Shown here: piece after piece, positions 1 to 64,000 of the stretch
Layout of the letters: the number at the start of each line of letters is the position of its first letter
Numbering within the stretch: position 1 is the first letter of the stretch
Source: Candidatus Gastranaerophilales bacterium
GTDB lineage: Bacteria; Cyanobacteriota; Vampirovibrionia; Gastranaerophilales; Gastranaerophilaceae
Direction: 5' to 3'
Length of the DNA stretch: 64,000 nucleotides
Assembly (NCBI GenBank): GCA_944323955.1
Contig: CALUUK010000003.1
Location: 62,001-126,000 of the forward strand
Notes under the pieces: model-generated
Database searches by the model: none
Told to the model about the DNA's origin: nothing
The model's input: the letters and a program-made list of their open reading frames with translations, nothing else
Translations under genes and position numbers: made by a program

Positions 1-1
1 A

Positions 2-85
2 ATTCAACAATCAAAAATGAATGCATCAAGACTTAACGCATTAAAGTCAAATCCAAGCCAACAACAGCCGGCAGCAAAATCATAG
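2..85 (+). CDS. C-terminal end of an unidentified protein (partial)
   Basis: An open frame runs in from the left edge and stops at TAG. It encodes 27 residues ending in a Gln/Pro/Ala/Ser-rich tail (QQQPAAKS). Only two bases separate the stop from the ATG of the next gene, so the two are probably one operon. The fragment is too short and low in complexity to identify. A chance open frame is possible, but the tight junction favours a real gene end. Confidence 0.5.
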   Translation: MQQSKMNASRLNALKSNPSQQQPAAKS

Positions 86-87
86 AA

Positions 88-765
88 ATGAATAAAACAG
101 AAATAAATAATTTATTATATGCAGAAAAAAATTACTCCAAGATTAAAGAATTACTTCAAAATTCAGACGAATCTTGGAGTTTTAATATACTTGCAAAAAT
201 TTCTTTAAATGAAGGAAAAATAAAACAGGCGCTTGAACTTTTTAAAAAAGCCGGAAACACGGAGTGTATGGGATATTGTTATTTTCTTATGGGGGAATTG
301 CAAAAAGCAATACCGGTTCTTCTTCTGACAAAAGAATCTTCACCGTTCACGAAATGGCTGTTATTCCTTATCTCTTTTAGCGAAGGGAAAACAGATACTC
401 ATCCCACATTCTTTCAAATTAGAAATTTTTATGAACAGGATCTTGAAATGCTTTTAAATACAAAGCAATACAAAATCGTTCAGAAAATTCTTGATAATAA
501 TCCGTATTTTGCAAAGTTTAATTCGGAAGTATACAAATATAGCGCAAGAGTACTTTTTAACCGTGGATTTAATGAAGAAGCGAAGATGTTTTTGAATAAA
601 AGTCTTGATGTGTGCTATAAAGATCCCGAAACCCACTACATATTGGGAGAAATATACACAAAAGAGGGAAACAAAATAAAAGCATTGTCGGAATTTAAGA
701 AGGCTATTGCCATATCGGGGATATATAAACCTGCACAAAAGCGTATAAAAGATTTGCAGGGCTGA
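88..765 (+). CDS. TPR-repeat protein
   Basis: A 225-residue soluble protein with no signal peptide or membrane segment. Helical pairs of tetratricopeptide type are visible near residues 30-60 (NEGKIKQALELFKKAGNTE) and most clearly at about 175-215, where ETHYILGEIYTKEGNKIKAL is followed by EFKKAIAISG, the classic TPR spacing. TPR arrays bind other proteins, so a scaffold role is likely; the partner is unknown. The gene follows the preceding reading frame by two bases and precedes clpC by 62 bases. I infer no specific function. Confidence 0.75.
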   Translation: MNKTEINNLLYAEKNYSKIKELLQNSDESWSFNILAKISLNEGKIKQALELFKKAGNTECMGYCYFLMGELQKAIPVLLLTKESSPFTKWLLFLISFSEGKTDTHPTFFQIRNFYEQDLEMLLNTKQYKIVQKILDNNPYFAKFNSEVYKYSARVLFNRGFNEEAKMFLNKSLDVCYKDPETHYILGEIYTKEGNKIKALSEFKKAIAISGIYKPAQKRIKDLQG

Positions 766-827
766 TTGTATTATTTGTATTATGTTGTAAAATAAATATA
801 TAAGAGTCTTATTAGGAGAAGTAAAGC

Positions 828-3272
828 ATGTTTGAACGTTTTACGGAGAAGGCTATAAAAGTAATAATGCTTGCACAAGAAGAAGCAAGAAGACTGGGTC
901 ATAATTTTGTAGGTACGGAACAGGTATTACTGGGGTTAATAGGTGAAGGAACCGGAGTTGCCGCTAAAACATTGAAGGCAATGGGTGTTACTTTAAAAGA
1001 TGCCAGAGTAGAAGTTGAAAAAATTATAGGCAGAGGTTCGGGCTTCGTTGCGGTAGAAATTCCTTTTACGCCTAGAGCAAAAAGAGTTTTGGAACTATCC
1101 TGGGATGAAGCAAGACAACTCGGACATAATTATATCGGTACGGAACATCTTCTTTTGGGATTGATAAGAGAAGGTGAAGGTGTTGCGGCAAGAGTACTTG
1201 AAAATTTGGGTGTTGATCTTAATAAAGTAAGAAGCAATGTTATAAAAATGCTCGGCGAAACAAAGCCGGCGCAAACATCATCAACATCAAGCTCTTCATC
1301 AGGTAAAACAAAAACCCCGAGTCTTGATGAATTTGGTACAGACTTAACTTTGGCAGCACAGGAACAGCGTCTTGATCCTGTTGTTGGCAGAGAAAAAGAA
1401 ATAGAGCGCGTTATACAAATCCTAGCAAGAAGAACAAAAAATAATCCCGTTCTTCTAGGTGAACCGGGTGTAGGTAAAACGGCAGTTGTTGAAGGGCTTG
1501 CAGCAAGAATAATAAATTCGGAAGTTCCGGACATTTTAGACGGAAAGAAAGTCATTCAGCTTGATATGGGACTTTTGGTTGCGGGTACCAAATACCGCGG
1601 AGAATTTGAAGAACGTCTCAAAAAAATTATGGATGAAATAAGGCAGGCAGGTAATGTAATCCTGGTTATAGATGAAATGCATACCTTAATCGGTGCGGGT
1701 GCCGCAGAAGGGGCAATAGATGCTGCTAACATATTAAAGCCTGCTCTTTCAAGAGGAGAAATTCAGGTTATCGGTGCGACAACCTCGGATGAATACAGAA
1801 AATATGTTGAAAAAGATCCTGCTCTTGAAAGAAGATTCCAATCAATTCTTATTGAAGAGCCGTCTGTTGAAGATACAATTGAAATCATAAAAGGGTTAAA
1901 ACCCAAATATGAAGACCACCACAAACTTACTATTTCCGATGAAGCAATTGTAGCGGCAACAGAACTTTCTTATAAATATATTAACGACAGATTTTTGCCT
2001 GATAAAGCAATAGACATAATAGATGAAGCAGCTTCAAAATTAAGAATTCAAACAAGTGCTCTTCCTCCCGAAGGAAAAGAACTTGAAAAACAGCTTAAAG
2101 AAGTTATCAAGCAAAAAGAAGATGCCATAAGAAATCAGGAGTTTGAAACAGCATCAAACTTAAGAGATGATGAAGCGGATTTAAAAGAAAAAATTCGTGA
2201 AATGTCCTTAAAATGGCGCGAAGATAATGAAGATAATAAGCCGACGGTAACTGCGGAACAGGTTGCACAGGTTGTCAGTATGATGACCGGTATTCCTACA
2301 ACAAAAATAACCGAAGGCGAAAGTGAACGCCTGTTAAAATTGGAAGAGACTCTGCATAAAAGAGTTATCGGGCAGGAACAGGCCATCGTTGCTCTTTCAA
2401 AAGCAATAAGACGTGCAAGAGTCGGCTTAAAATCGCCCAACAGACCAATCGGAAGTTTTATCTTCTCGGGACCTACCGGTGTTGGTAAAACCGAGCTTGC
2501 TAAAGCACTTGCAGAAGCGGTATTCGGCAGTGAAGACAGCATGATTCGTATTGATATGTCAGAATTTATGGAAAAACATTCGACATCAAAATTAATCGGC
2601 TCACCTCCCGGATATGTAGGTTATGATGACGGCGGTCAATTGACCGAACTTATCAGAAAGAAACCCTATAGCGTTATTCTTTTTGACGAAATTGAAAAAG
2701 CACATCCGGATGTATTTAACATAATGCTTCAGATTTTAGATGACGGACGATTAACGGATTCAAAAGGAAGACATGTTAATTTCAAAAATACAATCATCAT
2801 TATGACAAGTAACGTCGGAGCAAGCATGATTACAACCACTAGCAAACTCGGTTTCTCAGTCGCTGATGATGAGCAGAAAGATAAATATGAAAAACTAAAA
2901 GACACTGTAATGGATGAAATGAAAAAAGCATTCCGTCCCGAATTTCTTAACAGAATTGACGATATCATTGTATTTGCGCACCTGTCTAAACCGGAAATCC
3001 GTCAGATTGTGGACTTAATGTTAAATGACTTATTTAAACGTTTAGAATCACAAAATCTGAATATTGAAGTAACGGAAGAAGTCAAAGATTTCCTCGGCGA
3101 AGCAGGATATTCGGAAGCATACGGTGCAAGACCTTTAAGAAGATTAATTCAAAAGAAAATCGAAGACGGTCTCGCAGAAGAAATTCTTTCGGGTAAATAT
3201 CAGCAAGGTGATAAAATCATACTTAAACTCAAAGATCAAAAAATCGTTTTTGAGAGCGAAAAAGCAGAATAA
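828..3272 (+). CDS. clpC: ATP-dependent Clp protease ATP-binding subunit ClpC
   Basis: An 814-residue Hsp100 unfoldase that feeds substrates to ClpP in the cytoplasm. Two Clp-N repeats fill about residues 1-145. AAA module 1 has Walker A GEPGVGKT near 211 and Walker B VIDE near 281. A UVR-type coiled middle domain ([20 protein letters not shown]) lies at about 427-460, which separates ClpC from ClpA and ClpB. AAA module 2 has GPTGVGKT near 548. The length is typical for ClpC of cyanobacteria and Firmicutes. An AGGAGA ribosome-binding site precedes the ATG and a strong terminator follows. No clpP or mcsAB genes are adjacent. Confidence 0.97.
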
Positions 3273-3275
3273 AAG

Positions 3276-3306
3276 AAAAAGCCTCCCATCAGGGGGCTTT
3301 TTTTTT
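3276..3306 (+). terminator. Intrinsic terminator of clpC
   Basis: AAGCCTCCC and AGGGGGCTT form an eight-pair stem (one G-T) around a short loop, followed by nine T. It lies four bases after the clpC stop codon. Confidence 0.9.
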
Positions 3307-3445
3307 CGCAAAAAACATGTTAGAATACAAGTATGAGAAAAATATTGTTGAACTGTTTATCATCTTATTCATCTGACACCTGAAGTGAGTGTTCTCGTTT
3401 TTAGTGTCAATTTAATTTTAAAGAATAAGAGTAAAGGCGGTTTTT

Positions 3446-3673
3446 ATGCATAGATTTTCATTGCATTTCTCGGTAATGTTTTTATTACTGGCAGTTTTGA
3501 TGCTGTTCGGTGTATTATACTTTAATATGCCGATGTTATTAAGCGGTAATAAATTAGTATGGTTCGTTTTATTGAATTCGTTGATGTTTGTCGGCGTCGG
3601 TATATTTTTTGTCGTATTCAAAGACAGAATTTTTCTTTACTTTGAAAATTACAGAAGAGAGAAACAAATTTAA
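3446..3673 (+). CDS. Small two-helix membrane protein, function unknown
   Basis: A 75-residue protein with two hydrophobic segments, at about 7-30 (FSVMFLLLAVLMLFGVLYF) and 38-60 (LVWFVLLNSLMFVGVGIFFV), and a basic tail ending RREKQI. This fits a small inner-membrane hairpin protein. A purine-rich AAAGGCGG sits ahead of the ATG. Its end overlaps the convergent lipA gene by four bases, which is common for real neighbours in compact genomes. I recognise no family. Confidence 0.6.
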   Translation: MHRFSLHFSVMFLLLAVLMLFGVLYFNMPMLLSGNKLVWFVLLNSLMFVGVGIFFVVFKDRIFLYFENYRREKQI

Positions 3674-4518
3674 CCTTCGGGAAAAATACTTGCCGCATTA
3701 TATGAACTTCTTGTAAGCGGAGAAAAGAAGGTATGTTTTATGCCGATTTTCCGGGCAATAAGGGTTAATTCTTCATATTCACAGGGTTTATAATAGCGAA
3801 CAACTTCAAGATGCTGTTTTGAAGGCTGAATATATTGACCGATAGTAACTATATCGCATTTTATTCCGGCTAAATCTTCAAATGTATTTATAAGTTCTTC
3901 TTTTGTTTCACCAAGTCCGACCATTAAACCCGTTTTTGTTAAAATATTCGATGTTTCTTTTATATATTGCAAAAATTCTAATGAGCGGCTATATTCTGCC
4001 TGCGGGCGGGCTTTTCTATATAAAGACGGAACAGTTTCAATATTATGGTTAAAAACATCGGGTTTTTCCTGAATAACAGTATCAATACTATTTTTATTAC
4101 CCTTAAAGTCCGGTGTTAAGACTTCTGTTCTTACTTTAGAATCGGCTTTTTTTATTTGCTTTATTACAGAAGCAAAATGATTTGCCCCGCCGTCAGGTAA
4201 ATCGTCTCTTGTAACCGATGTAATAACAACATATTTAAGAGAAAGTTTTAAAACCGCATCTGCAATTTTTTGAGGTTCTTCAGGATTTAAAGGTTCGGGG
4301 AGAGCACAGGAAATATTACAGAATCTGCAATTACGCGTACAATTTTTACCCATAATCAAAAATGTAGCGGTATTTTTAGCATAACACTCACTTTTATTCG
4401 GACAGCGCGCAGACTCGCAAACAGTATTAAGACAATTATCCTTCAAGACATGTCTTACTGTTTTTGTCTTTTCTGTATCTATAATTCCTTTTTTTAAATA
4501 TTCGGGCAATCTTTGCAT
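3670..4518 (-). CDS. lipA: Lipoyl synthase LipA
   Basis: A 282-residue radical-SAM enzyme that inserts two sulfurs into octanoyl groups on lipoyl domains. The auxiliary cluster motif CX4CX5C is at C34, C39 and C45, and the radical-SAM CX3CX2C at C60, C64 and C67. The C-terminal RSSY, whose serine ligates the auxiliary cluster, is present (LTRSSYNAA). No lipB or 2-oxoacid dehydrogenase gene is adjacent. Translation probably starts without a leader: an extended -10 element lies six bases before the ATG, with no Shine-Dalgarno site. Confidence 0.96.
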   Translation of the reverse strand: MQRLPEYLKKGIIDTEKTKTVRHVLKDNCLNTVCESARCPNKSECYAKNTATFLIMGKNCTRNCRFCNISCALPEPLNPEEPQKIADAVLKLSLKYVVITSVTRDDLPDGGANHFASVIKQIKKADSKVRTEVLTPDFKGNKNSIDTVIQEKPDVFNHNIETVPSLYRKARPQAEYSRSLEFLQYIKETSNILTKTGLMVGLGETKEELINTFEDLAGIKCDIVTIGQYIQPSKQHLEVVRYYKPCEYEELTLIARKIGIKHTFFSPLTRSSYNAASIFPEG

Positions 4519-4524
4519 AAAAAA

Positions 4525-4533
4525 ATTATAGCA
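4525..4533 (-). promoter_or_regulatory. Extended -10 promoter of lipA, leaderless start
   Basis: On the minus strand TGCTATAAT (TGn plus a perfect TATAAT) ends six bases before the lipA ATG. Transcription starting 6-7 bases after the -10 would begin at or next to the A of the start codon. The -35 region is weak, as expected for an extended -10 promoter. Confidence 0.6.
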
Positions 4534-4542
4534 TAACCGATA

Positions 4543-5226
4543 TTATTTATTTACCAGCAGAGCCATTGGCCCATAATCAAAAGTAAACTCCACCATATCA
4601 TCCGCGCTCGGGAATACAATTTCAGAATAATTATTTGTAACAGCTTCCGCTTTTGCAACGGAATTAGTCATATAATTAAACCCGACAAGAACGGATATCA
4701 AAATAAGTGCACTCAGCATTATACCTATTATAACAGCCGCACGTTTATAAACGGCATCAAAAGTATATTTATTTTCGTCTTTAAGCTGTTTTATTATTTT
4801 TTTTGAGAAATTCACATTCAAATTATCTTTGAATACAGCCGTAGAATGACGAATATTATTTCTTAAAGTATAAGCATTTGCAAGTTCGACTCTGGCAGGT
4901 TTAGATTTTAAAAGGTATTTTCTAAATTTAACACTTTCATCATAGCTGAGTTCATCGTCTATATATGGTGATATATTTTTATAAAAAGTTTCATATTCAC
5001 GAATATTAAAAAGCTGATTTGCTTCCACGCGTTCAAATTCATTCAATAATTTTTCATATTCAAAATGCAAGTTTTTAACAATTTTCTTCATTTCTAAATA
5101 CTTAGTATAGCAATCGCTGCAATACTTAAAATGATTCTCAACAAACAATCTGTCTTCGTCACTTAATTTATGTTCAATATACGAAAGAAGCATTGAAGTA
5201 ATCTTCTTGCATTCGGCATTATTCAA
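4543..5226 (-). CDS. Anti-sigma factor with N-terminal zinc-binding motif
   Basis: A 227-residue protein with a ZAS-type HX3CX2C motif (H32, C36, C39) in NHFKYCSDC, one membrane helix at about 164-187 (AAVIIGIMLSALILISVLVG) and a short external tail. This is the layout of membrane anti-sigma factors that hold an ECF sigma factor at the membrane. The gene starts 13 bases after the sigma gene on the same strand, so the two are co-transcribed. The middle part (residues 75-130) is helical and may be a second weak copy of the anti-sigma fold. The signal that releases the sigma factor is unknown. Confidence 0.82.
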   Translation of the reverse strand: MNNAECKKITSMLLSYIEHKLSDEDRLFVENHFKYCSDCYTKYLEMKKIVKNLHFEYEKLLNEFERVEANQLFNIREYETFYKNISPYIDDELSYDESVKFRKYLLKSKPARVELANAYTLRNNIRHSTAVFKDNLNVNFSKKIIKQLKDENKYTFDAVYKRAAVIIGIMLSALILISVLVGFNYMTNSVAKAEAVTNNYSEIVFPSADDMVEFTFDYGPMALLVNK

Positions 5227-5239
5227 ATTTATTTCTCCT

Positions 5240-5815
5240 CTATGTTAAATAAGGTTTTAAGTATTCCTGCATTTTACTTCTGGCCCGGGCAATTCTTGAT
5301 TTTACGGTTCCAACATTTGTTTTTGTTATTTTTGCTATTTCTTCATAACTTAAACCCTGCAATTCTCTAAGAATGATTACAAGCCTGAAGTTTGCCGGCA
5401 AAGCACATATTGTTTCTTGTATAATTTCCGTAAGTTCTTTTCCCATTGTTTTATCATCCGGATTTAGTGTATTATCACAAATATGAAGCACGCAGCTTTC
5501 ATTTTCTTCATCGTTATGCCAGAAAGTGTCAATTGATACGGTATCGGGAATTCTTTGTTTTTTACGAAGTTCATCATAAAAAAGATTAGAAATAATCTGT
5601 CCCAGCCATGACTTAAACAGTTTGGGATTTTTAAGAGTTTTTATATTTTTGGACATTCTAAAAAGAGCCTCCTGCGTCAAATCGGAAACACTTTCCTTAT
5701 TTGCACCAAAATAGCAAAATGAAGCATAAACATTCTTTTGTTCACGTCTGATAAGCTCTTCCAAAGCATCATAGTCATCGCTTTGAGCAGTACAAATCAA
5801 ATCGTAAGAATTCAT
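5240..5815 (-). CDS. ECF-family RNA polymerase sigma factor
   Basis: A sigma-70 family factor of about 191 residues. Region 2 covers DALEELIRREQKNVYASF and SVSDLTQEALFRM, with the DLTQE core-binding signature. Region 4 is the C-terminal helix-turn-helix (LQGLSYEEIAKITKTNVGTV followed by KSRIARARSKM). I chose the ATG that gives MNSYDLICTAQ, because this gives a normal ECF length. The frame is open to a GTG at 5893, but that extension is basic and unlike the family. The paired anti-sigma gene follows at 13 bases. A long leader with a stem-loop lies upstream. Confidence 0.9.
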   Translation of the reverse strand: MNSYDLICTAQSDDYDALEELIRREQKNVYASFCYFGANKESVSDLTQEALFRMSKNIKTLKNPKLFKSWLGQIISNLFYDELRKKQRIPDTVSIDTFWHNDEENESCVLHICDNTLNPDDKTMGKELTEIIQETICALPANFRLVIILRELQGLSYEEIAKITKTNVGTVKSRIARARSKMQEYLKPYLT

Positions 5816-5942
5816 ATCTCTGTATTTCTTTTTGGAAAAACCTCTCAAACAGATACCCCTTTTTGTATTTAATCTAGTGTCGCAGTTTGTCACCGTCTCA
5901 TCGCCGCCGCCACACTGCTCACTTTTTCAAGTTGCCACTCTC

Positions 5943-5980
5943 AAAAATTCACTCACGCCTTGGGCTTATCGTGAATTTTT
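5943..5980. other. Stem-loop in the leader of the sigma/anti-sigma operon
   Basis: AAAAATTCAC and GTGAATTTTT form a perfect 10-pair stem around an 18-base loop. The surrounding 5890-5990 stretch is noticeably richer in G and C than other intergenic DNA here. Read on the minus strand the stem lies about 130 bases upstream of the chosen sigma-factor start. It could be a terminator or attenuator (the right arm ends in T on the plus strand) or a remnant of another element. Confidence 0.45.
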
Positions 5981-6103
5981 GTTCGGACAATTTCTAATCC
6001 AAAAATACGAAAAAAAGAAACCCCATACTATAACCTGTACAGTATAAACAACAGGCTATATATTTCATTAATATAAATATTAAAATATATATAAATAAAA
6101 CAC

Positions 6104-6132
6104 TTGACTATCAATTATGCTTTAGATAAACT
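6104..6132 (+). promoter_or_regulatory. Probable promoter of tRNA-Glu
   Basis: TTGACT, a 17-base spacer and TAAACT lie about 15 bases before the first base of the tRNA. The -35 is near consensus and the -10 is weaker. Confidence 0.5.
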
Positions 6133-6147
6133 TATAAATGTTGACGG

Positions 6148-6223
6148 GCTCCCATCGTCTAGAGGCCTAGGACACATCCCTTTCACGGATGCGACAGGGG
6201 TTCAAATCCCCTTGGGAGTACCA
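6148..6223 (+). tRNA. tRNA-Glu (anticodon TTC), CCA encoded
   Basis: A full cloverleaf: acceptor arms GCTCCCA and TGGGAGT, anticodon loop CTTTCAC with TTC, T-loop TTCAAAT and an encoded CCA end. The first pair is G-T, a small departure from a perfect acceptor stem. The gene is convergent with gatB, which acts on mischarged Glu-tRNA(Gln). Two hairpins follow that stop transcription. Confidence 0.93.
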
Positions 6224-6234
6224 TTTTATTATAA

Positions 6235-6258
6235 GGAGCCGATAAGGCTCATTTTTTT
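6235..6258 (+). terminator. Intrinsic terminator of tRNA-Glu
   Basis: GAGCC, loop GATAA, GGCTC, then A and eight T, beginning about 12 bases after the CCA end. Confidence 0.75.
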
Positions 6259-6270
6259 TGGGAGAAACAT

Positions 6271-6304
6271 AAAAAAAGAATAAAGTTAAACTTTATTCTT
6301 TTTT
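6271..6304. terminator. Bidirectional terminator between tRNA-Glu and gatB
   Basis: An A/T-rich perfect inverted repeat (AAAAGAATAAAGTT against AACTTTATTCTTTT) with A before it and T after it, so it can stop transcription both ways. It lies 24 bases past the gatB stop on that gene's strand. Confidence 0.8.
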
Positions 6305-6327
6305 CATTCATATATAACGTTGATTTA

Positions 6328-7788
6328 TTAACCGTCTAAAGCCGATTTCAAAAGTTTATTAAGCGTTTGCGGATTTGCTCTTCCTTGGGTTTCTTTCATA
6401 ACCTGCCCTACAAAGAAACCAAAGAGCTTATCTCTTCCGCCTCTGTATAATTCAACCTGTGAAGGATTATTTGCAATGACCTTATCAATAATTTCTTTTA
6501 AAGCACCTTCATCTGAAATTACGCTTAAGCCTTGTTTTTCAACGAGTTCTTTTGCACTTCCGCCTTCTTTTAACAATGTCACAACCAATTGCTTGCCTAT
6601 ATTATTTGAAATAGAACCGGAAGTTACAAGTTTAATCAACTCAGCAAAAGATTCAACCGTAAGTTTTGTCTCTTCAATTGTAACTTTTTCTTCTTTTAAA
6701 TATGCGGCTATTTCTTTCATAAGGAAGTTATTTGCAGTCTTAGGGTCAGACCCGAGTTCAACAGCTTTATCATAGAAAAACGCAATATCCATCTGTTCAA
6801 CTAAGACATTAGCATCATAAGGCGTTAAACCGTAAGAAACATATCTTTGTCTTCTTGCAGCGGGAAGTTCAGGCATAGTCGCAGCAATTTCATTAACCCA
6901 TTCACGGGAGATTTCAAGCGGCATTAAATCCGGCTCTGGGAAATATCTGTAGTCATGTGCGTCTTCTTTTCCTCTCATCGACTTTGTAACGCCCTGATTG
7001 TCATCCCACAATCTTGTTTCCTGAACAACTTCTTCACCCGATTCCACCAAATCAATTTGTCTGTCGATTTCATATTCGATAGCTCTTTGAAGCGCTCTAA
7101 AACTGTTTACATTTTTAATCTCGGCTCTTGTACCGAATTCTTTTTGTCCGATAGGACGCACTGAAATATTTGCGTCACATCTCATTGAACCTTCTTCCAA
7201 ATTGCCGTCACAAACACCGATATATCTCAATATTGTTCTTAATTCTTCCATATAAGCTCTTGCTTCATCAGATGAGCGCATATCAGGTTCTGATACTATT
7301 TCAAGAAGAGGTGTGCCTGCTCTGTTTAAATCTACAAGAGAATAGCTTGAACCTGCAATACCGGAAGCACCCATATGGACAAGTTTTCCGGCATCTTCTT
7401 CCAAATGAGCCCTTGTTATACCTATTCTTTTGCCTTCTATATCAATATGACCGTTTATACATATCGGTTGGTCATATTGTGAAATTTGATAACCTTTTGG
7501 TAAGTCAGGATAAAAATATTGTTTTCTGTCAAATTTGCAGAATTGAGGAATTGTACAATTAAGTGCAAGCCCAGTCAAAATACCCATATTTACACATTCT
7601 TTGTTAAGAACGGGAAGGACACCGGGCATGCCAAGCGTTATCGGGCTTACCTGGGTATTTTGCTCATTTCCGAACTCTGTTGAATCACACGCAAATATCT
7701 TAGACTTTGTTTTTAATTGTGCATGAACCTCTAAACCTATTACAACTTCATATTTTTTTCTTAACTCTTCCATTGTCGCCATAGACAT
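6328..7788 (-). CDS. gatB: Asp/Glu-tRNA amidotransferase subunit B
   Basis: A 486-residue GatB, the subunit of GatCAB that activates mischarged Glu-tRNA(Gln) or Asp-tRNA(Asn) for amidation. The family start YEVVIGLEVHAQLKTKSKIF is at residues 14-33, the signature PDLPKGYQISQYDQPI near 94, and the helical YqeY-like tail fills the last 150 residues. AGAGG precedes the ATG at seven bases. gatA and gatC are not in the window. Like most bacteria with GatCAB, the organism probably makes Gln-tRNA by the indirect route. Confidence 0.97.
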   Translation of the reverse strand: MSMATMEELRKKYEVVIGLEVHAQLKTKSKIFACDSTEFGNEQNTQVSPITLGMPGVLPVLNKECVNMGILTGLALNCTIPQFCKFDRKQYFYPDLPKGYQISQYDQPICINGHIDIEGKRIGITRAHLEEDAGKLVHMGASGIAGSSYSLVDLNRAGTPLLEIVSEPDMRSSDEARAYMEELRTILRYIGVCDGNLEEGSMRCDANISVRPIGQKEFGTRAEIKNVNSFRALQRAIEYEIDRQIDLVESGEEVVQETRLWDDNQGVTKSMRGKEDAHDYRYFPEPDLMPLEISREWVNEIAATMPELPAARRQRYVSYGLTPYDANVLVEQMDIAFFYDKAVELGSDPKTANNFLMKEIAAYLKEEKVTIEETKLTVESFAELIKLVTSGSISNNIGKQLVVTLLKEGGSAKELVEKQGLSVISDEGALKEIIDKVIANNPSQVELYRGGRDKLFGFFVGQVMKETQGRANPQTLNKLLKSALDG

Positions 7789-7843
7789 ATCAAAACCTCT
7801 AATTTACAATCCTTTTTATATAGATGATATCACGAACATTGAA

Positions 7844-8380
7844 CTAGAGAAAGAAAAATCTTGCAACAATAACCGCCATAACAATACCGATTAAATCTGC
7901 AATTATACCCGTTAACAAAGCATATCTGTATTTTTTTATCCCCACAGCGCCAAAATATACCGTTAATACATAAAATGTTGTTTCGGAACTTCCCATCATA
8001 ATCGCTGCAAGTTTTGAAGTATAAGAATTTACATCATTATTTGAAATTATATCCGAAAACACACCAAGTGCAGCACTACCGGATAATGAGCGTACAAAAG
8101 CAAGCGGCAAAATCTCCGCCGGCATATGAATTTTGGCAAGTATACCGGAAAACATTACAGAAACAGATTCTATTACCCCCGAGGCTCTCAGCATTGAAAC
8201 AGCAACAATTATCGCAACAAGATACGGGATTATATTAACCGTTACTTTAACACCGTCTTTTGCTCCTTCAATAAAAGATTCATAAACAGCAACTTTTCTA
8301 ATAAGTGCAACCGTCAAAATAATTAAAATTATTGACGGCAAAGCCCATAAAGAAATCAAATCAATAACTGTTCTAAGCAT
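7844..8380 (-). CDS. spmB: SpmB-like nucleoside-recognition (Gate) membrane protein
   Basis: A 178-residue membrane protein matching the Gate domain of spore maturation protein B (TVNIIPYLVAIIVAVSMLRA and MMGSSETTFYVLTVYFGAVG are typical). It has four or five hydrophobic segments. A strong GGGAGG ribosome-binding site precedes it and its start overlaps the end of spmA by eight bases, so the pair is translationally coupled. In Bacillus the pair is linked to spore core dehydration, but homologues are widespread in bacteria that do not sporulate, where the transported substrate is unknown. Confidence 0.88.
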   Translation of the reverse strand: MLRTVIDLISLWALPSIILIILTVALIRKVAVYESFIEGAKDGVKVTVNIIPYLVAIIVAVSMLRASGVIESVSVMFSGILAKIHMPAEILPLAFVRSLSGSAALGVFSDIISNNDVNSYTSKLAAIMMGSSETTFYVLTVYFGAVGIKKYRYALLTGIIADLIGIVMAVIVARFFFL

Positions 8381-8978
8381 CTTTTTCCTCCCTTATAATC
8401 TGCGGAGGAAAAATATGTTTAAATATTTTAGCTGTTAATATTGCACCTATAAACGCCGTTAGAGTTACTATAAAAGTGGGGACAATAATCTCCGTAGGAT
8501 TTTCACATCCGTTTGCGGCAAGAATTGCTATGACAGTTGCGGGAATTAATTGAAATCCTGCGGTATTCATAGCAAGCAATGTACACATGGAATCCGAGGC
8601 GCTTTCTTTATCTTTATTTAACTCTTGCATGCCCGATATTGCTTTTATTCCGATTGGAGTTGCGGCATTGGCAAGACCAAGAGCATTTGCGGAAAAATTC
8701 ATTGCCACATCTCCTATAATTTTGCTATCGGCAGGTATTTCCGGGAAAATAAGTTTGGCGGCAGGACGCAGGATTTTGGACAAAAATTCAACAATACCCG
8801 ATTTTTCGGCAATTTTCATTATTCCGAGCCAAAAAGTCATAATGCCTAACAGAGTAAGTATTATTTTAACCGCCAGCTGGGTGCCTGATAATATTGCATT
8901 CACAACTTCGCTTAATGTGCCGTTAATTGCACCGAATACAACAGATATAACAATTAAGAAATACCAGATATAATTCAT
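8373..8978 (-). CDS. spmA: SpmA-like nucleoside-recognition (Gate) membrane protein
   Basis: A 201-residue partner of SpmB. The family signature is visible at about 70-125 (IFPEIPADSKIIGDVAMNFS, ANALGLANAATPIGIKAI, LLAMNTAGFQLIPATVIAI). It has about five membrane segments. It is first in a two-gene operon. The promoter lies so close to the ATG that the transcript would have only two or three bases of leader. No sporulation genes are seen elsewhere in the window, so a sporulation role is not supported. Confidence 0.88.
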   Translation of the reverse strand: MNYIWYFLIVISVVFGAINGTLSEVVNAILSGTQLAVKIILTLLGIMTFWLGIMKIAEKSGIVEFLSKILRPAAKLIFPEIPADSKIIGDVAMNFSANALGLANAATPIGIKAISGMQELNKDKESASDSMCTLLAMNTAGFQLIPATVIAILAANGCENPTEIIVPTFIVTLTAFIGAILTAKIFKHIFPPQIIREEKDA

Positions 8979-8987
8979 AGTAAGATT

Positions 8988-9016
8988 ATTGTATGTGATA
9001 AGGATTAAAAAATCAA
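8988..9016 (-). promoter_or_regulatory. Promoter of spmAB, almost leaderless
   Basis: On the minus strand TTGATT, a 17-base spacer and TACAAT end nine bases before the spmA ATG. No Shine-Dalgarno sequence fits between. Confidence 0.55.
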
Positions 9017-9025
9017 AATTGTATA

Positions 9026-9054
9026 TTGACGAAACATTTTTATCATTTTATGAT
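9026..9054 (+). promoter_or_regulatory. Promoter of tRNA-Leu
   Basis: TTGACG, 17 bases, TATGAT, ending about 20 bases before the mature tRNA. Five of six bases match consensus in each box. Confidence 0.7.
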
Positions 9055-9074
9055 ATTGGATGAATGCGAGACTT

Positions 9075-9156
9075 GTCGTAGTGGCGGAATCGGTATACGC
9101 GCACGTTTGAGGGGCGTGTGGAGAAATCCTTGGGGGTTCAAGTCCCCCCTACGACA
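9075..9156 (+). tRNA. tRNA-Leu (anticodon GAG), integration target of the island
   Basis: A class II tRNA with a long variable arm: acceptor GTCGTAG with CTACGAC, anticodon loop TTTGAGG with GAG, T-loop TTCAAGT, discriminator A. CCA is not encoded, unlike the tRNA-Glu and tRNA-Val genes in this window. The last six bases (ACGACA) belong to the proposed att core, so insertion rebuilt the tRNA end. The T arm and acceptor arm overlap the 3' end of the convergent recombinase gene. Confidence 0.93.
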
Positions 9157-10841
9157 TTTAACTTTTTAGAGCCTTTGTTAATAGGCTCTTTTTTAGTCTG
9201 TATTTGTTCTTTACGGGTTCCAAAGTCTATTATTTTGCTAAAATCTTCTGGGTAATTTTCACATGCTTGTTTTGCTTTTTCTGTACGACTTTCGAGGGTT
9301 CCAGTCAATGATTTTACATCTGCCGAAAAACTTTGTTTATTTTGCAATTTTCTTTGTCGCAATTGTTCAAATATCGGTTTTAATTTAACCTTTAATGTAT
9401 TTGTAGCTTCATCAAATAAAATTTCATCCGTAATCGTAGATAAAATAAGCCGTTTTTCATCCAATGTCGCTTTTAAATAAAGTTCTGGTATTCTATTGGC
9501 GAAATCAGCAAGTATATTCATCCGAGTCATTCTATCCTTTGAATTTTCACTTAAATTTTGAATTTGTTGACTTATAGAATCCTTCTCTGCTTGCCATTTA
9601 CGATGAATTTCATTAAAGGTATCATTATCAATAGTTAATTCCCCAGATAATTTTTTCTTAATACCATTGGAAATAGTATCTACAATCTTGCTATATTGTT
9701 TTTTAAGTTCTTCTAATGATTTATGTTCATAAGATTGTAAATCGCTAATCGCACTATAAATTTGATGTTTTACATTTTTTAGTTCAATATCTGAAATATT
9801 AAAACTGTCCAAAACTTCTTGCATTGCTTCATCTATTAAACATTCTCTAATATTAACTTCTTTTTTGTGCACCTTTTTATAATTCGAACAATGATAATAT
9901 ATGTATGTACCGCTATTATGACCGCCATGTTTAGTTGTACCAACCATAGTATAACCACATTTATCACATTTTATATAGTTAGAGTAAATATATGTTTCTC
10001 CTCTGGGCTTCTTATTGCTTGCACCATTAAACATTAATTGAACTCTATAGAATAATTCTTCTGATACTATTGGTTTATGCACTCCGTCATAAACTTTATC
10101 ACCATATGTAACTTTACCTGCATAAACAGCATTTTTAAGTATATCTTCTATTCTTTTTTTAGGGTATGGTTTACCTTTACCATCAACAAAACCATATTTT
10201 GCAAGCTCTTTTCCTAATTTTTCCATCGAAAAAGCACCCGTAGCATACATTTCAAAAATTCGTTTTATATAATATTCTTTATTTGGGTCTGGTACAATAA
10301 TGCCATGTTTATGCTCATCTCTAACATTTAAGTACCCTACAGGTGCTTTGCCTAATTTGTAACCCTTTTCTGCCCTATTTTTTATTACTGTTCTTGTTCT
10401 ATCTTTTGTGTTTTCAAGCTCATCTTCTGCTTGCCCGATATATACACCTAATAAAACTTTTTTAACTTTTCTTATGTCTTCAAAATTTTCCATAATACTT
10501 GCGATAGTACAATCATTGTTTTTTATAGGTTTCAAGATTTCACCAAAAAAATCTTCTTGACATCTTGATAGTCTATCCAACTTCCAGACAATTACACATT
10601 TAACTTTATTATGTTTTATGTATCGTAATAAATTTTTTAAGCCTTGCCTATTAGTATTAGCCCCCGTTTTTCCAGCATCTTCAAAATAAACAAAATTATA
10701 ATTTTTTGCTTTTGCCCATTTTTCGCACTCGTCTTTTTGCATATCCAAACTTAAGCCACTGCTTGCTTGTTCTGCGGAACTAACTCTTGTGTAAATTGCA
10801 ACTATTTCCTTTTTTATTTTGGCACTATGCAACTTGTTCAT
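9138..10841 (-). CDS. Large serine recombinase (integrase of the island)
   Basis: A 567-residue serine recombinase. The resolvase-type catalytic domain (1-150) has the nucleophile motif YTRVSS at 17-22 and the [11 protein letters not shown] helix. The Recombinase domain follows (about 165-275: [15 protein letters not shown] and [20 protein letters not shown]). A zinc ribbon begins at [11 protein letters not shown], and a coiled coil lies between about 350 and 460. This layout is that of phage-type integrases that act directionally between attP and attB. GGGAG precedes the ATG. The last codons lie inside the tRNA-Leu gene on the opposite strand, so insertion or excision would change the protein's C-terminus. 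Confidence 0.93.
9151..9160 (+). repeat. Left att core, ACGACATTTA, in tRNA-Leu 3' end
   Basis: Ten bases covering the last six tRNA bases and four more. It is repeated exactly, in the same orientation, at the proposed right end of the island. Confidence 0.65.
9168..9194 (+). terminator. Intrinsic terminator after tRNA-Leu, inside the recombinase gene
   Basis: AGAGCCT and AGGCTCT form a seven-pair stem over an eight-base loop, followed by T. It would stop tRNA-Leu transcripts 12 bases past the tRNA. It lies within the antisense of the recombinase 3' coding end, on the island side of the proposed crossover, so the island brings its own terminator for the target tRNA. Confidence 0.8.
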
Positions 10842-10998
10842 TTTTTACTCCCTTCCCATTATTGCATGGGAATTCATTTTTATCTACTCTTAATCCAATA
10901 ATTGTAATATTTTGCATCAGTTGAGCAATTAAACAACTGTCTTCTAAATCACTACTATTTAATTCGCTTGGGATAAACTCTATATTCAGTTTTGCCAT
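10825..10998 (-). CDS. Small protein upstream of the integrase
   Basis: A 57-residue reading frame (start MAKLNIEFIP, end GVKNEQVA) whose end overlaps the recombinase start by 17 bases, suggesting coupled expression. It has no membrane segment and no motif I recognise. Large serine integrases often have a small partner gene that sets the direction of recombination; position alone makes that a possibility. The frame is open further upstream to a GTG at 11118 (97 residues). I prefer the ATG, though its ribosome-binding site is weak. Confidence 0.45.
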   Translation of the reverse strand: MAKLNIEFIPSELNSSDLEDSCLIAQLMQNITIIGLRVDKNEFPCNNGKGVKNEQVA

Positions 10999-11153
10999 TT
11001 TTGACCAGCCTTTGAGGTGATTAACCTCGTTAAAATCTTCTGCTCTCTTTCTTTTACTTTTTATTCTTTCCTCTTGATTTTGGCTTTTTGAGGACCAATC
11101 AAGAGGAATAATAAACACTTATATTCTTTGTGTATTATATTTTAAGTTATATT

Positions 11154-11190
11154 TCTTAAGTCTATATGTAATACATGTATAAATCTTAAG
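11154..11190. repeat. Two TCTTAAG repeats upstream of the integrase operon
   Basis: TCTTAAGTCTATATG and TCTTAAGATATATG occur 30 bases apart (about three helical turns) in the 142-base gap between the HNH gene and the small integrase-operon gene. Each contains the palindrome CTTAAG. They could be regulator sites for the integrase operon. Confidence 0.35.
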
Positions 11191-11260
11191 ATATATGACT
11201 CTTTATAATACTAAAAATATTTATCGTAATTGATATATAAACCAAAATTCCAAAAACTCA

Positions 11261-12100
11261 TCATGCAGCTAAAATCCTCTTATATTCATAAACTTCACTC
11301 CATCTCTTTTTATATTTTGCATTTAAGTCTGGAAATGGTAGTATTTTGTGTGTTTCAAGACTTTCTATAAATCCATTCCTATAAGAAGAATATTTTTTGA
11401 GAATATTCGATATACTTCTTATGGATATTTTTTTATTTATAATTTTGTGGATTTCTTTAATTTTCTTACCGCTACATTTTGCTTTCAAAACGGATAAAAC
11501 AATTTCTTCATTATTCACCAATGTTTGCCGTTTTAATCCGTTAAAGTAACGGATGTAGGCATTTCTTATATTTAAGCCTTGTTTAATAAGTTTTTTTTTA
11601 TTGTTTATTGTGTGAATAGCAATATGTTCTTCCTTTTCTATTGGTGTAAGATTTATTACACTATTATATTGTTCGTCAGTATCAATATGATGTACTTCAT
11701 ATGATAAGATACTAAAATATAAACACATAACCAATCTATGCCAACTGCATTGCCCTTTTTCGTTTATCCCTACTTTGACTGATAAGGCAAGACCATTATT
11801 CACAAATATTTTATATAGTTTTGCGGGTAAAATTCTTTGTAAAAATTCCTTATTGACTACAATATAATTAGAATAATTATTACTTGTGGCTATTTCATAT
11901 TTTTTTATTTTGTCTTTTTCAATAGTAAAAATATATCTATCGACCTTTGCATATCCATGATTTACTTCACAAAGAGCAATCAAAATACCATTGATTAAAT
12001 TTGCTCCCAAAACTTTAAGATTTTTGTATCTGCATAGCATTTCTTTATCTAATTTTTGACAAAGAAACTCTATGTATTGAGATTCTAAACTCATTCTCAA
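11261..12100 (-). CDS. Predicted HNH endonuclease
   Basis: A 279-residue protein with an HNH motif like those of phage homing nucleases: W120-H121, then YEVHHIDTDEQYNSVINLTP with H137-H138 and N150, and H159/H163 in KEEHIAIH. The C-terminal 100 residues contain a helix-turn-helix-like stretch (KIKEIHKIINKKISIRSISN). The order of DNA cleavage then DNA binding resembles free-standing homing endonucleases. It is not inside an intron or intein here. It may be a nicking nuclease for element mobility or a selfish gene inside the island. Confidence 0.65.
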   Translation of the reverse strand: MRMSLESQYIEFLCQKLDKEMLCRYKNLKVLGANLINGILIALCEVNHGYAKVDRYIFTIEKDKIKKYEIATSNNYSNYIVVNKEFLQRILPAKLYKIFVNNGLALSVKVGINEKGQCSWHRLVMCLYFSILSYEVHHIDTDEQYNSVINLTPIEKEEHIAIHTINNKKKLIKQGLNIRNAYIRYFNGLKRQTLVNNEEIVLSVLKAKCSGKKIKEIHKIINKKISIRSISNILKKYSSYRNGFIESLETHKILPFPDLNAKYKKRWSEVYEYKRILAA

Positions 12101-12246
12101 TACCTCATTTTCTTGTATTACAAATAGACCATATTATATGGTTAATTTGTAAGGTTATTAAATTAAATTTACACGTAAAAACCTATGCTAACAGATAGCA
12201 TTTACCTGTATTGCAGTAGTAAAATTAGTGCTTGCTCAAATAAAGA

Positions 12247-12333
12247 AAATGTGGTACTATAATTCTGGAGAATTAATAGGTAGACAAATTCATTATTTAA
12301 GATTTTGTCAGCTTTTTATTTTAGTACCATTTT
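12247..12333. other. Structured intergenic element (three-way-junction fold)
   Basis: An outer stem pairs GGTACTA (12253-12259) with TAGTACC (12322-12328) and extends outward through AAAATG and ATTTT with one bulge. Inside are two further dyads: TAATTCT/AGAATTA (12260-12275) and GACAAA/TTTGTC (12283-12309). Together they fold into a closed stem with two branches on either strand. It lies in the 568-base gene-free stretch between the HNH and XRE genes, in what would be the HNH gene leader. It may be an RNA element or a DNA site for replication or mobility. Confidence 0.45.
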
Positions 12334-12379
12334 AAACCCTCTCGACTTCCCTAATTTTATTTAATATTTTTTAACAACT

Positions 12380-12399
12380 ACTTGACAAATTTATCAAGT
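12380..12399. promoter_or_regulatory. 20-bp operator-like palindrome
   Basis: ACTTGACAAA|TTTATCAAGT is an inverted repeat with one mismatch per half. It contains TTGACA on the plus strand and TTGATA on the minus strand, so a bound repressor could block a -35 element. I saw no other gene or clear feature in the rest of the stretch 12101-12668 apart from the structured element. Confidence 0.45.
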
Positions 12400-12668
12400 T
12401 ATGTTAATCGTATCACAAATTTTTATAAATGTCAAGAGAAAACAGAGTCTATGACTGCATTTCAGGTAATCAAAAAACCTTTACAAATATAATTTAGTGT
12501 GGTATAATAAAAAATTGTATCTTTTATTTTTAAAAATTTAGCACCCTAAATTTTTATAATTTCGTAAAATATTTCTACCAAAAAACGGCTAAAAACCTAT
12601 AGCATAATTCGATGATTTTTGAGTATTTAAATGGTACAGAAAATTAAAATTTTTAAAATAGTATATTT

Positions 12669-13001
12669 TTATCTCAAAGTCTTTACTATGGAGTCCATTG
12701 TGTCTAATAGTTCAGTATATGCCTTTATTTCCTTTTCTGATGATGACAAAATCCGCTTAACCAATTCATTTTTTGTTTCATCTATTTTTGAGTCCGTATT
12801 TACTCCAAAATCGTCTAATGTAAAATTCAAAACACCGGCCATTTTTAAAAAGGCTTCCACATTAAGAACACTTAAACCTCTTTCTACTTTGCTTAAGTAG
12901 TTTGTAGATAAGTCAATTTTCTCCGCAAGTTTTTCTTGCGTTAAATTTTTATCTTTTCTTAACTTTTGTATAATTTGACCAATATCGGTTTTGTTAATCA
13001 T
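12669..13001 (-). CDS. XRE-family transcriptional regulator
   Basis: A 110-residue protein with an N-terminal Cro/cI helix-turn-helix (IGQIIQKLRKDKNLTQEKLA then EKIDLSTNYLSKVERG) in residues 7-50, and a short helical tail. GAGGT precedes the ATG. It is divergent from the small envelope-protein genes; the shared intergenic region holds a perfect inverted repeat (CAATATGATTA/TAATCATATTG) with one half near each gene, fitting a repressor that controls itself and the neighbour. It may control the island lifestyle or only this cargo. Confidence 0.85.
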   Translation of the reverse strand: MINKTDIGQIIQKLRKDKNLTQEKLAEKIDLSTNYLSKVERGLSVLNVEAFLKMAGVLNFTLDDFGVNTDSKIDETKNELVKRILSSSEKEIKAYTELLDTMDSIVKTLR

Positions 13002-13028
13002 ATATAATACCTCATTTTATGATAGATA

Positions 13029-13119
13029 CAATATGATTAGTTTTTAATGGCAAATTGTATTGATTAAAAGATTATTGATACTATTTGACTAATTGGATTT
13101 TTAATTTATAATCATATTG
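13029..13119. promoter_or_regulatory. Paired operator half-sites of the XRE regulator
   Basis: CAATATGATTA (13029-13039) and its exact reverse complement TAATCATATTG (13109-13119) lie 80 bases apart centre to centre. The right copy overlaps the -10 box of the rightward promoter and the left lies 28 bases from the regulator start. Confidence 0.6.
13085..13112 (+). promoter_or_regulatory. Promoter of the envelope-protein genes
   Basis: TTGACT, 16 bases, perfect TATAAT. The predicted start near 13119 gives a leader of about 45 bases before the ATG at 13165, which has a purine-rich AAAGGGG site. Confidence 0.7.
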
Positions 13120-13164
13120 GATTGATATATGATAATCAAGCCTAAATAATCACAAAGGGGTAGT

Positions 13165-13560
13165 ATGACAAAAATAAAAAAAAATAATTGGATAGGTTTT
13201 TTATTAATACTTATAATATGGGCAATAGTACACTCCATAGCGGGATTCACTGAAAAGTCAAAAAATACAGACTCTCCGAAATCACAAGTAGAAACTACAC
13301 AAAAAACAATTAAAAAATCTTCAGAAGATTTAACATGGTTTGCTAAATTTCAATGTGAAAAGGAAATAAAAGCAAGAATACCATCAGCAAAAGTACACTT
13401 TAGACAGGATAATTATATAAATGGTAATAGTTATACCGTATATGGTACTATTGATGGACAAAATGCTTTTAGAGCAATGGTTAGACAAAATTTTGGCTGT
13501 GAAATTATTATCGACCAAGAAAATGATAAATTTTGGATAAAAGACCTTTTAATAGAATAA
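13165..13560 (+). CDS. Membrane-anchored protein, function unknown
   Basis: A 131-residue protein with one N-terminal membrane segment (IGFLLILIIWAIVHSIAGF, about 10-28), a Lys/Ser/Thr linker and a compact domain at about 57-131 holding two cysteines (FQCEKEIK and NFGCEIII). The segment orientation suggests the domain faces outside the cytoplasm, where the cysteines could pair. It is first of three rightward genes that all encode short exported proteins. I recognise no family. Confidence 0.65.
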   Translation: MTKIKKNNWIGFLLILIIWAIVHSIAGFTEKSKNTDSPKSQVETTQKTIKKSSEDLTWFAKFQCEKEIKARIPSAKVHFRQDNYINGNSYTVYGTIDGQNAFRAMVRQNFGCEIIIDQENDKFWIKDLLIE

Positions 13561-13601
13561 TGACAAGATATTTTAAGCAAGTCATAAAGGATTAATAATA
13601 C

Positions 13602-14117
13602 ATGAATGATAATATTACAATTTCAAAAAAAGCACTTATAATAATTATCTCAAGTATATTGGTAATTATACTTGCATTTATTGGTTTAAATATACTTATA
13701 AATTCAGAATTTTATTACAATAAAACTTCAAAAATTGATACAAAATTTTTCAGAGATGAGGTAAGAGTATGCTGGTTTCATAGTCATTACTACCCTAAAG
13801 ACAGTATATTAAAGGCAAAACTTTCAATAGAAAATTTAGATGATGATTTAATAAAATATGCAAAATCATTTTATGGCAATGCTCCTATAATAGATATTGT
13901 TTTTATAGACAAAAATGGCTATAAAGTAACAAATAAAGTAATAACTGTTGGTGAACTTATAAAACAAGATTATAAATATGAAGTTGAATTTTCCTTAAAG
14001 ATAAGTAATAATGAGATAAAAAATATAAAAGACATAGAATTTAGTCATACTCTTTTGTTTACATCTACATTAGAAGATTTTAAAAAAGATTTTAATACAT
14101 ATTTTAACTATAGGTAA
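13602..14117 (+). CDS. Membrane-anchored protein, function unknown
   Basis: A 171-residue protein with one hydrophobic N-terminal segment (ALIIIISSILVIILAFIGLN at about 11-30) and a mixed alpha/beta outer region with motifs such as VRVCWFHSHYYPKDSI and APIIDIVFIDKNGYKV. It looks like a single-pass envelope protein. It follows the previous gene by 41 bases and is five bases from the next, so the three are probably one transcript. No family recognised. Confidence 0.65.
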   Translation: MNDNITISKKALIIIISSILVIILAFIGLNILINSEFYYNKTSKIDTKFFRDEVRVCWFHSHYYPKDSILKAKLSIENLDDDLIKYAKSFYGNAPIIDIVFIDKNGYKVTNKVITVGELIKQDYKYEVEFSLKISNNEIKNIKDIEFSHTLLFTSTLEDFKKDFNTYFNYR

Positions 14118-14122
14118 TACAA

Positions 14123-14368
14123 ATGAAAAAACTTTTTACTATAACTTTAATAGGCTTGTTCGTTGCTTCTTGTAGTGCTTTTGCTTATGATAAGCACTAT
14201 ATCAAAAATAGCAAAGGGCAGACTACGGGTTATACAAAGACTTATAGCAACGGTAAAACTGTACAATACAACAAAAAGGGGCAAGTAGAATACACCTACA
14301 AAAAAGATTCTACAGGCAAAATAACAAAGTATTCCAAAACAGGAAAAAAGTTAGAAACATATAAATAA
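14123..14368 (+). CDS. Short secreted or lipoprotein with Tyr/Gly/Lys repeats
   Basis: An 81-residue protein with a signal peptide (LFTITLIGLFVASCSAFA). VASC could serve as a lipobox, or AFA as a signal peptidase I site before YDKHY. The mature part is made of short repeats of the type NSKGQTTGYTKTYSNGKT and TGKITKYSKTGKKLETY, similar in style to YD or YwqK-like surface repeats. It is last in the XRE-controlled operon. A surface or extracellular role is likely; nothing points to a specific one. Confidence 0.65.
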   Translation: MKKLFTITLIGLFVASCSAFAYDKHYIKNSKGQTTGYTKTYSNGKTVQYNKKGQVEYTYKKDSTGKITKYSKTGKKLETYK

Positions 14369-14375
14369 TTTAATC

Positions 14376-14489
14376 AAATTTGAGTAATCTCCGGCCAATT
14401 TTAAGGCTTGTTAAATCCCCAATAGGTATAAATACACCATGAACATCATAAAAACCGATTTTTTAAAGAAATAGAATTTACTCAAATTT
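14376..14489. repeat. 12-bp inverted repeats around a gene-free stretch
   Basis: AAATTTGAGTAA (14376-14387) and TTACTCAAATTT (14478-14489) are perfect inverted repeats bounding about 114 bases with no open frame. The arrangement could be a transcript-end structure for the operon or a very small insertion remnant. I saw nothing else between 14369 and 14625. Confidence 0.35.
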
Positions 14490-14625
14490 AAACCTTGCTA
14501 CATAAGGCTTTCAGAGTCATTTTTTTAATTTTTTGTTTTTGTTGAATGTTTGTGAAGTTTTAATTTGATAAAATTTATCTATAAAATATCATCCCCATGC
14601 CAATAGCCTGTTTAATGGTTTAATC

Positions 14626-14660
14626 AAAAACGGGGGGCGGTATGTTTTACCGTTACCCCT
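14626..14660 (-). terminator. Intrinsic terminator of the resolvase gene
   Basis: Read on the minus strand, GGGGTAACGGTA, a short loop and TACCGCCCCCC are followed by GTTTTT. The left arm includes the stop codon of the resolvase gene. Confidence 0.75.
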
Positions 14661-15252
14661 TATAATTCTTTGCTAACTTATAGAATGATGTAGGCTTAAG
14701 ATTCATTTGTTTCATTGCTTCTCTTGCTGTAATACTGCCACTTTTCCATATAGGATATATTTCATGCCAGTTATCAGGATATTGTATTGGCGGTTTTCCT
14801 AATCTTTTTCCTTTTTCCTTTGCTAACTTTATTCCCTCTGCTTGTCTTTGCTTGATAAATGCTCTTTCTTGCTCTGCTACATAACTTAATAACTGTAAAA
14901 CTATATCACTTATTACTTCACCAATAAGCCCTTCTGTCCTTGTTGTATCAAGTACAGGCATGTCAATGACCTTAATATTTGCTTTTATATCCCTTGTAAT
15001 TTCTCTCCATTCATCGCAAATCTGCTTATAATTTCTTCCTAAACGGTCTATGGATTTGATTACAAGTATATCCCCCTCTCTTAACTGTAACTTTAATGCT
15101 TGATATTGCGGTCTTTCAAAATCCTTACCACTACATTTATCAATAAAAATATCTCTTTCATTGATACCTAATTCAAGCATAGCCTCTAATTGCCTATCCT
15201 CTTTTTGTTCTGTAGTAGATACCCTGCAATAGCCAAAAGTTTTAACAGTCAT
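14653..15252 (-). CDS. Small serine recombinase (resolvase/invertase family)
   Basis: A 199-residue enzyme with the catalytic motif YCRVST (nucleophile S12), IKSIDRLGRN near 65-75 and a C-terminal DNA-binding helix-turn-helix (IWKSGSITAREAMKQM then NLKPTSFYKL). It is the size of Tn3 resolvases and DNA invertases, so it is distinct from the large integrase of the island. A pair of matched inverted-repeat sites lies just upstream, where Tn3-type res sites are found. It may resolve element multimers or invert a segment; no obvious invertible promoter was seen. Confidence 0.9.
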   Translation of the reverse strand: MTVKTFGYCRVSTTEQKEDRQLEAMLELGINERDIFIDKCSGKDFERPQYQALKLQLREGDILVIKSIDRLGRNYKQICDEWREITRDIKANIKVIDMPVLDTTRTEGLIGEVISDIVLQLLSYVAEQERAFIKQRQAEGIKLAKEKGKRLGKPPIQYPDNWHEIYPIWKSGSITAREAMKQMNLKPTSFYKLAKNYKG

Positions 15253-15326
15253 AATATTCTCCTAAATTTTGTACTCTATACTAATATTATGACTCTACTA
15301 TTCGCATAAGTCAATATTGTATGTGA

Positions 15327-15409
15327 ATATTCGTAAAATATATTTACATACATTTACGAATATAAAATAAGACAAATTTTTTGACTTCGTAAAGGTACAC
15401 TTTTACGAA
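15327..15409. promoter_or_regulatory. res-like repeat region upstream of the resolvase
   Basis: Two dyads share the same half-site. Site I is ATATTCGTAAA (15327-15337) with TTTACGAATAT (15353-15363); site II is TTCGTAAA (15386-15393) with TTTACGAA (15402-15409). Their centres are 52-53 bases apart, about five helical turns. Position and layout fit a recombination or autoregulation site for the adjacent recombinase. Single half-sites also occur near 12564 and 18480. Confidence 0.55.
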
Positions 15410-15426
15410 TACATTACAATAATTAC

Positions 15427-15597
15427 TTATTTATTTCTTAAATCCTCTGCGGTATACCATCTACCACATTGTATACAATAATAATCACCTGTTCCCATGC
15501 CTAAAAGATGCTCTTGTTTTTTATGTGTACAATCGCATGGTTTATCGCCCCATTCTTTTCTTAATCTTTCTGCATATTCTGCATCTGATTCTCTCAT
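15427..15597 (-). CDS. 56-residue zinc-ribbon protein downstream of the ABC-3C operon
   Basis: A short gene encoding a start MRESDAEYAERLRKEWGD, then C21-D-C23 with H25 and a second pair C41-I-Q-C44, a plausible zinc-binding knuckle pair. It has the best ribosome-binding site of the operon (AAGGAG, five bases from the ATG), which overlaps the stop codon of the ABC ATPase gene, with 12 bases between the genes. That makes co-translation with the ATPase very likely. It could be an accessory or regulatory part of the system, or an unrelated cargo gene. Confidence 0.68.
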   Translation of the reverse strand: MRESDAEYAERLRKEWGDKPCDCTHKKQEHLLGMGTGDYYCIQCGRWYTAEDLRNK

Positions 15598-15609
15598 AAA
15601 ATCTCCTTT

Positions 15610-17403
15610 TTATAATCTAAAACCAAAAAGCCCACCGTCTTCTGTATCTTCTAATTTTAAACGAACACATTTATTGAATCTATTTTTAAATTCCTTACTG
15701 AATAATTTTTCTGGTACTCTATCAGAGTTCATAAAACAAATATATTCAGTATTTAATTCTTTTGCAGAATTATCGGCATATTCTAATGCTTTTGCAATTT
15801 GCCTTTCATCAACGGAGTCAAATACATCACTATCATGTATTAAAAATCCAGGTAGATTGTTATTTTGATTTCGTATAGTCATAATAGTCATATCATAATC
15901 AAATACTTTCATTGCAGTTCTACCCGTACTTTTATCTTTACCAATAAAAGCATTATATTTATATCCATTATCATCAAAATCAATTGAAAGTCCGATTTTA
16001 TCGATTTTATCTTTTTCTGCATATAAAAAATCTGCGATTTCAGCAAATGTTTTAATTGCGATTGTCCGTTGTTCTTCTCGTTCATCAAGGTCTTGCTTTG
16101 CTTTGCTTAATAATTCTAATGTTTGTTTTTTATTCTCTGTTAAATCAGATTCCATTTTCTTAATATTTTCGATATGTTTTTCAATTTCATTTAATTGTGC
16201 TCTCAATTCAGCATTACGATTTTGTAGTTTATTAAATTCATCAATAGCATTATGAGTTTTTAATATTTTCATTTTTTCAGCACGTTTATCAAGGAAAGTC
16301 TTTAAATAATGGTCATTCTTTTCTATTTCATCATTTAATCGCTTTATTTCATCATTTAAATATTCTTTTCTGTTTTGAATAACAGTAGAATGAAAAGCAA
16401 CAACTTCTTCCAATGATTTAGTTACATTATCTGGGAATGTTAGACCAGCCTCATCATATATCAATTTAATAGTGCTTATATCTGAATCTTTTTCTTCTAA
16501 ATTATCTTTTTCATATTTTTCAAGTAAACTTTTTTGAACTGTTACTGTTTCTGATAATTTGTGTATTTGTTTGGTTAATTGATTCGCTTCTTGTTGAATA
16601 TCCTCATAGTGTGGATGAACTTTAAATTCTGCCAATTCATTATCATATCTATTAACTTTGTTTTGCAAGACTACTTTTTCAGATTCTAATTCCCCAAGAG
16701 TACCAGTATAATTTTTAAAATATCCATTTTTTGTGGCATTTTTTAATTTGATTATCATTTCTTTTTCATCTTTTAGATTTTGCATTGTTATAGCATATTC
16801 CCAATTAAGATTTAATAAATATGCATTGTATATTTGTGATTGCCATGCTTTTTGATTTTTAAAATATTTAAATGGGTCTAAAAAGGCACCTTCATTATAT
16901 CTTATAAAATAAGGTATAAGACTTCTGTATTTTGGATAATATTTTTCTGTAGAATTATTGTCTATCTTAAAAATGTAAATCCCTAAAAAATCTTTCCAAT
17001 CATCCTCTTTCATATAATATTTATAAATTGTTGCTACGACAGAATCAGATTTAATCTCAATGGGTTTTATATCCCACTTTGAGAATTCTCCATCTATAAA
17101 ATATACTTTTGTACTATTTGCAACATTCCTGTATATTGTGTGTATCTTGCCATATATTTCAAGTTCAATAGCATATGTCCAATTTCCTATTAACGAGGAA
17201 TCTAATGTTTTAATAGAACCACCCAAACAAAAATCTATAATTTCAATTAAAGAAGTTTTACCTGCTCCATTTCTTGAATTTTTATTATTTTTTTGTTTTA
17301 AATCGGATGCCACATCAGCAAGTATAACATTTAACCCTTTATGAAATGTTATATTTTTTACAATTTCATTGTTTTCATTTATTAATTTTACTGCTTTAAT
17401 CAT
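15610..17403 (-). CDS. ABC-three-component ATPase, DUF2326 (YydD-like) type
   Basis: A 597-residue SMC/Rad50-like ABC ATPase with no membrane part. The N-terminal ATPase half has Walker A RNGAGKTSL with K49. The middle third is coiled coil (about 215-460, rich in Glu, Lys and Leu). The C-terminal half holds the Walker B-like GFLIHDSDVFDSVDE near 515. This split layout is that of DUF2326 proteins, which act as the ATPase of ABC-3C conflict systems. GAGGG precedes the ATG and the gene overlaps the middle component by eight bases. In this family the ATPase is thought to sense invading nucleic acid or a nucleoprotein and to license the effector; this is inference from the family. Confidence 0.85.
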   Translation of the reverse strand: MIKAVKLINENNEIVKNITFHKGLNVILADVASDLKQKNNKNSRNGAGKTSLIEIIDFCLGGSIKTLDSSLIGNWTYAIELEIYGKIHTIYRNVANSTKVYFIDGEFSKWDIKPIEIKSDSVVATIYKYYMKEDDWKDFLGIYIFKIDNNSTEKYYPKYRSLIPYFIRYNEGAFLDPFKYFKNQKAWQSQIYNAYLLNLNWEYAITMQNLKDEKEMIIKLKNATKNGYFKNYTGTLGELESEKVVLQNKVNRYDNELAEFKVHPHYEDIQQEANQLTKQIHKLSETVTVQKSLLEKYEKDNLEEKDSDISTIKLIYDEAGLTFPDNVTKSLEEVVAFHSTVIQNRKEYLNDEIKRLNDEIEKNDHYLKTFLDKRAEKMKILKTHNAIDEFNKLQNRNAELRAQLNEIEKHIENIKKMESDLTENKKQTLELLSKAKQDLDEREEQRTIAIKTFAEIADFLYAEKDKIDKIGLSIDFDDNGYKYNAFIGKDKSTGRTAMKVFDYDMTIMTIRNQNNNLPGFLIHDSDVFDSVDERQIAKALEYADNSAKELNTEYICFMNSDRVPEKLFSKEFKNRFNKCVRLKLEDTEDGGLFGFRL

Positions 17404-17626
17404 TTTTTACCCTCATGATTAAACCTTTATCAAATTTTATCAAATTAAACATATACAAGAAATCCAATGTTAAAACAAATTTTTCAAAACTTGTAATTTC
17501 TTTATATTTTTTCAGTTTATTCCATAATGCTGATACAGACTGTGGATAGGTCAATCTTGGTAAAATCAATGCACCTACACCAATTATAGAATATGAAAGT
17601 TTTATTGTTTTGTTAGGCTTTATCAT
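17396..17626 (-). CDS. ABC-3C middle component
   Basis: A 76-residue protein (start MIKPNKTIKLSYSIIGVGA; features LPRLTYPQSVSALWNKLK and SFEKFVLTLDFLYMFNLI). Size, position between effector and ATPase, and the pattern of a conserved N-terminal strand, a WNKLK helix and an FVLTLDFLYMFNLI helix fit the small middle components of ABC-3C systems. It overlaps the upstream gene by four bases (ATGA) and the ATPase by eight, so all three are translated together. It probably bridges the ATPase and effector. The exact subfamily cannot be fixed by eye. Confidence 0.75.
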   Translation of the reverse strand: MIKPNKTIKLSYSIIGVGALILPRLTYPQSVSALWNKLKKYKEITSFEKFVLTLDFLYMFNLIKFDKGLIMRVKND

Positions 17627-18396
17627 TTCTCAAATATATCACACTCCAAAAAGAAATAAGATACAACCGATAAAGCGGCCGCACTTACAATATTTGTATC
17701 ATAGTTAGATTTTGCAAAATCCCATAAACTTGTAAAAATATCATCACCAGATAAATTTTGTTTTTTTAATTCTAAATACTTATTAATAAAAGCATTTCTT
17801 AAATTCTGCTCAAAAGAAATATTTATATTTGTAATTTGATTTATATAATTTCTAATCAAATTGGAATTTGCTAACCCCATTGTTATACATTGTGCAGTAC
17901 CTAATGACAATGAATTTTTATCTATTTTTTCTTGTGGTGTTATTATTCTATAATCTTCACTTGGATTATTTTGCTCATTTGGATTTGTAATACATTTGAT
18001 TATAATATCCAACTCTGCACATGTAACTTTATCTACCGAAGCCTCTAAATCATTTATGGCATTTTTTATATGCTCTGCTTTTAATTCTTTTAATTTTTCT
18101 ACCGTATAAGTTTTTTCATCATTATCAATAATTGTATGACATGTTGGGCAAACAAAAATTAAATTATCATAACTTTGTCTTTCCTCATCGGTTAAATCTT
18201 TCCCATCTTCATACCTTGCAGCTCCAGGCTTTTCACCACAAATATGAGCCATTTCTCCAATGTTAAAAACAGAATTATCATCATTTCGTATATACAATTT
18301 CTTTTTACAAATAGCACATTGACCACCTGAAAGTTGTATTAAAACTTTCATATCTCTATTTTTGATATCTAATTTTGGTGATTCACTCTTTGTCAT
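17623..18396 (-). CDS. HNH nuclease effector with ABC-3C C-terminal domain
   Basis: A 257-residue protein. The N-terminal HNH domain has two zinc CXXC knuckles (C27/C30 and C83/C86), the metal-site histidine H51 in GEMAHICGEKPGAAR, N78 and H87 in FVCPTCHTIID. The C-terminal part (about 150-257, TAQCITMGLANSNLIRNYIN) has no nuclease motif and is probably the docking domain of ABC-3C effectors. It is first in the operon. The likely role is DNA cutting once the ATPase is triggered, giving interference or abortive infection; this is inferred, not shown. Confidence 0.78.
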   Translation of the reverse strand: MTKSESPKLDIKNRDMKVLIQLSGGQCAICKKKLYIRNDDNSVFNIGEMAHICGEKPGAARYEDGKDLTDEERQSYDNLIFVCPTCHTIIDNDEKTYTVEKLKELKAEHIKNAINDLEASVDKVTCAELDIIIKCITNPNEQNNPSEDYRIITPQEKIDKNSLSLGTAQCITMGLANSNLIRNYINQITNINISFEQNLRNAFINKYLELKKQNLSGDDIFTSLWDFAKSNYDTNIVSAAALSVVSYFFLECDIFEK

Positions 18397-18543
18397 ACTA
18401 AAAACCCATAATAATTATACTACAAAAACTATTATTCTCATATTAAGAAATTTTTGATAATATTTGTACTATATACAATTCGTAAATATTGCAATTATAA
18501 ACAATTTTAGAAACAAATATAGTTTATAACAGGAGATAAAAAT

Positions 18544-19539
18544 ATGAATAATGAAAGAACGCCTATTGAAAAAATTAAAGCATACCATTCTACAAAAGGT
18601 TACTTATCGAAAAGTAATCAACTTCTCTTACAGACTATGATGGGAATTACAGAAGAAGATTTAAAAAGACTTTCAGGATTAGATATAGAAACCGAATTCA
18701 TATTAACCTTGTACATGTTGGATATTTGTAATGAAATTATCGGATTTGAAGAAGGTATTGCCCGTTTAACAAAGGTAGCATGTCCTGATTTATACATAGA
18801 ATTAAAAGATGGGAAAAAATTATTTATTGAAATAAAAGAAAACAATATAAATCTCACAAAGACTGGATTAGAAAAAATGAATAATTTTGCAAAAAAATTT
18901 CAAGCTGAATTTTATGTAGCAGTAAAACAAAATGGATTATGGGCATTATATGATTATGAATATCTGCATAATAGAAATCCAAAAAAAATTAACTGGAACG
19001 ATGATTATAAAAATTCATTATTCAATGAGCTATTTGAAAACATAACATATTTTTTGCCAAATAATCTACTTTTTGAGTGTATCTATGATAAGGATTTAAA
19101 TTTAGAAACCGCTTCTCACTATGCAAATTGTGGTTGTTTAGAAAAATTAATAATAAAATACAATGATAATGTAATTTTAGAGACACAAAATCGAGATGAA
19201 GCCGAATTTATATGTTTTAATTTAGAAGCAATTATAACAGAATCCTCTAAACTCTTGCATCAGGAAAAAAATATTTCTGAAAGCAATAAAACAATTGTAC
19301 AAGATAAAATTTATCTAAAAAACTATGATGGAATATATATAAATCTATATAATTTTTTATTAGAACCTGTTGTCCATACATTAAAATCTAACAAAGAAAA
19401 GTATGATTTTACTTCATTCTTGCAAAACCAGTATGCAAGAAAAGATAATATAGCGAAAATGAGAAAAAATATTATTTCATGTTTAAGTCTTCTACAAAAA
19501 GTAGGTTATCCAATAATAAAAGTAAAATTCAATAATTAA
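18544..19539 (+). CDS. Predicted PD-(D/E)XK nuclease next to the ABC-3C operon
   Basis: A 331-residue protein. Residues 71-98 match the restriction-nuclease core: P81-D82 on a strand (ACPDLYIELKDG), a turn, then FIEIKE with E96 and K98, giving PD-X13-EXK. A helix before it (ETEFILTLYML) supplies a candidate acidic residue E51. The rest is helical with no second motif I can name. It is divergent from the ABC-3C operon across 147 bases, has an AGGAGA site, and is the last gene before the right att site. It may be part of the same defence cassette or a separate defence gene. Confidence 0.65.
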   Translation: MNNERTPIEKIKAYHSTKGYLSKSNQLLLQTMMGITEEDLKRLSGLDIETEFILTLYMLDICNEIIGFEEGIARLTKVACPDLYIELKDGKKLFIEIKENNINLTKTGLEKMNNFAKKFQAEFYVAVKQNGLWALYDYEYLHNRNPKKINWNDDYKNSLFNELFENITYFLPNNLLFECIYDKDLNLETASHYANCGCLEKLIIKYNDNVILETQNRDEAEFICFNLEAIITESSKLLHQEKNISESNKTIVQDKIYLKNYDGIYINLYNFLLEPVVHTLKSNKEKYDFTSFLQNQYARKDNIAKMRKNIISCLSLLQKVGYPIIKVKFNN

Positions 19540-19681
19540 ATATAAAATTAAATATATTTTTAATATCCTAATACCATACGCATGTTGTAATATTCATTTG
19601 TTGATTCTTTCATTATTGATACAATGTTTTTATAAAGGTTTACTACATTTGTTTTCTGTGATACTATTTTTTTGTTGTTGG

Positions 19682-19733
19682 GTTCCATTATTGGCACAAT
19701 AACGACATTTATTTTGAGCCATAATTATGGAAC
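19682..19733. repeat. 52-bp imperfect palindrome, candidate attR
   Basis: GTTCCAT at one end and ATGGAAC at the other close an imperfect inverted repeat whose arms match through TTATT..GGC.CAA.TAA with small gaps. Its centre falls within ACGACATTTA. Dyads of about 40-50 bases around a short core are the usual shape of serine-integrase att sites. The remaining bases between 19540 and 19812 contain no open frame. Confidence 0.55.
19702..19711 (+). repeat. Right att core, ACGACATTTA
   Basis: Exact direct copy of the ten bases that end tRNA-Leu, lying at the centre of the palindrome at the right boundary. Downstream of both copies T-rich bases lead to GAGCC, a further partial likeness. Confidence 0.62.
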
Positions 19734-19812
19734 TCTATCTTATCCTAATAAATTGTCTGAGAATAAAATTGTAAATTATAAACTTTTTTAGATTTAATTA
19801 AACATTTGAAAA

Positions 19813-20331
19813 TTATATTAAAAATTCTTGCGGATATTCAACTTTAGCATTAAGCAGAGAATTTTTTCCCTGGAGATTTACAGCCATAAAATATTCCTCA
19901 GGAACATCAAAAGGACATATAATATTAAAATCCCTTGAAGGCCTATAACCGAAACGCGAATAATATCTTGGATAACCTAAAAGAATTACATACTCAAAGC
20001 CCATATTTTTTGCTATTGTATGTCCGGTATGAATTAGCAAACTGCCTATACCTTGTTTTTGTAATGCAGTATCTACAGATATAGGTGCAAGAGCAAGTTG
20101 TATGGAATCTCCAACCATAACCTTCGTAAAAAGTATGTGTCCAACAATTTTTTTATCCAATTCTGCAACAAGTGAAAGTTCCGGTATGAATGCATTACTT
20201 TTTCTTAAACGATTAACAAGATTGTGTTCATCCCCATCAGAATGTTCTGCATTTTTGAAAACTTCTTTTATCAAATTATAGACGTCAACTATGTCTTTTT
20301 TTGTTTCTTGCCTAATTATAATATTTTCCAT
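19813..20331 (-). CDS. GNAT-family N-acetyltransferase (YhbS-like)
   Basis: A 172-residue acetyltransferase. The acetyl-CoA binding loop is QKQGIGSLL in the segment LAPISVDTALQKQGIG. The following ILLGYPRYYSRFGYRPS is the YhbS/COG3153 signature. Length and start (MENIIIRQETKKD, with an AAGGATA site) fit the family. The acceptor substrate is unknown. It is the first intact chromosomal gene to the right of the island. Confidence 0.88.
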   Translation of the reverse strand: MENIIIRQETKKDIVDVYNLIKEVFKNAEHSDGDEHNLVNRLRKSNAFIPELSLVAELDKKIVGHILFTKVMVGDSIQLALAPISVDTALQKQGIGSLLIHTGHTIAKNMGFEYVILLGYPRYYSRFGYRPSRDFNIICPFDVPEEYFMAVNLQGKNSLLNAKVEYPQEFLI

Positions 20332-20392
20332 AAATATCCTTCTTTATGTTATCATATATCATAAAAGCATCTTTCAGAACATAAATCTGATT

Positions 20393-20527
20393 ATGCAATA
20401 TCTAACCGAAGAACATGCACCGGATGGTATCGGGGTCACAGAACCCCACTATAATATATCATTTGATAATACAGGTGAAAGAAACAGAAGAAAAATAAAA
20501 AATCGATTATACGAAATAATTCTATAA
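20393..20527 (+). CDS. Possible 44-residue protein
   Basis: A short frame (start MQYLTEEHAPDGIG, end KNRLYEIIL) between the GNAT and SMR genes. No ribosome-binding site or family is recognisable. Composition looks protein-like rather than random, so it may be a small gene or a gene remnant. The rest of 20332-20675 holds only the hairpin listed next. Confidence 0.25.
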   Translation: MQYLTEEHAPDGIGVTEPHYNISFDNTGERNRRKIKNRLYEIIL

Positions 20528-20592
20528 TATAGATATTTAAAATAAATTTTCAAAATCAAATTTCAGACACGGATATAAATTCTGCGCACAGG

Positions 20593-20628
20593 AACAATAA
20601 TTATAGAACCTATAATTAATTGTTTTTT
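20593..20628 (+). terminator. Hairpin with T-run upstream of the SMR gene
   Basis: AACAATAATTATAG and CTATAATTAATTGTT pair with one bulge and are followed by TTTT. It could terminate any transcript from the short frame before it. The stem is almost all A-T. Confidence 0.4.
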
Positions 20629-20675
20629 CACTTTTTTCAAGATAATATTCTTACTTACAGAAAAGGAAAAATTTT

Positions 20676-20990
20676 ATGAGTTGGTTATATTTAATTTTAG
20701 CAATTATTTTTGAAACAATCGCAACAACACTTCTAAAAATGTCAAACGGATTTTCTGCATTATTGCCATCTATTGGCACAATTTTTGGCTATATCTGTTG
20801 TTTTGCATTTTTATCTTATGCGTTAAAAACAATCGATATGGGCATCGCATATGCAATTTGGTGTGCTTTTGGCATTATATTAGTTAGTATTATTGGAATG
20901 ATATTCTTCCAGGAATCCGTAAGTTTCATAAAAATTGCTTCAATCTTATTAATAGTTCTTGGAACTGTTGGTTTAAAACTTGCAAATTAA
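20676..20990 (+). CDS. SMR-family multidrug efflux protein (EmrE-like)
   Basis: A 104-residue four-helix membrane protein. The essential membrane glutamate is E13 (LAIIFETIATTLLKMSNGFS). GIAYAIWCAFGIILVSIIGM in helix 3 and the C-terminal ILLIVLGTVGLKL are family signatures. It would exchange cationic compounds for protons as a dimer. AAAAGGAAAA precedes the ATG. It stands alone, with no second SMR gene beside it, so a homodimeric pump is likely; guanidinium exporters share this fold and cannot be excluded. Confidence 0.92.
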   Translation: MSWLYLILAIIFETIATTLLKMSNGFSALLPSIGTIFGYICCFAFLSYALKTIDMGIAYAIWCAFGIILVSIIGMIFFQESVSFIKIASILLIVLGTVGLKLAN

Positions 20991-21009
20991 GACTTTTTTA
21001 CGAAATTTA

Positions 21010-21281
21010 TCACCATTTTCCAAAGTGTATTTTGTCTTCTGCCTTGTATTGAACCTGTTCAACTTCAACCTTTTCATCAGCCGGATACCCCAAACCGATA
21101 TAACAAGACAATAAATAATTTTCAGGCGCACCTATAAATATTACAAATTCCCAATTTCTAAGGTGGTCATGCATAGGCGCAAACCTGCGTTAATTATCTT
21201 TTTAAAACTTCATCCGGTACTGCATTGTTTTTTAAAATCTCTTGTTACTCGTCTGTTATAAAGAGCCTCATATAGTTCCAT
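21010..21281 (-). pseudogene. Decayed nitroreductase-family gene
   Basis: On the minus strand the ATG has a good AGGAGA site and begins MELYEALYNRRVTRDF, the start of a nitroreductase. The frame then shifts: NAVPDEVLKR appears in a second frame, and AGLAPMHDHLRNWEFVIF with PENYLL in a third. An internal deletion then joins to IGLGYPADEKVEVEQVQYK and ends FGKW. At least two frameshifts and a loss of roughly 90 codons make it non-functional. The intact enzyme would be a flavin-dependent nitro or quinone reductase. Confidence 0.8.
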
Positions 21282-21346
21282 ATCAATTCTCCTTTTACAT
21301 AATAAGTCTTTGACAAATATACAAAATTAAAGCAAAAAATCTGATA

Positions 21347-21694
21347 TTATCTTTCAACGGGAACATAATCAATTTTTGATTCTGTTTCGGTTTTTTCAAG
21401 TTTAAATATAACGGGTCTTAATCCGTCATTACAACTGCAAATTGCAATACCCGGCTTTCGTATCCAGTCTCCGAAATAAAAAAGTTCATCACTTTTCATA
21501 TGCGCCAACGCAAAAACATATTGGTATATAGCTTTCCATGCTTCATCACAAAACCCGTCAGGTTTCGCATAATCTGCCCAAAATACTTGTCCTTCCCTCA
21601 TCATTGGACAAGCGGTTAAACCTTCCCTGCCGTATTCTTTTGCAAGTTCTTCGTCTAACATTGTTTTCAATACAGTAATTTTAACCTTATTCAT
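21347..21694 (-). CDS. TIGR04076-family protein
   Basis: A 115-residue protein with the features of this small family: N-terminal KVKITVLKT, a Cys in LTACPMMREGQVFWADYAKP, FCDEAWKAIYQYVFALAH, and SCNDGLRPVIFKLEK near the end. Several cysteines are conserved in the family, which suggests a metal or redox role, but the function is not known to me. It lies between the dead nitroreductase and the tag gene and is divergent from tag. Confidence 0.75.
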   Translation of the reverse strand: MNKVKITVLKTMLDEELAKEYGREGLTACPMMREGQVFWADYAKPDGFCDEAWKAIYQYVFALAHMKSDELFYFGDWIRKPGIAICSCNDGLRPVIFKLEKTETESKIDYVPVER

Positions 21695-21791
21695 TATCAG
21701 CCTCTTTTCATTGACAAACCTTCGTATACTTTAGTATATTTGTTTACAAATTAATATATCAGTTCCGACAGAAAAAAGTAAGTAAGTGTTT

Positions 21792-22358
21792 ATGACTACT
21801 AAAAAAATAACTAATCGCTGTTTTTGGGTTAATATGAAAAACCCGGTTTATATTAAATACCATGACACGGAATGGGGTGTTGCGGAACATTCTGATAAAA
21901 AGTTATTTGAAATGCTTATTTTAGAATGTTTTCAAGCAGGTTTAAGCTGGGAATGTATCTTAAACAAAAGAGAAAATTTCAGAAAAGCCTTTGACAATTT
22001 TGACATAGAAAAAATAAACAAATATGACGAAACAAAACTCAATCAGTTATTGGAAAATCCCGATATAATAAGAAACAAACTTAAAATAAAAGCTGCAATA
22101 ACAAACAGTATTATATTTAAACAAATTCAAAAAGAATTCGGATCTTTTGATAAATACATTTGGGGCTTTACGAAAGGAAAAGTAATATTTGAAAGCTGTG
22201 ATATAAGAACAACCTCACCTTTATCCGACGAAATTTCAAAAGACCTCAAAAAACGCGGAATGAAATTTATGGGTTCAACAACTGTTTATGCCTATTTACA
22301 GTCTATCGGAATCATAAACGCACACACAAAAACCTGCGATTGTTATAAAGATAATTAA
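21792..22358 (+). CDS. tag: DNA-3-methyladenine glycosylase I
   Basis: A 188-residue Tag-type glycosylase that removes 3-methyladenine from DNA. The zinc site residues are visible: RCFW and YHDTEWG at the start and HTKTCDC at the end, matching Cys4, His17, His175 and Cys179 of E. coli Tag. ILECFQAGLSWECILNKREN is the helix-hairpin-helix entry of the family. I use the ATG that follows GTG-TTT; a GTG two codons earlier is also open. The 3' end overlaps the convergent transporter gene by four bases. Confidence 0.94.
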   Translation: MTTKKITNRCFWVNMKNPVYIKYHDTEWGVAEHSDKKLFEMLILECFQAGLSWECILNKRENFRKAFDNFDIEKINKYDETKLNQLLENPDIIRNKLKIKAAITNSIIFKQIQKEFGSFDKYIWGFTKGKVIFESCDIRTTSPLSDEISKDLKKRGMKFMGSTTVYAYLQSIGIINAHTKTCDCYKDN

Positions 22359-23659
22359 TTCAACCCTATAATTAAAACGGCAATCAAAACCGGAGGAAGA
22401 ACAAATTTAAGAAGAAAAGTCAACAGACGCGCAAAGTTTCCTTCTCCGAATGCTTCCTTTGCGATATTTTTTGCATACCATCCCGCAATAATAACCGCAG
22501 CCAATGAACCAAACGGCATTAGAATATTAGATGTTATATAATCAAGAAAATCAAAAAACGTTTTATCAAATATTCTGATATCTGTCATTAAACCAAAAGA
22601 TAATGAAGAAGGCAGTGCGAGCAGTAAAACGGCTAAAAAGATAAGCAAGGCAGATTTCTTTCTTGACATTTTAAAACGGTCGCAAAGACAGGCAATAGAT
22701 GTTTCAAGCAAACTTATACCTGATGTTATCGCCGCAAAAAACAGAAGCAGGAAAAAGATAACGGCTAAAACTCTTGTAAAAGGCAGACTTAAAAATATCT
22801 GAGGAAGAGATATAAAGACCAAAGTTGCACCAGCCGTAGGTTCTATTCCGTTTGTAAACACAATCGGGAAAATCATAATACCGGCAAGCATAGCAACAAC
22901 CGTATCAAAAAATATCAAAGTATAAACCGATTTTCTTATATTAACTTCTTTTTTAAGATAACTTCCATATGTTATCATAGCCCCCATCCCGATGCTGAGC
23001 GTAAAAAGAGCCTGTCCGAGGGCGGCTAAAATCATTTCCCCGCTGAACTTCGAAAAATCAGGTTTAAACATAAATCTTAAACCTTCCTGCGCTCCTGATA
23101 GTGTAAGTGCATAACCTGCCAGTAAAATCAACATAATTCCGAATAAAGGCATCATGATATTATTTGCTCTTTCAATACCTTTATTCAAACCTATAAACGG
23201 AAAAATAATCGTACACAACAAAAATAAAACCGTTAAAGATAAAGGAATATAGGGATTTGCGTTCATTGTTAAGAAATATGCACTGAAATCAGCCGGTATA
23301 TCATTTATAAGAAAAATCCATATATAATTTATTATCCAGCCCCCGACAACAAAATAAAAAGCAGGAATTAATACTGCGGTTATACCTCCGATAATTCCGA
23401 AAATCTTAAAGCGGGAATTTATTTTTTCATAAACGGAAACAACATCGGATTTATAAATTTTACCCATTGCAAGCTCAACTGCCAGCGGAATTGCACATAT
23501 AAGAGCAACCATAAATAAATAAACCAATAAAAAAACGGCACCGCCATATTCCCCCATAATATAAGGGAAGCGCCAAATATTTCCCAAGCCCACGGCACTA
23601 CCTATTGTAGCTATAATAAAACTTATATAAGATGTCCACTCCGGTCGTTTATTTTCCAT
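22355..23659 (-). CDS. Neurotransmitter:sodium symporter-family transporter
   Basis: A 434-residue secondary transporter with about eleven helices. The N-terminal signature WTSYISFIIATIGSAVGLGN followed by IWRFPYIMGEYGG is the sodium and substrate site of the LeuT fold. It probably imports an amino acid with sodium. Bacterial members often have eleven rather than twelve helices, as here. A -35/-10 pair ends six bases before the ATG, so the mRNA is probably leaderless. Confidence 0.93.
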   Translation of the reverse strand: MENKRPEWTSYISFIIATIGSAVGLGNIWRFPYIMGEYGGAVFLLVYLFMVALICAIPLAVELAMGKIYKSDVVSVYEKINSRFKIFGIIGGITAVLIPAFYFVVGGWIINYIWIFLINDIPADFSAYFLTMNANPYIPLSLTVLFLLCTIIFPFIGLNKGIERANNIMMPLFGIMLILLAGYALTLSGAQEGLRFMFKPDFSKFSGEMILAALGQALFTLSIGMGAMITYGSYLKKEVNIRKSVYTLIFFDTVVAMLAGIMIFPIVFTNGIEPTAGATLVFISLPQIFLSLPFTRVLAVIFFLLLFFAAITSGISLLETSIACLCDRFKMSRKKSALLIFLAVLLLALPSSLSFGLMTDIRIFDKTFFDFLDYITSNILMPFGSLAAVIIAGWYAKNIAKEAFGEGNFARLLTFLLKFVLPPVLIAVLIIGLN

Positions 23660-23665
23660 TCCTAT

Positions 23666-23694
23666 AGAATATCACATGCACCTTAAGCAAGCAA
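23666..23694 (-). promoter_or_regulatory. Promoter of the NSS transporter, leaderless start
   Basis: On the minus strand TTGCTT, 17 bases, TATTCT with a TG one base upstream of the -10. The -10 ends six bases before the ATG. Confidence 0.5.
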
Positions 23695-23695
23695 A

Positions 23696-24940
23696 TTATA
23701 ACTTAGTTTTAAAACTTTTATTTTCAATTTTCTCTAAATTACACATACCCAGTTTTATAATAAAGCCAAATGTATTTTTGCCCTCAGGTGTCGATTCACA
23801 AAAAAATTTCCCGCCGTTTAACTCTAATAACGAATTTGAAAGATACAAACCTAATCCGGTAGAAAGTCCTTCACATTTTTGGTTAAAAATACTGTTTCTG
23901 TCAAACATACAATTTAACAATTCTTTAGGAATTTGTTTTCCTTTATTTGTTACCTGAAAAACAAATTCATTGCTTTTTATATCCGTATCAATATAAATTA
24001 CCGAATTATCAATACTATGAGTAACTGCATTTATAAGAATATTATGAATAATCCTTTTTATATGAGATTTATCGGCAACAATATGAATTTTTGCAGTCTT
24101 ATTTTTCTGGATAAAACTTGAATTTTTTATGTTTAATGTTAATTTATTCTCTTTTAATATCTCTCTTATTAAATCATTAACATCAAAAGATATTATATTA
24201 AGCGCGATTTTTTTATTGTCAAACTTATATAACCACAACATATCCATAAGCATACTAAGCATATAATTTCCCGACTGCCAGATATCTGTCAAAAAATTTC
24301 TTTGTCTGTCGTTAATTTCTCCGAAATATCCGTTTAATAAAAGTTCAATTCCCCTGATTTGAGCTACTGCCGGAGTTTTTAAATCGTGAGTTAAAGTAGC
24401 GATTAAATCTTCGTTATTACAATGCCTGGTATCCGTTTCAACACTTTTTATGAAAACAATTATGCTTTTTAATCTGTTATTTTTATCATAAATACCTGTT
24501 TTATTAATGTGATATTTTATTATTCCGTTGTCTTTCCTGATAAATTTTTCACAACTGATTACGTTATTACCGCTATGGAGTTTTTCTTCTTCCTTCTTTA
24601 TTTCATCCGTATTAAGAAGTGAATATATTTTGTGTGTTATTACATCATAAGCGGTAACATCCGGAAGATGAAACAACTTGAATAATTCTTTGTTTGCGGC
24701 AAAGACATTATTATCAGTGTCTTTAATAAATACAGGCATCGGGATTGTATCAATGATTCTGCAAAGTTCTTCCTGAGTTCCGTTAAAAGAAGGAAAAAGA
24801 GTCGAGCCGCGGCGTAACATTACCAGAAGACATATGCATACTGCCAATAAGATCAAATTACTTACAGAACTGGCCGCAACCGTAATTGCATAAATAATTA
24901 TTCCCGAAATTAGGAATAAAAACGTTATTTTATATTTCAT
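23696..24940 (-). CDS. Membrane sensor histidine kinase with PAS domain
   Basis: A kinase of about 414 residues: two adjacent N-terminal membrane helices, a PAS domain at about 55-170 (IIDTIPMPVFIKDTDNNVFA), the phosphoacceptor box ATLTHDLKTPAVAQ with H185, and an ATPase domain with NILINAVTHS and GLGLYLSNSLLELNGGKFF. I use the internal ATG (MKYKITFLF); a GTG 17 codons upstream is also in frame. No response regulator is adjacent, so it is an orphan kinase. The PAS domain suggests a cytoplasmic small-molecule, redox or energy signal. Confidence 0.9.
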   Translation of the reverse strand: MKYKITFLFLISGIIIYAITVAASSVSNLILLAVCICLLVMLRRGSTLFPSFNGTQEELCRIIDTIPMPVFIKDTDNNVFAANKELFKLFHLPDVTAYDVITHKIYSLLNTDEIKKEEEKLHSGNNVISCEKFIRKDNGIIKYHINKTGIYDKNNRLKSIIVFIKSVETDTRHCNNEDLIATLTHDLKTPAVAQIRGIELLLNGYFGEINDRQRNFLTDIWQSGNYMLSMLMDMLWLYKFDNKKIALNIISFDVNDLIREILKENKLTLNIKNSSFIQKNKTAKIHIVADKSHIKRIIHNILINAVTHSIDNSVIYIDTDIKSNEFVFQVTNKGKQIPKELLNCMFDRNSIFNQKCEGLSTGLGLYLSNSLLELNGGKFFCESTPEGKNTFGFIIKLGMCNLEKIENKSFKTKL

Positions 24941-25007
24941 TTTTTTTAGTTTCTCTCTGATATAGGAATACAATAAACTATGCAATAGCACATTGTCATC
25001 GGACAGT

Positions 25008-25036
25008 TGGCTAATATTAATGCAAAATATTAGCCA
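25008..25036. promoter_or_regulatory. Strong dyad between the kinase and the next operon
   Basis: TGGCTAATATT and AATATTAGCCA form an 11-pair perfect stem over a seven-base loop. Neither side has a T-run, so it is not a normal terminator; a regulator site or RNA hairpin is more likely. Confidence 0.45.
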
Positions 25037-25180
25037 GCGGGATTATAAAAAACAAATTATTTTTATATTTTGTAAAAAAATAACAATTTCTTGAGTTAAA
25101 CTAGCAAAAAATTTTTTCTTCATGTGATACTATAAATGAAAATAATTCACTAACTATATCAGCAAAGAGGTTTCTTACAA

Positions 25181-25531
25181 ATGCAATTATCTAACGTATC
25201 CTTTGGTCAAGTAGTAACCGTATCTGGAACTCCAAAAAAAATTAAAAATATTGATAAAAAAATTGCGGCATCAGGACAGGTTATGATAAAAGATGTAACC
25301 GATTATTATCAAAGAGCAATGCCGACAGGCGAAATGGCACAAGCAGCAAGAAACGGAAACAAAATAAAATTATATATAACCGGTGATGAAAGAAAAGCGG
25401 TTGAAAATGCACAACCCGGTTGGAGAAGTCTTAATGACATTCTTGAACATATTCAGAAATATTATGATGCAAATAAATTATCAATCTCTCAGGTAGTAAC
25501 AAGTGTTATAAAAGGAAAAGAGATAGAGTAA
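25181..25531 (+). CDS. Conserved-looking small protein, function unknown
   Basis: A 116-residue soluble protein (start [20 protein letters not shown], middle [20 protein letters not shown]). GAGG lies about 12 bases before the ATG. The QLSNVSFGQ-type start resembles short proteins I associate with gut Melainabacteria, though I cannot confirm this without a search. It is 13 bases upstream of mscL on the same strand. The content suggests an alpha/beta fold with no membrane part. Confidence 0.7.
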
Positions 25532-25544
25532 ATCAGGAGAAATC

Positions 25545-26012
25545 ATGTTGAAAGAAGTTTTGGCAGAGTTTAAAGAGTTTGCCGTAAAAGGCAATGTAAT
25601 AGATATGGCTGTCGGTATAATTATCGGCGGAGCATTTTCACCCATAGTTACCTCACTGGTAAATGATATTATTATGCCGCCTATTGGTATGGTTTTGGGA
25701 AATGTTGATTTTTCAAATCTTTATATTCCCGTAAATAATTTGGACAAACATTTTGATACACTGGCCGAAGCTCAGGCAGCAGGCACCGTTACAATTAATT
25801 ATGGTGCATTTATAAATACTTTAATTACATTTTTAATTGTATCTTTTGCCGTATTTATGCTTGTTAAGGGTATAAATAAACTGAAAGCGGAAAAGAAACA
25901 GGAAGAAACTCAGCAGGAAGTTCCCGCCTCCATAAAAGAGTGCCCTTACTGCTGTTCGGAAATTAAAATCAATGCAAAAAAATGTGCATTCTGCGGTTCT
26001 GATCTTCAATAA
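25545..26012 (+). CDS. mscL: Large-conductance mechanosensitive channel with zinc-ribbon tail
   Basis: A 155-residue MscL. The N-terminal helix and first membrane span ([20 protein letters not shown] followed by [20 protein letters not shown]) and the second span ([20 protein letters not shown]) match the family, which opens to release solutes under osmotic shock. The last 25 residues add a zinc ribbon, C133/C136 and C147/C150 ([13 protein letters not shown] and [11 protein letters not shown]), absent from E. coli MscL but known in some other bacteria. AGGAGA precedes the ATG. Confidence 0.95.
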
Positions 26013-26048
26013 CGGCAATTTTTTCCTTAATATGTTTTTATATTAAAT

Positions 26049-26219
26049 ATGGACAATAAAGAAATTAACAATACGCAAACAGACAAAACAGAGAAAAAAC
26101 AATATTGTGAAAAGAAGTTGACTGCCAATTTGCAGACAAATCCGATTGTACAAAAAATGCATAATTGTAATGAAGCTGCAAAAAAAATGAAATTTAAAAT
26201 AAAAGATTTATTCAGATAA
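26049..26219 (+). CDS. Possible 56-residue protein
   Basis: A short frame (start MDNKEINNTQTDKTEKKQYC, end KKMKFKIKDLFR) in the 250-base gap between mscL and prmC. It is Lys/Asn-rich with two cysteines, C20 and C40, and no membrane segment. The ribosome-binding site is poor. A small real gene is plausible because the frame fills the gap well, but nothing else supports it. Confidence 0.4.
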   Translation: MDNKEINNTQTDKTEKKQYCEKKLTANLQTNPIVQKMHNCNEAAKKMKFKIKDLFR

Positions 26220-26262
26220 CAAAAACATTTTTAAACTTCCGTATCTATTGTAAAATGAGAAT

Positions 26263-27111
26263 ATGTACGGAAGTTTTTTTATACAGCAATATCTGGAAAA
26301 CGGTTTTGACAAAAAAGAAGCACAAAGTGAAATTGACTTTGTACTTGATATACTTTTTGACTATAAAGCGAAAGATTTTATTTTAGGAAAAAAACTTTCC
26401 GATAAAGAATTTTTGCATCTTAAGAAAATAATTTCCGAAAGAATTAAAACAAAGCGGCCTATCCAGCAAATAACGGGAAACAGCTTTTTTCTCGGCAGAA
26501 AATTTTATGTGAACGAACATACTCTTATCCCGAGACCCGAAACAGAAATTCTGGTAACGGAAGTATTAAAACTTTCAAAAAAAATAACACGGCCTTTAAT
26601 TCTTGATATAGGAACAGGAACCGGATGCATACCGATTACTCTTGCGCTCGAAAATCCCCAAATTATTGCGCATTCGGTTGATATATCAAAAGAAGCAATT
26701 GAAGTTGCACAAAAAAACTCAGCTTTGCACAAAACAGGAAACCGTATAAAAATTTTTAACTCAAATTTGTTTCAAAACGTTACCGAAAAATATAATATAA
26801 TCGTATCAAATCCTCCATATATTCCGGTAAAAGAAAAACCCTTTCTGCAAAGTGAAGTTAGGGATTTTGATCCCGATATTGCCTTATTTACAAATGATGA
26901 TAAAGGCATAGAATTTTATGAAAAAATAATAGATTCCGCTGACGATTTTTTATTACAAGACGGAAGCCTGTGTTTTGAAATAGGTATAAATCAAAGCAAA
27001 GATATAAAAGAAATGCTTAATAAAAAAGGGTATATAAACATAAAAACTATAAAAGATTTAAATAACACAGACAGAGTTGTTATTGCGCAAAAACAGCATG
27101 CCTGTATATAA
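26263..27111 (+). CDS. prmC: Release-factor glutamine methyltransferase PrmC
   Basis: A 282-residue N5-glutamine methyltransferase that modifies the GGQ motif of RF1 and RF2. The N-terminal helical domain carries RPIQQITGNSFFLGRKFYVN, the SAM loop is LDIGTGTGCIPITLA, and the catalytic NPPY is in VSNPPYIPVKE near residue 183. Length is normal. prfA, its usual partner, is not in the window. The gene ends 57 bases before the rubrerythrin gene. Confidence 0.95.
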   Translation: MYGSFFIQQYLENGFDKKEAQSEIDFVLDILFDYKAKDFILGKKLSDKEFLHLKKIISERIKTKRPIQQITGNSFFLGRKFYVNEHTLIPRPETEILVTEVLKLSKKITRPLILDIGTGTGCIPITLALENPQIIAHSVDISKEAIEVAQKNSALHKTGNRIKIFNSNLFQNVTEKYNIIVSNPPYIPVKEKPFLQSEVRDFDPDIALFTNDDKGIEFYEKIIDSADDFLLQDGSLCFEIGINQSKDIKEMLNKKGYINIKTIKDLNNTDRVVIAQKQHACI

Positions 27112-27168
27112 TGTATAAAAGAAAAAACAGAACATACCATATATATAGAAAAAGAAAAGAGGTAAATT

Positions 27169-27717
27169 ATGGCAAAATATGTATGCAGTGTATGCGGATA
27201 TACGGTTGAAGCTGATAAAGCTCCGGAAAAATGTCCTATGTGCGGAGTTCCGGCTGATAAATTCAACAAAGTAGATGAAACACAAGGTTTAACATGGGCA
27301 ACAGAACATGTTATCGGTGTGGCAAAAGGTGTTGATGCAGAAGTACTTCAAGGCTTAAAAGACCACTTTATGGGAGAATGCACGGAAGTCGGAATGTATC
27401 TTGCAATGAGCCGTCAGGCAGAAAGAGAAGGATATCCGGAAGTTGCCGAAGCATATAAAAGATATGCATTTGAAGAAGCTGAACACGCTGCAAAATTCGC
27501 TGAATTATTAGGCGAAGTTGTTACAACATCAACAAAGAAAAATCTTGAAATGAGAGCAGAAGCAGAATCCGGTGCTTGTGCAGCAAAAATGGCAATTGCA
27601 AAAAGAGCTAAAGAACTTAACTTAGATGCAATACATGATACAGTACATGAAATGGCAAAAGATGAAGCACGTCACGGACAAGGCTTCCAAGGCTTACTTA
27701 AAAGATATTTTCAATAA
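27169..27717 (+). CDS. Reverse rubrerythrin (NADH peroxidase type)
   Basis: A 182-residue non-haem diiron protein. A rubredoxin domain comes first (C6/C9 and C22/C25 in YVCSVCGY and [10 protein letters not shown]), then a ferritin-like four-helix domain with [34 protein letters not shown] and KDEARHG metal ligands. This order is opposite to classical rubrerythrin and matches reverse rubrerythrins, which reduce hydrogen peroxide and oxygen in anaerobes. AGAGGT precedes the ATG. High expression is likely given the clean terminator. Confidence 0.93.
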
Positions 27718-27730
27718 GTAATAAATGCAG

Positions 27731-27768
27731 AAAAAGACGGAGACAAGAAGTTTCCGTCTTTTTTATTT
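27731..27768 (+). terminator. Intrinsic terminator of the rubrerythrin gene
   Basis: AAAAGACGGA and TCCGTCTTTT form a ten-pair stem followed by further T. Confidence 0.88.
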
Positions 27769-27774
27769 TAGCTA

Positions 27775-27805
27775 TTGACTAAAAATATTTAGCAAGTAAT
27801 ATAAT
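27775..27805 (+). promoter_or_regulatory. Promoter of tRNA-Val
   Basis: TTGACT with TATAAT at a 19-base spacing, or TAATAT at 16 bases. The tRNA begins ten bases after TATAAT. Confidence 0.5.
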
Positions 27806-27814
27806 AATTGCTGA

Positions 27815-27890
27815 GGGCGTTTAGCTCAGTTGGTAGAGCGCCTCCCTTACAAGGAGGATGTCAGGAGTTCAAGTCTCTTAACGCCCACCA
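27815..27890 (+). tRNA. tRNA-Val (anticodon TAC), CCA encoded
   Basis: Acceptor GGGCGTT with AACGCCC, D arm GCTC..GAGC, anticodon stem CTCCC/GGGAG type with loop holding TAC, T-loop TTCAAGT, and an encoded CCA. A terminator follows directly. Confidence 0.95.
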
Positions 27891-27891
27891 T

Positions 27892-27924
27892 AAAAACCGA
27901 AATGGTAAATCATTTCGGTTTTTA
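27892..27924. terminator. Bidirectional terminator between tRNA-Val and comF
   Basis: AAAACCGAAATG and CATTTCGGTTTT form a 12-pair stem around GTAAAT with A before and T after, so it serves both the tRNA and the convergent comF gene. Confidence 0.88.
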
Positions 27925-27934
27925 TTTTGATTAA

Positions 27935-28597
27935 TTATTTATTCCATATATCAGGTGTAGCAAGAGTTAATGCCGTTATATTTATATAACCGTTGTTCTT
28001 AAGAACCTTGATAATTTCCGATAAAGTTATTCCCGTCGAAGTTATATCATCAATTATAAGTAAATTATCGGATTTGTCCGGTATATTTTTTACATTTAAA
28101 TCAAAAGCATCTTTAATATTTTCAAGTCGTTCATGTTTATTTAAATTATATTGTTTCTTTGTATCTTTTATTCGTATTAAAAAATCCGTATTATATCTGT
28201 ATTTTGAGAGCGCACAAAATTCCTTAGCCACAATATCCATATGATTATACCCCCGTTCTTTACGGCGGTATTTGTGGATAGGAACAGGTAAAACAATAAA
28301 TTCGGAATCGCAGACCTTAAGTTTCTTCCAATAATCAAACATTAAATCAGCCATAACAGAAGCAAGCTGCTTTTGACCTTTATATTTCACCGCTTTAATG
28401 AGTTCTTTATTTATTCCGTCATAAAGTGAAGCCGCATATATATCAATTCCCTGAATATTTTTATATACCCCCTGAGGCAGGAAATGTATTTTTGAACGGC
28501 ATTTCAAACATAAAAGACTGTCTTCTTTTTGAGAACCGCAAAAATAGCATACTTTGATATATATAAGATTAAGTAGTTTTTCCAATATCTTTATCAT
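27935..28597 (-). CDS. comF: ComF/GntX-family phosphoribosyltransferase-like protein
   Basis: A 220-residue protein with an N-terminal zinc finger (C17/C20 and C30/C33: VCYFCGSQKEDSLLCLKC) and a type I phosphoribosyltransferase fold whose PRPP loop is LLIIDDITSTGITLSE near 180-195. ComF is needed for DNA uptake during transformation in several bacteria; the type IV pilin-like gene in this window fits but does not prove competence. A TATAAT lies eight bases before the ATG. Confidence 0.88.
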   Translation of the reverse strand: MIKILEKLLNLIYIKVCYFCGSQKEDSLLCLKCRSKIHFLPQGVYKNIQGIDIYAASLYDGINKELIKAVKYKGQKQLASVMADLMFDYWKKLKVCDSEFIVLPVPIHKYRRKERGYNHMDIVAKEFCALSKYRYNTDFLIRIKDTKKQYNLNKHERLENIKDAFDLNVKNIPDKSDNLLIIDDITSTGITLSEIIKVLKNNGYINITALTLATPDIWNK

Positions 28598-28633
28598 ATA
28601 ATTTGATTATATTAGATAAAAGAGATAATTAAA

Positions 28634-30052
28634 ATGAATTTTATAAACTCTATTACAAGCGAAGCATTTTTAAATTTCATTCATATGTTTTTTAGCGCAA
28701 TAGCAATGATTTTATTGGTAAGTTTATTAATTATTGTCCACGAATTCGGGCACTACCTTGCCGCGAAATTTGTCGGAATAAGAGTTGATAAATTCGGGTT
28801 CGGACTTCCTATAGGTCCCACTTTGTTTAAAAAACAAGTCGGAGAAACAGAGTTAACAATCCATGCCTTCTTATTCGGCGGATATGTTTCATTCCCCGAT
28901 GATGAAGAAGATTGTGATTTGCCGCAGGATTCGGATAAAAGGCTAAAAAATAAAAATGCATGGCAGAAAGCACTTGTTTTTTCTGCAGGAGTTATATTTA
29001 ATATTATTCTTGCATATATTCTTATATTTATGACCGGATTTTTATGGAAACATCTTCCCGACAATAACTATAATGTATACTTTGAAAACTTCGCACCGTC
29101 TGCCGTTGAATCAATCAAAAATTCAGGCATTCAAAAAGGAGATAAAATATATTCAATTAACGGTCTTGAAGTCAAATATCCTGTTACCGTATCCAAATTT
29201 TTCACTCTTTCAAGAGAATTTGACGGTTTTGCCGATGAAAAAACAATAGAAAAAAAGATTTCCGAAATAAAAGCACTGAATCCCAAAATTTCAGAAACGA
29301 TAAAAGAAGGAACAATAGTCAAATTGCCCGATTTTACGGATGAAGAGCCGGTCATTTTAACTCAGGATAACATTATCGGACTTGAAAAATATGTATCACC
29401 GGAAATTGCTTTAACTGACAAGCAAAGAGAATTAAGAAACGAAATTAATTATCAAAAAATATTTAAAACAAAATCAGATATAAATATAAAAGATTTGGCA
29501 GCTGCAATTTCAGATACAAAAAAGCCGGTTTCAATTATTGTTGAAAGAAACGGTGAAAAAATTGCACTTTCAAACGTATATCCTAACAACAGCGGACTTG
29601 TCGGAATAGAACAAAGTTTCAGTGAAAATTACACGGAAACAAAAACTTTCAGACAATTAATCACCGCAACGGTAAACTATGCAAATGAAAACCTGAAATT
29701 AATGGTAAATGCTCTTGAAAAGTTATTTACGGGCAAAATTCCGGTAAACAATATGAACGGGATTATTGCCATAACAAAAGTAGGAACGGAACTTATTGCA
29801 TATAAAGGACTTTTCCAGGGACTTTTATTAACTGCAGTAATCTCGTTAAACCTTGCAATAATGAACCTTTTACCGATTCCTGCTTTAGACGGCGGGCATT
29901 TATTGTTTCTTATAATCGAAAAAATAACCGGAAGACCTATAAACAAAAAAGCCTCGGAAATTTTGACCAATATATTCTTCTTCCTTTTAATAGCACTTAT
30001 TGTTTTGATATGTTATAACGATATTGTTGCATGGATTACAGGAAAAATTTAA
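28634..30052 (+). CDS. rseP: Site-2 intramembrane metalloprotease RseP (M50)
   Basis: A 472-residue zinc protease in the membrane. HEFGH at 36-40 holds the zinc histidines and catalytic Glu; NLLPIPALDGGH near 408-419 holds the third ligand. The periplasmic part between (about 140-370) contains a PDZ-like region (GIQKGDKIYSINGLEV) and is longer than in many homologues. Such enzymes cut membrane anti-sigma factors, so the anti-sigma protein at 4543-5226 is a candidate substrate. It begins the rightward run ending in the two glutathione genes. Confidence 0.92.
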   Translation: MNFINSITSEAFLNFIHMFFSAIAMILLVSLLIIVHEFGHYLAAKFVGIRVDKFGFGLPIGPTLFKKQVGETELTIHAFLFGGYVSFPDDEEDCDLPQDSDKRLKNKNAWQKALVFSAGVIFNIILAYILIFMTGFLWKHLPDNNYNVYFENFAPSAVESIKNSGIQKGDKIYSINGLEVKYPVTVSKFFTLSREFDGFADEKTIEKKISEIKALNPKISETIKEGTIVKLPDFTDEEPVILTQDNIIGLEKYVSPEIALTDKQRELRNEINYQKIFKTKSDINIKDLAAAISDTKKPVSIIVERNGEKIALSNVYPNNSGLVGIEQSFSENYTETKTFRQLITATVNYANENLKLMVNALEKLFTGKIPVNNMNGIIAITKVGTELIAYKGLFQGLLLTAVISLNLAIMNLLPIPALDGGHLLFLIIEKITGRPINKKASEILTNIFFFLLIALIVLICYNDIVAWITGKI

Positions 30053-30061
30053 GAGATATTT

Positions 30062-31048
30062 ATGACAAAAAATATTCTGTTTATAATTGATGAACTTGAA
30101 TTAAAGTACTTTGAATTTAATGATTTGGTAACAAATTTCTGGTTTATAAAAGAGTTTTTAAAACGGGATTACAATGTATCCATTGCCGTAAAAAGAGACT
30201 TATTCGTTGAGAGTGCAAAGGGATGCGTTTTTTCACGGGAAACATATTTAAAAGAAGAAGATATATTCTATAAAAAAGAGATGCATAAATCATTAATAAA
30301 TGATTTTAATACGGTATTTTTCCGTCCCGATCCGCCCGTTGATATAGATTATATTAATGCCTGCTATGTTTTCGATTATGTAGACAGGGAAAAAACTCTT
30401 TTAATCAACGATCCTTCCGAAATTAAAAACTTTAATGAAAAATTTCATATAAATTATTTCCCGCAATTTGTTCCTAAGAATATAGTAACAAGCTCTGTTG
30501 AAGCAATTTTGGAATTTATAGAACAAAATAACGAAGCTATCTTAAAACCTTTAAACAGATGCTTTGGCAGCGGCGTATATTATATGAACAAGAATGACAA
30601 AAATCTTGTAACCATTATAAATACAATGACCGAGAACGGAAAAACCTCGGTTATGCTGCAAGAATACTTACCTGAAGCCGCGCTGGGAGATAAAAGAGTT
30701 TTAATAATCGGCGAAGAAGTTTTGGATGAGTGTATACAAAAACTTCCCGGTGATCATAATTTCAAATTTTCAATTCATTCGGATAAATATTTTAAGAGCG
30801 CGACTTTAACACAGAACGAAAAAACTATGGCTCAAGAAATAGCCCGAAAACTCTCCTTTAAGGGGTTATATCTTATAGGTCTTGATGTTATAAAAGAAAA
30901 AGTTATTGAAATAAATGTTACAAGTCCTTGTTATTTTATCCGTGAAATCAATCAACACTACGGCATACATTTTGAAGATAAAATAATGATGCATTTGGAA
31001 AAAATAATTCAAAATCATATTAAAAGGCAGGAGATATGCTTGCAGTAA
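30062..31048 (+). CDS. gshB: Glutathione synthetase, prokaryotic ATP-grasp type
   Basis: A 328-residue ligase joining gamma-glutamylcysteine and glycine. The family motif FRPDPPVDIDYIN is near 81-95, the ATP-grasp loop region AILKPLNRCFGSGVYYM near 160-178, and the C-terminal EINVTSPCYFIREIN is the metal and substrate site. It follows rseP by nine bases and overlaps the ligase gene by 13, so the two glutathione enzymes are made together. An unusual Tyr/Phe-rich N-terminus (LKYFEFNDL) is the only oddity. Confidence 0.9.
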   Translation: MTKNILFIIDELELKYFEFNDLVTNFWFIKEFLKRDYNVSIAVKRDLFVESAKGCVFSRETYLKEEDIFYKKEMHKSLINDFNTVFFRPDPPVDIDYINACYVFDYVDREKTLLINDPSEIKNFNEKFHINYFPQFVPKNIVTSSVEAILEFIEQNNEAILKPLNRCFGSGVYYMNKNDKNLVTIINTMTENGKTSVMLQEYLPEAALGDKRVLIIGEEVLDECIQKLPGDHNFKFSIHSDKYFKSATLTQNEKTMAQEIARKLSFKGLYLIGLDVIKEKVIEINVTSPCYFIREINQHYGIHFEDKIMMHLEKIIQNHIKRQEICLQ

Positions 31049-32316
31049 ATGAGGAAAAAGACATTTTGCTAAGAAAAGAAGATTTATCTGAAATCTTTTT
31101 TTCAGGATGTAAACAACAAGAAAAAATAGGCGTAGAGTCAGAAAAACTTCTCATACAAAAAGGAAGCCGAAAAGCGGTTCCGTATGAAAATGTTGTTAAA
31201 ATACTTGAATCTTTTCCTGAAAATAAATGGCAAAGAATATATGAACAAAATAATTTAACCGCATTAAAAAGTAATATAGGATTAATAACACTGGAGCCGG
31301 GAAGTCAGGTAGAACTAAGTCTTTTGCCTTTTGAAAGTCTCGAAGAAATCGCAAATCATTTAAACGAGTTTTATAACATGCTTGACGAATATGCCGCAAA
31401 TAACGATGCAGAGGTTTTAAATTGGGGTATACAGCCCGTTTCAACATATGAAAACATTGAAATAATTCCAAAGAAACGTTATGAATATATGACAAAATAC
31501 TTGCCTTCAAAAGGACTGACTCCTTTTATAATGATGAGAGAGACAGCGGGCATACAATCAAATTTTGATTATAAAACAGAAGAAGATGCAATAAGAAAAC
31601 TTAAATTAGCTGTTAAAATGAGTCCTGTTATAAGCTCAATTTATTCCAACTCTCCGGTCAGAGATTCAAAATTGACAGGATATAAATCATTCAGAGCTAA
31701 TTCATGGCTGAATGTCGATGAAGACAGATGCGGATATATAAGTAAAAAATTATTTGATGAAAACGAAATATTTACATTCAATGATTATACCGAAATATTA
31801 CTTGATGTCCCGATGATATTTATACAAAGACAAAACACATGTTTTGGCTGCACAAAAACATTCAGAGAATTTATAAAAGAAGGCTATAACGGTTTAACCG
31901 CAGAAATATCAGACTGGGAAAATCACATAAGTCTTTATTTCCCTGACGTACGTTTAAAAAGTTATGTTGAAATAAGAAACCACGATGCACAAAACAGAAA
32001 AATGACGTACTCCGTTCCGGCATTCTGGAAAGGAATTATGTATAATAGCGCGGCAATTGAAGAAATTGAAAAAATATTATCAAAATACAAATACGAAGAC
32101 TTTATGAAGTTAAGAAAAGATGCACCTGTTCAAGCTATTGATGCGAAATTAAAAAATACAAAAGTTCTTGATCTGGTAGAAGAATTTTTCGAAATATCAA
32201 AAGCAAGCCTTGAACAAAATAACAAGGGCGAAGAAAAATATCTTGCCCCCGTATTTGAATATATCAATGCAAAGCGTACCCCTGCAGATGATATTATTGA
32301 AAGTTTTGCTAATTAA
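31036..32316 (+). CDS. Glutamate-cysteine ligase, plant/cyanobacterial type
   Basis: A 426-residue GCS2-family enzyme for the first step of glutathione synthesis. Signatures: IGVESEKLLIQKGS near 31-45, LEPGSQVELSLLPFESLEEI near 87-106, FIMMRETAGIQSNFDY near 159-175 and YFPDVRLKSYVEIRNHDAQN near 298-318. This is the type of alphaproteobacteria, plants and cyanobacteria rather than E. coli GshA. A strong AGGAG lies just before the ATG, inside the end of gshB. It overlaps the convergent typA gene by eight bases. Confidence 0.9.
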   Translation: MLAVNEEKDILLRKEDLSEIFFSGCKQQEKIGVESEKLLIQKGSRKAVPYENVVKILESFPENKWQRIYEQNNLTALKSNIGLITLEPGSQVELSLLPFESLEEIANHLNEFYNMLDEYAANNDAEVLNWGIQPVSTYENIEIIPKKRYEYMTKYLPSKGLTPFIMMRETAGIQSNFDYKTEEDAIRKLKLAVKMSPVISSIYSNSPVRDSKLTGYKSFRANSWLNVDEDRCGYISKKLFDENEIFTFNDYTEILLDVPMIFIQRQNTCFGCTKTFREFIKEGYNGLTAEISDWENHISLYFPDVRLKSYVEIRNHDAQNRKMTYSVPAFWKGIMYNSAAIEEIEKILSKYKYEDFMKLRKDAPVQAIDAKLKNTKVLDLVEEFFEISKASLEQNNKGEEKYLAPVFEYINAKRTPADDIIESFAN

Positions 32317-34102
32317 ATCTTACTTTTGTCAAATCAGCTTTACGGATTCTGATATTTTTCGGCGTAATTTCCAAAAGCTCGTCATCTGAAATATATTCCA
32401 TACAATCTTCCAGTGACATTTTTCTGTGCGCTTGAAGAGTAACCATTACATCAGCCGTAGCACTTCTCATATTTGTAAGTTTTTTTGTTTTACATACATT
32501 TATCTCAATATCCTGAGGCCGATTATGTTCACCTACAACCATGCCTCTGTATACTTTTGTTTTAGGAGTGAGGAAAAATACGCCTCTGTCTTCAAACTGT
32601 GCAAGTGCATAAGGAATAGCTTCGCCCTGTTCATGGGAAACAAGAGAACCGTTTCTCTGCTTAGCAATATCTCCTGCATATGGTTTATATTTATCAAAAG
32701 TATGATTCATAATACCTTCACCGCGGGTCATTCTTATGAATTCCCCTCTAAAACCGATTAAACCTCTTGCGGGAATAGAAAAATTCAAAATTGTTCTGCC
32801 TTTTACATTCTGCATTTCAAGCATTTCGCCCTTTCTGTTTGAAAGTTTTTCTATGCAGGCACCGGCACATGTTTCAGGTACATCCACAAGTAAATTTTCA
32901 TAAGGCTCCATAAGAACACCGTCAATCGTTTTTGTTATAACCTCAGGTTTTGAAACTTGAAACTCATAACCTTCACGCCTCATTGTTTCAATTAATATAC
33001 TAAGATGCAGTTCTCCTCTTCCCGACACTTTGAAACTTTCCGTTGTATCCGTGTCTTCGACTCTTAAACTTACATTTTTTTCAAGTTCATCATAAAGTCT
33101 TTTTCTTACCTGTCTTGAAGTAACAAATTTTCCTTCCTGACCTGCAAAAGGACTGTCATTAACAGAAAAAATCATTTGAAGCGTAGGTTCATCAACTTTA
33201 ATTAAAGGCAGTGCTTCAAAGCAATCAGGTTCCGTTATTGTTTCACCGATATGAATATCATCAAACCCGGTTATTGCAACAATATCACCCGCCACTGCTT
33301 CCCGGGCTTCGACTCTGCCAAGGTCTTCAAATACATACAATTTAACAATCCTGCCGCGTTCGACAGAACCGTCGGCTTTTATTAAATTAACCTGCTGCTG
33401 CGATTTTATAATACCGTTTTGTACTCTGCCTATGGCAATTCTTCCGACATAGTCATTATAATCAAGTGTTGTAGCCTGAAATTGCAAAGTTTTATTCTTA
33501 TCTCCAGAAGGATGTTTTATATTTTTTATAATACAATCCAAAAGCGGTTCAAGAGTTTTTGAATCATCTTCCATATTTTTTTTGGCAAAACCTAAAAGCC
33601 CGTTTGCATATACGTAAGGAAAGTCTATCAACTCCTCATTATCCGTTAATTCAGTAAACAAATCAAATACTTTATCAACGGCACCGTCAGGGTCTGCGCC
33701 TGTTTTATCGATTTTATTTATAACAACTATTATCTTTATTCCGAGTTCAAGCGCTTTAGATAAAACAAATCTTGTCTGAGGCATAGGTCCTTCCGCCGCA
33801 TCAACAATAAGAAGTGCACCGTCAACCATACCTAAAACACGCTCTACTTCGCCGCCAAAATCCGCGTGCCCTGGTGTATCAACAATGTTTATTTTATATC
33901 CTTTATAATTAACCGAAACATTTTTTGAAAGAATCGTAATTCCTCTTTCGCGTTCCAAATCATTGGAGTCTAAAACCCTTTCTTGTACCTGCTGGTGTTC
34001 TCTAAACACTCCGGTTTGCCTTAAAATGCTGTCAACAAGAGTGGTTTTTCCATGGTCAACGTGAGCAATTATTGCCACGTTTCTTATTTTTGTATTATCC
34101 AT
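32309..34102 (-). CDS. typA: Ribosome-binding GTPase TypA/BipA
   Basis: A 597-residue translational GTPase. The P-loop is AHVDHGKTT at residues 14-22, switch II is [14 protein letters not shown], and [10 protein letters not shown] gives base specificity. The EF-G-like domains and the BipA-specific C-terminus ([19 protein letters not shown]) follow. It assists ribosome assembly and stress or cold adaptation. AGGGA precedes the ATG at seven bases. Length is normal for the family. Confidence 0.96.
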
Positions 34103-34174
34103 TATTAATGTTCCCTAATCATAGTGTAATTTATACGAACATTTTATTATAAACATTTTAAAATTTAAATTATT

Positions 34175-34203
34175 TTGAAATAGACAGCTCTCTGTAGTAA
34201 AAT
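34175..34203 (+). promoter_or_regulatory. Promoter at 34 kb giving a leaderless transcript
   Basis: TTGAAA, 17 bases, TAAAAT. The -10 ends six bases before the ATG, so transcription would start at or next to the A of the start codon. No Shine-Dalgarno site is present. Confidence 0.6.
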
Positions 34204-34209
34204 ATAAGT

Positions 34210-35340
34210 ATGAAAAAGAAACTGTTAACATTATTTATCATACTGGGATTATCGGCACCAAATATTGCACTAACTTCATTTGCGTCCGCACCATATCAGG
34301 GACATATTGAAGAAACGGATATAAAAAATAATAATGACAACGAGATTTTTACAAATGAAGTCAGAAAAATAGAAACCGATAAAACAATTAATCTTACCGT
34401 TTCACAGGTACTTGCAGGTACAACTTCGGTTGAAGGCGATGAGTTTTTTGCAGTTGTATCGGATGATGTTCTGGCAGGCAGCGGCGTACTTCTTCCTGTT
34501 GGAACCGTTGCCCACGGAAAAATTAAGAATATAGAAGATCCCAAAAGGCTGGGAAGAGACGGGTATATAGAACTTTCATTTGATTATTTGATAACTCCCG
34601 ATGGCAGAGAAATACCGATTGAAGGCGGTATGACCTCAAAACTTACTCCGTCAAAATCTGTTGCAAAAGCGGTCGGAGAAAATATTGCATATACGGCGGC
34701 AGGCGGCGCATACGGTGTAGCTGCGGCAGTTGAGATATTGGGACTTGAAGGCGCAATATTAAGCCAGGGATACACTCTTCTGGGCGGTGCAGCCCTGGGC
34801 GGAGTTATAGCACTGGGATTAAGTCTGTTCAGAAAAGGAAAAGATGTTTTAATTGCACCCGGAGACGAAATAAAAGTTAAAATAAAAAGTTCCGAAGAAA
34901 TTCCTGTTATGAAGCATGAAGCACTAAGACAGGAAGAAATTGCCTATGAAGGACTTGATGTAGACATTAATGATATCTTCCTGGAAGAAGATCCTTTCGG
35001 CAACCTTAATACGATTTCTCTTGACTTAATAATTAAGAATTATTCGAAAACAAATTTCTCAACCTTTGACATTGCCCTCGTAAATGACCTGCATACAAGT
35101 TATAATCCGTCCATTTTCACGGATTACAGAAATTCACTGGCAATGAAAAATATTGATAAAGGAGAACAGGTCTCAGGCATATTATCATTCTCTGTTGATA
35201 ACCCAAAAAGAAAACACTGGCTGGTATTCTATGACAGAAAAAATCATAAACCGCTTGCCAAAATATCAATCGACAATGCAAAAAAAGATTTGAATATTTC
35301 TGACCTTGAAAAGAAGAAAAAGAAAAGAAAAAAAGTATAA
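34210..35340 (+). CDS. Exported protein, function unknown
   Basis: A 376-residue protein with a signal peptide (LTLFIILGLSAPNIALTSFA then SAPYQG). Residues 60-150 look like a beta-rich domain (GTVAHGKIKNIEDPKRLGRD and ELSFDYLITPDGREIPI), like proteins that store a default setting in a small barrel. A Gly/Ala-rich hydrophobic stretch at about 158-203 could be a membrane helix or hairpin. The C-terminus is a Lys-rich run (KKKKKKRKKV). It ends on the first base of the next ATG (TAATG), so it is coupled to the Crp-type regulator. No family is recognised with confidence. Confidence 0.75.
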   Translation: MKKKLLTLFIILGLSAPNIALTSFASAPYQGHIEETDIKNNNDNEIFTNEVRKIETDKTINLTVSQVLAGTTSVEGDEFFAVVSDDVLAGSGVLLPVGTVAHGKIKNIEDPKRLGRDGYIELSFDYLITPDGREIPIEGGMTSKLTPSKSVAKAVGENIAYTAAGGAYGVAAAVEILGLEGAILSQGYTLLGGAALGGVIALGLSLFRKGKDVLIAPGDEIKVKIKSSEEIPVMKHEALRQEEIAYEGLDVDINDIFLEEDPFGNLNTISLDLIIKNYSKTNFSTFDIALVNDLHTSYNPSIFTDYRNSLAMKNIDKGEQVSGILSFSVDNPKRKHWLVFYDRKNHKPLAKISIDNAKKDLNISDLEKKKKKRKKV

Positions 35341-35972
35341 TGCTCGATATTGATTTATTTGAGAATATTGAAAATGAAAAAATTTTGGAGCTTCTGAAAT
35401 GTACGGGAATAAAAACAAAAACATATAAAAAAGGAGCTTACATATTAAAAACAGGTTCAAAAATCGATTTTCTCGGAGTAATTTTAGACGGCAATGCCCA
35501 AATAACAAAAAATAATTATCCGGACAAAGAAAATATTATTGAATCTCTTAAAGTAAATGATATATTCGGACATAATATTGTATGTCTGGGAATAAATAAA
35601 AGTCCCGTAAACATAATTGCCAAAACAAATTGCGAAATTTTATTCCTTCCGTTTGAGAAAGTAATAACCCCTTGCGGCAGATTATGCAATTATCATTTAC
35701 AACTAATTAAAAATATAATGAAAATGATTTCAAAACGAAACTCATTATTAAATACAAAACTTGATATAATCGGACAAAAAACAACAAGAGAAAAAATTCT
35801 TGCACTGCTTCAAGAATATAAAAGCGAAAACGAAATATTTGAAATTCCATACTCAAGAGAAGAAATGGCAAAGTTTTTATGTGTAGACAGGAGCGCAATG
35901 TCAAGAGAACTATGTAAAATGAGAGATGAAGGCATTTTAATTTTTCATAAAAACAGATTTAAACTTTTATAA
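35340..35972 (+). CDS. Crp/Fnr-family transcriptional regulator
   Basis: A 210-residue regulator with an N-terminal cyclic-nucleotide-binding-like beta barrel (about 15-120: KGAYILKTGSKIDFLGVILD) and a C-terminal winged helix (YSREEMAKFLCVDRSAMSRE then LCKMRDEGIL). Four or more cysteines are present but not in the N-terminal spacing of FNR, so an iron-sulfur cluster is not predicted. Clearly conserved cAMP-site residues are not visible either, so the ligand is open. It overlaps the exported protein gene by one base and may respond to the same envelope signal. Confidence 0.88.
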   Translation: MLDIDLFENIENEKILELLKCTGIKTKTYKKGAYILKTGSKIDFLGVILDGNAQITKNNYPDKENIIESLKVNDIFGHNIVCLGINKSPVNIIAKTNCEILFLPFEKVITPCGRLCNYHLQLIKNIMKMISKRNSLLNTKLDIIGQKTTREKILALLQEYKSENEIFEIPYSREEMAKFLCVDRSAMSRELCKMRDEGILIFHKNRFKLL

Positions 35973-35973
35973 T

Positions 35974-36007
35974 AAAAAAAGAAGAGCATCGAAATGCTCT
36001 TCTTTTT
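35974..36007. terminator. Bidirectional terminator between the Crp-type gene and the prepilin gene
   Basis: AAAAAGAAGAGCAT and ATGCTCTTCTTTTT form a 14-pair stem around CGAA. Flanking A and T runs serve both convergent genes. Confidence 0.9.
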
Positions 36008-36031
36008 GATAAATTCTATTAAATTATAAGG

Positions 36032-36658
36032 TTATGCACCTGAGCCGCCGGATGAAGCATTTTCACCTGAACCTGCAGTACCTCTTTCAAACATAACTTC
36101 TTGTGTAGGAGCTCCGAAAGGTACAACTTTCTGTGAATAAATCATTGCCTGATAAATATCTTTCGGTCTTTTTGAAGATGTTGTAGCTACATTCGGTTTT
36201 TTAAGACCGTTTACGTCAATCCATAAGTTAGGTGTAGCATTTGAGCTTGAGCAAGGATTAATGTTGTATGAGTCACAAGCTGAAGTATCTTCATCGCTGT
36301 TTGCAGAAGTATAATTAGATGATACACAGAACATCATACCGTCAGCAGTTGTAAATACGGCACCACCGGAGCAATCGTTACTTGTAAATGTTTCTTCTCC
36401 GTCAATTGTGCTCATTCTTGTTTTAAAAACACCGTCTACCAGATCTGCACCCGTGGTGTAATCCTGAGCCGATAAACCTTCTAATGCATAGTGAAGAGTC
36501 AAAGCCTGGTTAGTACCGGAAATAGCTTTTTTCAAAGCCGAACGGAACTCTTGAGCATTGGTGTTGTTCATCAATGTAGGTACTGTCATGGCAGCAATTA
36601 CACCGATAATTACCAAAGTAATCAAAACTTCGGCTAAAGTGAAACCTAATTTTTTCAT
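36032..36658 (-). CDS. Type IV pilin-like prepilin
   Basis: A 208-residue prepilin. The type III signal is MKKLG|FTLAE with cleavage after G5 and Glu at +5 of the mature protein, followed by the hydrophobic helix VLITLVIIGVIAAMTVPTLM. The rest is a globular domain with two Cys-containing loops and a flexible Ser/Gly tail (GSGENASSGGSGA). No pilus assembly genes are adjacent, so it is an isolated pilin or pseudopilin gene. It has a near-consensus promoter and probably high expression. Multiple such isolated genes are typical of gut Melainabacteria. Confidence 0.88.
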   Translation of the reverse strand: MKKLGFTLAEVLITLVIIGVIAAMTVPTLMNNTNAQEFRSALKKAISGTNQALTLHYALEGLSAQDYTTGADLVDGVFKTRMSTIDGEETFTSNDCSGGAVFTTADGMMFCVSSNYTSANSDEDTSACDSYNINPCSSSNATPNLWIDVNGLKKPNVATTSSKRPKDIYQAMIYSQKVVPFGAPTQEVMFERGTAGSGENASSGGSGA

Positions 36659-36713
36659 ATCGTTTGTTTGCCTTTCATCTTTTTCGAAACTTACTTCAAA
36701 TAAATACCAGATA

Positions 36714-36742
36714 ATTATATACCTTTGTTAAGCAAGAGTCAA
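36714..36742 (-). promoter_or_regulatory. Near-consensus promoter of the prepilin gene
   Basis: On the minus strand TTGACT, 17 bases, perfect TATAAT. The predicted start gives a leader of about 50 bases with a GAAAGGC ribosome-binding site. Confidence 0.8.
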
Positions 36743-36924
36743 TAGGTTAAAACATTGTAACAAAAGCCCGCATTGCATAAACAACAGCCGTGCACATTTA
36801 CGGATATTATTGGTTTTATATAGCAAGTTTATTCTTATTTTATATATTATTTATATTTATATATACTGCATTATTTTATTGATTTGCATCGACATCTGAC
36901 TGTTAATGAGAATACAATCTGATA

Positions 36925-36948
36925 TTTACAATCCATCAGGATTGCAAA
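36925..36948. other. Hairpin in the long prepilin upstream region
   Basis: TTTACAATCC and GGATTGCAAA pair at nine of ten positions around ATCA. No T-run follows. The rest of the 570 bases from 36743 to 37314 is AT-rich, has no open frame of note on either strand, and shows no other repeat I could see. Confidence 0.35.
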
Positions 36949-37314
36949 TACTTATCTATATGAATTTAAATCACATTTAAGTCAAACTCTCACATAATAA
37001 CAGCAACATCCTTTATTGTAATAACTTCTTTTTTTATAATAAATACCTGCCGTCCGGCTACAGTCCGATTTTCAAGATTATTACTTTATAACAAGAGTTG
37101 TATCTTATGTTCTTTATTGACTTTAGCGATTTATATAGAGATACTGTTCCCGTCTATAGTAATTTTCAAACATAATAATAAAGTTTTTTTCAGACAATTT
37201 CATACAAATATATGATTTTTAAAATATCATAAAGTTTTTTTAAGAAATTATTTTATAATAATGACATACTAAAATATTTCATTAAACTGAATATGTGTAT
37301 AAAGGAATTATTTT

Positions 37315-37545
37315 ATGATTAACAGTTTAAAAAATCTTGTTTCCCAGGTGTTTTATGCCCCGCAAACAACACAAACCGCGGCAATTGAAACAAAGAACGA
37401 ATACAATCCGTTTGAAAATCCTTTTATTCAAAGTCAGCCAAGTAAAACATATGCTGTTAACAAACCCGTAAAAGGCGGTTACTTTGCAGGATACTATAAC
37501 GGCAAGCCGAATATAGTCGGTCAGAAACTTTTCATCGAAGCATAA
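37315..37545 (+). CDS. Small protein, function unknown
   Basis: A 76-residue protein with a clear AAAGGAATT site before the ATG. The N-terminus (MINSLKNLVSQVFYAP) is amphipathic; the middle is Thr/Asn/Gln-rich and looks disordered; the end (GGYFAGYYNGKPNIVGQKLF) is rich in Gly and Tyr. There is no signal peptide or membrane helix. It is convergent with dnaB, nine bases apart. I recognise no family. Confidence 0.6.
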   Translation: MINSLKNLVSQVFYAPQTTQTAAIETKNEYNPFENPFIQSQPSKTYAVNKPVKGGYFAGYYNGKPNIVGQKLFIEA

Positions 37546-37554
37546 GTTAAATCG

Positions 37555-38919
37555 TTAAAATTCACTTGTTTTGGTTTGGTTTTTGAATTTTGTTATATTT
37601 GATTGGAAGAGCAAATTAACCGTTCCGACAGGTCCGTTTCTGTGTTTTGCAATAATAAGTTCAGCTTTGCCTTTATTTTCAACATCATCTTTATTATAGT
37701 ATTCGTCCCTGTATATAAACATTACGATATCAGCATCCTGTTCAATTGCACCCGAATCTCTTAAATCCGAGAGCATAGGACGTTTATCCGTTCTTGCTTC
37801 AACACCTCTTGAAAGCTGTGATAGTGCAATAATCGGCACATTAAGTTCTCTGGCAAGCCCTTTTAAAGAACGGGATATTGCAGATATTTGCTGATTTCGG
37901 TCATTAGGATTTCCACCGCCCTCCATTAATTGAAGATAGTCTATAACTATAAGCCCTAATTCTTTTTCTTCAAGCATTAAGCGCCTGCATTTTGCTTTAA
38001 TATCAGTTGCGGTAACACCTGCCGTATCATCAATATATATTCTTGTGTCAGCTAATCGTTCCATCGCATCCGTCAATTTCTGAAAATCTTTTAGCTGCAT
38101 ATGTCCCGTGTTACTTCTTTGCGTATCTACTTCAGCTTCCGCGCAAAGCATACGTTTTGCAATTTGTATTTTAGGCATTTCCAAAGAAAATATTGCAACA
38201 CCTTTTTTACCTTTTAACGCCACATTCTGAGCCAGATTTAAAGCAAATGCTGTTTTACCCATTGAAGGACGTGCTGCTAGTATTATTAAATCGGATTTTT
38301 GAAGACCGGATGTTAATGCATCCAAATCATAAAAGCCTGTTGTAACACCCACTAATTCATCTTTATTATTATATCTTGACTCAATTTGTTCATAGCTTGA
38401 TACAATCAAATCCTGTATCGGAACCATATCTCCGACATCTTTTTGCGAAGCTATATTAAAAATAAGTTTCTGAGCATTATCAAGAACGACATCGGTTTCT
38501 TCATTTTCATATGACATTGATACAATTTCAGAACCCGCATTAATAAGTGCTCTTTTTATTTCTTTTTCCTGTACTATTTTTGCATAAAACTCAACATTGG
38601 CAGTTGTTACGACATTTAAAGCCAGATCATTTATATATGCTCTTCCGCCTGCAGCCTCAAGTTTTTCATCGTTTCTTAAAAATTCGGAGACAGTTACTAT
38701 ATCAATAGGTTCATTTTTTCTGAATAAATCCAGCATAGCTTGATATATAACCTTGTGAGCAGGTTTATAGAAACTTTCGGGATTAAGGAACTCAACAATA
38801 CGCCCCAAAGAAAGAGGATTAACCAGAATCGCACCTAATACAGCTTCTTCCGCTTCAACACTTTGCGGCAATAATTTAAGCATGCCGTTATCTGCCTGCC
38901 TTACAACTTTATTCGCCAA
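37555..38919 (-). CDS. dnaB: Replicative DNA helicase DnaB
   Basis: A 454-residue hexameric helicase. The N-terminal helical domain begins PQSVEAEEAVLGAILVNPLS; the RecA-like motor has Walker A ARPSMGKT near 215, IFSLEMPKIQIAKRML, and Walker B VIDYLQLM near 327, then ISRSLKGLARELNVPIIALS with the arginine finger. Length and order are normal and no intein is present. It is the last gene of a leftward run with the coiled-coil protein and coaD. Confidence 0.97.
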   Translation of the reverse strand: MANKVVRQADNGMLKLLPQSVEAEEAVLGAILVNPLSLGRIVEFLNPESFYKPAHKVIYQAMLDLFRKNEPIDIVTVSEFLRNDEKLEAAGGRAYINDLALNVVTTANVEFYAKIVQEKEIKRALINAGSEIVSMSYENEETDVVLDNAQKLIFNIASQKDVGDMVPIQDLIVSSYEQIESRYNNKDELVGVTTGFYDLDALTSGLQKSDLIILAARPSMGKTAFALNLAQNVALKGKKGVAIFSLEMPKIQIAKRMLCAEAEVDTQRSNTGHMQLKDFQKLTDAMERLADTRIYIDDTAGVTATDIKAKCRRLMLEEKELGLIVIDYLQLMEGGGNPNDRNQQISAISRSLKGLARELNVPIIALSQLSRGVEARTDKRPMLSDLRDSGAIEQDADIVMFIYRDEYYNKDDVENKGKAELIIAKHRNGPVGTVNLLFQSNITKFKNQTKTSEF

Positions 38920-38960
38920 GTTACCTCCAAATAATACTTATAACCATTCCCGTTTTCGCA

Positions 38961-39533
38961 CTACTGTGCATATGTTTTAGAATTTTGAGAATCCTGAACG
39001 GCTTCACGTCTTCTGTCTTTTTGTGAAGACAAATAATCACGGCCGTTTCTTACAATTCTGTGAATTTCTTCTATATTTCTGTCTAAATTGTCAAGAACCT
39101 GCTGGGCATATGCCTGAGCGCCTTCTTTTGTTTCCATTGCTTCTTTCAATGCATTTCTGCGCATTGTTTCAGCTTCCTGAGCAGCTTTATTTTTCATTTC
39201 CTCACAGCTTTCTTTAACCTGTTCCTGTATTTTAGCCGCTTTTTCTCTTACCGCTCTTATAAGTTCAGACTCGCTTAATATATTTGAAGCGGTATTTTGA
39301 GCCTCGCTTATAATTCTTTCGGCTCTGCTTTGTGCTTCCATATATATATCATCGCGTCTTTTAAGTATCATTTCCGCCGTTTTAATTTCTTCAGGCAAAA
39401 TTGCTCTTATTTTACTCAAGATATCCTGTATATCATCAATATTCATAAAGAAACAGTAACTGCCCATATGAAATTTATTATCCAATATTTCATCCGCTTC
39501 ATCTATTAAATGACTTACCCTGAGTTCTGTCAT
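38961..39533 (-). CDS. Coiled-coil protein resembling ATP synthase b-type stalks
   Basis: A 190-residue protein without signal or membrane segment. Residues 65-160 form a long helix rich in Ala, Glu, Lys and Arg (AERIISEAQNTASNIL and AAQEAETMRRNALKEAMETK), the kind of stretch often labelled ATPase subunit B/H-like. It is four bases from coaD and 41 bases from dnaB on the same strand. This neighbourhood suggests a conserved cytoplasmic protein, perhaps linked to the divisome or membrane scaffolds, but I infer no role. Confidence 0.7.
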   Translation of the reverse strand: MTELRVSHLIDEADEILDNKFHMGSYCFFMNIDDIQDILSKIRAILPEEIKTAEMILKRRDDIYMEAQSRAERIISEAQNTASNILSESELIRAVREKAAKIQEQVKESCEEMKNKAAQEAETMRRNALKEAMETKEGAQAYAQQVLDNLDRNIEEIHRIVRNGRDYLSSQKDRRREAVQDSQNSKTYAQ

Positions 39534-39537
39534 GATT

Positions 39538-40020
39538 TTAACCTTTCATATATTTATTTTCTAAGTATTTTGCCACCGGCTCGGGTACGAACTTTGATAT
39601 ATCTCCGTGCATAAGTGCTATTTCTCTAACCGTACCTGATGATATAAAATTATATTTAGGCTTTGTAATCAGGAAAACGGTATGAATATCAGAAGCTAGA
39701 GCGCTGTTTGCCTGTGATAATTGCATTTCATATTCAAAATCCGATACTGCTCTAAGTCCTCTTATAAGAACATTGGCATTTTTTTGTTTTGCATACTCTA
39801 TTGTAAGCCCGCCGAAGGTATCCACTTCAACATTTTCCAAGTCCTTACAAGCCTGTTTTATAAGCATTACCCTGTCTTCTAAAGGTAAAAAACTCTTTTT
39901 ATTCATGTTTACGGAAACAACAATTATAACTTTATCGAAGATATCTGCGGCTCTTTTCAGCACGTCCAAATGACCTTTGGTTATAGGATCAAAACTCCCC
40001 GGATATATTGCCGTTTTCAA
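39538..40020 (-). CDS. coaD: Phosphopantetheine adenylyltransferase CoaD
   Basis: A 160-residue nucleotidyltransferase that makes dephospho-CoA. The start AIYPGSFDPITKGHLDVLKR carries the TXGH motif and KYNFISSGTVREIA the ISSTXXR-type motif, with Gly in place of the Thr. Length is normal. It is first in the leftward run with the coiled-coil gene and dnaB. Confidence 0.97.
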   Translation of the reverse strand: MKTAIYPGSFDPITKGHLDVLKRAADIFDKVIIVVSVNMNKKSFLPLEDRVMLIKQACKDLENVEVDTFGGLTIEYAKQKNANVLIRGLRAVSDFEYEMQLSQANSALASDIHTVFLITKPKYNFISSGTVREIALMHGDISKFVPEPVAKYLENKYMKG

Positions 40021-40119
40021 ATTTCCTACCTTTTGACATTAATACTTACATGACAATTATATTGCAAGCATGCTTTTAAGATTATTCCGAACCGCCAAAT
40101 ATTTATGATTGTTTACAAT

Positions 40120-41724
40120 TTACTGTTGCGGAATATATCGGTTAAATTTCTCATCAAAATAATAGTGAATACAATTCTTGCCGTTTTGTTTAGACATATA
40201 TAATGCTTTATCTGCAGACTCCATTAAATCTTTTATGTTATCGGCAGCATTGGGATATTCAGCAACCCCCATACTAACGGTAGGTCTTATAAACGTATTT
40301 TCATCAACTTTCACTTCTATTTCACTTATTTTTCGTCTTAATCTTTCCGCAATAACAAGTGAAGTAAACAAAGATGTTTCAGGCATAATAATAGTAAATT
40401 CTTCGCCGCCGTATCTTGCCGGAATATCCACATGCCTGATGGTTTTTTGTATAACATTTGCTATTTCTTTCAGCACCATATCCCCGACAAGGTGTCCGTA
40501 TGTATCGTTTACGGATTTAAATTCATCAATATCCATAATAAGAAGAGACAGAACATGGTGATATCTGTGAACTCTGTTTATTTCGGATTCCAACAAGAGA
40601 TAGAAATGTCTGTGAATATAAAGTTTTGTAAGTCCGTCTTTTGTCGCAAGTTCATAAAGCTGGGCATTATCAACCGCAATTGCGGCTTGATTTGCCAGTG
40701 CTTCAACAAATTCCAAATCTTTTTTATTAAACAGCTTGCCGTTTTTCTTATTCGTAATATTAATTATTCCGATACATTCACCTTTTGCAATCAACGGTAC
40801 GCAGATTAATGATGAAACATTATCATTATTATCCTTTGTCATATGAAATCTGGGGTCATTTCCTCCGAGATTTGTGATAATAGATTTTTTCTCGGTATAA
40901 ACCTTTCCCGCTATTCCCGTATCGGGACTAATTTTTTGACATTCAATAAGTCCGTTGTTAATGGCATTTTCAGTCTCTTTATCTTTTAAACCAAAAACAA
41001 CTTTGACCTGCAAAGTGTTATCTGTATGGTCATAAAGCATCAAAGAACCTTTTTCGGCATTTACCGTTTCTATCGCTTTGTCAAGAATAACACTTATTAA
41101 TCGTTTCAAATCATCAATGAAATTTACTGCCTGAGAAATATTATATAAAATTGAAAGATTATGAATGGTTTTATTAAGCTCCATAATCTTCGTTTCCTGT
41201 TCTTTATTTCTCACGAATTTTCTGAGTGCAGGCTCTATACAGCTGAAAATCTGCTGTATATAATTCATATCTTCTTCACTGAAAGCGGAGCCGTCTTCTT
41301 TCTTGCCAAAAAGAGCCAGACAAAATGCGGCATCATCATTATGGAATATTCGCATGTATTCACTGTTTAACGGTTCCAGACCGTTTGAGCTCCAGAAAGA
41401 TTTATATATATAGCTTCCGTCTTCATTTACTATTTTTATAATATCATCCGTAACATGCTGCAAAAACGGCGCATTATCACCGTTAAATTCATAATCTTCA
41501 CTGCTGTCAGATGAAATATTTTTCGTTTGAAAAACACCGTTATTATTAATAAAAAACCTTATATCTGTAAGACTTAACGACGATTTAATTAAAAAAGAAA
41601 CCTTTGAGAGCAAATCTTCCATAGAACGCGACCTGTTTGCGACCATATTAAGGTCAAAAAGGTTATGAAGTTCCAATACGTTTTTTTGCAAATAATATAT
41701 TTTTTCAGCTAAATCTTCAGGCAT
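40120..41724 (-). CDS. GAF-GGDEF diguanylate cyclase
   Basis: A 534-residue cytoplasmic signalling protein. An N-terminal GAF-like region (about 5-175) is followed by a helical linker, a clear GAF domain (about 195-350, SSLICVPLIAKGECIGIINI) and a GGDEF domain at about 370-530. The active site reads RYGGEEF near 436-440, so it should make cyclic di-GMP. An inhibitory I-site, RHVD, lies five residues before it. The gene stands alone; no EAL, HD-GYP or PilZ gene is nearby. Confidence 0.93.
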   Translation of the reverse strand: MPEDLAEKIYYLQKNVLELHNLFDLNMVANRSRSMEDLLSKVSFLIKSSLSLTDIRFFINNNGVFQTKNISSDSSEDYEFNGDNAPFLQHVTDDIIKIVNEDGSYIYKSFWSSNGLEPLNSEYMRIFHNDDAAFCLALFGKKEDGSAFSEEDMNYIQQIFSCIEPALRKFVRNKEQETKIMELNKTIHNLSILYNISQAVNFIDDLKRLISVILDKAIETVNAEKGSLMLYDHTDNTLQVKVVFGLKDKETENAINNGLIECQKISPDTGIAGKVYTEKKSIITNLGGNDPRFHMTKDNNDNVSSLICVPLIAKGECIGIINITNKKNGKLFNKKDLEFVEALANQAAIAVDNAQLYELATKDGLTKLYIHRHFYLLLESEINRVHRYHHVLSLLIMDIDEFKSVNDTYGHLVGDMVLKEIANVIQKTIRHVDIPARYGGEEFTIIMPETSLFTSLVIAERLRRKISEIEVKVDENTFIRPTVSMGVAEYPNAADNIKDLMESADKALYMSKQNGKNCIHYYFDEKFNRYIPQQ

Positions 41725-41744
41725 AACATTAATATTACATTTTA

Positions 41745-42077
41745 CTATCTATCGGGCGTTTCTTTTGCCGATTTTTTGGTTCTGTTTTCAATAAATGCGG
41801 TAACCGCAGAGGTTATCAATACAACCGGAAGAAAGAAGTTTTTTGCATTATGTTTGATTGCTTTTGGCAAAGAACCGAATCTGTTTTTATCAACAAAAGA
41901 CCAAAAAACAGTTAAAGCGCCCATAACAGGAACAGATTCTACGGAATGTCTTACAAAACTGTCTGCGTATCTTGCGATATAAGGACTGTTTTGATTAATT
42001 CCGGAATAAACTTTCGTTTTTGCTTTTCGGGAATTTGAAGAATCGGACATACTCGTTTGTGCAATAGGTTGTATCAT
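41745..42077 (-). CDS. Small membrane protein, function unknown
   Basis: A 110-residue protein (start MIQPIAQTSMSDSSNSRKAK). One or two weak hydrophobic segments (VPVMGALTVFWSFV and FFLPVVLITSAVTAFI) suggest membrane association. I chose the ATG with GAGGAAC before it; a TTG five codons upstream is also in frame. It lies between ribD and the GGDEF gene on the same strand. It resembles short proteins of unknown role that I associate with gut Melainabacteria, which would need a search to confirm. Confidence 0.6.
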   Translation of the reverse strand: MIQPIAQTSMSDSSNSRKAKTKVYSGINQNSPYIARYADSFVRHSVESVPVMGALTVFWSFVDKNRFGSLPKAIKHNAKNFFLPVVLITSAVTAFIENRTKKSAKETPDR

Positions 42078-42095
42078 ATAGTTCCTCGACAAAAC

Positions 42096-43190
42096 TTATT
42101 TTATAAACTTACAGACTATAATTATATCACCTTTTAATAATTTAGTCGAGACCGCTTTTAAATTATTACATTTTGATATATATTCTCTGTTAAAACCTTT
42201 AACACAGCTTATGGCGGTATCATCGCCCATAATTTTCGGCGCAACAAACTGAATCAGTTCGTCAGCAAGTCTTTCTTCAATGAAGGATTTATTCATTGTT
42301 CCGCCGGATTCGACCAGTATACTCATTATGCCCTTATCATAAAGCATTCTAACCGCACTGTTAAGATTTATATATTCGTTTTTCAATGAACACTTTATAA
42401 TTTCTACATGTTCGGGATATTTTTTCATTCTTTCGTCAGATACATTTTCAGAGGTTACTATATAAACTTTTGTCCCGTCGTTATTATATACATTGCTGTC
42501 TTGCGGCGTTATAAGATTTTTATCAAAAATTATTCTGACAGGATTTCTCCCTCCGCGCATACGGCATGTTAAACGGGGATTATCATTAATAACGGTTGTT
42601 GAAGAAGTTAATACGGCATCATAATAATTCCTTAATTTATGAACCTCTCTCCATGATGCTTCATCCGTAATTTTTTCGGGTTTACCCGTTCTGCCTGCAA
42701 TTTTTCCGTCCAAGGTAGATGCCGTTTTTATTGTTATATAAGGCTTATTTTCTGTTTTGTTTTTAATAAAAATTTTATTAAGCTCAAAGCACTCCGGTTT
42801 CAAAACTCCCGTTATAACTTCAATACCCGCCTCTTTTAACTTTTTTATTCCTTTTCCCGCCACCAGAGGATTAGGATCTGTCATGCCCAGAATAACCCTT
42901 TTAATACCGCTTTCTATAATCAAATCCGTACAAGGAGGAGTTTTCCCCTGATGACAGCATGGTTCAAGGTTAACAATCAATGATTTTCCTCTGACATCAA
43001 TCGGAGAATTTAATATGGCATTTCTTTCCGCATGATTTTGACCGTATTTTTCATGCCTGCCCCGGGAAATTATATTAAAATCATCATCAAAAATAACGCA
43101 CCCCACAAGAGGATTAGGTGATACACTGCCACAGCTTTTTTTTGCCAGACTGAGACACTTTCTCATTAGCATTTCATATTTTTTTTGCAT
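42096..43190 (-). CDS. ribD: Bifunctional riboflavin deaminase/reductase RibD
   Basis: A 364-residue enzyme for steps two and three of riboflavin synthesis. The zinc deaminase domain has H53-A-E55 (QNHAERNAI) and PCCHQGKTPPC with C78 and C87. The reductase domain follows from about 145 (KPYITIKTASTLDGKIAGRT and SILVESGGTMNKSFIEE). Its ATG overlaps the stop of the upstream gene by one base. No FMN riboswitch is visible and no other rib genes are in the window. Confidence 0.95.
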   Translation of the reverse strand: MQKKYEMLMRKCLSLAKKSCGSVSPNPLVGCVIFDDDFNIISRGRHEKYGQNHAERNAILNSPIDVRGKSLIVNLEPCCHQGKTPPCTDLIIESGIKRVILGMTDPNPLVAGKGIKKLKEAGIEVITGVLKPECFELNKIFIKNKTENKPYITIKTASTLDGKIAGRTGKPEKITDEASWREVHKLRNYYDAVLTSSTTVINDNPRLTCRMRGGRNPVRIIFDKNLITPQDSNVYNNDGTKVYIVTSENVSDERMKKYPEHVEIIKCSLKNEYINLNSAVRMLYDKGIMSILVESGGTMNKSFIEERLADELIQFVAPKIMGDDTAISCVKGFNREYISKCNNLKAVSTKLLKGDIIIVCKFIK

Positions 43191-43792
43191 TATTTTACTT
43201 TCTTATAAAAAGCCTCTGTTATTATCTGAGAGTATTTCCCTTTTTCATTTGCGGAAATTATTATAAGATTTTTTCCGTTCTTAAGTTCCGCAACTCCGAC
43301 AATACCTTCCATATCTTTAACAGGAAGATTCGCTATTTCAATATTCAGTTTAACATAAGGAATTTGTTGTCCGAGTCCTTCAAATTCTCCGTGTTTTACT
43401 ACCTGTACCTTGTTAAATTTTACGGGTTTATATTTATATTTTTGAAGCGCATTTTCAATTTTTTCCTGAACATTTTCATCCGTTATATCCGCTTTTGTTA
43501 ATATATCTTCTTTTCTGGGCTCTATCATAACCATTTTTTGTGATGTTGCGTTATGTTCAGCCGCAATCATTCTGTTCTTAAGTATTTCAAAATTTGTAGC
43601 AATGGAATATTCATCATCTATATCAGATAAATCAACGATATCTTTTGTTTCGTCAAGAAGTTTTTCCTGAGATATTGAAGTTCTTTCCTCAATTTTATTT
43701 TTAATAAAATCAATAACTCCGAGATGTACAAGTCCGAAAAAAACAAGAATCAAAACGATTATTTTAATTATGAAACTTAAACAGCCTTTCAT
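43190..43792 (-). CDS. Membrane-anchored protein upstream of ribD, function unknown
   Basis: A 200-residue protein with one N-terminal membrane helix (LSFIIKIIVLILVFFGLVHL) and a soluble domain ending in strands such as VGVAELKNGKNLIIISANEK. The single helix and Lys/Glu-rich linker suggest the domain lies outside the cytoplasm. It is coupled to ribD by a TAATG junction, so the two are expressed together even if unrelated in role. No family recognised. Confidence 0.75.
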   Translation of the reverse strand: MKGCLSFIIKIIVLILVFFGLVHLGVIDFIKNKIEERTSISQEKLLDETKDIVDLSDIDDEYSIATNFEILKNRMIAAEHNATSQKMVMIEPRKEDILTKADITDENVQEKIENALQKYKYKPVKFNKVQVVKHGEFEGLGQQIPYVKLNIEIANLPVKDMEGIVGVAELKNGKNLIIISANEKGKYSQIITEAFYKKVK

Positions 43793-43851
43793 TAAAACTC
43801 CTTTATATTACATTGAATTATCGCTTAATTTATATTACATTAAGTATATAT

Positions 43852-46428
43852 ATGATAGATGAAGAAATCAAGAACGCAAATAGTTGTGATGTGGATATAG
43901 AACTTGCCACACCCATGTTTAAACAGTTCCTCGAGATAAAGAGGAAATACGGAGAAACTGTTTTATTATATCGCCTGGGTGATTTTTACGAGGGCTTTTT
44001 TGAAGATGCAATTTTATTTTCAAGAGAGCTCGGACTTACTTTAACCCACAAAGACGGCGGGAAAATAGGCAAAGTTCCTATGGCAGGAATACCCGTCAAA
44101 TCAATTAATACATATATCCCGAAACTTCTTGAAAAAAACTTTAAAGTTGCAGTCTGCGAGCAGCTTGAAGACCCGAAAGAAACAACGGATAAACTCGTAA
44201 AAAGAGATATAGTAAAAACCATAACAGCAGGTACAATAACAGAACTTAATCTTCTTGAACCGACAGGCAACAATTATCTTGCTGCGGTTATTGAGGTTAA
44301 TAATACTTTCGGACTTGCATACACCGATATTTCAACAGGAGAGTTTAAAGTTACAAAAGGTTCTTTAAATGATATTTTATCCGAACTTGCAAGAATAAAG
44401 CCTGCTGAAATACTTGCCCCCGTAAAGCAGCAGAAGGTATTACCGTTTCAAATCGTTCCGGATGAAAAAATCAATCTGCCCGATGAAATAACCTCAATAT
44501 ATCCGTGTACAAAAGTTTCAAACACCTATTTTGAAGAAAACCGTGCAATTGATAACATTAAACAACTTTTTAAAATCGTATCTCCGGAATCATTCGGCTA
44601 TAGTGAGTTTAAACCCGCTTTTTTTGCCGCAGGCGCAATTATTGAATACCTTACCGAAACACAAAAAGGAATTCTTCCTAAATTTGATACGATTATGCCG
44701 TATTCTCTGGATGAGTTCGTATCTTTGGATACAAATACCAGAAGAAATCTTGAATTAATACAAACATCAAAAGACAAGCAAAAATTCGGAAGTCTTTTAT
44801 GGGCAATAGATAAAGTTAAAACACCGATGGGTTCAAGACTTCTTAAAAATTGGCTTAATCAGCCCATTAAAAATACAGCCGAAATAAAGTGCCGCCAAGA
44901 TGCTGTTGAAGAGCTTATTAACAGTGCAAAAGACAGAATAAATCTTTCAAATTTGCTCTCAAGAGTGTGCGACATTGAACGCTTAAGCGTAAAACTAAGC
45001 AACGGAAGCATAAATCCCAGAGATTACATTGCGCTTAAAGAAACTTTATTTCTAATCCCGAATTTTGAAAGCGTTTTCAAAAATTTTAAAAATGATTATT
45101 TAAAGAATTTCACAACAAAAACAGAAGAATTGACCGACTTCGCGTCCGTTATAAACAGAACAATAAAAGATGATCCGCCTATTACGGTTAAAGACGGCGG
45201 AGTCATAAAAGAAAATGTCAGCGCGGAATTGGATTATTATAAACAACTGCTTACGGGCGGAGAAGAATGGCTTAATAACTTTGAAGAACAGGAAAAAGAA
45301 AAAACAGGTATTAAAAACCTGAGAGTAGCATATAACAGAAACTTCGGATATTTCATTGAAGTTACAAAGTCAAACCTTGCCCAAGTTCCTATGTATTACG
45401 TCAGAAAACAAACTCTAACAAACGCTGAAAGGTTTACAACAGAAGAGTTAAAAAAACATGAAAATGACGTATTATCTTCTCAATATAAGTCAATTGAAAT
45501 TGAACAAAAAATATTTGCGGATATGACCGAATATTCAAAATCATTTGTGGATATTCTTAAGGAAACCTCTCATTTTCTTGCAAAAGTCGATGTTTTATTA
45601 TCTTTTGCAAATGTGGCAATTGAATCAAATTATGTAAAACCCGAAATAACGGAATCAAATGAAATTTATATAAAAGACGGAAGACATCCCGTTGTGGAAA
45701 AAATTCTTCCCATGGGAGAGTATGTGCCTAATGATTTGAAACTTGTTGCGGATATTCATAATTATGAAGATACCCAGTTTATGATATTAACAGGGCCTAA
45801 TATGGCGGGAAAATCCACTTATATGAGACAAAACGCACTTATTGTTCTGTTGGCTCAAATAGGTTCATACGTCCCTGCAAGTTATGCCAGAATAGGCGTT
45901 GTTGATAAGATTTTTACCCGTGTGGGTGCCGTTGACGACTTGTCTTTGGGACAATCAACATTTATGGTTGAGATGAATGAAACCGCATATATTTTAAACA
46001 GTGCAACGGAAAAAAGTTTAATTCTGCTTGACGAAATAGGAAGAGGAACTTCTACATATGACGGTGTAGCAATTGCTTGGGCGGTAGCAGAACACATTGC
46101 AAAAAAAATAAAAGCAAGAACTATTTTTGCGACGCACTACCATGAATTAAATGTTATGCCAAAATCCATTGAGCAAATTAAAAACTACAGAATAACTTTA
46201 TCCGAAGAAAACGGTGAAATTCACTTCCTAAGAAAAGTTATTGAAGGTTCCGCAAGTAAAAGCTACGGTATTCAGGTTGCAAAAATGGCAGGACTTCCGG
46301 ATAGCGTTGTATCAAAAGCTCAAACACTTATGAATAAAATGCAAAAAGATTTATCAAAAGACCTGTCTTCAAGAAAATCAAAAAATTCACCGATAGACGT
46401 TCCCCAGCTTTCACTTACTTTTGAATAG
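43852..46428 (+). CDS. mutS: DNA mismatch repair protein MutS
   Basis: An 858-residue mismatch sensor. The mismatch-reading motif is GDFYEGFFEDA near residue 43, domain III and the clamp fill the middle, and the ATPase has GPNMAGKSTYMRQ, LDEIGRGTSTYDG and FATHYHEL. I chose the ATG giving MIDEEIKNANS; the frame is open to a TTG 13 codons earlier. No Shine-Dalgarno site precedes the ATG. No mutL is adjacent; a membrane glycosyltransferase gene and rimO follow within ten bases each. Confidence 0.96.
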   Translation: MIDEEIKNANSCDVDIELATPMFKQFLEIKRKYGETVLLYRLGDFYEGFFEDAILFSRELGLTLTHKDGGKIGKVPMAGIPVKSINTYIPKLLEKNFKVAVCEQLEDPKETTDKLVKRDIVKTITAGTITELNLLEPTGNNYLAAVIEVNNTFGLAYTDISTGEFKVTKGSLNDILSELARIKPAEILAPVKQQKVLPFQIVPDEKINLPDEITSIYPCTKVSNTYFEENRAIDNIKQLFKIVSPESFGYSEFKPAFFAAGAIIEYLTETQKGILPKFDTIMPYSLDEFVSLDTNTRRNLELIQTSKDKQKFGSLLWAIDKVKTPMGSRLLKNWLNQPIKNTAEIKCRQDAVEELINSAKDRINLSNLLSRVCDIERLSVKLSNGSINPRDYIALKETLFLIPNFESVFKNFKNDYLKNFTTKTEELTDFASVINRTIKDDPPITVKDGGVIKENVSAELDYYKQLLTGGEEWLNNFEEQEKEKTGIKNLRVAYNRNFGYFIEVTKSNLAQVPMYYVRKQTLTNAERFTTEELKKHENDVLSSQYKSIEIEQKIFADMTEYSKSFVDILKETSHFLAKVDVLLSFANVAIESNYVKPEITESNEIYIKDGRHPVVEKILPMGEYVPNDLKLVADIHNYEDTQFMILTGPNMAGKSTYMRQNALIVLLAQIGSYVPASYARIGVVDKIFTRVGAVDDLSLGQSTFMVEMNETAYILNSATEKSLILLDEIGRGTSTYDGVAIAWAVAEHIAKKIKARTIFATHYHELNVMPKSIEQIKNYRITLSEENGEIHFLRKVIEGSASKSYGIQVAKMAGLPDSVVSKAQTLMNKMQKDLSKDLSSRKSKNSPIDVPQLSLTFE

Positions 46429-46437
46429 GAAGCCGTT

Positions 46438-47952
46438 ATGCAGAAATTTTTAAAAACGGATATTTTCATTGTTTTACTTATATTTTTAATTTTTATTAGT
46501 ATTTTACCGTTTTTTTTCCTTCATCAGGGGCTTTTGACCGTTGACACGGGACGTGAGTTTTATATTTCTCAGCAGGTTTCAAACGGCGGAGTATTATATA
46601 AGGACATTTTTAATATATACGGGCCGTTTTCTTATCAGTTTAACGCGCTTTTATTCTTTATTTTCGGACAAAGCATAAACACGCTTTATATTGCAGGTAT
46701 TATTAATTCTTTCATTATCCTAACTGCAATATATTTACTGGCAAGAGAATTCTTAAACAAAAGTTTTTCTTTTATGATAACCGTTCTTACAATGTTTTCT
46801 CTTGTATTTTCAACATTTTTATTTAATTCAAACATAACATATTCTTTCGGTCTTATTTATGCTTTATCCGCTTTATTACTTTCAATTTTATTTTTAATAA
46901 AATATATTAAATCCGCTAAAGTAAATTTTGTATATCTTTCCTGTCTTTTTGCAGGACTGAGCATCTTAAATAAATATGAATTCATTTTATATCCGATTCT
47001 TTTAATATATACTTTCGGCCTTATAAAACCTATAGGTATAAAAAACGCAATAAAAGCAGTAGTTTGTTTTATAAGTATCCCTTTAATATCATTTTCAATT
47101 TTATTTTTTCAGGGACTGACAATTGAAGATATACAAACAGCGCTGAATTTAATGACGATTATGGCACAATCCGAAAGTATGAAACTTTTCTATTCCATAC
47201 ACGGTTGTTTTTTTGAACCGGCTTATTATTTAAAATTGATTTTAAATAATCCTTTATACACCGTTTTAGGACTCTTACCCGTTATAAATATTATCCTTTT
47301 TCTTGTATTTATAAAAAAAATATATCAAAATAAAGTTTTATTTGTATTCTGTATTGCATCAATACTTGCAGCTATAAAATTCACACTTTTTTTAGAAATT
47401 AATCATATGGGTGCATTTTTATTTCCTTTGTGTTTCTTAACCGCTTTTATTTTATCGGACAAGTTTTCAAACATTATAAGATATTTGCTTTTAACCTGTT
47501 TAATCTTATTTTTTGCATATTCCGATTTTGATTCGTTAAGATTAAAAACCCATTTGCTTGAGACACCAAAAGGCAATATATACACCTATTATAAAGATAA
47601 AATGATGATGCAGATACCGATTGATTATATAACTGAAAATTCAGAAAGCAACGATAAAGTGCTGGTTGTACCCGAAGGAGCTTTTATAAACTTTGCAACA
47701 GACAGAAAATCGGATAACACCTATCATAATCTGGTTCCCCTTTATTACAAAGATACATTCGGAGAAGAAGAAGTTCTTAAGCATTTTGAAACGGAAAATA
47801 TTATGAAATATATTATAATTCTGCCTTTGCCTACAGATGCATACGGAAGCCCCGATTTTTGCAGTTATGCTCATAATTTTTGTGAGATGATTAATACAAA
47901 ATATAATTTGGTAAAAGAAGAAAAGAATATCAAAATATTTGAAAGAAAATAA
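46438..47952 (+). CDS. GT39/ArnT-like membrane glycosyltransferase
   Basis: A 504-residue membrane protein with about ten helices and a C-terminal soluble domain. The first loop carries LTVDTGREFYISQQVSNGGV and LYKDIFNIYGPFSYQFNALL, with the acidic and aromatic pattern of GT-C enzymes that use lipid-linked sugars. It probably adds a sugar to a lipid, polymer or protein outside the membrane. The donor and acceptor cannot be told. It sits between mutS and rimO in a tight rightward run. Confidence 0.8.
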   Translation: MQKFLKTDIFIVLLIFLIFISILPFFFLHQGLLTVDTGREFYISQQVSNGGVLYKDIFNIYGPFSYQFNALLFFIFGQSINTLYIAGIINSFIILTAIYLLAREFLNKSFSFMITVLTMFSLVFSTFLFNSNITYSFGLIYALSALLLSILFLIKYIKSAKVNFVYLSCLFAGLSILNKYEFILYPILLIYTFGLIKPIGIKNAIKAVVCFISIPLISFSILFFQGLTIEDIQTALNLMTIMAQSESMKLFYSIHGCFFEPAYYLKLILNNPLYTVLGLLPVINIILFLVFIKKIYQNKVLFVFCIASILAAIKFTLFLEINHMGAFLFPLCFLTAFILSDKFSNIIRYLLLTCLILFFAYSDFDSLRLKTHLLETPKGNIYTYYKDKMMMQIPIDYITENSESNDKVLVVPEGAFINFATDRKSDNTYHNLVPLYYKDTFGEEEVLKHFETENIMKYIIILPLPTDAYGSPDFCSYAHNFCEMINTKYNLVKEEKNIKIFERK

Positions 47953-47955
47953 TAT

Positions 47956-49260
47956 ATGAGAAAAATTGCTTTAATAAATCACGGATGTGCAAAAAACCTC
48001 GTCGATTCGGAACTTATGCTCGGAAAACTTGCACAAAACGGTTATAGAATAACTTTAGATGATAATAATGCTGACATAGTTATTATAAATACCTGTTCTT
48101 TTATTCATGATGCGGAAAAAGAATCGGTAGCATCAATATTTGATATGATACAAAAAGGTAAAAAAATAATTATAACAGGATGTCTTTCCCAAAAATATCA
48201 AAAAGAACTGCAAGAACTAATTCCTGAAGCAGGCGCATTTTTAGGAACATCTGACATAGATAAAATTGTTGATACCGTAAAAAAAGTAACAAAAGACAAA
48301 ACAAAAATATACTCGGTAAATGAAAAACCTAATTATATATATCCCGAAGATATTGAACGCCAGCAAATAACAATGGGAGCAAGTTCTTATATAAAAATTG
48401 CGGAAGGCTGTAACTTCAAATGCGGGTATTGTATTATTCCGCAATTAAGAGGCCCTTATATTTCACGAAAGAAAGAAAATATTATAAAAGAAGCCCGAAA
48501 TCTGGCGAAAAAAGGGGTAAATGAAATTTGTCTTATTGCCCAGGACACAACAAGCTACGGCAAAGATATATATAAAAAACCTGCACTTACGGAACTTTTA
48601 AAAGAACTTAACGAAATTGAAGAATTAAGCTGGATAAGAATTTTATACACCTATCCTTCACTGCTTACAGATGAACTTTTACAAACAATAAATAAACTGG
48701 ATAAAGTTGTTAAATATATTGATGTTCCGCTTCAGCATGTCAGTAAGAATATGCTTGAACTTATGAACAGACCCGTTGAAGATTACAGAAAACTCATAAA
48801 AAGAATAAGGAAATTTATTCCCAATGCCGCAATAAGAACGACATTCATTGTAGGATATCCCGGTGAAACAGAAGATGATTTTAATGAACTATATAACTTC
48901 ATTAAAGAAATGAAACTGGACAGGGTCGGCGTTTTTGAGTTTTCAAAAGAAAAAAATACAAAAGCATATAAGTTAAAACCTCAGATAACCGCAAAAGTAA
49001 AAAAGCAACGCAAAAAGATTTTGATGGAATTGCAGCAAAAAATTTCTAAAGAAATCAATCAGAAATTGATAGGAACACAAATCGACTGCATAGCAGAATC
49101 AATATCCGAAGATGGAATAATAACGGCGAGGACATATAAAGATGCACCCGAGATCGACGGATTAATATTTATAAAAGCAGATGCTCCGGTTGAACCGGGT
49201 GATATAATTACCTGCAAAATAACAGGAGCAAATGAATATGATTTAACCGGTTCTTTATAG
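47956..49260 (+). CDS. rimO: Ribosomal protein S12 methylthiotransferase RimO
   Basis: A 434-residue radical-SAM enzyme that methylthiolates an aspartate of S12. The N-terminal domain has INHGCAKNLVDSELMLGKLA (C11) and INTCSF; the radical-SAM cluster is EGCNFKCGYCIIPQLRGPYI; a TRAM domain ends the protein. The HGCAKNLVDSE signature separates it from the tRNA enzyme MiaB. It lies three bases after the glycosyltransferase gene. Confidence 0.96.
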   Translation: MRKIALINHGCAKNLVDSELMLGKLAQNGYRITLDDNNADIVIINTCSFIHDAEKESVASIFDMIQKGKKIIITGCLSQKYQKELQELIPEAGAFLGTSDIDKIVDTVKKVTKDKTKIYSVNEKPNYIYPEDIERQQITMGASSYIKIAEGCNFKCGYCIIPQLRGPYISRKKENIIKEARNLAKKGVNEICLIAQDTTSYGKDIYKKPALTELLKELNEIEELSWIRILYTYPSLLTDELLQTINKLDKVVKYIDVPLQHVSKNMLELMNRPVEDYRKLIKRIRKFIPNAAIRTTFIVGYPGETEDDFNELYNFIKEMKLDRVGVFEFSKEKNTKAYKLKPQITAKVKKQRKKILMELQQKISKEINQKLIGTQIDCIAESISEDGIITARTYKDAPEIDGLIFIKADAPVEPGDIITCKITGANEYDLTGSL

Positions 49261-49265
49261 AACTT

Positions 49266-50879
49266 CTAATTTTTATATTTCTTTACTCTGCTGTCCAAAT
49301 CAGCTCGGGGGTTAGATTTTATCAAGCTGCGTATTACATCGTTTACTTTTTCCGTATCCTTATTTTTTCTGTATAAATAAGCAAGTTTAAGCGCAACTTC
49401 TATATTATCGGGATATCTTTTATTAATGTTGACAAGATTTAATAACGCTTTTTCTTTATTATTTGATTTCAGATTAATAAAAGTTTCCAGAACCAGAGCA
49501 TCGATGTCCGCATTATCAATCTTTCGTGCTTCTTTTATATATCTTGAAGCATTAGCATAATCTTTTGTTTTATAAAAATTAACAGAAATATTATATAAAA
49601 TAGCAAAATAATTTTGATTATTATCGCGGACAAAAGGTAACAAATTTTTCAAAATTGCATTCGAATGCCTGTAATATCTTTTTTCACCGTAGTTATTTGC
49701 AAGCTCAACCCATTTTGGAATATCCTGCGGATTATAATTAAGACTTTGCATTAGAAGTTTCATATCATAATCAATACCGCTGCCCGGAATAGAGATAATT
49801 GCATCGCCGTAGAATAAGTTTGAATATTCTTCGGGCAGCAGAGGGTCATTGATAACATCTGGAACCATTTTATATAAAAGAGTAATCGTATTAAAATCTC
49901 TTAAAGAAAAATCTTTGTCTGAAGCAGCCTTTGAAATATAATCACCCGACGAGTGCATAACATCATTTTCATCATAACTGTATCCTGCTATACCGAGTGC
50001 ATGACCTATTTGAGATTTAAGAACCGTCGCCAAACTCATGGGATTATCTTGTGCTTGTTTAATTTGCGATGCATTCAGAACTATTTCAACATAACTTAAA
50101 ATATTATCATTAATAACCGGAATTGTGACTGCACTGCGCTGCGTATCATTAGGATCAATTTCAGGCAGAACATCTGCCATAGAAATAACAATATCGGCAT
50201 CGGTAACGGTGTGAATTTCTTTAAACAAAACGGCTCCGTTAGTTAAAGCTGACCATGCAACAAATGCGCGTTTTAACTCATTTGCATAGAAAGGCGGCAC
50301 ATGAGCATTAATTGTATAAGTTATCGGGTTTTTATTGTTCCATCTGTATATAATCCCGTTATATATAACATTATCAACATAATTTGAGCCCATTAAATTA
50401 TCAATTTGCCTTCTTTGGGAAGATAATACTTTATACGCATATTCACTTGTTTCTTCCAGATCATCATATTGGGATATTTGATACAGGGCTTTTTGGCTTT
50501 CATAAGAAATCGGTTTTTTGGAAAGCGCAACAACCTGCAGATAAACATTATTTTCATTTTCGGGATTCATACTTTCCGCGATTTTCAAAAGCTGCAATGC
50601 TTTATCATATTCTTTTATTTCTATATATTTTTGTCCCTGATGCATAAGAAAATCCGCGGCAATACCGTTTTCTACCACATAATATCCGCCCAAAAGCAAT
50701 GCTGCCAAAATCAAAAAGAAAGTAACTTTGAACATTGCAAATCTTGCTCTTCGGGCTTTTTGTTCTTCTCTTCTTCTTTGTTCTTCAAGGAGCTTCTTCC
50801 TTCTTTGGCTGCGTTCCCTTCTTTCTTTTTGCACATTTCTATCCCTATCGGGCATATTTTTTCCTGAATGTTCTTCCAT
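49266..50879 (-). CDS. TPR protein with a degenerate matrixin-like protease domain
   Basis: A 537-residue protein. A charged cytoplasmic N-terminus (1-48) is followed by one membrane helix (49-70), a TPR at about 75-110, a matrixin-like domain at 185-315 and several TPRs to the end. The zinc site should read HEXXHXXGXXH, but here it is SQIGHALGIAG: S289, Q290, H293, G296 and G299 replace H, E, H, G and H. The Met-turn DVMHSS remains (M308). It is therefore probably a non-catalytic pseudoprotease on the outer side of the membrane. It precedes scpB, scpA and smc on the opposite end of the same strand. Confidence 0.78.
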   Translation of the reverse strand: MEEHSGKNMPDRDRNVQKERRERSQRRKKLLEEQRRREEQKARRARFAMFKVTFFLILAALLLGGYYVVENGIAADFLMHQGQKYIEIKEYDKALQLLKIAESMNPENENNVYLQVVALSKKPISYESQKALYQISQYDDLEETSEYAYKVLSSQRRQIDNLMGSNYVDNVIYNGIIYRWNNKNPITYTINAHVPPFYANELKRAFVAWSALTNGAVLFKEIHTVTDADIVISMADVLPEIDPNDTQRSAVTIPVINDNILSYVEIVLNASQIKQAQDNPMSLATVLKSQIGHALGIAGYSYDENDVMHSSGDYISKAASDKDFSLRDFNTITLLYKMVPDVINDPLLPEEYSNLFYGDAIISIPGSGIDYDMKLLMQSLNYNPQDIPKWVELANNYGEKRYYRHSNAILKNLLPFVRDNNQNYFAILYNISVNFYKTKDYANASRYIKEARKIDNADIDALVLETFINLKSNNKEKALLNLVNINKRYPDNIEVALKLAYLYRKNKDTEKVNDVIRSLIKSNPRADLDSRVKKYKN

Positions 50880-50891
50880 ATAAAAACCTTT

Positions 50892-51407
50892 TTATTTCTT
50901 TAATTCCAGTAATTCGGCAAGTCTTGTAGTTTCAACTTTCGATAAAATTTCTGAATTACCCTTCATTTTAAAATATTCCGCAAATTTAGGAGTGGTTTTA
51001 AGATTGAAAGAACGCCCGTTTTTATCTTTCTTTCTGCTTATAAGCCCTTTTGAAAGAAGCTCTTGTATGTGATCATATGCTCCCGAGCCTCTGAGTTCTT
51101 TCAATTCAGCCTGTCTTATCGGCTCTTTTAACGCAATTACGGTAAGTGTTTTCAAAACTGCATTTGAAATATCGACGGGGCAGAGTTTTTCGACAATATC
51201 CATATACTCCGGTTTAACCTGAATAATATAGCCGTTTTCATCATCTATTTCTAAGGCGCCCTCCCGTGAGGAATAATCAAAAATCAAAGCAAGCATAGCC
51301 TCCTCAACTTCCTGCTCATCAGATTCAAGTATCTGTGCAATTTCTTTAATATCAACAGCCTTCCCTGTTACAAATAATACAGCTTCAATTCTTGATTTTA
51401 AGTCCAT
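50892..51407 (-). CDS. scpB: Segregation and condensation protein B
   Basis: A 171-residue winged-helix protein of the bacterial condensin. The start RIEAVLFVTGKAVDIKEIAQ and RQAELKELRGSGAYDHIQEL with KGLISRKKDKNGR are family signatures. It pairs with ScpA to bridge the SMC heads. It follows scpA by eight bases. Confidence 0.94.
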   Translation of the reverse strand: MDLKSRIEAVLFVTGKAVDIKEIAQILESDEQEVEEAMLALIFDYSSREGALEIDDENGYIIQVKPEYMDIVEKLCPVDISNAVLKTLTVIALKEPIRQAELKELRGSGAYDHIQELLSKGLISRKKDKNGRSFNLKTTPKFAEYFKMKGNSEILSKVETTRLAELLELKK

Positions 51408-51415
51408 ATTATCAC

Positions 51416-52279
51416 CTATGCCGTTTGCTCCTGCACATCTTTTTTTGACATTTGCCCTTTTACCACATATAAATCAGAGTAAAATTCTTTCTGTTCAATA
51501 TCAAATTCACTTTTTACCGACAGGAACAGAAGCGCAATATAAGCCGTTATCTTATCCAAGCCTAAAAGAGTTAATGTATTAAGTTCAACTTTTTCTTCCT
51601 TCTCAAATATTTTTGTAAGATTTTCCCTGAGAACTTTAACACTTGTTTCTATGTACTCCTCCTGAGCAAGATTAATGATGTCTTCATTAGACATATTTTT
51701 ATAGCTTTGCACTCGTCTTTTTGCACGCTCCAGCGAATTTTTCAAAGCCTGTTTCTTATCCAGTTCTTCATAAAATTCCAACTGTCTTATTAAATCTTTT
51801 AAAGTTACAATCCTGTTTCTGTTCAGTTTAACGCTCGTTCTTCTTTGAATAATATCTTCAATAGGAATTACGTTATCGGGTAAATTCTGATAATACATAT
51901 CATCCGAAAATCTTGAATCATCACTGTCGTCATATTCAGGATCTACAGGTGCTGCAGGCTCAAACTGCATAGGATCAATCCCAACCAATATATTAGATTT
52001 GAGCTTTAATAAAACAGCCAGAAAGAACAATGCCCTGCCGCTCAGACGCAAATTATTTGACTTGCTTTCCGATATATGAAGCATATATTTATCTGCAATA
52101 TCGGCTATATCAATATTCCAAGGGTCAATTTTCCCCTGTTTAGCCATCTGAACAAGAACTTCAATTCCATCAAGCTCATCAGACGGAGTATCCAGAATAG
52201 AATCTACCGTAAAACCGTTTGATAATGCTTCTTCTTGGCTGTGTATATAAAAATTTTCCGCGTCCTTTGGATTTAACAT
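51416..52279 (-). CDS. scpA: Segregation and condensation protein A
   Basis: A 287-residue kleisin. EVLVQMAKQGKIDPWNIDIA followed by DIADKYM is the N-terminal SMC-neck-binding part and the C-terminal winged helix (KITAYIALLFLSVKSEFDIE) binds the SMC head. The middle is acidic and flexible (DPEYDDSDDSRFSDDM). It lies between smc and scpB with ten and eight base gaps, so the three condensin genes form one operon. Confidence 0.93.
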   Translation of the reverse strand: MLNPKDAENFYIHSQEEALSNGFTVDSILDTPSDELDGIEVLVQMAKQGKIDPWNIDIADIADKYMLHISESKSNNLRLSGRALFFLAVLLKLKSNILVGIDPMQFEPAAPVDPEYDDSDDSRFSDDMYYQNLPDNVIPIEDIIQRRTSVKLNRNRIVTLKDLIRQLEFYEELDKKQALKNSLERAKRRVQSYKNMSNEDIINLAQEEYIETSVKVLRENLTKIFEKEEKVELNTLTLLGLDKITAYIALLFLSVKSEFDIEQKEFYSDLYVVKGQMSKKDVQEQTA

Positions 52280-52289
52280 TAACTATTCC

Positions 52290-55200
52290 CTAATTTCTAA
52301 TCCCCGTTACAAGGGTTTTTCCATGTTCTTTTTGAGTTACACCTATCGTTCTATCTGCAGATTTTATCATATTTTGTTTGTGAGTAACTACTATAAATTG
52401 CGTATTTTTTGCCTGCTCTTTTATTATATCCGATAAACGCGCCAAATTAATACCGTCAAGACTTGCATCTACCTCATCAAGTGCATAGAAAGGCGCAGGC
52501 AGGTATTTTTGTATAGCAAAAACCAATGCAAGCGCGGTAAGCGACTTTTCACCGCCTGACATTGCCCCCAGCTTTTGTTTTGTTTTATCTCTTATTTGAG
52601 CTTTAATTGTCATACCGCCTTCAAACGGATTTTCAGGATTTTCAAGCTCCAAACTGCCTTCACCTTCCGACAATTTGGCAAAAATATCTTTGAAATGTTC
52701 ATTTATGTTATTATATGTTTTCATAAATGTTTCTTTTTTAATCTGCTCATATCCGGTCATTTTCTCAAGTATTTGCCTGCGCTCATTTGTAAGCGTTGCT
52801 ATTTGCTCTTTCTTTTCTTCCTGACGGGCTTTTACTTCATCATACGCTTCAATAGCAAGCATGTTTACAGGTTCCATTTCCTCCATACGTTTTTGCAAAC
52901 GATGAATTTTGGCAGTTATTTCATCCGTTGAAATTTCTGTCGGAACCAAAGAATTTATATCAATTTGATTTTCTTTAAGTTCATTCCTTATTTCTTCAAG
53001 CATCGGTTCCAGTTCAGCCCTTCTTGTTTTAAAGGATTCAACCTGCTCGGCAATTTTATCTATTTCATTTGAAACTTTATTTTTCTGTGTTTCGGCACCG
53101 AGAAGTTCTTCTTGAACCAGATCACGCTGTTTTTGAAGTTCAACAAGTTTTTCGCCGAGCGCTTTAATTTTTGCTTCAAGCTCTGAGGCTTTTACTTCAA
53201 TATCTTTAATTTCATCTCCATATTTAATTTTATCAGCAGAAGCAATTTCATTATCTTTTAAAAGTCTTTGGATTTGTTCTTCTTTTGCTTTAATTAACTC
53301 TTTGTTAAAATCAATATCCCTGTTTGATTCATTTATTTCATTGTTGCATTTAAAGATTTTATTTTGATATTCTTTTATTTGATTTTCAATGGCAGCGGTC
53401 ATCTCTTTAAGTTTTTTGAGTTCGCCTTCTGTCATTTTACTTTCAATTTCAGCAATTTTATCTTGAAGAACAAGCATCTTATCATTCAAAGAAATAAGTT
53501 TTTCTTCATATTTTTCAAGTTTTTTCTCAATATTTTGAGCTTTCGGTACAGACTCTTTTATAATTTTATTGCATTCATCAATACGCTGCTCATTATTCCC
53601 GGCATTATTGTTCAAATTATTAAGTTCAATTTTCGCACCGTTTAATGCTGTCATTGTATTAGAATAATTTGAACGTATTTTTTCCTGTTTAGCTTCAAGT
53701 TCCGCGCGATTTTTCTCAAGCAGTGAATATTGCTTTTGCAATTCGGCAAAACGTGCTTTAAATTTTGAAAGCTCTTCATCTTGATTTTGACTGAACTTAA
53801 GACCGCTATTTTGTCTGTCGCCGCCCGTTATAGCACCTGATTTTTCGAATAAACTGCCGTCGAGTGTTACAAGACGGTATTTACCGATTAATCTTTTTGC
53901 ACTGTCATAATCTTCAACAATAAGAGTATCTCCGAGCGCATAATAAAAAGCGTCAATATACCTATCATCAAAATCAACAAGATTAATTGCAAAATCAACA
54001 ACACCTTTTTCTCTCGGAACTTTAAGGCTCGACGGAGCTTTTCTGATTTTATTCAACGGCAAGAATGTTGCACTGCCGGCTCTTGCCGATTTTAAATAAT
54101 CAATGCAAACCCTTGCAACATCTTCATCATCAACAACTATATTTTTCATTCTTGCACCCATTGCAACTTCAAGTGCCGTTGAATATTCTTTATCAACACT
54201 TCCTAATTGCAATAAAGGAGCATGTACGCCGTTTATTTTAGCTCTTATTATGGAATCAATGGCCTTTCCGAGATTTATTTCTTCATAAGCACTTTTTTGC
54301 GCTTCTATCGTTACGATTTTTCTCTGAGCCATTTGAATATCATGCATAATATCAGATATCTCGTTTTTATTTTTATCGAGATTATACATAATATTTTCCT
54401 GCGCCAGTTTATAATCCCCAAGCTCTTTCGTTAATTCCTCAACCTGAAGATTTAATTTATCCTGATTATCTTTAAAATTTGCCTTAAAAGAAGTTAATTC
54501 CGCAAGTGTTTTTTTAGCATTTTCAATATCTTTTTTTATTGAAATGAGGTCTGTCTCAAGAGGAATTGATTCGGATTTAATATTCCATTCTTCTTCTTTC
54601 AATTTTTCAAGTTCTTTTTTAAGGTTATTTCTCTCTTCAATCTGTTTATCCGCATTTTGATTTAAGCCTGAAACCTCTTCAAGAATTTTTGTAAGTTCTT
54701 TTTCCTGAATTTTTATATTTTCTTCAATCTGAGAAATTTCAACTTTTTTATCTTCTATCTTTAATGTTATTTTCTCAATTTTTTCTTTATGATTTTCAAT
54801 CCCGTTTTTAGAGTTCTCAATCGTTTTCAGATTATCATGAATAGTTTTTTCAACAGAGCTTATTGCAAGTTCTTTTCTTTGAATATGTCCTTTTAATTCT
54901 TCCAGTTGTTTTTTTGTCTCAATCTGCTCCGCTTCACCGTTATTCTTGACCAAATCGGAAATTTCACCGTAGCGTTTTTTTATTTCAACGAGTTTTTCCT
55001 CAAGTTTTTTAAGATTTAATTCTTCCTCTTTTTTCTTCTTATTAAATTCCAAAATATTTTGATGAGCGAGTTCCAGATTGCGTTTAATATCAAAAAATTT
55101 AACTGTTGTAATCTGGCTTTCCAATTGGAATTTTTCGGTCTTTAATTTTTGATATTTCAACGCTGTTTCTTTTTCCTGAGCAAGCCTTTCAATATTCGAT

Positions 55201-55781
55201 TCTATTTCTGTCAGAATAAGATTAGCATTTTCAACTCTTTCTTCAACAGTTAAAAGTTCTTCCTGCGCCTTTTCTATTCTTCTGTTAAAATCTGCAATGC
55301 CGGCTATTTCATCAATGATTTTTCTTCTTTCGACATTAGAGCAGTTAACAATACTCATAACGTCGCTTTGCATTATCACATTGTAGCTGTTAGGAGTAAT
55401 TCTGTATTTTTCAAGCCTTGCATGGATTTCAGTCAGTGTTGAAACCTGATCGTTTAAATAATAAACACTGTTAAAACCTTGCGTTGATTTTCTTATTTTT
55501 CTTGCAACAGTAATCGGTTCTTCGGTTTTATCATCAGGTTCAAAAACAACTTTTACATATGCTTCATTCTTTTTGGTATGAGTGGAAATAAAATCGGATA
55601 ACTGCTCGGTACGCAAGTTTCTTGCACTTGCAAGCCCGAGAGCAAACAAAATACTGTCAATGATATTACTTTTCCCTGAACCGTTCGGACCTGCAATTGT
55701 TGTAAATCCTTTTAAGAACGGAATTGTAATATCATTTGCGAAAGATTTAAAGTTATCAACTTCAAGTTCTTTTATGTACAT
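52290..55781 (-). CDS. smc: Chromosome segregation ATPase SMC
   Basis: An SMC of about 1163 residues. The N-terminal head has GPNGSGKSNIIDSILFALGL; long coiled coils flank the hinge (about 500-680, with VALGDTLIVED-type and GGDRQNSGL segments); the C-terminal head has the signature LSGGEKSLTALALVFAI and Walker B YALDEVDASLD. I chose ATG before YIKELEVDNFKSF, the usual family start; a TTG six codons upstream is also open. It is the first gene of the condensin operon and has an inverted repeat in its promoter region. Confidence 0.96.
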   Translation of the reverse strand: MYIKELEVDNFKSFANDITIPFLKGFTTIAGPNGSGKSNIIDSILFALGLASARNLRTEQLSDFISTHTKKNEAYVKVVFEPDDKTEEPITVARKIRKSTQGFNSVYYLNDQVSTLTEIHARLEKYRITPNSYNVIMQSDVMSIVNCSNVERRKIIDEIAGIADFNRRIEKAQEELLTVEERVENANLILTEIESNIERLAQEKETALKYQKLKTEKFQLESQITTVKFFDIKRNLELAHQNILEFNKKKKEEELNLKKLEEKLVEIKKRYGEISDLVKNNGEAEQIETKKQLEELKGHIQRKELAISSVEKTIHDNLKTIENSKNGIENHKEKIEKITLKIEDKKVEISQIEENIKIQEKELTKILEEVSGLNQNADKQIEERNNLKKELEKLKEEEWNIKSESIPLETDLISIKKDIENAKKTLAELTSFKANFKDNQDKLNLQVEELTKELGDYKLAQENIMYNLDKNKNEISDIMHDIQMAQRKIVTIEAQKSAYEEINLGKAIDSIIRAKINGVHAPLLQLGSVDKEYSTALEVAMGARMKNIVVDDEDVARVCIDYLKSARAGSATFLPLNKIRKAPSSLKVPREKGVVDFAINLVDFDDRYIDAFYYALGDTLIVEDYDSAKRLIGKYRLVTLDGSLFEKSGAITGGDRQNSGLKFSQNQDEELSKFKARFAELQKQYSLLEKNRAELEAKQEKIRSNYSNTMTALNGAKIELNNLNNNAGNNEQRIDECNKIIKESVPKAQNIEKKLEKYEEKLISLNDKMLVLQDKIAEIESKMTEGELKKLKEMTAAIENQIKEYQNKIFKCNNEINESNRDIDFNKELIKAKEEQIQRLLKDNEIASADKIKYGDEIKDIEVKASELEAKIKALGEKLVELQKQRDLVQEELLGAETQKNKVSNEIDKIAEQVESFKTRRAELEPMLEEIRNELKENQIDINSLVPTEISTDEITAKIHRLQKRMEEMEPVNMLAIEAYDEVKARQEEKKEQIATLTNERRQILEKMTGYEQIKKETFMKTYNNINEHFKDIFAKLSEGEGSLELENPENPFEGGMTIKAQIRDKTKQKLGAMSGGEKSLTALALVFAIQKYLPAPFYALDEVDASLDGINLARLSDIIKEQAKNTQFIVVTHKQNMIKSADRTIGVTQKEHGKTLVTGIRN

Positions 55782-55799
55782 TAAATTCGATGATACCAA

Positions 55800-55824
55800 T
55801 TGTCTAGACTATATAATTAGACAA
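55800..55824. promoter_or_regulatory. Dyad in the smc promoter region
   Basis: TTGTCTA and TAGACAA form a perfect seven-base inverted repeat 18 bases apart, centre to centre, within a candidate promoter (minus strand TTGACT at 55839-55844, 17 bases, TCTAAT). It may be a regulator site. Confidence 0.4.
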
Positions 55825-55890
55825 CAAATAAACGTAATAGTCAAAAACATTACATTTTATTAATCTAATAAGGCATTTGTATCCTGAAGA

Positions 55891-57597
55891 TTACAACAAA
55901 TCAACATCTGAAGATTTAAGCGGCGAACCCATCAACTTTTCAAGATTTGCGGCCGACACATGATAGTTCAGCAGTGTATTATAATAATCAAGCTGCGAAT
56001 TTCTGTACGTTGTTTCGGCATCTTTTAATTCTATGGCATCGCCCAAACCGACTTTGTATCTGCCTGATGCCTGATCATATTGTTCTTTTGCCTGGTCCAT
56101 AGACAGTTTTGCCACTGCTATACTATCTTGGGCATTTGTAAGATTAATATATGCCTGTTTAACTTCAAAATATATGGTTTGTTTTGTATTTTCATAATCT
56201 GCCAAGTCTTTTTTATAAGTTGCCTTTGCTTCATCAACCTGTTTTTTCAATAACATAAGGTTTATATTTGAATATGAAAGCTGTGCACCAAACTGGTAAC
56301 CATAGTCGGTATCAATTCTTTTACCGCCCCTTGAGTATGAAGCAAACCCTGAAAGATTAGGAGCAAAAGCTCTTCTGGATGCTCTTACCAATAGTTCCGA
56401 AGCATCTGCTTTTTTCTTTGCAGCCAAAAGTTCCGGACTTGTTTCATATGCTGTTGAAACGGCTTCTTCTGCAGTTATCCCGTATGCTTTTGTTGTTAAA
56501 TTATCAACTACGTCATAGTCTGAATAATCAGGCATACCCATTGCATTACTTAATTGTACATATGCAATTTTTAACGTATTTTTAGCCTGAATTAATCCGA
56601 GTTTAGCCTTTCCAAGATTATATTCCGCAGTAAGTACATCAATTTTTGCCTTAGTTCCTATATCATAGTATGCTTTTGCCTGTTCCAGGTGCAAAGTATA
56701 ATCAGCAACTGTATCTTCGTATACTTTTACCTGCTGCTGTGCAAAAAGCAAATTATAATATGCCTGTTTAACAGTAAAAATTACGCTGTTTATACTGTTT
56801 TGCAAGTTCGATTGAGCGGATTCATATGTTCTTTTTGCCAGATCAGCCTGTGCTTTTGTCTTACCGAAGTCAAAAAGCAGCATATTCCCCGACAAAGTAG
56901 GAGCATAGAACATATCATATTTCTGAATAGGAAACGCAAAGTTAGAAACCTGCATATCATTTCTTGAATAACTTAAACCTGCCGAAAATGTGGGAAAATA
57001 ATTTGCCCAGGCCTGTGCTATTTTACTTTTATATATTTCCGCATTACTCATTGCAACATGGATTAACGGATGTTTTTCAAGAGCAATCTTTACGCAATCA
57101 TCAACTTCAATTATTTTATTTGTATTAATACTGCCATGATAAGCTGTGTCGGTCAAAACTTTAGACTCATCGGACTTATTTACCGCAGGAGTTTCAGTTA
57201 ACATTTCAGCTTCTTGCGCCGTTTCTTCTACAAGCTGTTCCGTTTTGTTCAACTCTTTTTCCACTGTTTGAGTTTTTTTTGCTGCTCTTTCAGCTTCCTT
57301 TTGCTGTTTTTTAAGTTCTTTTTCGGCCTTTTTTTGTTCTTTTGTTAAATTTTTTGAAGTTTCCTTAAAAGGTTCAACAGCATCCGCTTCTTTTCCCAAT
57401 TTCAGCTTTTCATCTTTTTGGTTTCTTGAAAATATATTTCTCACTTTCTGGGAAAATGTCGTTTTTTCAACAGCACGAGCCGATACTTCGTTCAAAGAAG
57501 GTCTTACTTCATTAACGACATCGTCTGTAGCTGCTTCCTGTGCAAAAACGGAACCTGACATCATTAAAAATAAAAATATAAATAATTTCTTGTTCAT
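55891..57597 (-). CDS. TolC-family outer-membrane efflux protein
   Basis: About 568 residues. A signal peptide (KKLFIFLFLMMSGSVFAQ) is followed by a long Lys/Glu/Ala-rich region at about 80-150 that is unusual for TolC and looks like coiled coil. Two OEP repeats then follow (DDCVKIALEKHPLIHVAMSN near 170 and KAYGITAEEAVSTAYETSPE near 370). It forms the outer-membrane channel of the efflux pump. I prefer the ATG of MNKKLFIFL to the GTG three codons upstream. It is last in the marR-adaptor-pump operon. Confidence 0.9.
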   Translation of the reverse strand: MNKKLFIFLFLMMSGSVFAQEAATDDVVNEVRPSLNEVSARAVEKTTFSQKVRNIFSRNQKDEKLKLGKEADAVEPFKETSKNLTKEQKKAEKELKKQQKEAERAAKKTQTVEKELNKTEQLVEETAQEAEMLTETPAVNKSDESKVLTDTAYHGSINTNKIIEVDDCVKIALEKHPLIHVAMSNAEIYKSKIAQAWANYFPTFSAGLSYSRNDMQVSNFAFPIQKYDMFYAPTLSGNMLLFDFGKTKAQADLAKRTYESAQSNLQNSINSVIFTVKQAYYNLLFAQQQVKVYEDTVADYTLHLEQAKAYYDIGTKAKIDVLTAEYNLGKAKLGLIQAKNTLKIAYVQLSNAMGMPDYSDYDVVDNLTTKAYGITAEEAVSTAYETSPELLAAKKKADASELLVRASRRAFAPNLSGFASYSRGGKRIDTDYGYQFGAQLSYSNINLMLLKKQVDEAKATYKKDLADYENTKQTIYFEVKQAYINLTNAQDSIAVAKLSMDQAKEQYDQASGRYKVGLGDAIELKDAETTYRNSQLDYYNTLLNYHVSAANLEKLMGSPLKSSDVDLL

Positions 57598-57619
57598 TTT
57601 ATCCACTCTACTCTATATT

Positions 57620-60600
57620 TTATTTATTTTCTAATTTCTCTTGTTTTCTTTTTGCTACATTCTCAACCATAGATTGAACAAGTACATAGAAAACAGGAGT
57701 TAAGATTGTACCGATTGTAGCTGCAGCAACCATACCGCCAAATACGGTAGCACCTACGGCAATTCTTGACTGAGCACCGGCGCCCGTTGCAAATACCATC
57801 GGCAATACACCGAATACAAAAGCCAACGCCGTCATCATAATAGCTCTGAATCTTAATCTTGCAGCTTCAATTGCAGCATCTTCAATGCTCAATTCCTGTT
57901 TTTCGTGTAAATCTCTTGCAAATTCAACAATAAGGATAGACTGTTTTGCGGCAACCCCTATTAAGGTAATCATACCGATTTGAGCATACAAGTCAAATGA
58001 TAATCCCATCATCATCTGGAAGATTAAAGCACCGAGTGCTGCAATAGGTGCAATTAATAATACTGCAACAGGTATTGACCAGCTTTCGTATAATGCTACA
58101 AGGAATAAATATACGAATGTCAAAGCCAAAGCTACAACTATACCTGTCTGTCCTGATGATTCTCTTTCCTGCATTGATGTACCGGACCAGTCATAACCCA
58201 CATCCGAAGGAAGTGTTGTTGAAGCAACATTTTCCATTGCGGCCATTGCTTCACCTGATGATTTACCCGAAGAAGGCTGACCTGAGAATTGTACGCTTCT
58301 ATACTGGTTAAATCTTGTAATAGAAGCGGCACCGACTGTCTGTTCCAGACTTACCATGGTCATTAACGGAACCATTTGACCTTTCATATTTTTAACATAA
58401 ATTTTTTCAAGGTCGGTTGCTTTATTTCTGAAATCATCTTCCGCTTGAAGCTGAACTCTGAATACACGACCTAATTTATTAAAGTCATTTACGTAATATG
58501 AACCTAAAGTTGAAGCCATTGTTGAGTATAATTCCTGTATATCAACATTTTGCGCAAGAACTTTACCGTAATCAATATTCAAACGATACTGAGGAACATT
58601 TGCCTGATATGTTGTATATACACTGCTCAATGTCGGATCCGAGTTTGCCGCAACTGTTAATTTATTTGCAAACTGCTCAATTTCCTGAAGTGAGTGTTCG
58701 CCTTTTGATAACATCTGGAATTCAAAACCGCCCAGCATACTCATACCGGAAATAGCCGGAGGCGAAAAACATGCAATAGATGCTTCGTTAATCTTGGCAA
58801 ATCTTGTTCTCAATTCTTTCAGTATTCCGTTATGAGAAAGATCTGTGGGTCTGCCTTGAATTTTTCTTATAACCCAATCCCATGGATAGATTTTTCTTTC
58901 GCCCCATTCTTTTAACGGAGTAACACAAAATGCCTGGTTTGTAGGGCCGATACCCGCAAAAGTAATAATTCTTTCGGTTTCAACACCTTCAACCTGTTTT
59001 GCTTCTTCGGTCATTTTTAACAAAACATCCTGTGTTTTATTCAAAGCACTACCCGGAGGAAGTACAACCTGAGCCATCAATACAGCCTGGTCTTCGTCCG
59101 GAATAAACCCTGTCGGAATTATTTTGAATAAAAATCCCATTACTATTATAAACAGTATATATAAGGAAACCGTTAACTTTTTATTATAAACAAATTTCTT
59201 TACTACGTCCAAATAAAATTTTGTAATTTCATCAAATTTTTTATCAAAAGCAACAAACACTTTCTTAATAAAAGCAGTAATAAAATTGCTTGGTTTTCTG
59301 TTGGGATCTTCCGCACGTAATACCATAGTACACATAGCGGGAGATAAAGACAAAGCACAAACCGCAGACAAAGCAATTGATACGGCAATACATACGGCAA
59401 ATTGTCTGTACATCAAACCCGAAAGACCTGCAACAAACGATACGGGAACAAATACAGCCATAAGTACCATGGCCATGGCAACTAACGCGCCGCCTACCTC
59501 CTGCATAGTAAGCTGTGTAGCTTCTACCGGTGTTTTCCCTTCTTCCAGGTGACGTTTAACGTTTTCTATAACAACAATAGCATCGTCGACTACTACCGTA
59601 ACCGCAAGAACCATCGCAAATAACGTCAACAGGTTAATAGACATACCAAATATCGGCAAGGCGGCAAATACCCCCACCAGAGACACAGGAATGGTAACAA
59701 ACGGAATAAGTGTTGCCCGCCAATCCCCCAGAAATACGAATATTACAACAATTACTATTATTGCAGTTAAAATAATCGTAAAGAATACTTCCTTCATTGA
59801 TTCACGAATGAATTTTGAATCATCATGCATCATTTTAACTTCAAGTGTAGCCGGAAGCGTTTTATTAATTTCTGCTATTTTCTTATTAACCAAATTAACA
59901 ACTTCAATTGTATTTGCACCCGGAAGAGGAACAACCTGAATAACAGAAGCCGGACTTCCTCCGATTAAACCGATTTTATCATATGAATATGCACCGAGCT
60001 CAACTCTTGCAAGGTCTTTTAATTTAATCTGAGAACCATCGGTATTGGAACGGACAATAATTTCTTCAAACTCTTCAGGTTCCATTAAACGACCTTTTGT
60101 CATAAGAGTCATTCTTAATGTTTGATTTGTTTTGCTCGGAAGTGCACCCAAAGCGCCTGATGCAACTTGAACGTTCTGGGCAGCAATGGCAGCCTGAACC
60201 TCTGAAACCGAAACATTTAAGTTTGCCATTTTACTCGGGTCAAGCCATATTCTCATACTGTAATCACCGGCACCGAATACGTTAACTTCGCCGACACCTT
60301 TTAAACGTTTAATTTCATCTTTAATATAAATAGTTGCATAGTTTGTCAAATCTAACTGACTCCAGGAATGGTTATTGGATTCAAGATTTAAAATACAAGC
60401 ACCTGCACCTGCTACTTTATTTGTAGCAGTTACCCCCAAACGTTTTACATCTTCAGGCAAAAGGGGTTCAACCTGCTGTAGTCTGTTTTGAACGTTTACA
60501 AGGTTAATATCTTTATTGGTACCTACTTTAAAAAATATATTCAGCTGATAGGCTTCGTCATAACATGTTGATGACATATAAAGCATATTTTCAACACCGT

Positions 60601-60832
60601 TAACCTGAGATTCAACAAGTGAAGCAACTGATGATTCAATAACCGCAGCACTTGCACCGGGATATGATGCTGATACCGTTACCTGCGGCGGCGTAATATT
60701 CGGATATTTTTCAAGCTGCAATCCGAACATTGATACCAAACCCACGAGAGTTATAAATATTGATATAACCATCGCAAAACGCGGTTTAGTAATGAAAAAA
60801 TATAATCCCTTTTTCTTTTTATTATCTTCCAT
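57620..60832 (-). CDS. RND multidrug efflux permease (HAE1/AcrB-like)
   Basis: A 1070-residue inner-membrane pump with 12 helices and two large periplasmic loops. Proton-relay residues are present: the Asp pair in [14 protein letters not shown] near 410 and Lys in [16 protein letters not shown] near 960. The N-terminus ([20 protein letters not shown]) and [19 protein letters not shown] match HAE1 pumps for hydrophobic drugs and bile salts. It lies between the adaptor and TolC genes. Bile-salt export would fit a gut habitat, but the substrate is inferred. Confidence 0.95.
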
Positions 60833-60846
60833 TTATATTCTACCTA

Positions 60847-62013
60847 TTATTTCGTTTCTTCTGCTGTTTCTTCCAATGGTGTTGCATTAACAACCTGCCC
60901 GGGCATACGAATACTTTGAACACCTTTGGCAACAATATTATCTGTTATTTCAAGACCTTCTTCCACAACCCAGTTTTTGTTAACTTCCTGAGATACTTTT
61001 ATATTCTTTCTTAAAACTTTGTTATCGTCGCCAACCGTCCATACATAATATCCCTGAGCATCATTTAATGCGGCAGACTGAGGAACTGTCAGTGTAGGAA
61101 CCGGTTCTTTAGATTTTACGACCACACTTACAAAGTCACCCGGAACAAGTAATTCGTCTTTATTTTCAAATGTTGCCCTTAAATCAATCGTACCCGTGGT
61201 TTTATCAACTTCATTACCTATATATTCAATTTTACCGACTTCTTTATAAATAGTACCGTCGGCTAATTTAAGAGTAACTTCCATATTGCTGAAATCTGCA
61301 GCGGATTCATTCTTTTTAAATTTCAAAAACTCACTGCTTTTTAAATTAAATAAAACATACATCGGGCTTGTACTTACAACTCTGGCAATAGGTCCGGTCT
61401 GGGTATTTACAAGGTTACCCTGGGTAATAATAATCTTACCGATTTTTCCGTCTACAGGGGAAACAATCTTTGTATAACTCAAATTTAATTTTGCATCTGC
61501 AAGCTGTGCCTTTGCGGCATCTAATGCAGCTTTGCTTGTATCACGTGTTGCCAGTGCCTGATCATAATATGACTTACTTACATAATCATTCTTAACCAGT
61601 TCATTCGCTCTGATAAGTTCTTTTTCCGCATTAATTAAAGAAGCCTGAGCCTGTCTTACATTAGCAGCCGCTGTATTTACAAGGTTCTGGTACTGGTCGG
61701 GCTCAATTAAGAATAATGTTTGCCCTTTCTTTACTTTTGCACCTTCTTCAAAATAACTCTTTTGCAGCCATCCGTTAATTCTTGCAACAATATCAACGGA
61801 ATATTTTGCCTCAACTCTGCCTGCAGATTCGGATTCAGAATAAATATCCATCATCACGGGATTCATTGTTTGAACGGATTTAGGAATTTTTGCCGCTCTT
61901 TGCTGCATATAACCGTCATACCAGCTGACAGCCTGCCTGAATCCGATTGAACCCAGAATTAATACCAGAAGAAATGCTATCCATCTGTGTTTTTTATTTT
62001 TTAAGTAGCCCAT
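60847..62013 (-). CDS. RND efflux periplasmic adaptor (AcrA/MFP family)
   Basis: A 388-residue adaptor with an N-terminal membrane anchor (RWIAFLLVLILGSIGFRQAV), a lipoyl-like half motif (ARINGWLQKSYFEEGAKVKK), a coiled-coil hairpin at about 100-165 (VNTAAANVRQAQASLINAEK) and a beta barrel. It links the pump to TolC. The N-terminus lacks a lipobox Cys, so it is held by its helix. It follows the MarR gene by 14 bases. Confidence 0.94.
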   Translation of the reverse strand: MGYLKNKKHRWIAFLLVLILGSIGFRQAVSWYDGYMQQRAAKIPKSVQTMNPVMMDIYSESESAGRVEAKYSVDIVARINGWLQKSYFEEGAKVKKGQTLFLIEPDQYQNLVNTAAANVRQAQASLINAEKELIRANELVKNDYVSKSYYDQALATRDTSKAALDAAKAQLADAKLNLSYTKIVSPVDGKIGKIIITQGNLVNTQTGPIARVVSTSPMYVLFNLKSSEFLKFKKNESAADFSNMEVTLKLADGTIYKEVGKIEYIGNEVDKTTGTIDLRATFENKDELLVPGDFVSVVVKSKEPVPTLTVPQSAALNDAQGYYVWTVGDDNKVLRKNIKVSQEVNKNWVVEEGLEITDNIVAKGVQSIRMPGQVVNATPLEETAEETK

Positions 62014-62027
62014 ATTATTTTATCCTC

Positions 62028-62462
62028 TTATTCTATTTTAAGATTATCTTTATACTCGGTAATTAATTTAATTAATATTTTTATTTCATCTTCTCCAATA
62101 GCATCCAATGCTTTGTACTCGGCTTCTTTTGCTTTTGAAATCAACTTTTCCGCATATTTTAAACCATATTCAGTGAAGTTTATTTCTTTATTTCTTTTAT
62201 CAAGATTTGACTCCGTAAGCTCTTTAATAATATTTTTACTAATGAAGCCCTTTATTATGGCATTTACGGTTTGTTTCGGTAAATAAGCTATTGTGGTAAT
62301 ATCCTTCTGGGTTAAAGCCCTTTTTCTATAAAGTATATCAAGAACTTTAAATTCTGTTAACGTCAAACCGACAGACTTCGCATATTCATTATAAAAACCT
62401 GATATATCCATGTGCATCTGCCACAATTTTTCGGAATATTCTTTTATTTTCAGCTCATTCAA
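62028..62462 (-). CDS. MarR-family regulator of the efflux operon
   Basis: A 144-residue winged-helix regulator (LTEFKVLDILYRKRALTQKD followed by AYLPKQTVNAIIKGFISK, the recognition helix region, and the wing ELTESNLDKRNKEINFTEYG). It is first in the efflux operon and likely represses it until a drug or bile component binds. A consensus promoter with repeated GTCCGATT sequences lies just upstream. Confidence 0.9.
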   Translation of the reverse strand: MNELKIKEYSEKLWQMHMDISGFYNEYAKSVGLTLTEFKVLDILYRKRALTQKDITTIAYLPKQTVNAIIKGFISKNIIKELTESNLDKRNKEINFTEYGLKYAEKLISKAKEAEYKALDAIGEDEIKILIKLITEYKDNLKIE

Positions 62463-62479
62463 GTGTAAAAATCCCCATA

Positions 62480-62515
62480 ATTAGTCCGATTTTATACCGT
62501 CCGATTATGGACCAT
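62480..62515. promoter_or_regulatory. Candidate MarR operator
   Basis: Two direct copies of GTCCGATT (62484-62491 and 62499-62506) lie 15 bases apart, and outer TAGTCC/GGACCA form an inverted repeat. The block covers the predicted transcription start, where a repressor would act. Confidence 0.6.
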
Positions 62516-62542
62516 TATATTTGAATCAAATTTACTTGTCAA
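62514..62542 (-). promoter_or_regulatory. Perfect consensus promoter of the efflux operon
   Basis: On the minus strand TTGACA, 17 bases, TATAAT: all twelve consensus bases. Such a strong promoter is normally kept silent by a repressor, fitting the MarR gene it serves. Confidence 0.85.
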
Positions 62543-62544
62543 CA

Positions 62545-63024
62545 TTATTTTAATATATTTTTTCGCACTCTTAAATAGCTGTCAAGTTCTTCTTTAATAA
62601 GAGATTCATCTGACAAAACGGCAGTATTTAATATAAATTTATGGTTTATTTTTTTATCAATTACGAAAACGGAAGGAAATCCTATAATATGAAAGTCTTT
62701 TAACATTTGAGAATATGCCGGATTATCGCAATTTATTGCGGCAAAAGTATAATCTTTAACGTATTGGGATGCTATTTTTCCGAAAACAGGCATAAATTTC
62801 CTGCAATAACCGCACCAATCAACATAGAAAAGCGCAACTACGGGTTTATCAATTTTTTCCGCCTCTTCAATTGTTTTAACAGAGGCATCTGGAATTTCAA
62901 TCGGGGCATTCAAATTTTGCTGTATTTGATAATAGTTATCATTTTGTTTAAGGACAATATGGGCAAATATAAATAAACCCGCTGCAGCAAATAAGAATAA
63001 ACCTATAAAAAACTTTTTCTTCAT
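62545..63024 (-). CDS. Membrane-anchored thioredoxin-like protein
   Basis: A 159-residue protein with an N-terminal membrane helix (FFIGLFLFAAAGLFIFAHIV) and a thioredoxin fold. The active site is YVDWCGYCRKFMP with C71 and C74, and the cis-Pro loop is IIGFPSVFVID. It probably acts in the periplasm on cysteine pairs. Its start overlaps the end of glgC by four bases (ATGA), so the two are co-translated. Confidence 0.88.
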   Translation of the reverse strand: MKKKFFIGLFLFAAAGLFIFAHIVLKQNDNYYQIQQNLNAPIEIPDASVKTIEEAEKIDKPVVALFYVDWCGYCRKFMPVFGKIASQYVKDYTFAAINCDNPAYSQMLKDFHIIGFPSVFVIDKKINHKFILNTAVLSDESLIKEELDSYLRVRKNILK

Positions 63025-64000
63025 AATATAGCACCTTTAGGCACAACCGTTACTCCGCCGGCCGAAACAAGAAAGCCTCTTTTTCTGTCCTCATCGGGAT
63101 TTATTCCTATTTTTGTATAAGGCGGTATATCCACATTTTTATCTATAATCGCTTTTCTTATTTCACAATATCTTCCGACATTTACGTTTTCCATCAAAAT
63201 AGAATCCGTAACGTTAGAGAAACTGTTAATTCTTACCTGCGGAGATAAAATACATCTTGACAGGCTGCCGCCTGAAATTATGCAGCCTTCCGATACCATT
63301 GAATTTGTTGCCATACCGACTCTGTCGTTTTCTTCCCATATAAATTTTGCGGGCGGAAGATTATAATTATACGTTCTTAAAGGCCAATCCATACAATAAA
63401 GATTCAGTTCCGGATTATAGTCCAATAAATCCATATTAGCCTGCCAATAACTGTCAATACTTCCGACATCACGCCAGTATCCTCGTTCGGACTCTGTCAT
63501 ACCCGTGTATTCATTTTGAGAGTAGTCATAAACATACACGGACATCCCTTTTTTAAGCATTTCCGGTATTATATTTTTGCCAAAATCATGGCTTGATTCT
63601 GAATTTTGCGCATCTTCTTTAACTTCATGTATAAGTTCTTCTGTTTCAAAAATATAATTACCCATTGAAGCAAGACACATATCGGGTCTTCCCGGTATAG
63701 ACTTTGGAGCCGTTTGCGGTTTTTCCTGAAAACCTGTAAGTTTCCAGTCATCATCAACTTCTATAATTCCGAATTCACTTGCTTCTGAGATAGGAATAGG
63801 AATTGCAGAAATTGTAAGAGACGCATTTTTATTCTTATGAAATCTCATCATCTGAGAAACATCCATTCTATAGATATGATCGCCGCCAAAAACACAAACA
63901 TGCTTGGGATTTTCATCATAAATATGCGTTAAATTCTGATATACCGCATCCGCCGTACCTTTATACCAGTTTCCGTCCGTTCTCATCTGCGCGGGAACAA
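63021..64000 (-). CDS. glgC: Glucose-1-phosphate adenylyltransferase GlgC (5' end outside window)
   Basis: The open frame continues off the right edge; the visible part starts VPAQMRTDGNWYKGTADAVY, a conserved GlgC stretch, so roughly the first 90-100 residues are missing. The nucleotidyl-transfer core continues with VFGGDHIYRMDVSQMMRFH, ASMGNYIFETEEL and RDVGSIDSYWQANMDLL, and the C-terminal left-handed beta helix includes VSEGCIISGGSLSRCILSP. It makes ADP-glucose for glycogen synthesis. The overlap with a thioredoxin-like gene recalls redox control of the plant enzyme, but here the thioredoxin is membrane-bound. Confidence 0.95.
   Translation of the reverse strand, partial: VPAQMRTDGNWYKGTADAVYQNLTHIYDENPKHVCVFGGDHIYRMDVSQMMRFHKNKNASLTISAIPIPISEASEFGIIEVDDDWKLTGFQEKPQTAPKSIPGRPDMCLASMGNYIFETEELIHEVKEDAQNSESSHDFGKNIIPEMLKKGMSVYVYDYSQNEYTGMTESERGYWRDVGSIDSYWQANMDLLDYNPELNLYCMDWPLRTYNYNLPPAKFIWEENDRVGMATNSMVSEGCIISGGSLSRCILSPQVRINSFSNVTDSILMENVNVGRYCEIRKAIIDKNVDIPPYTKIGINPDEDRKRGFLVSAGGVTVVPKGAIL

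Follow-up and report, generated by a model that had tools for sequence, protein, structure and literature searches.

A small zinc-ribbon gene behind the ABC-3C operon of a Gastranaerophilales bacterium probably belongs to a mobile accessory family

The ABC-3C systems, which are grouped with Lamassu, combine an effector, a small middle component and an SMC-like ATPase (PMC10586767, PMC12409362). In the PADLOC type PDC-M68 (ABC-3C, Lamassu-like) these are an HNH nuclease with a CTD10 domain, middle component 6 (MC6) and a DUF2326 ATPase, and the same trio is found in the window, the 64,000-nucleotide stretch of contig CALUUK010000003.1 (Candidatus Gastranaerophilales bacterium) that was analysed here. 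The composition of ABC-3C as described (PMC10586767) includes no ribbon protein; among the loci compared here, a fourth cistron specifying a small predicted zinc ribbon is present only in the window. Two other groups invite comparison. Phage moron loci are typically single genes which lie antisense to lytic genes and have their own promoter (PMC7067206, PMC6814406). The small C(P)xCG zinc-finger proteins HVO_0758 and HVO_2753 of Haloferax share with the family described below a length of less than 70 amino acids and the CxxCG knuckle, but the family differs from them in its first pair (C-x-H, or C-x-C in the window), a conserved N-terminal helix and an LGxxTGD hairpin. An HVO_2753-like chain showed marginal profile similarity to the family (E ~0.1).

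The small gene is a 56-codon open reading frame with an ATG start, running from 15597 to 15427 on the minus strand, and its product is MRESDAEYAERLRKEWGDKPCDCTHKKQEHLLGMGTGDYYCIQCGRWYTAEDLRNK. The features at and around it are as follows.

9074..9157 (+), tRNA-Leu(GAG), probable attachment site
9138..10841 (-), large serine recombinase, 567 aa, running into the 3' end of tRNA-Leu(GAG)
14653..15252 (-), serine resolvase/invertase, 199 aa, the next gene downstream of the small gene
15253..15426 (no strand), repeat-rich gap of 174 bases with several inverted repeats, putative resolvase res site or operator
15427..15597 (-), small putative zinc-ribbon gene, 56 aa (homology, motif, predicted fold, dN/dS of the family)
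15603..15608 (-), AAGGAG ribosome-binding site, 5-base spacer to the ATG
15610..17403 (-), ABC-3C ATPase, DUF2326, PADLOC PDC-M68B, 597 aa (DUF2326 6.3e-31; PDC-M68B 6.7e-162)
17396..17626 (-), ABC-3C middle component 6, MC6 (2.6e-17)
17623..18396 (-), HNH nuclease with CTD10, ABC-3C effector, PDC-M68A (CTD10 2.5e-8; PDC-M68A 4.7e-65)

The genes for the HNH protein, MC6 and the ATPase overlap their neighbours within the trio, and an effector with a CTD domain, a middle component and an ABC/SMC-like ATPase stand in one operon; judged by their domains, the three genes upstream of the small gene are a complete ABC-3C system. The ATPase aligns with its relatives to its last residues, and the small gene is therefore not a fragment of it. 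A search for the window ATPase in the phage collection and in viral contigs did not find it. Beside the operon, at 18544-19539, lies the gene for a divergent 331-aa protein with similarity to Hjc/HsdR-N-like nucleases.

The original prediction had pointed to an easily missed short frame with four cysteines and a nearby histidine, preceded by an AAGGAG site and a 12-base gap. The frame is there, with Cys at 21, 23, 41 and 44 and His at 25, and both the site and the gap (15598-15609) are borne out by the sequence. The ATPase stop codon had been placed inside the ribosome-binding site; it is in fact a TAA at 15612-15610, directly upstream of the AAGGAG. Because the gap is short, the ribosome-binding site strong and no terminator separates the two genes, the small gene is probably transcribed on the same mRNA as the ABC-3C operon of the window genome, as its last cistron, and the protein is probably translated there. 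No intrinsic terminator was found in 15253-15426, 3' of the small gene. The inverted repeats of this region include TTCGTAAA/TTTACGAA and AATATTATGACT, are situated ahead of the resolvase gene, and likely represent a res site or an operator.

The small gene occurs once in its own 1.96 Mb genome, on a 199-kb contig, and sits in a low-G+C mobile island beside tRNA-Leu, 174 bases before the serine resolvase. The G+C content is 25-30% at 10-20 kb of the window, versus approximately 34% around it. The large serine recombinase is the probable island integrase. A 64% identical recombinase is located at the same tRNA-Leu in genome G006 with other cargo. In the relative genome G038, a transporter gene whose window counterpart lies at 22355 comes straight after tRNA-Leu, and everything from 9158 to ~22350 of the window, which exceeds the low-G+C part, is missing; the site looks unoccupied. 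The G038 tRNA-Leu(GAG) gene encodes its CCA, and the window copy does not.

Homologues with 40-55% identity to the small protein were identified on Xanthomonas plasmids, in a Gordonia phage (Fenry gp31), on a Streptomyces plasmid, in an Omnitrophota genome, on small enterobacterial plasmids, on about 20 phage contigs and in five genomes of the bacterium's own family. A tblastn search of 7.3 Gb of plasmid DNA led to a 57-codon frame, left unannotated on Xanthomonas plasmids, that is 54% identical over residues 9-45 (E=4e-6). The Omnitrophota homologue (51% identity) came from a single-protein search of genome contigs, which gave one locus. In IMG/VR the ribbon motif pattern is present on 21 contigs, and on 20 of these a reading frame agrees with it; viral searches with either the single window protein or the single Omnitrophota protein as query gave no match. 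Within the bacterium's own family of genomes the gene is carried by 6 of 383, the other carriers related to the window genome being G299, G217, G260, G358 and G823. A few of these relatives, e.g. L033/L041 in a region that we read as lambdoid and nin-like, have CPxCG in place of C-x-H and are more distant. We found the family under no name: no Pfam or NCBIfam model fits the small protein, the PADLOC scan gave nothing usable, and its members are often left unannotated. The best PHROG match to the window protein (0.0017) does not cover it convincingly, nor do PHROG 2945, 28897 and 26608, entries of unknown function which are weakly matched by several family members (best E ~1e-6).

The family profile, which itself includes the window copy, scores that copy at 5.6e-22. 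Close pairs within the family, to which this measure is limited since the window copy has no close relative, give dN/dS of ~0.1 (L050/L051, 0.04/0.35; Xanthomonas/L027, 0.10/1.19; L031/L038, 0.06/0.52), and the family is under purifying selection. With relatives, profile match and family dN/dS in agreement, the prediction of a real small gene holds: on sequence evidence, 15427-15597 is a genuine gene. On L031 and L038 the family member has directly 3' of it (3478-3636) another small zinc-ribbon gene, of a different kind (MKRAGAVCPNCGSTSKPAKEKMMGQDTQDLICVDCDH...).

The consensus of the family is MQ..A..L...WG..PC-x-H-P....EKEYxLGxxTGDxxCxxCG, and start, helix and ribbon all align across it. The window copy has the predicted N-terminal helix and the motif PC-x-[H/C] ... 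E-x2-LG-x2-TG[DE]-x2-C-x2-CG by which membership was defined. Two groups of metal ligands had been proposed, C21/C23/H25 and C41/C44. The second stands; the first has to be revised, as the conserved first pair consists of C21 and position 23, the latter being Cys in the window copy and His in nearly all relatives, while H25 occupies a variable position of the alignment. With C23 where the relatives have His, the likely ligands are C21, C23, C41 and C44, a pattern from which we infer one zinc per protein; not all small proteins of the C(P)xCG kind bind zinc (PMC11241148). The AlphaFold2 model (16 alignment rows; mean pLDDT 86.5) places a helix at 5-16 and strands at 26-31, 34-41 and 47-49, and this predicted helix, beta-hairpin and strand are what is expected of a one-zinc ribbon, in keeping with the original assignment. 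Its best structural match in BFVD is an 80-residue phage protein [TM 0.71, 38% identity], the same length as Fenry gp31; compared with the PDB, no structure reached Z 2. The top profile matches, to C2H2 fingers and adenylate kinase lids, were rejected as mere knuckle resemblance. A decaying copy on L012 (1734-1889) has lost the first metal-ligand pair.

The small gene had also been proposed as a fourth ABC-3C subunit, an inhibitor of the nuclease or a regulator, and a search beside other ABC-3C ATPases was named beforehand as the refuting test. For this test we assembled 19 further loci of this ABC-3C type, 1 from the bacterium's own phylum, 15 from plasmids and 3 from Omnitrophota (the last covering only 1.1-1.5 kb of downstream DNA), with ATPases 26-40% identical to that of the window. 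The gene is absent from all 19, the family profile giving a best E of 0.3 against their six-frame translations. Conversely, when every ORF of the family loci was compared by blastp with the window ABC-3C proteins, only the ABC-3C control locus L053 matched, and no ABC-3C ATPase was detected in the six family-carrying genomes searched. The link seen in the window is not a general one, and the small gene appears not to be a constant fourth member of the ABC-3C system. It is still conceivable, if unlikely, that it is a dedicated fourth component of the window's own ABC-3C lineage, in which the ribbon would dock on the ATPase or the HNH protein and restrain or target the nuclease. The tight 12-base spacing on the same strand, the strong ribosome-binding site and the lack of an intervening terminator would equally be expected of a dedicated subunit, and the change of the family His to Cys could reflect a new role; moreover, the sample of ABC-3C loci is limited, the nearest ATPase in it being only ~40% identical, so that a lineage-specific role is possible. 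Its absence from the same-type loci, and the existence of the family without ABC-3C in phages, plasmids and the tested genomes, speak against such a component. We hold equally little for a combined reading, in which the phylum-crossing mobile ribbon would act on a conserved host machine (e.g. RNA polymerase, the ribosome or a shared defence trigger) and would here have been co-opted as an extra regulator of the ABC-3C nuclease.

Two rhizobial ABC-3C operons (L054 4262-5059, L055 4265-5062) carry a gene of the TIGR02391 family directly 3' of the ATPase, which indicates that different extra genes can trail this type of operon. On three plasmids (L105, L106 and L060) serine recombinase genes are found upstream of same-type ABC-3C operons, a parallel to the resolvase near the window operon.

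Many copies of the family have integrases, resolvases, tRNA attachment sites, phage terminases or integron-like sites in their vicinity. In two relatives of the window genome (L050, L051) the gene is at the distal end of an island with different cargo, whose large serine recombinase abuts tRNA-Glu; in L050 the family gene is the last before the next chromosomal-looking gene. In two further relatives, L049 and L052, it lies between tRNA-Pro and the same transporter gene, the L052 copy (3182-3367) being in decay and without the hairpin turn. It adjoins tRNA-Met in the phage contig L034, where it stands between terminators, and in L019; it is antisense to terminase-like genes on the phage contigs L026 and L042; and in L003 a recombinase lies ~400 bases away. 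On either side of the Xanthomonas copy (L002 5850-6250, L003 1270-1640) there is attC-like DNA of the form TAACAA...CAAGCCGAACTGG..CCAGTCGGCTT...TTTAGGC, then GCCTAACAATTCGTTCAAGCCGA, with a single-strand fold z of -3.6, which suggests a former integron gene cassette.

Such surroundings, with the window resolvase 174 bases away across a repeat-rich gap and L003, L050, L051, L030 and L034 close to a recombinase, a tRNA attachment site or an integrase-like gene, might point to an accessory factor or recombination directionality factor belonging to the resolvase or island recombination module. This we consider slightly less probable still, as the recombinases fall into unrelated types (small serine resolvase, large serine recombinase, tyrosine-type-like) whereas the ribbon forms a single family, other copies are neighbours of terminase, lysis genes or replicons and have no recombinase immediately adjacent, and accessory genes gather at the edges of such elements anyway. 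That the frame is spurious or decayed and has no product is very improbable, for although a decayed relative exists in L052 and the conserved His is lost in the window copy, the frame is intact, its ribosome-binding site is strong, Cys occupies all four metal positions, and it strongly matches a family under selection.

We therefore favour, with a probability of about 0.7, the reading that the small gene is an accessory, 'moron-like' cargo gene of a mobile zinc-ribbon family which landed behind the ABC-3C operon. Its product would stand alone as a member of an unnamed family of proteins of approximately 50-65 residues, presumably one-zinc ribbons, which spreads on phages, on plasmids, on integrative islands and on one or more integron-like cassettes; in the window genome the gene would have become the last ABC-3C cistron within the tRNA-Leu mobile island. 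The likeness to phage morons is that many copies are single, some with a terminator of their own, and lie antisense to terminase or at the ends of elements. The window copy differs in that it trails an operon; a terminator-like hairpin within 95 bases past the stop is found at about one third of 26 copies, several relatives thus having a terminator of their own, but not at the window copy.

As predicted, the protein would consist of an N-terminal helix and a beta-hairpin stabilised by zinc. The conserved E-x2-LG-x2-TGD face of the hairpin probably binds a target that most bacteria possess. The breadth of the family across phyla, together with its tight conservation, suggests such a conserved host target, which might be nucleic acid or the machinery of transcription or of translation; its binding would presumably benefit the mobile element.

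The analysis sets right an attractive association with a defence system and brings to light a family of small proteins under strong selection on the phages and plasmids of very distant bacteria. Its copies on small enterobacterial plasmids make the family testable in laboratory E. coli.

Follow-up and report, generated by a model that had tools for sequence, protein, structure and literature searches.

Does the reading frame at positions 18544–19539 of this window encode a nuclease and, if so, does that nuclease belong with the ABC-3C operon from which it diverges? The window, i.e. the whole stretch of 64,000 nt analysed here, comes from a Candidatus Gastranaerophilales bacterium, and the original prediction proposed that a PD-(D/E)XK nuclease and the HNH gene of the ABC-3C operon form a two-nuclease cassette. 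The frame itself held up well: it is intact on the forward strand, spans 331 codons from an ATG, is preceded a few bases upstream by an AGGAG that is plausibly its ribosome-binding site, and encodes P81-D82 and E96-I97-K98 as predicted. The HNH gene (17623–18396, reverse strand) indeed diverges from it across an intergenic region of 147 bp (18397–18543). This gap had been read as a shared promoter region; an enrichment of promoter-like sites was not found (8 sites between 18300 and 19800, compared to a mean of 13.8 in shuffles). The nuclease gene is present as a single copy in its own genome and has a GC content of 24.9%, versus 35–38% in two flanking host genes.

Patterns of the form PD-x(8-30)-[DE]-x-K arose in 7.5% of shuffles of the nuclease protein, and in 0.75% when the hydrophobic strand context was included, so that the motif by itself is weak evidence. 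What lifts it beyond chance is its conservation in 11 of 11 family members, together with the matches to Hjc profiles. The Pfam Hjc model (PF01870) scored 25.8 bits against the whole protein and 27.5 bits against residues 1–149, both above the curated cut-off of 21.1, and the description of the protein as otherwise unrecognised is therefore not quite accurate. The cut-off of the NCBIfam Hjc equivalog (NF040854) was not reached (20.1 bits versus 70). A single-sequence phmmer search against the PDB placed Hjc at an insignificant E-value of 0.34, but in the correct register, and a seven-member profile that included the window protein (A5) found A. fulgidus Hjc with E = 1.3e-7, with D82, E96 and K98 aligned in register. 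Furthermore, when a profile was built from the other ten members alone, leaving the window protein out, it recovered the window frame among 17,537 ORFs (E = 2.4e-10, residues ∼43–161; the frame in this search begins 7 residues ahead of the ATG). Across the 11 members, G45, P81, D82, E96, K98, A126, W133 and L135 are invariant, while residue 49 is E in 10 members and D in one. Sequence profiles and the invariant D82, E96 and K98 strongly support assigning residues ∼43–161 (window ∼18670–19026) to a PD-(D/E)XK domain with E49, D82, E96 and K98 as predicted catalytic residues; judged at this level, the original nuclease call is right in kind.

Detectable similarity to the relatives is confined to this domain. 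The C-terminal half, whose fold is unassigned, had no Pfam match and showed no detectable relation to the C-terminal halves of the family, with 1303 of 5000 shuffles scoring as high. Compared to archaeal Hjc (PF01870; PDB 2wcz and 2wcw), the PD...ExK core can be aligned with the three central residues in place, but the window protein is longer (331 aa) owing to an extended C-terminal region, falls far under the equivalog cut-off and belongs to a bacterial family that is found in defence neighbourhoods.

Fold prediction, proposed as a check alongside the original call, was run with AF2 on the whole protein and on the isolated domain, both from a single sequence, and gave poor models (pLDDT of 44.1 and 52.7, respectively) that did not place D82, E96 and K98 relative to each other. 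The low-confidence model of the whole protein matched Hjc (Z = 5.3), a tRNA-splicing endonuclease, RecU and HincII (Z of 3.4–5.3 overall), and its top structural match was a predicted RNA methyltransferase (2as0, Z = 5.8), which by the rule of the tool ties with Hjc. The model of the isolated domain yielded no PD-(D/E)XK structures and at best unrelated chains (Z = 3.9); since this model is so poor, the missing Hjc match says nothing either way. That no assembled active site is seen in these poor models would be in line with a PD-(D/E)XK fold that has no nuclease activity and serves, say, a DNA-binding or structural role. We regard this as very improbable, as D82, E96 and K98 are all unchanged across the 11 distant members, which is what one would expect of catalytic residues.

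In total, 10 distant intact relatives were found, mostly on alphaproteobacterial plasmids. Direct searches with the window protein returned no related loci in genome contigs or viral contigs, and tblastn at 1e-5 returned none in plasmids and none in phages. A looser tblastn search of plasmids gave four records, among which two distinct proteins covered 44–65% of the query at E-values of 0.04–0.05. The two founding relatives (L187, 329 aa; L188, 337 aa) were joined by further members in later searches, while no relative was detected in phages by tblastn at E up to 10, nor in viral contigs searched with family queries. Within its own phylum the window sequence is an orphan, with only itself retrieved from 386 genomes after removal of one chance peptidase-like match; the candidates G194 and G080 were dropped as chance matches to a peptidase-like ORF. 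A search with the Hjc family across 192 genomes of the order gave matches in 42, mostly short frames of 109–137 aa. These were not used as relatives, since the one longer frame examined (L185) has a matching part that resembles a YraN/UPF0102 protein. In the order of genome G517, 5 of 327 genomes had family matches, including one broken remnant (L207) and one second subgroup (L208), and in the class of G527, a set without a positive control, none of 255 genomes did. Two members are broken (L190:5001-5948 and L207:7745-8056; several frames, internal stop), which indicates that the gene can be lost. In E. coli, Providencia and Proteus, conjugative plasmids carry a distant member annotated as a hypothetical protein (L193:4833-5906).

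The alphaproteobacterial relatives, which are annotated as 'hypothetical protein' or 'restriction endonuclease' and lie mostly on plasmids (L187, L188, L189, L191, L192 and L204-L206), resemble the window protein in length (322–359 aa), in their significant similarity over residues ∼43–161 and in their invariant residues, but are only 13–21% identical to it, and the C-terminal halves are not detectably related. Where their neighbours could be recognised, these were AbiE, Fic, PD-T7-1 or CTD7-type ABC-3C. The annotation as restriction endonuclease, along with a weak match of the window protein to the PADLOC model REase_II (E = 0.0063), would fit a remnant or solitary restriction enzyme, type II or IV, with the host DNA protected by other means. 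This match is insignificant, however, and none of the seven relatives scanned showed it with an E-value of up to 0.01; in addition, a scan of the main ORFs from 9138 to 19539 revealed no methyltransferase. Taken together, we consider a restriction enzyme quite unlikely.

On the other side of the intergenic region, three genes on the reverse strand (15610–18396) constitute a complete three-component ABC-3C (Lamassu) system, which PADLOC lists under the candidate type PDC-M68; the literature searched made no mention of this name. They encode an HNH effector with a C-terminal CTD10 (17623–18396; PDC-M68A; CTD10 with 35.0 bits, cut-off 28.1), the 76-aa middle component MC6, which overlaps both flanking genes (17396–17626; Pfam PF20293, E = 2.6e-17; 63 bits, cut-off 27.2), and an SMC-like, LmuB-like ATPase with DUF2326 (15610–17403; PDC-M68B; DUF2326 with 107.4 bits, cut-off 28.7). 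According to a review (PMC10586767), ABC-3C systems consist of an effector with a variable C-terminal domain, a middle component and an SMC-like protein, and both HNH and PD-(D/E)XK are among the effector domains. Because HNH-CTD10, MC6 and the ATPase are complete, the operon already has its own effector nuclease. The nuclease at 18544–19539, in contrast, is a neighbour without a CTD that is absent from related loci; with E-values of up to 1 allowed, it showed no match to an ABC-3C CTD or middle-component Pfam family. Like the nuclease gene, those of the ABC-3C system are AT-rich (24.9–27.3% GC for all of them, compared to 35.4 and 38.3% in the two flanking genes). A 56-aa ORF with paired cysteines and no Pfam match lies 12 bp after the ATPase gene (15427–15597, reverse strand).

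In a two-nuclease cassette, the Hjc-type nuclease would specifically serve the HNH ABC-3C system and be regulated together with it from the region that separates them, and the divergent placement of the two genes 147 bp apart speaks in favour of this. As a conserved unit, however, the cassette was not supported by comparison with related ABC-3C loci. We surveyed 93 of these (80 from genomes, 7 viral and 6 from plasmids) as well as L005 by hmmsearch with the family profile (E < 10), and none of the 94 contained a relative of the nuclease. In 84 of the 93 loci, but not in the remaining 9, the position of the HNH-type gene could be determined, and 71 of the 84 hold at least 2 kb of sequence upstream of it. 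Likewise, none of the 25 searched genomes that carry such an ABC-3C operon had a member of the nuclease family. In the closest relative of the operon (L012, with an ATPase 83% identical), a divergent ORF takes the place of the nuclease; a reading of the start of its sequence, before the contig ends, called it C5-methyltransferase-like. The 79 upstream neighbours of the HNH-type gene that were scanned were heterogeneous, and among the best 25 of 115 families no nuclease family was one of the recurring neighbours. The commonest was Methylase_S, the type I specificity domain, encoded before the HNH-type ABC-3C gene in 8 of the 79 loci, which suggests that ABC-3C systems are frequently nested in type I restriction loci. 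With 0 of 94 loci and a different neighbour in L012, the pairing of nuclease and ABC-3C is not conserved for this ABC-3C type.

An association of homologues with ABC-3C operons in general fared better than one with the subtype of the window: 2 of the 12 other family loci contain an ABC-3C system, although of the type CTD7/MC3/DUF3732, unlike that of the window. In L191, such a system follows the relative 189 bp downstream, encoded on its strand, and in L204 the distance is 2.1 kb, with AbiE in between. With another ABC-3C subtype close to both of these relatives, the refuting result named in the original prediction, a lack of ABC-3C association at other loci, was not obtained cleanly. The DUF3732 ATPase was present on only 41 of 72,556 plasmids, so that finding it beside the relative in L191 is not something trivially expected; one such adjacency in about six distinct plasmids exceeds uniform scatter, but the clustering of defence genes could explain this excess. 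On balance, a dedicated accessory of the ABC-3C system appears improbable to us, and the supposed cassette is probably a mere neighbourhood.

What does recur among the relatives is the company of defence genes. We examined 13 family loci (the window, L187-L193 and L204-L208), scanning a subset of the neighbours, and recognised defence genes close by in seven of them, whereas L187, L192, L193, L206, L207 and L208 (6 of 13) had no recognised defence gene among the neighbours scanned. ABC-3C systems are found near the nuclease family in the window, L191 and L204, AbiEi/AbiEii diverge from the relatives in L188, L204 and L205, and Fic does so in L189 and L190. In L189, a PD-T7-1 match (L189:4992-7384) overlaps the relative by 4 bp, and homologues of this match are near the relatives in L190 (L190:5954-7378) and L205 (L205:11100-12431), making the PD-T7-1 match and the nuclease relative a candidate two-gene unit. 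Moreover, a predicted pPIWI-associated nuclease and caspase-like proteins were detected near the relatives in L188 and L204. These counts include non-independent loci, namely L188 and L204, which have a common neighbourhood, and L189 and L190. Since the relatives recur by defence genes, including another ABC-3C subtype, the association is with defence islands and not with this particular operon; AbiE, Fic and PD-T7-1 beside the relatives are what the sharing of defence islands would give.

We therefore favour, as the reading that is probably correct though by no means assured, a stand-alone Hjc-type defence nuclease that is cargo of a mobile element at tRNA-Leu, and for which the ABC-3C system is a neighbour by way of the defence island and not a partner of which it is a subunit. 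The protein would be a metal-dependent DNA endonuclease, with the Hjc-type PD-(D/E)XK domain (∼43–161) joined to the C-terminal region of unassigned fold. The C-terminal region, a homodimer, or both may recognise a feature of invading DNA, upon which E49, D82, E96 and K98 would bind metal and cut it; the C-terminal region could thus supply recognition or regulation. The nuclease would act alone as a single-gene defence, sharing the divergent intergenic region with the complete HNH-type ABC-3C system as an island neighbour. Metal use, DNA as the substrate, the role in defence and recognition through the C-terminal region are all points that we infer.

Comparable nucleases exist: PD-T4-1, PD-T7-1, PD-T7-5 and others reportedly had demonstrated anti-phage activity in the 2022 study by Vassallo. 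Single-gene PD-(D/E)XK defence systems are listed in a review (PMC10952713), and like the gene in the window they are lone nuclease-fold genes in defence neighbourhoods. The window protein gave no match to any PADLOC model of such systems, even with E-values of up to 1 allowed. More generally, the copies of PADLOC and NCBIfam that we searched held no model over cut-off for the nuclease family, to which the window adds a diverged Hjc-type member from Gastranaerophilales, and which recurs beside known defence systems. Restriction of phages by the nuclease alone would make it one more single-gene defence nuclease; should it depend on the ABC-3C operon, the four genes would form a new arrangement. 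A literature search found no account of a Hjc-like nuclease family, from which it does not follow that none exists. More speculatively, and in our view unlikely, these proteins would form an undescribed single-gene Hjc-type family with exchangeable C-terminal recognition regions that is repeatedly divergent from AbiE, Fic or ABC-3C abortive-infection operons, with DNA cutting backed by a suicide system under the same intergenic control.

The nuclease gene is likely mobile cargo. A large serine recombinase (9138–10841, reverse strand) overlaps the 3′ end of tRNA-Leu(gag) (9074–9157), and among other species in the genus, homologous recombinases are located beside this tRNA as well (L129/L135 and L134/L136), with further homologues near the same host gene in L144 and L147. 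In the related genome G503, the gene at window position 22355 follows the tRNA within ∼55 bases, and 9157–22354 is absent. A serine recombinase in the same region, relatives mostly on plasmids and a Holliday junction resolvase (Hjc) as the nearest named family could all be accounted for if the protein resolved junctions for the mobile element or otherwise helped it to recombine, acting on branched DNA like archaeal Hjc. However, recombinases of the large serine type work without a junction resolvase, and the nuclease is missing from the stretches compared in which this recombinase lies at this tRNA, several of which are short. The low equivalog score (20.1 versus a cut-off of 70) and the length of the protein (331 aa versus a 134-position model) also argue against this function, which we find doubtful.

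The boundaries of the mobile region are less clear than first thought. The nuclease gene had been placed just inside the right att site, a claim that was not confirmed: the only candidate for the right att core is a 10-bp copy (19702–19711, forward strand) of the tRNA-Leu 3′ end (9151–9160), a repeat of a length expected by chance and hence not significant. Matches of 10 bp arose in 59 of 400 simulated 18397–22354 regions and in 131 of 400 simulated 10842–22354 regions. Nor does the empty site in G503 mark 19702 as the end, because the whole of 9157–22354 is absent there. The interval that separates the candidate att site from the host gene at 22355 (19711–22354) contains genes that, on reading, look GNAT-, SMR transporter- and TagI-like, as well as one for a 115-aa protein. 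All of them are missing at the G503 site, and the island may therefore be larger than thought, or composite. Elsewhere in the mobile region, a 279-aa protein (11261–12100, reverse strand) is weakly similar to phage HNH endonucleases (phrog_7545, E = 6.6e-6) and is possibly, by this similarity, a homing-type endonuclease. A second serine recombinase, of the resolvase type, is encoded at 14653–15252 on the reverse strand and has a relative near the tRNA-Leu recombinase in L134/L136.
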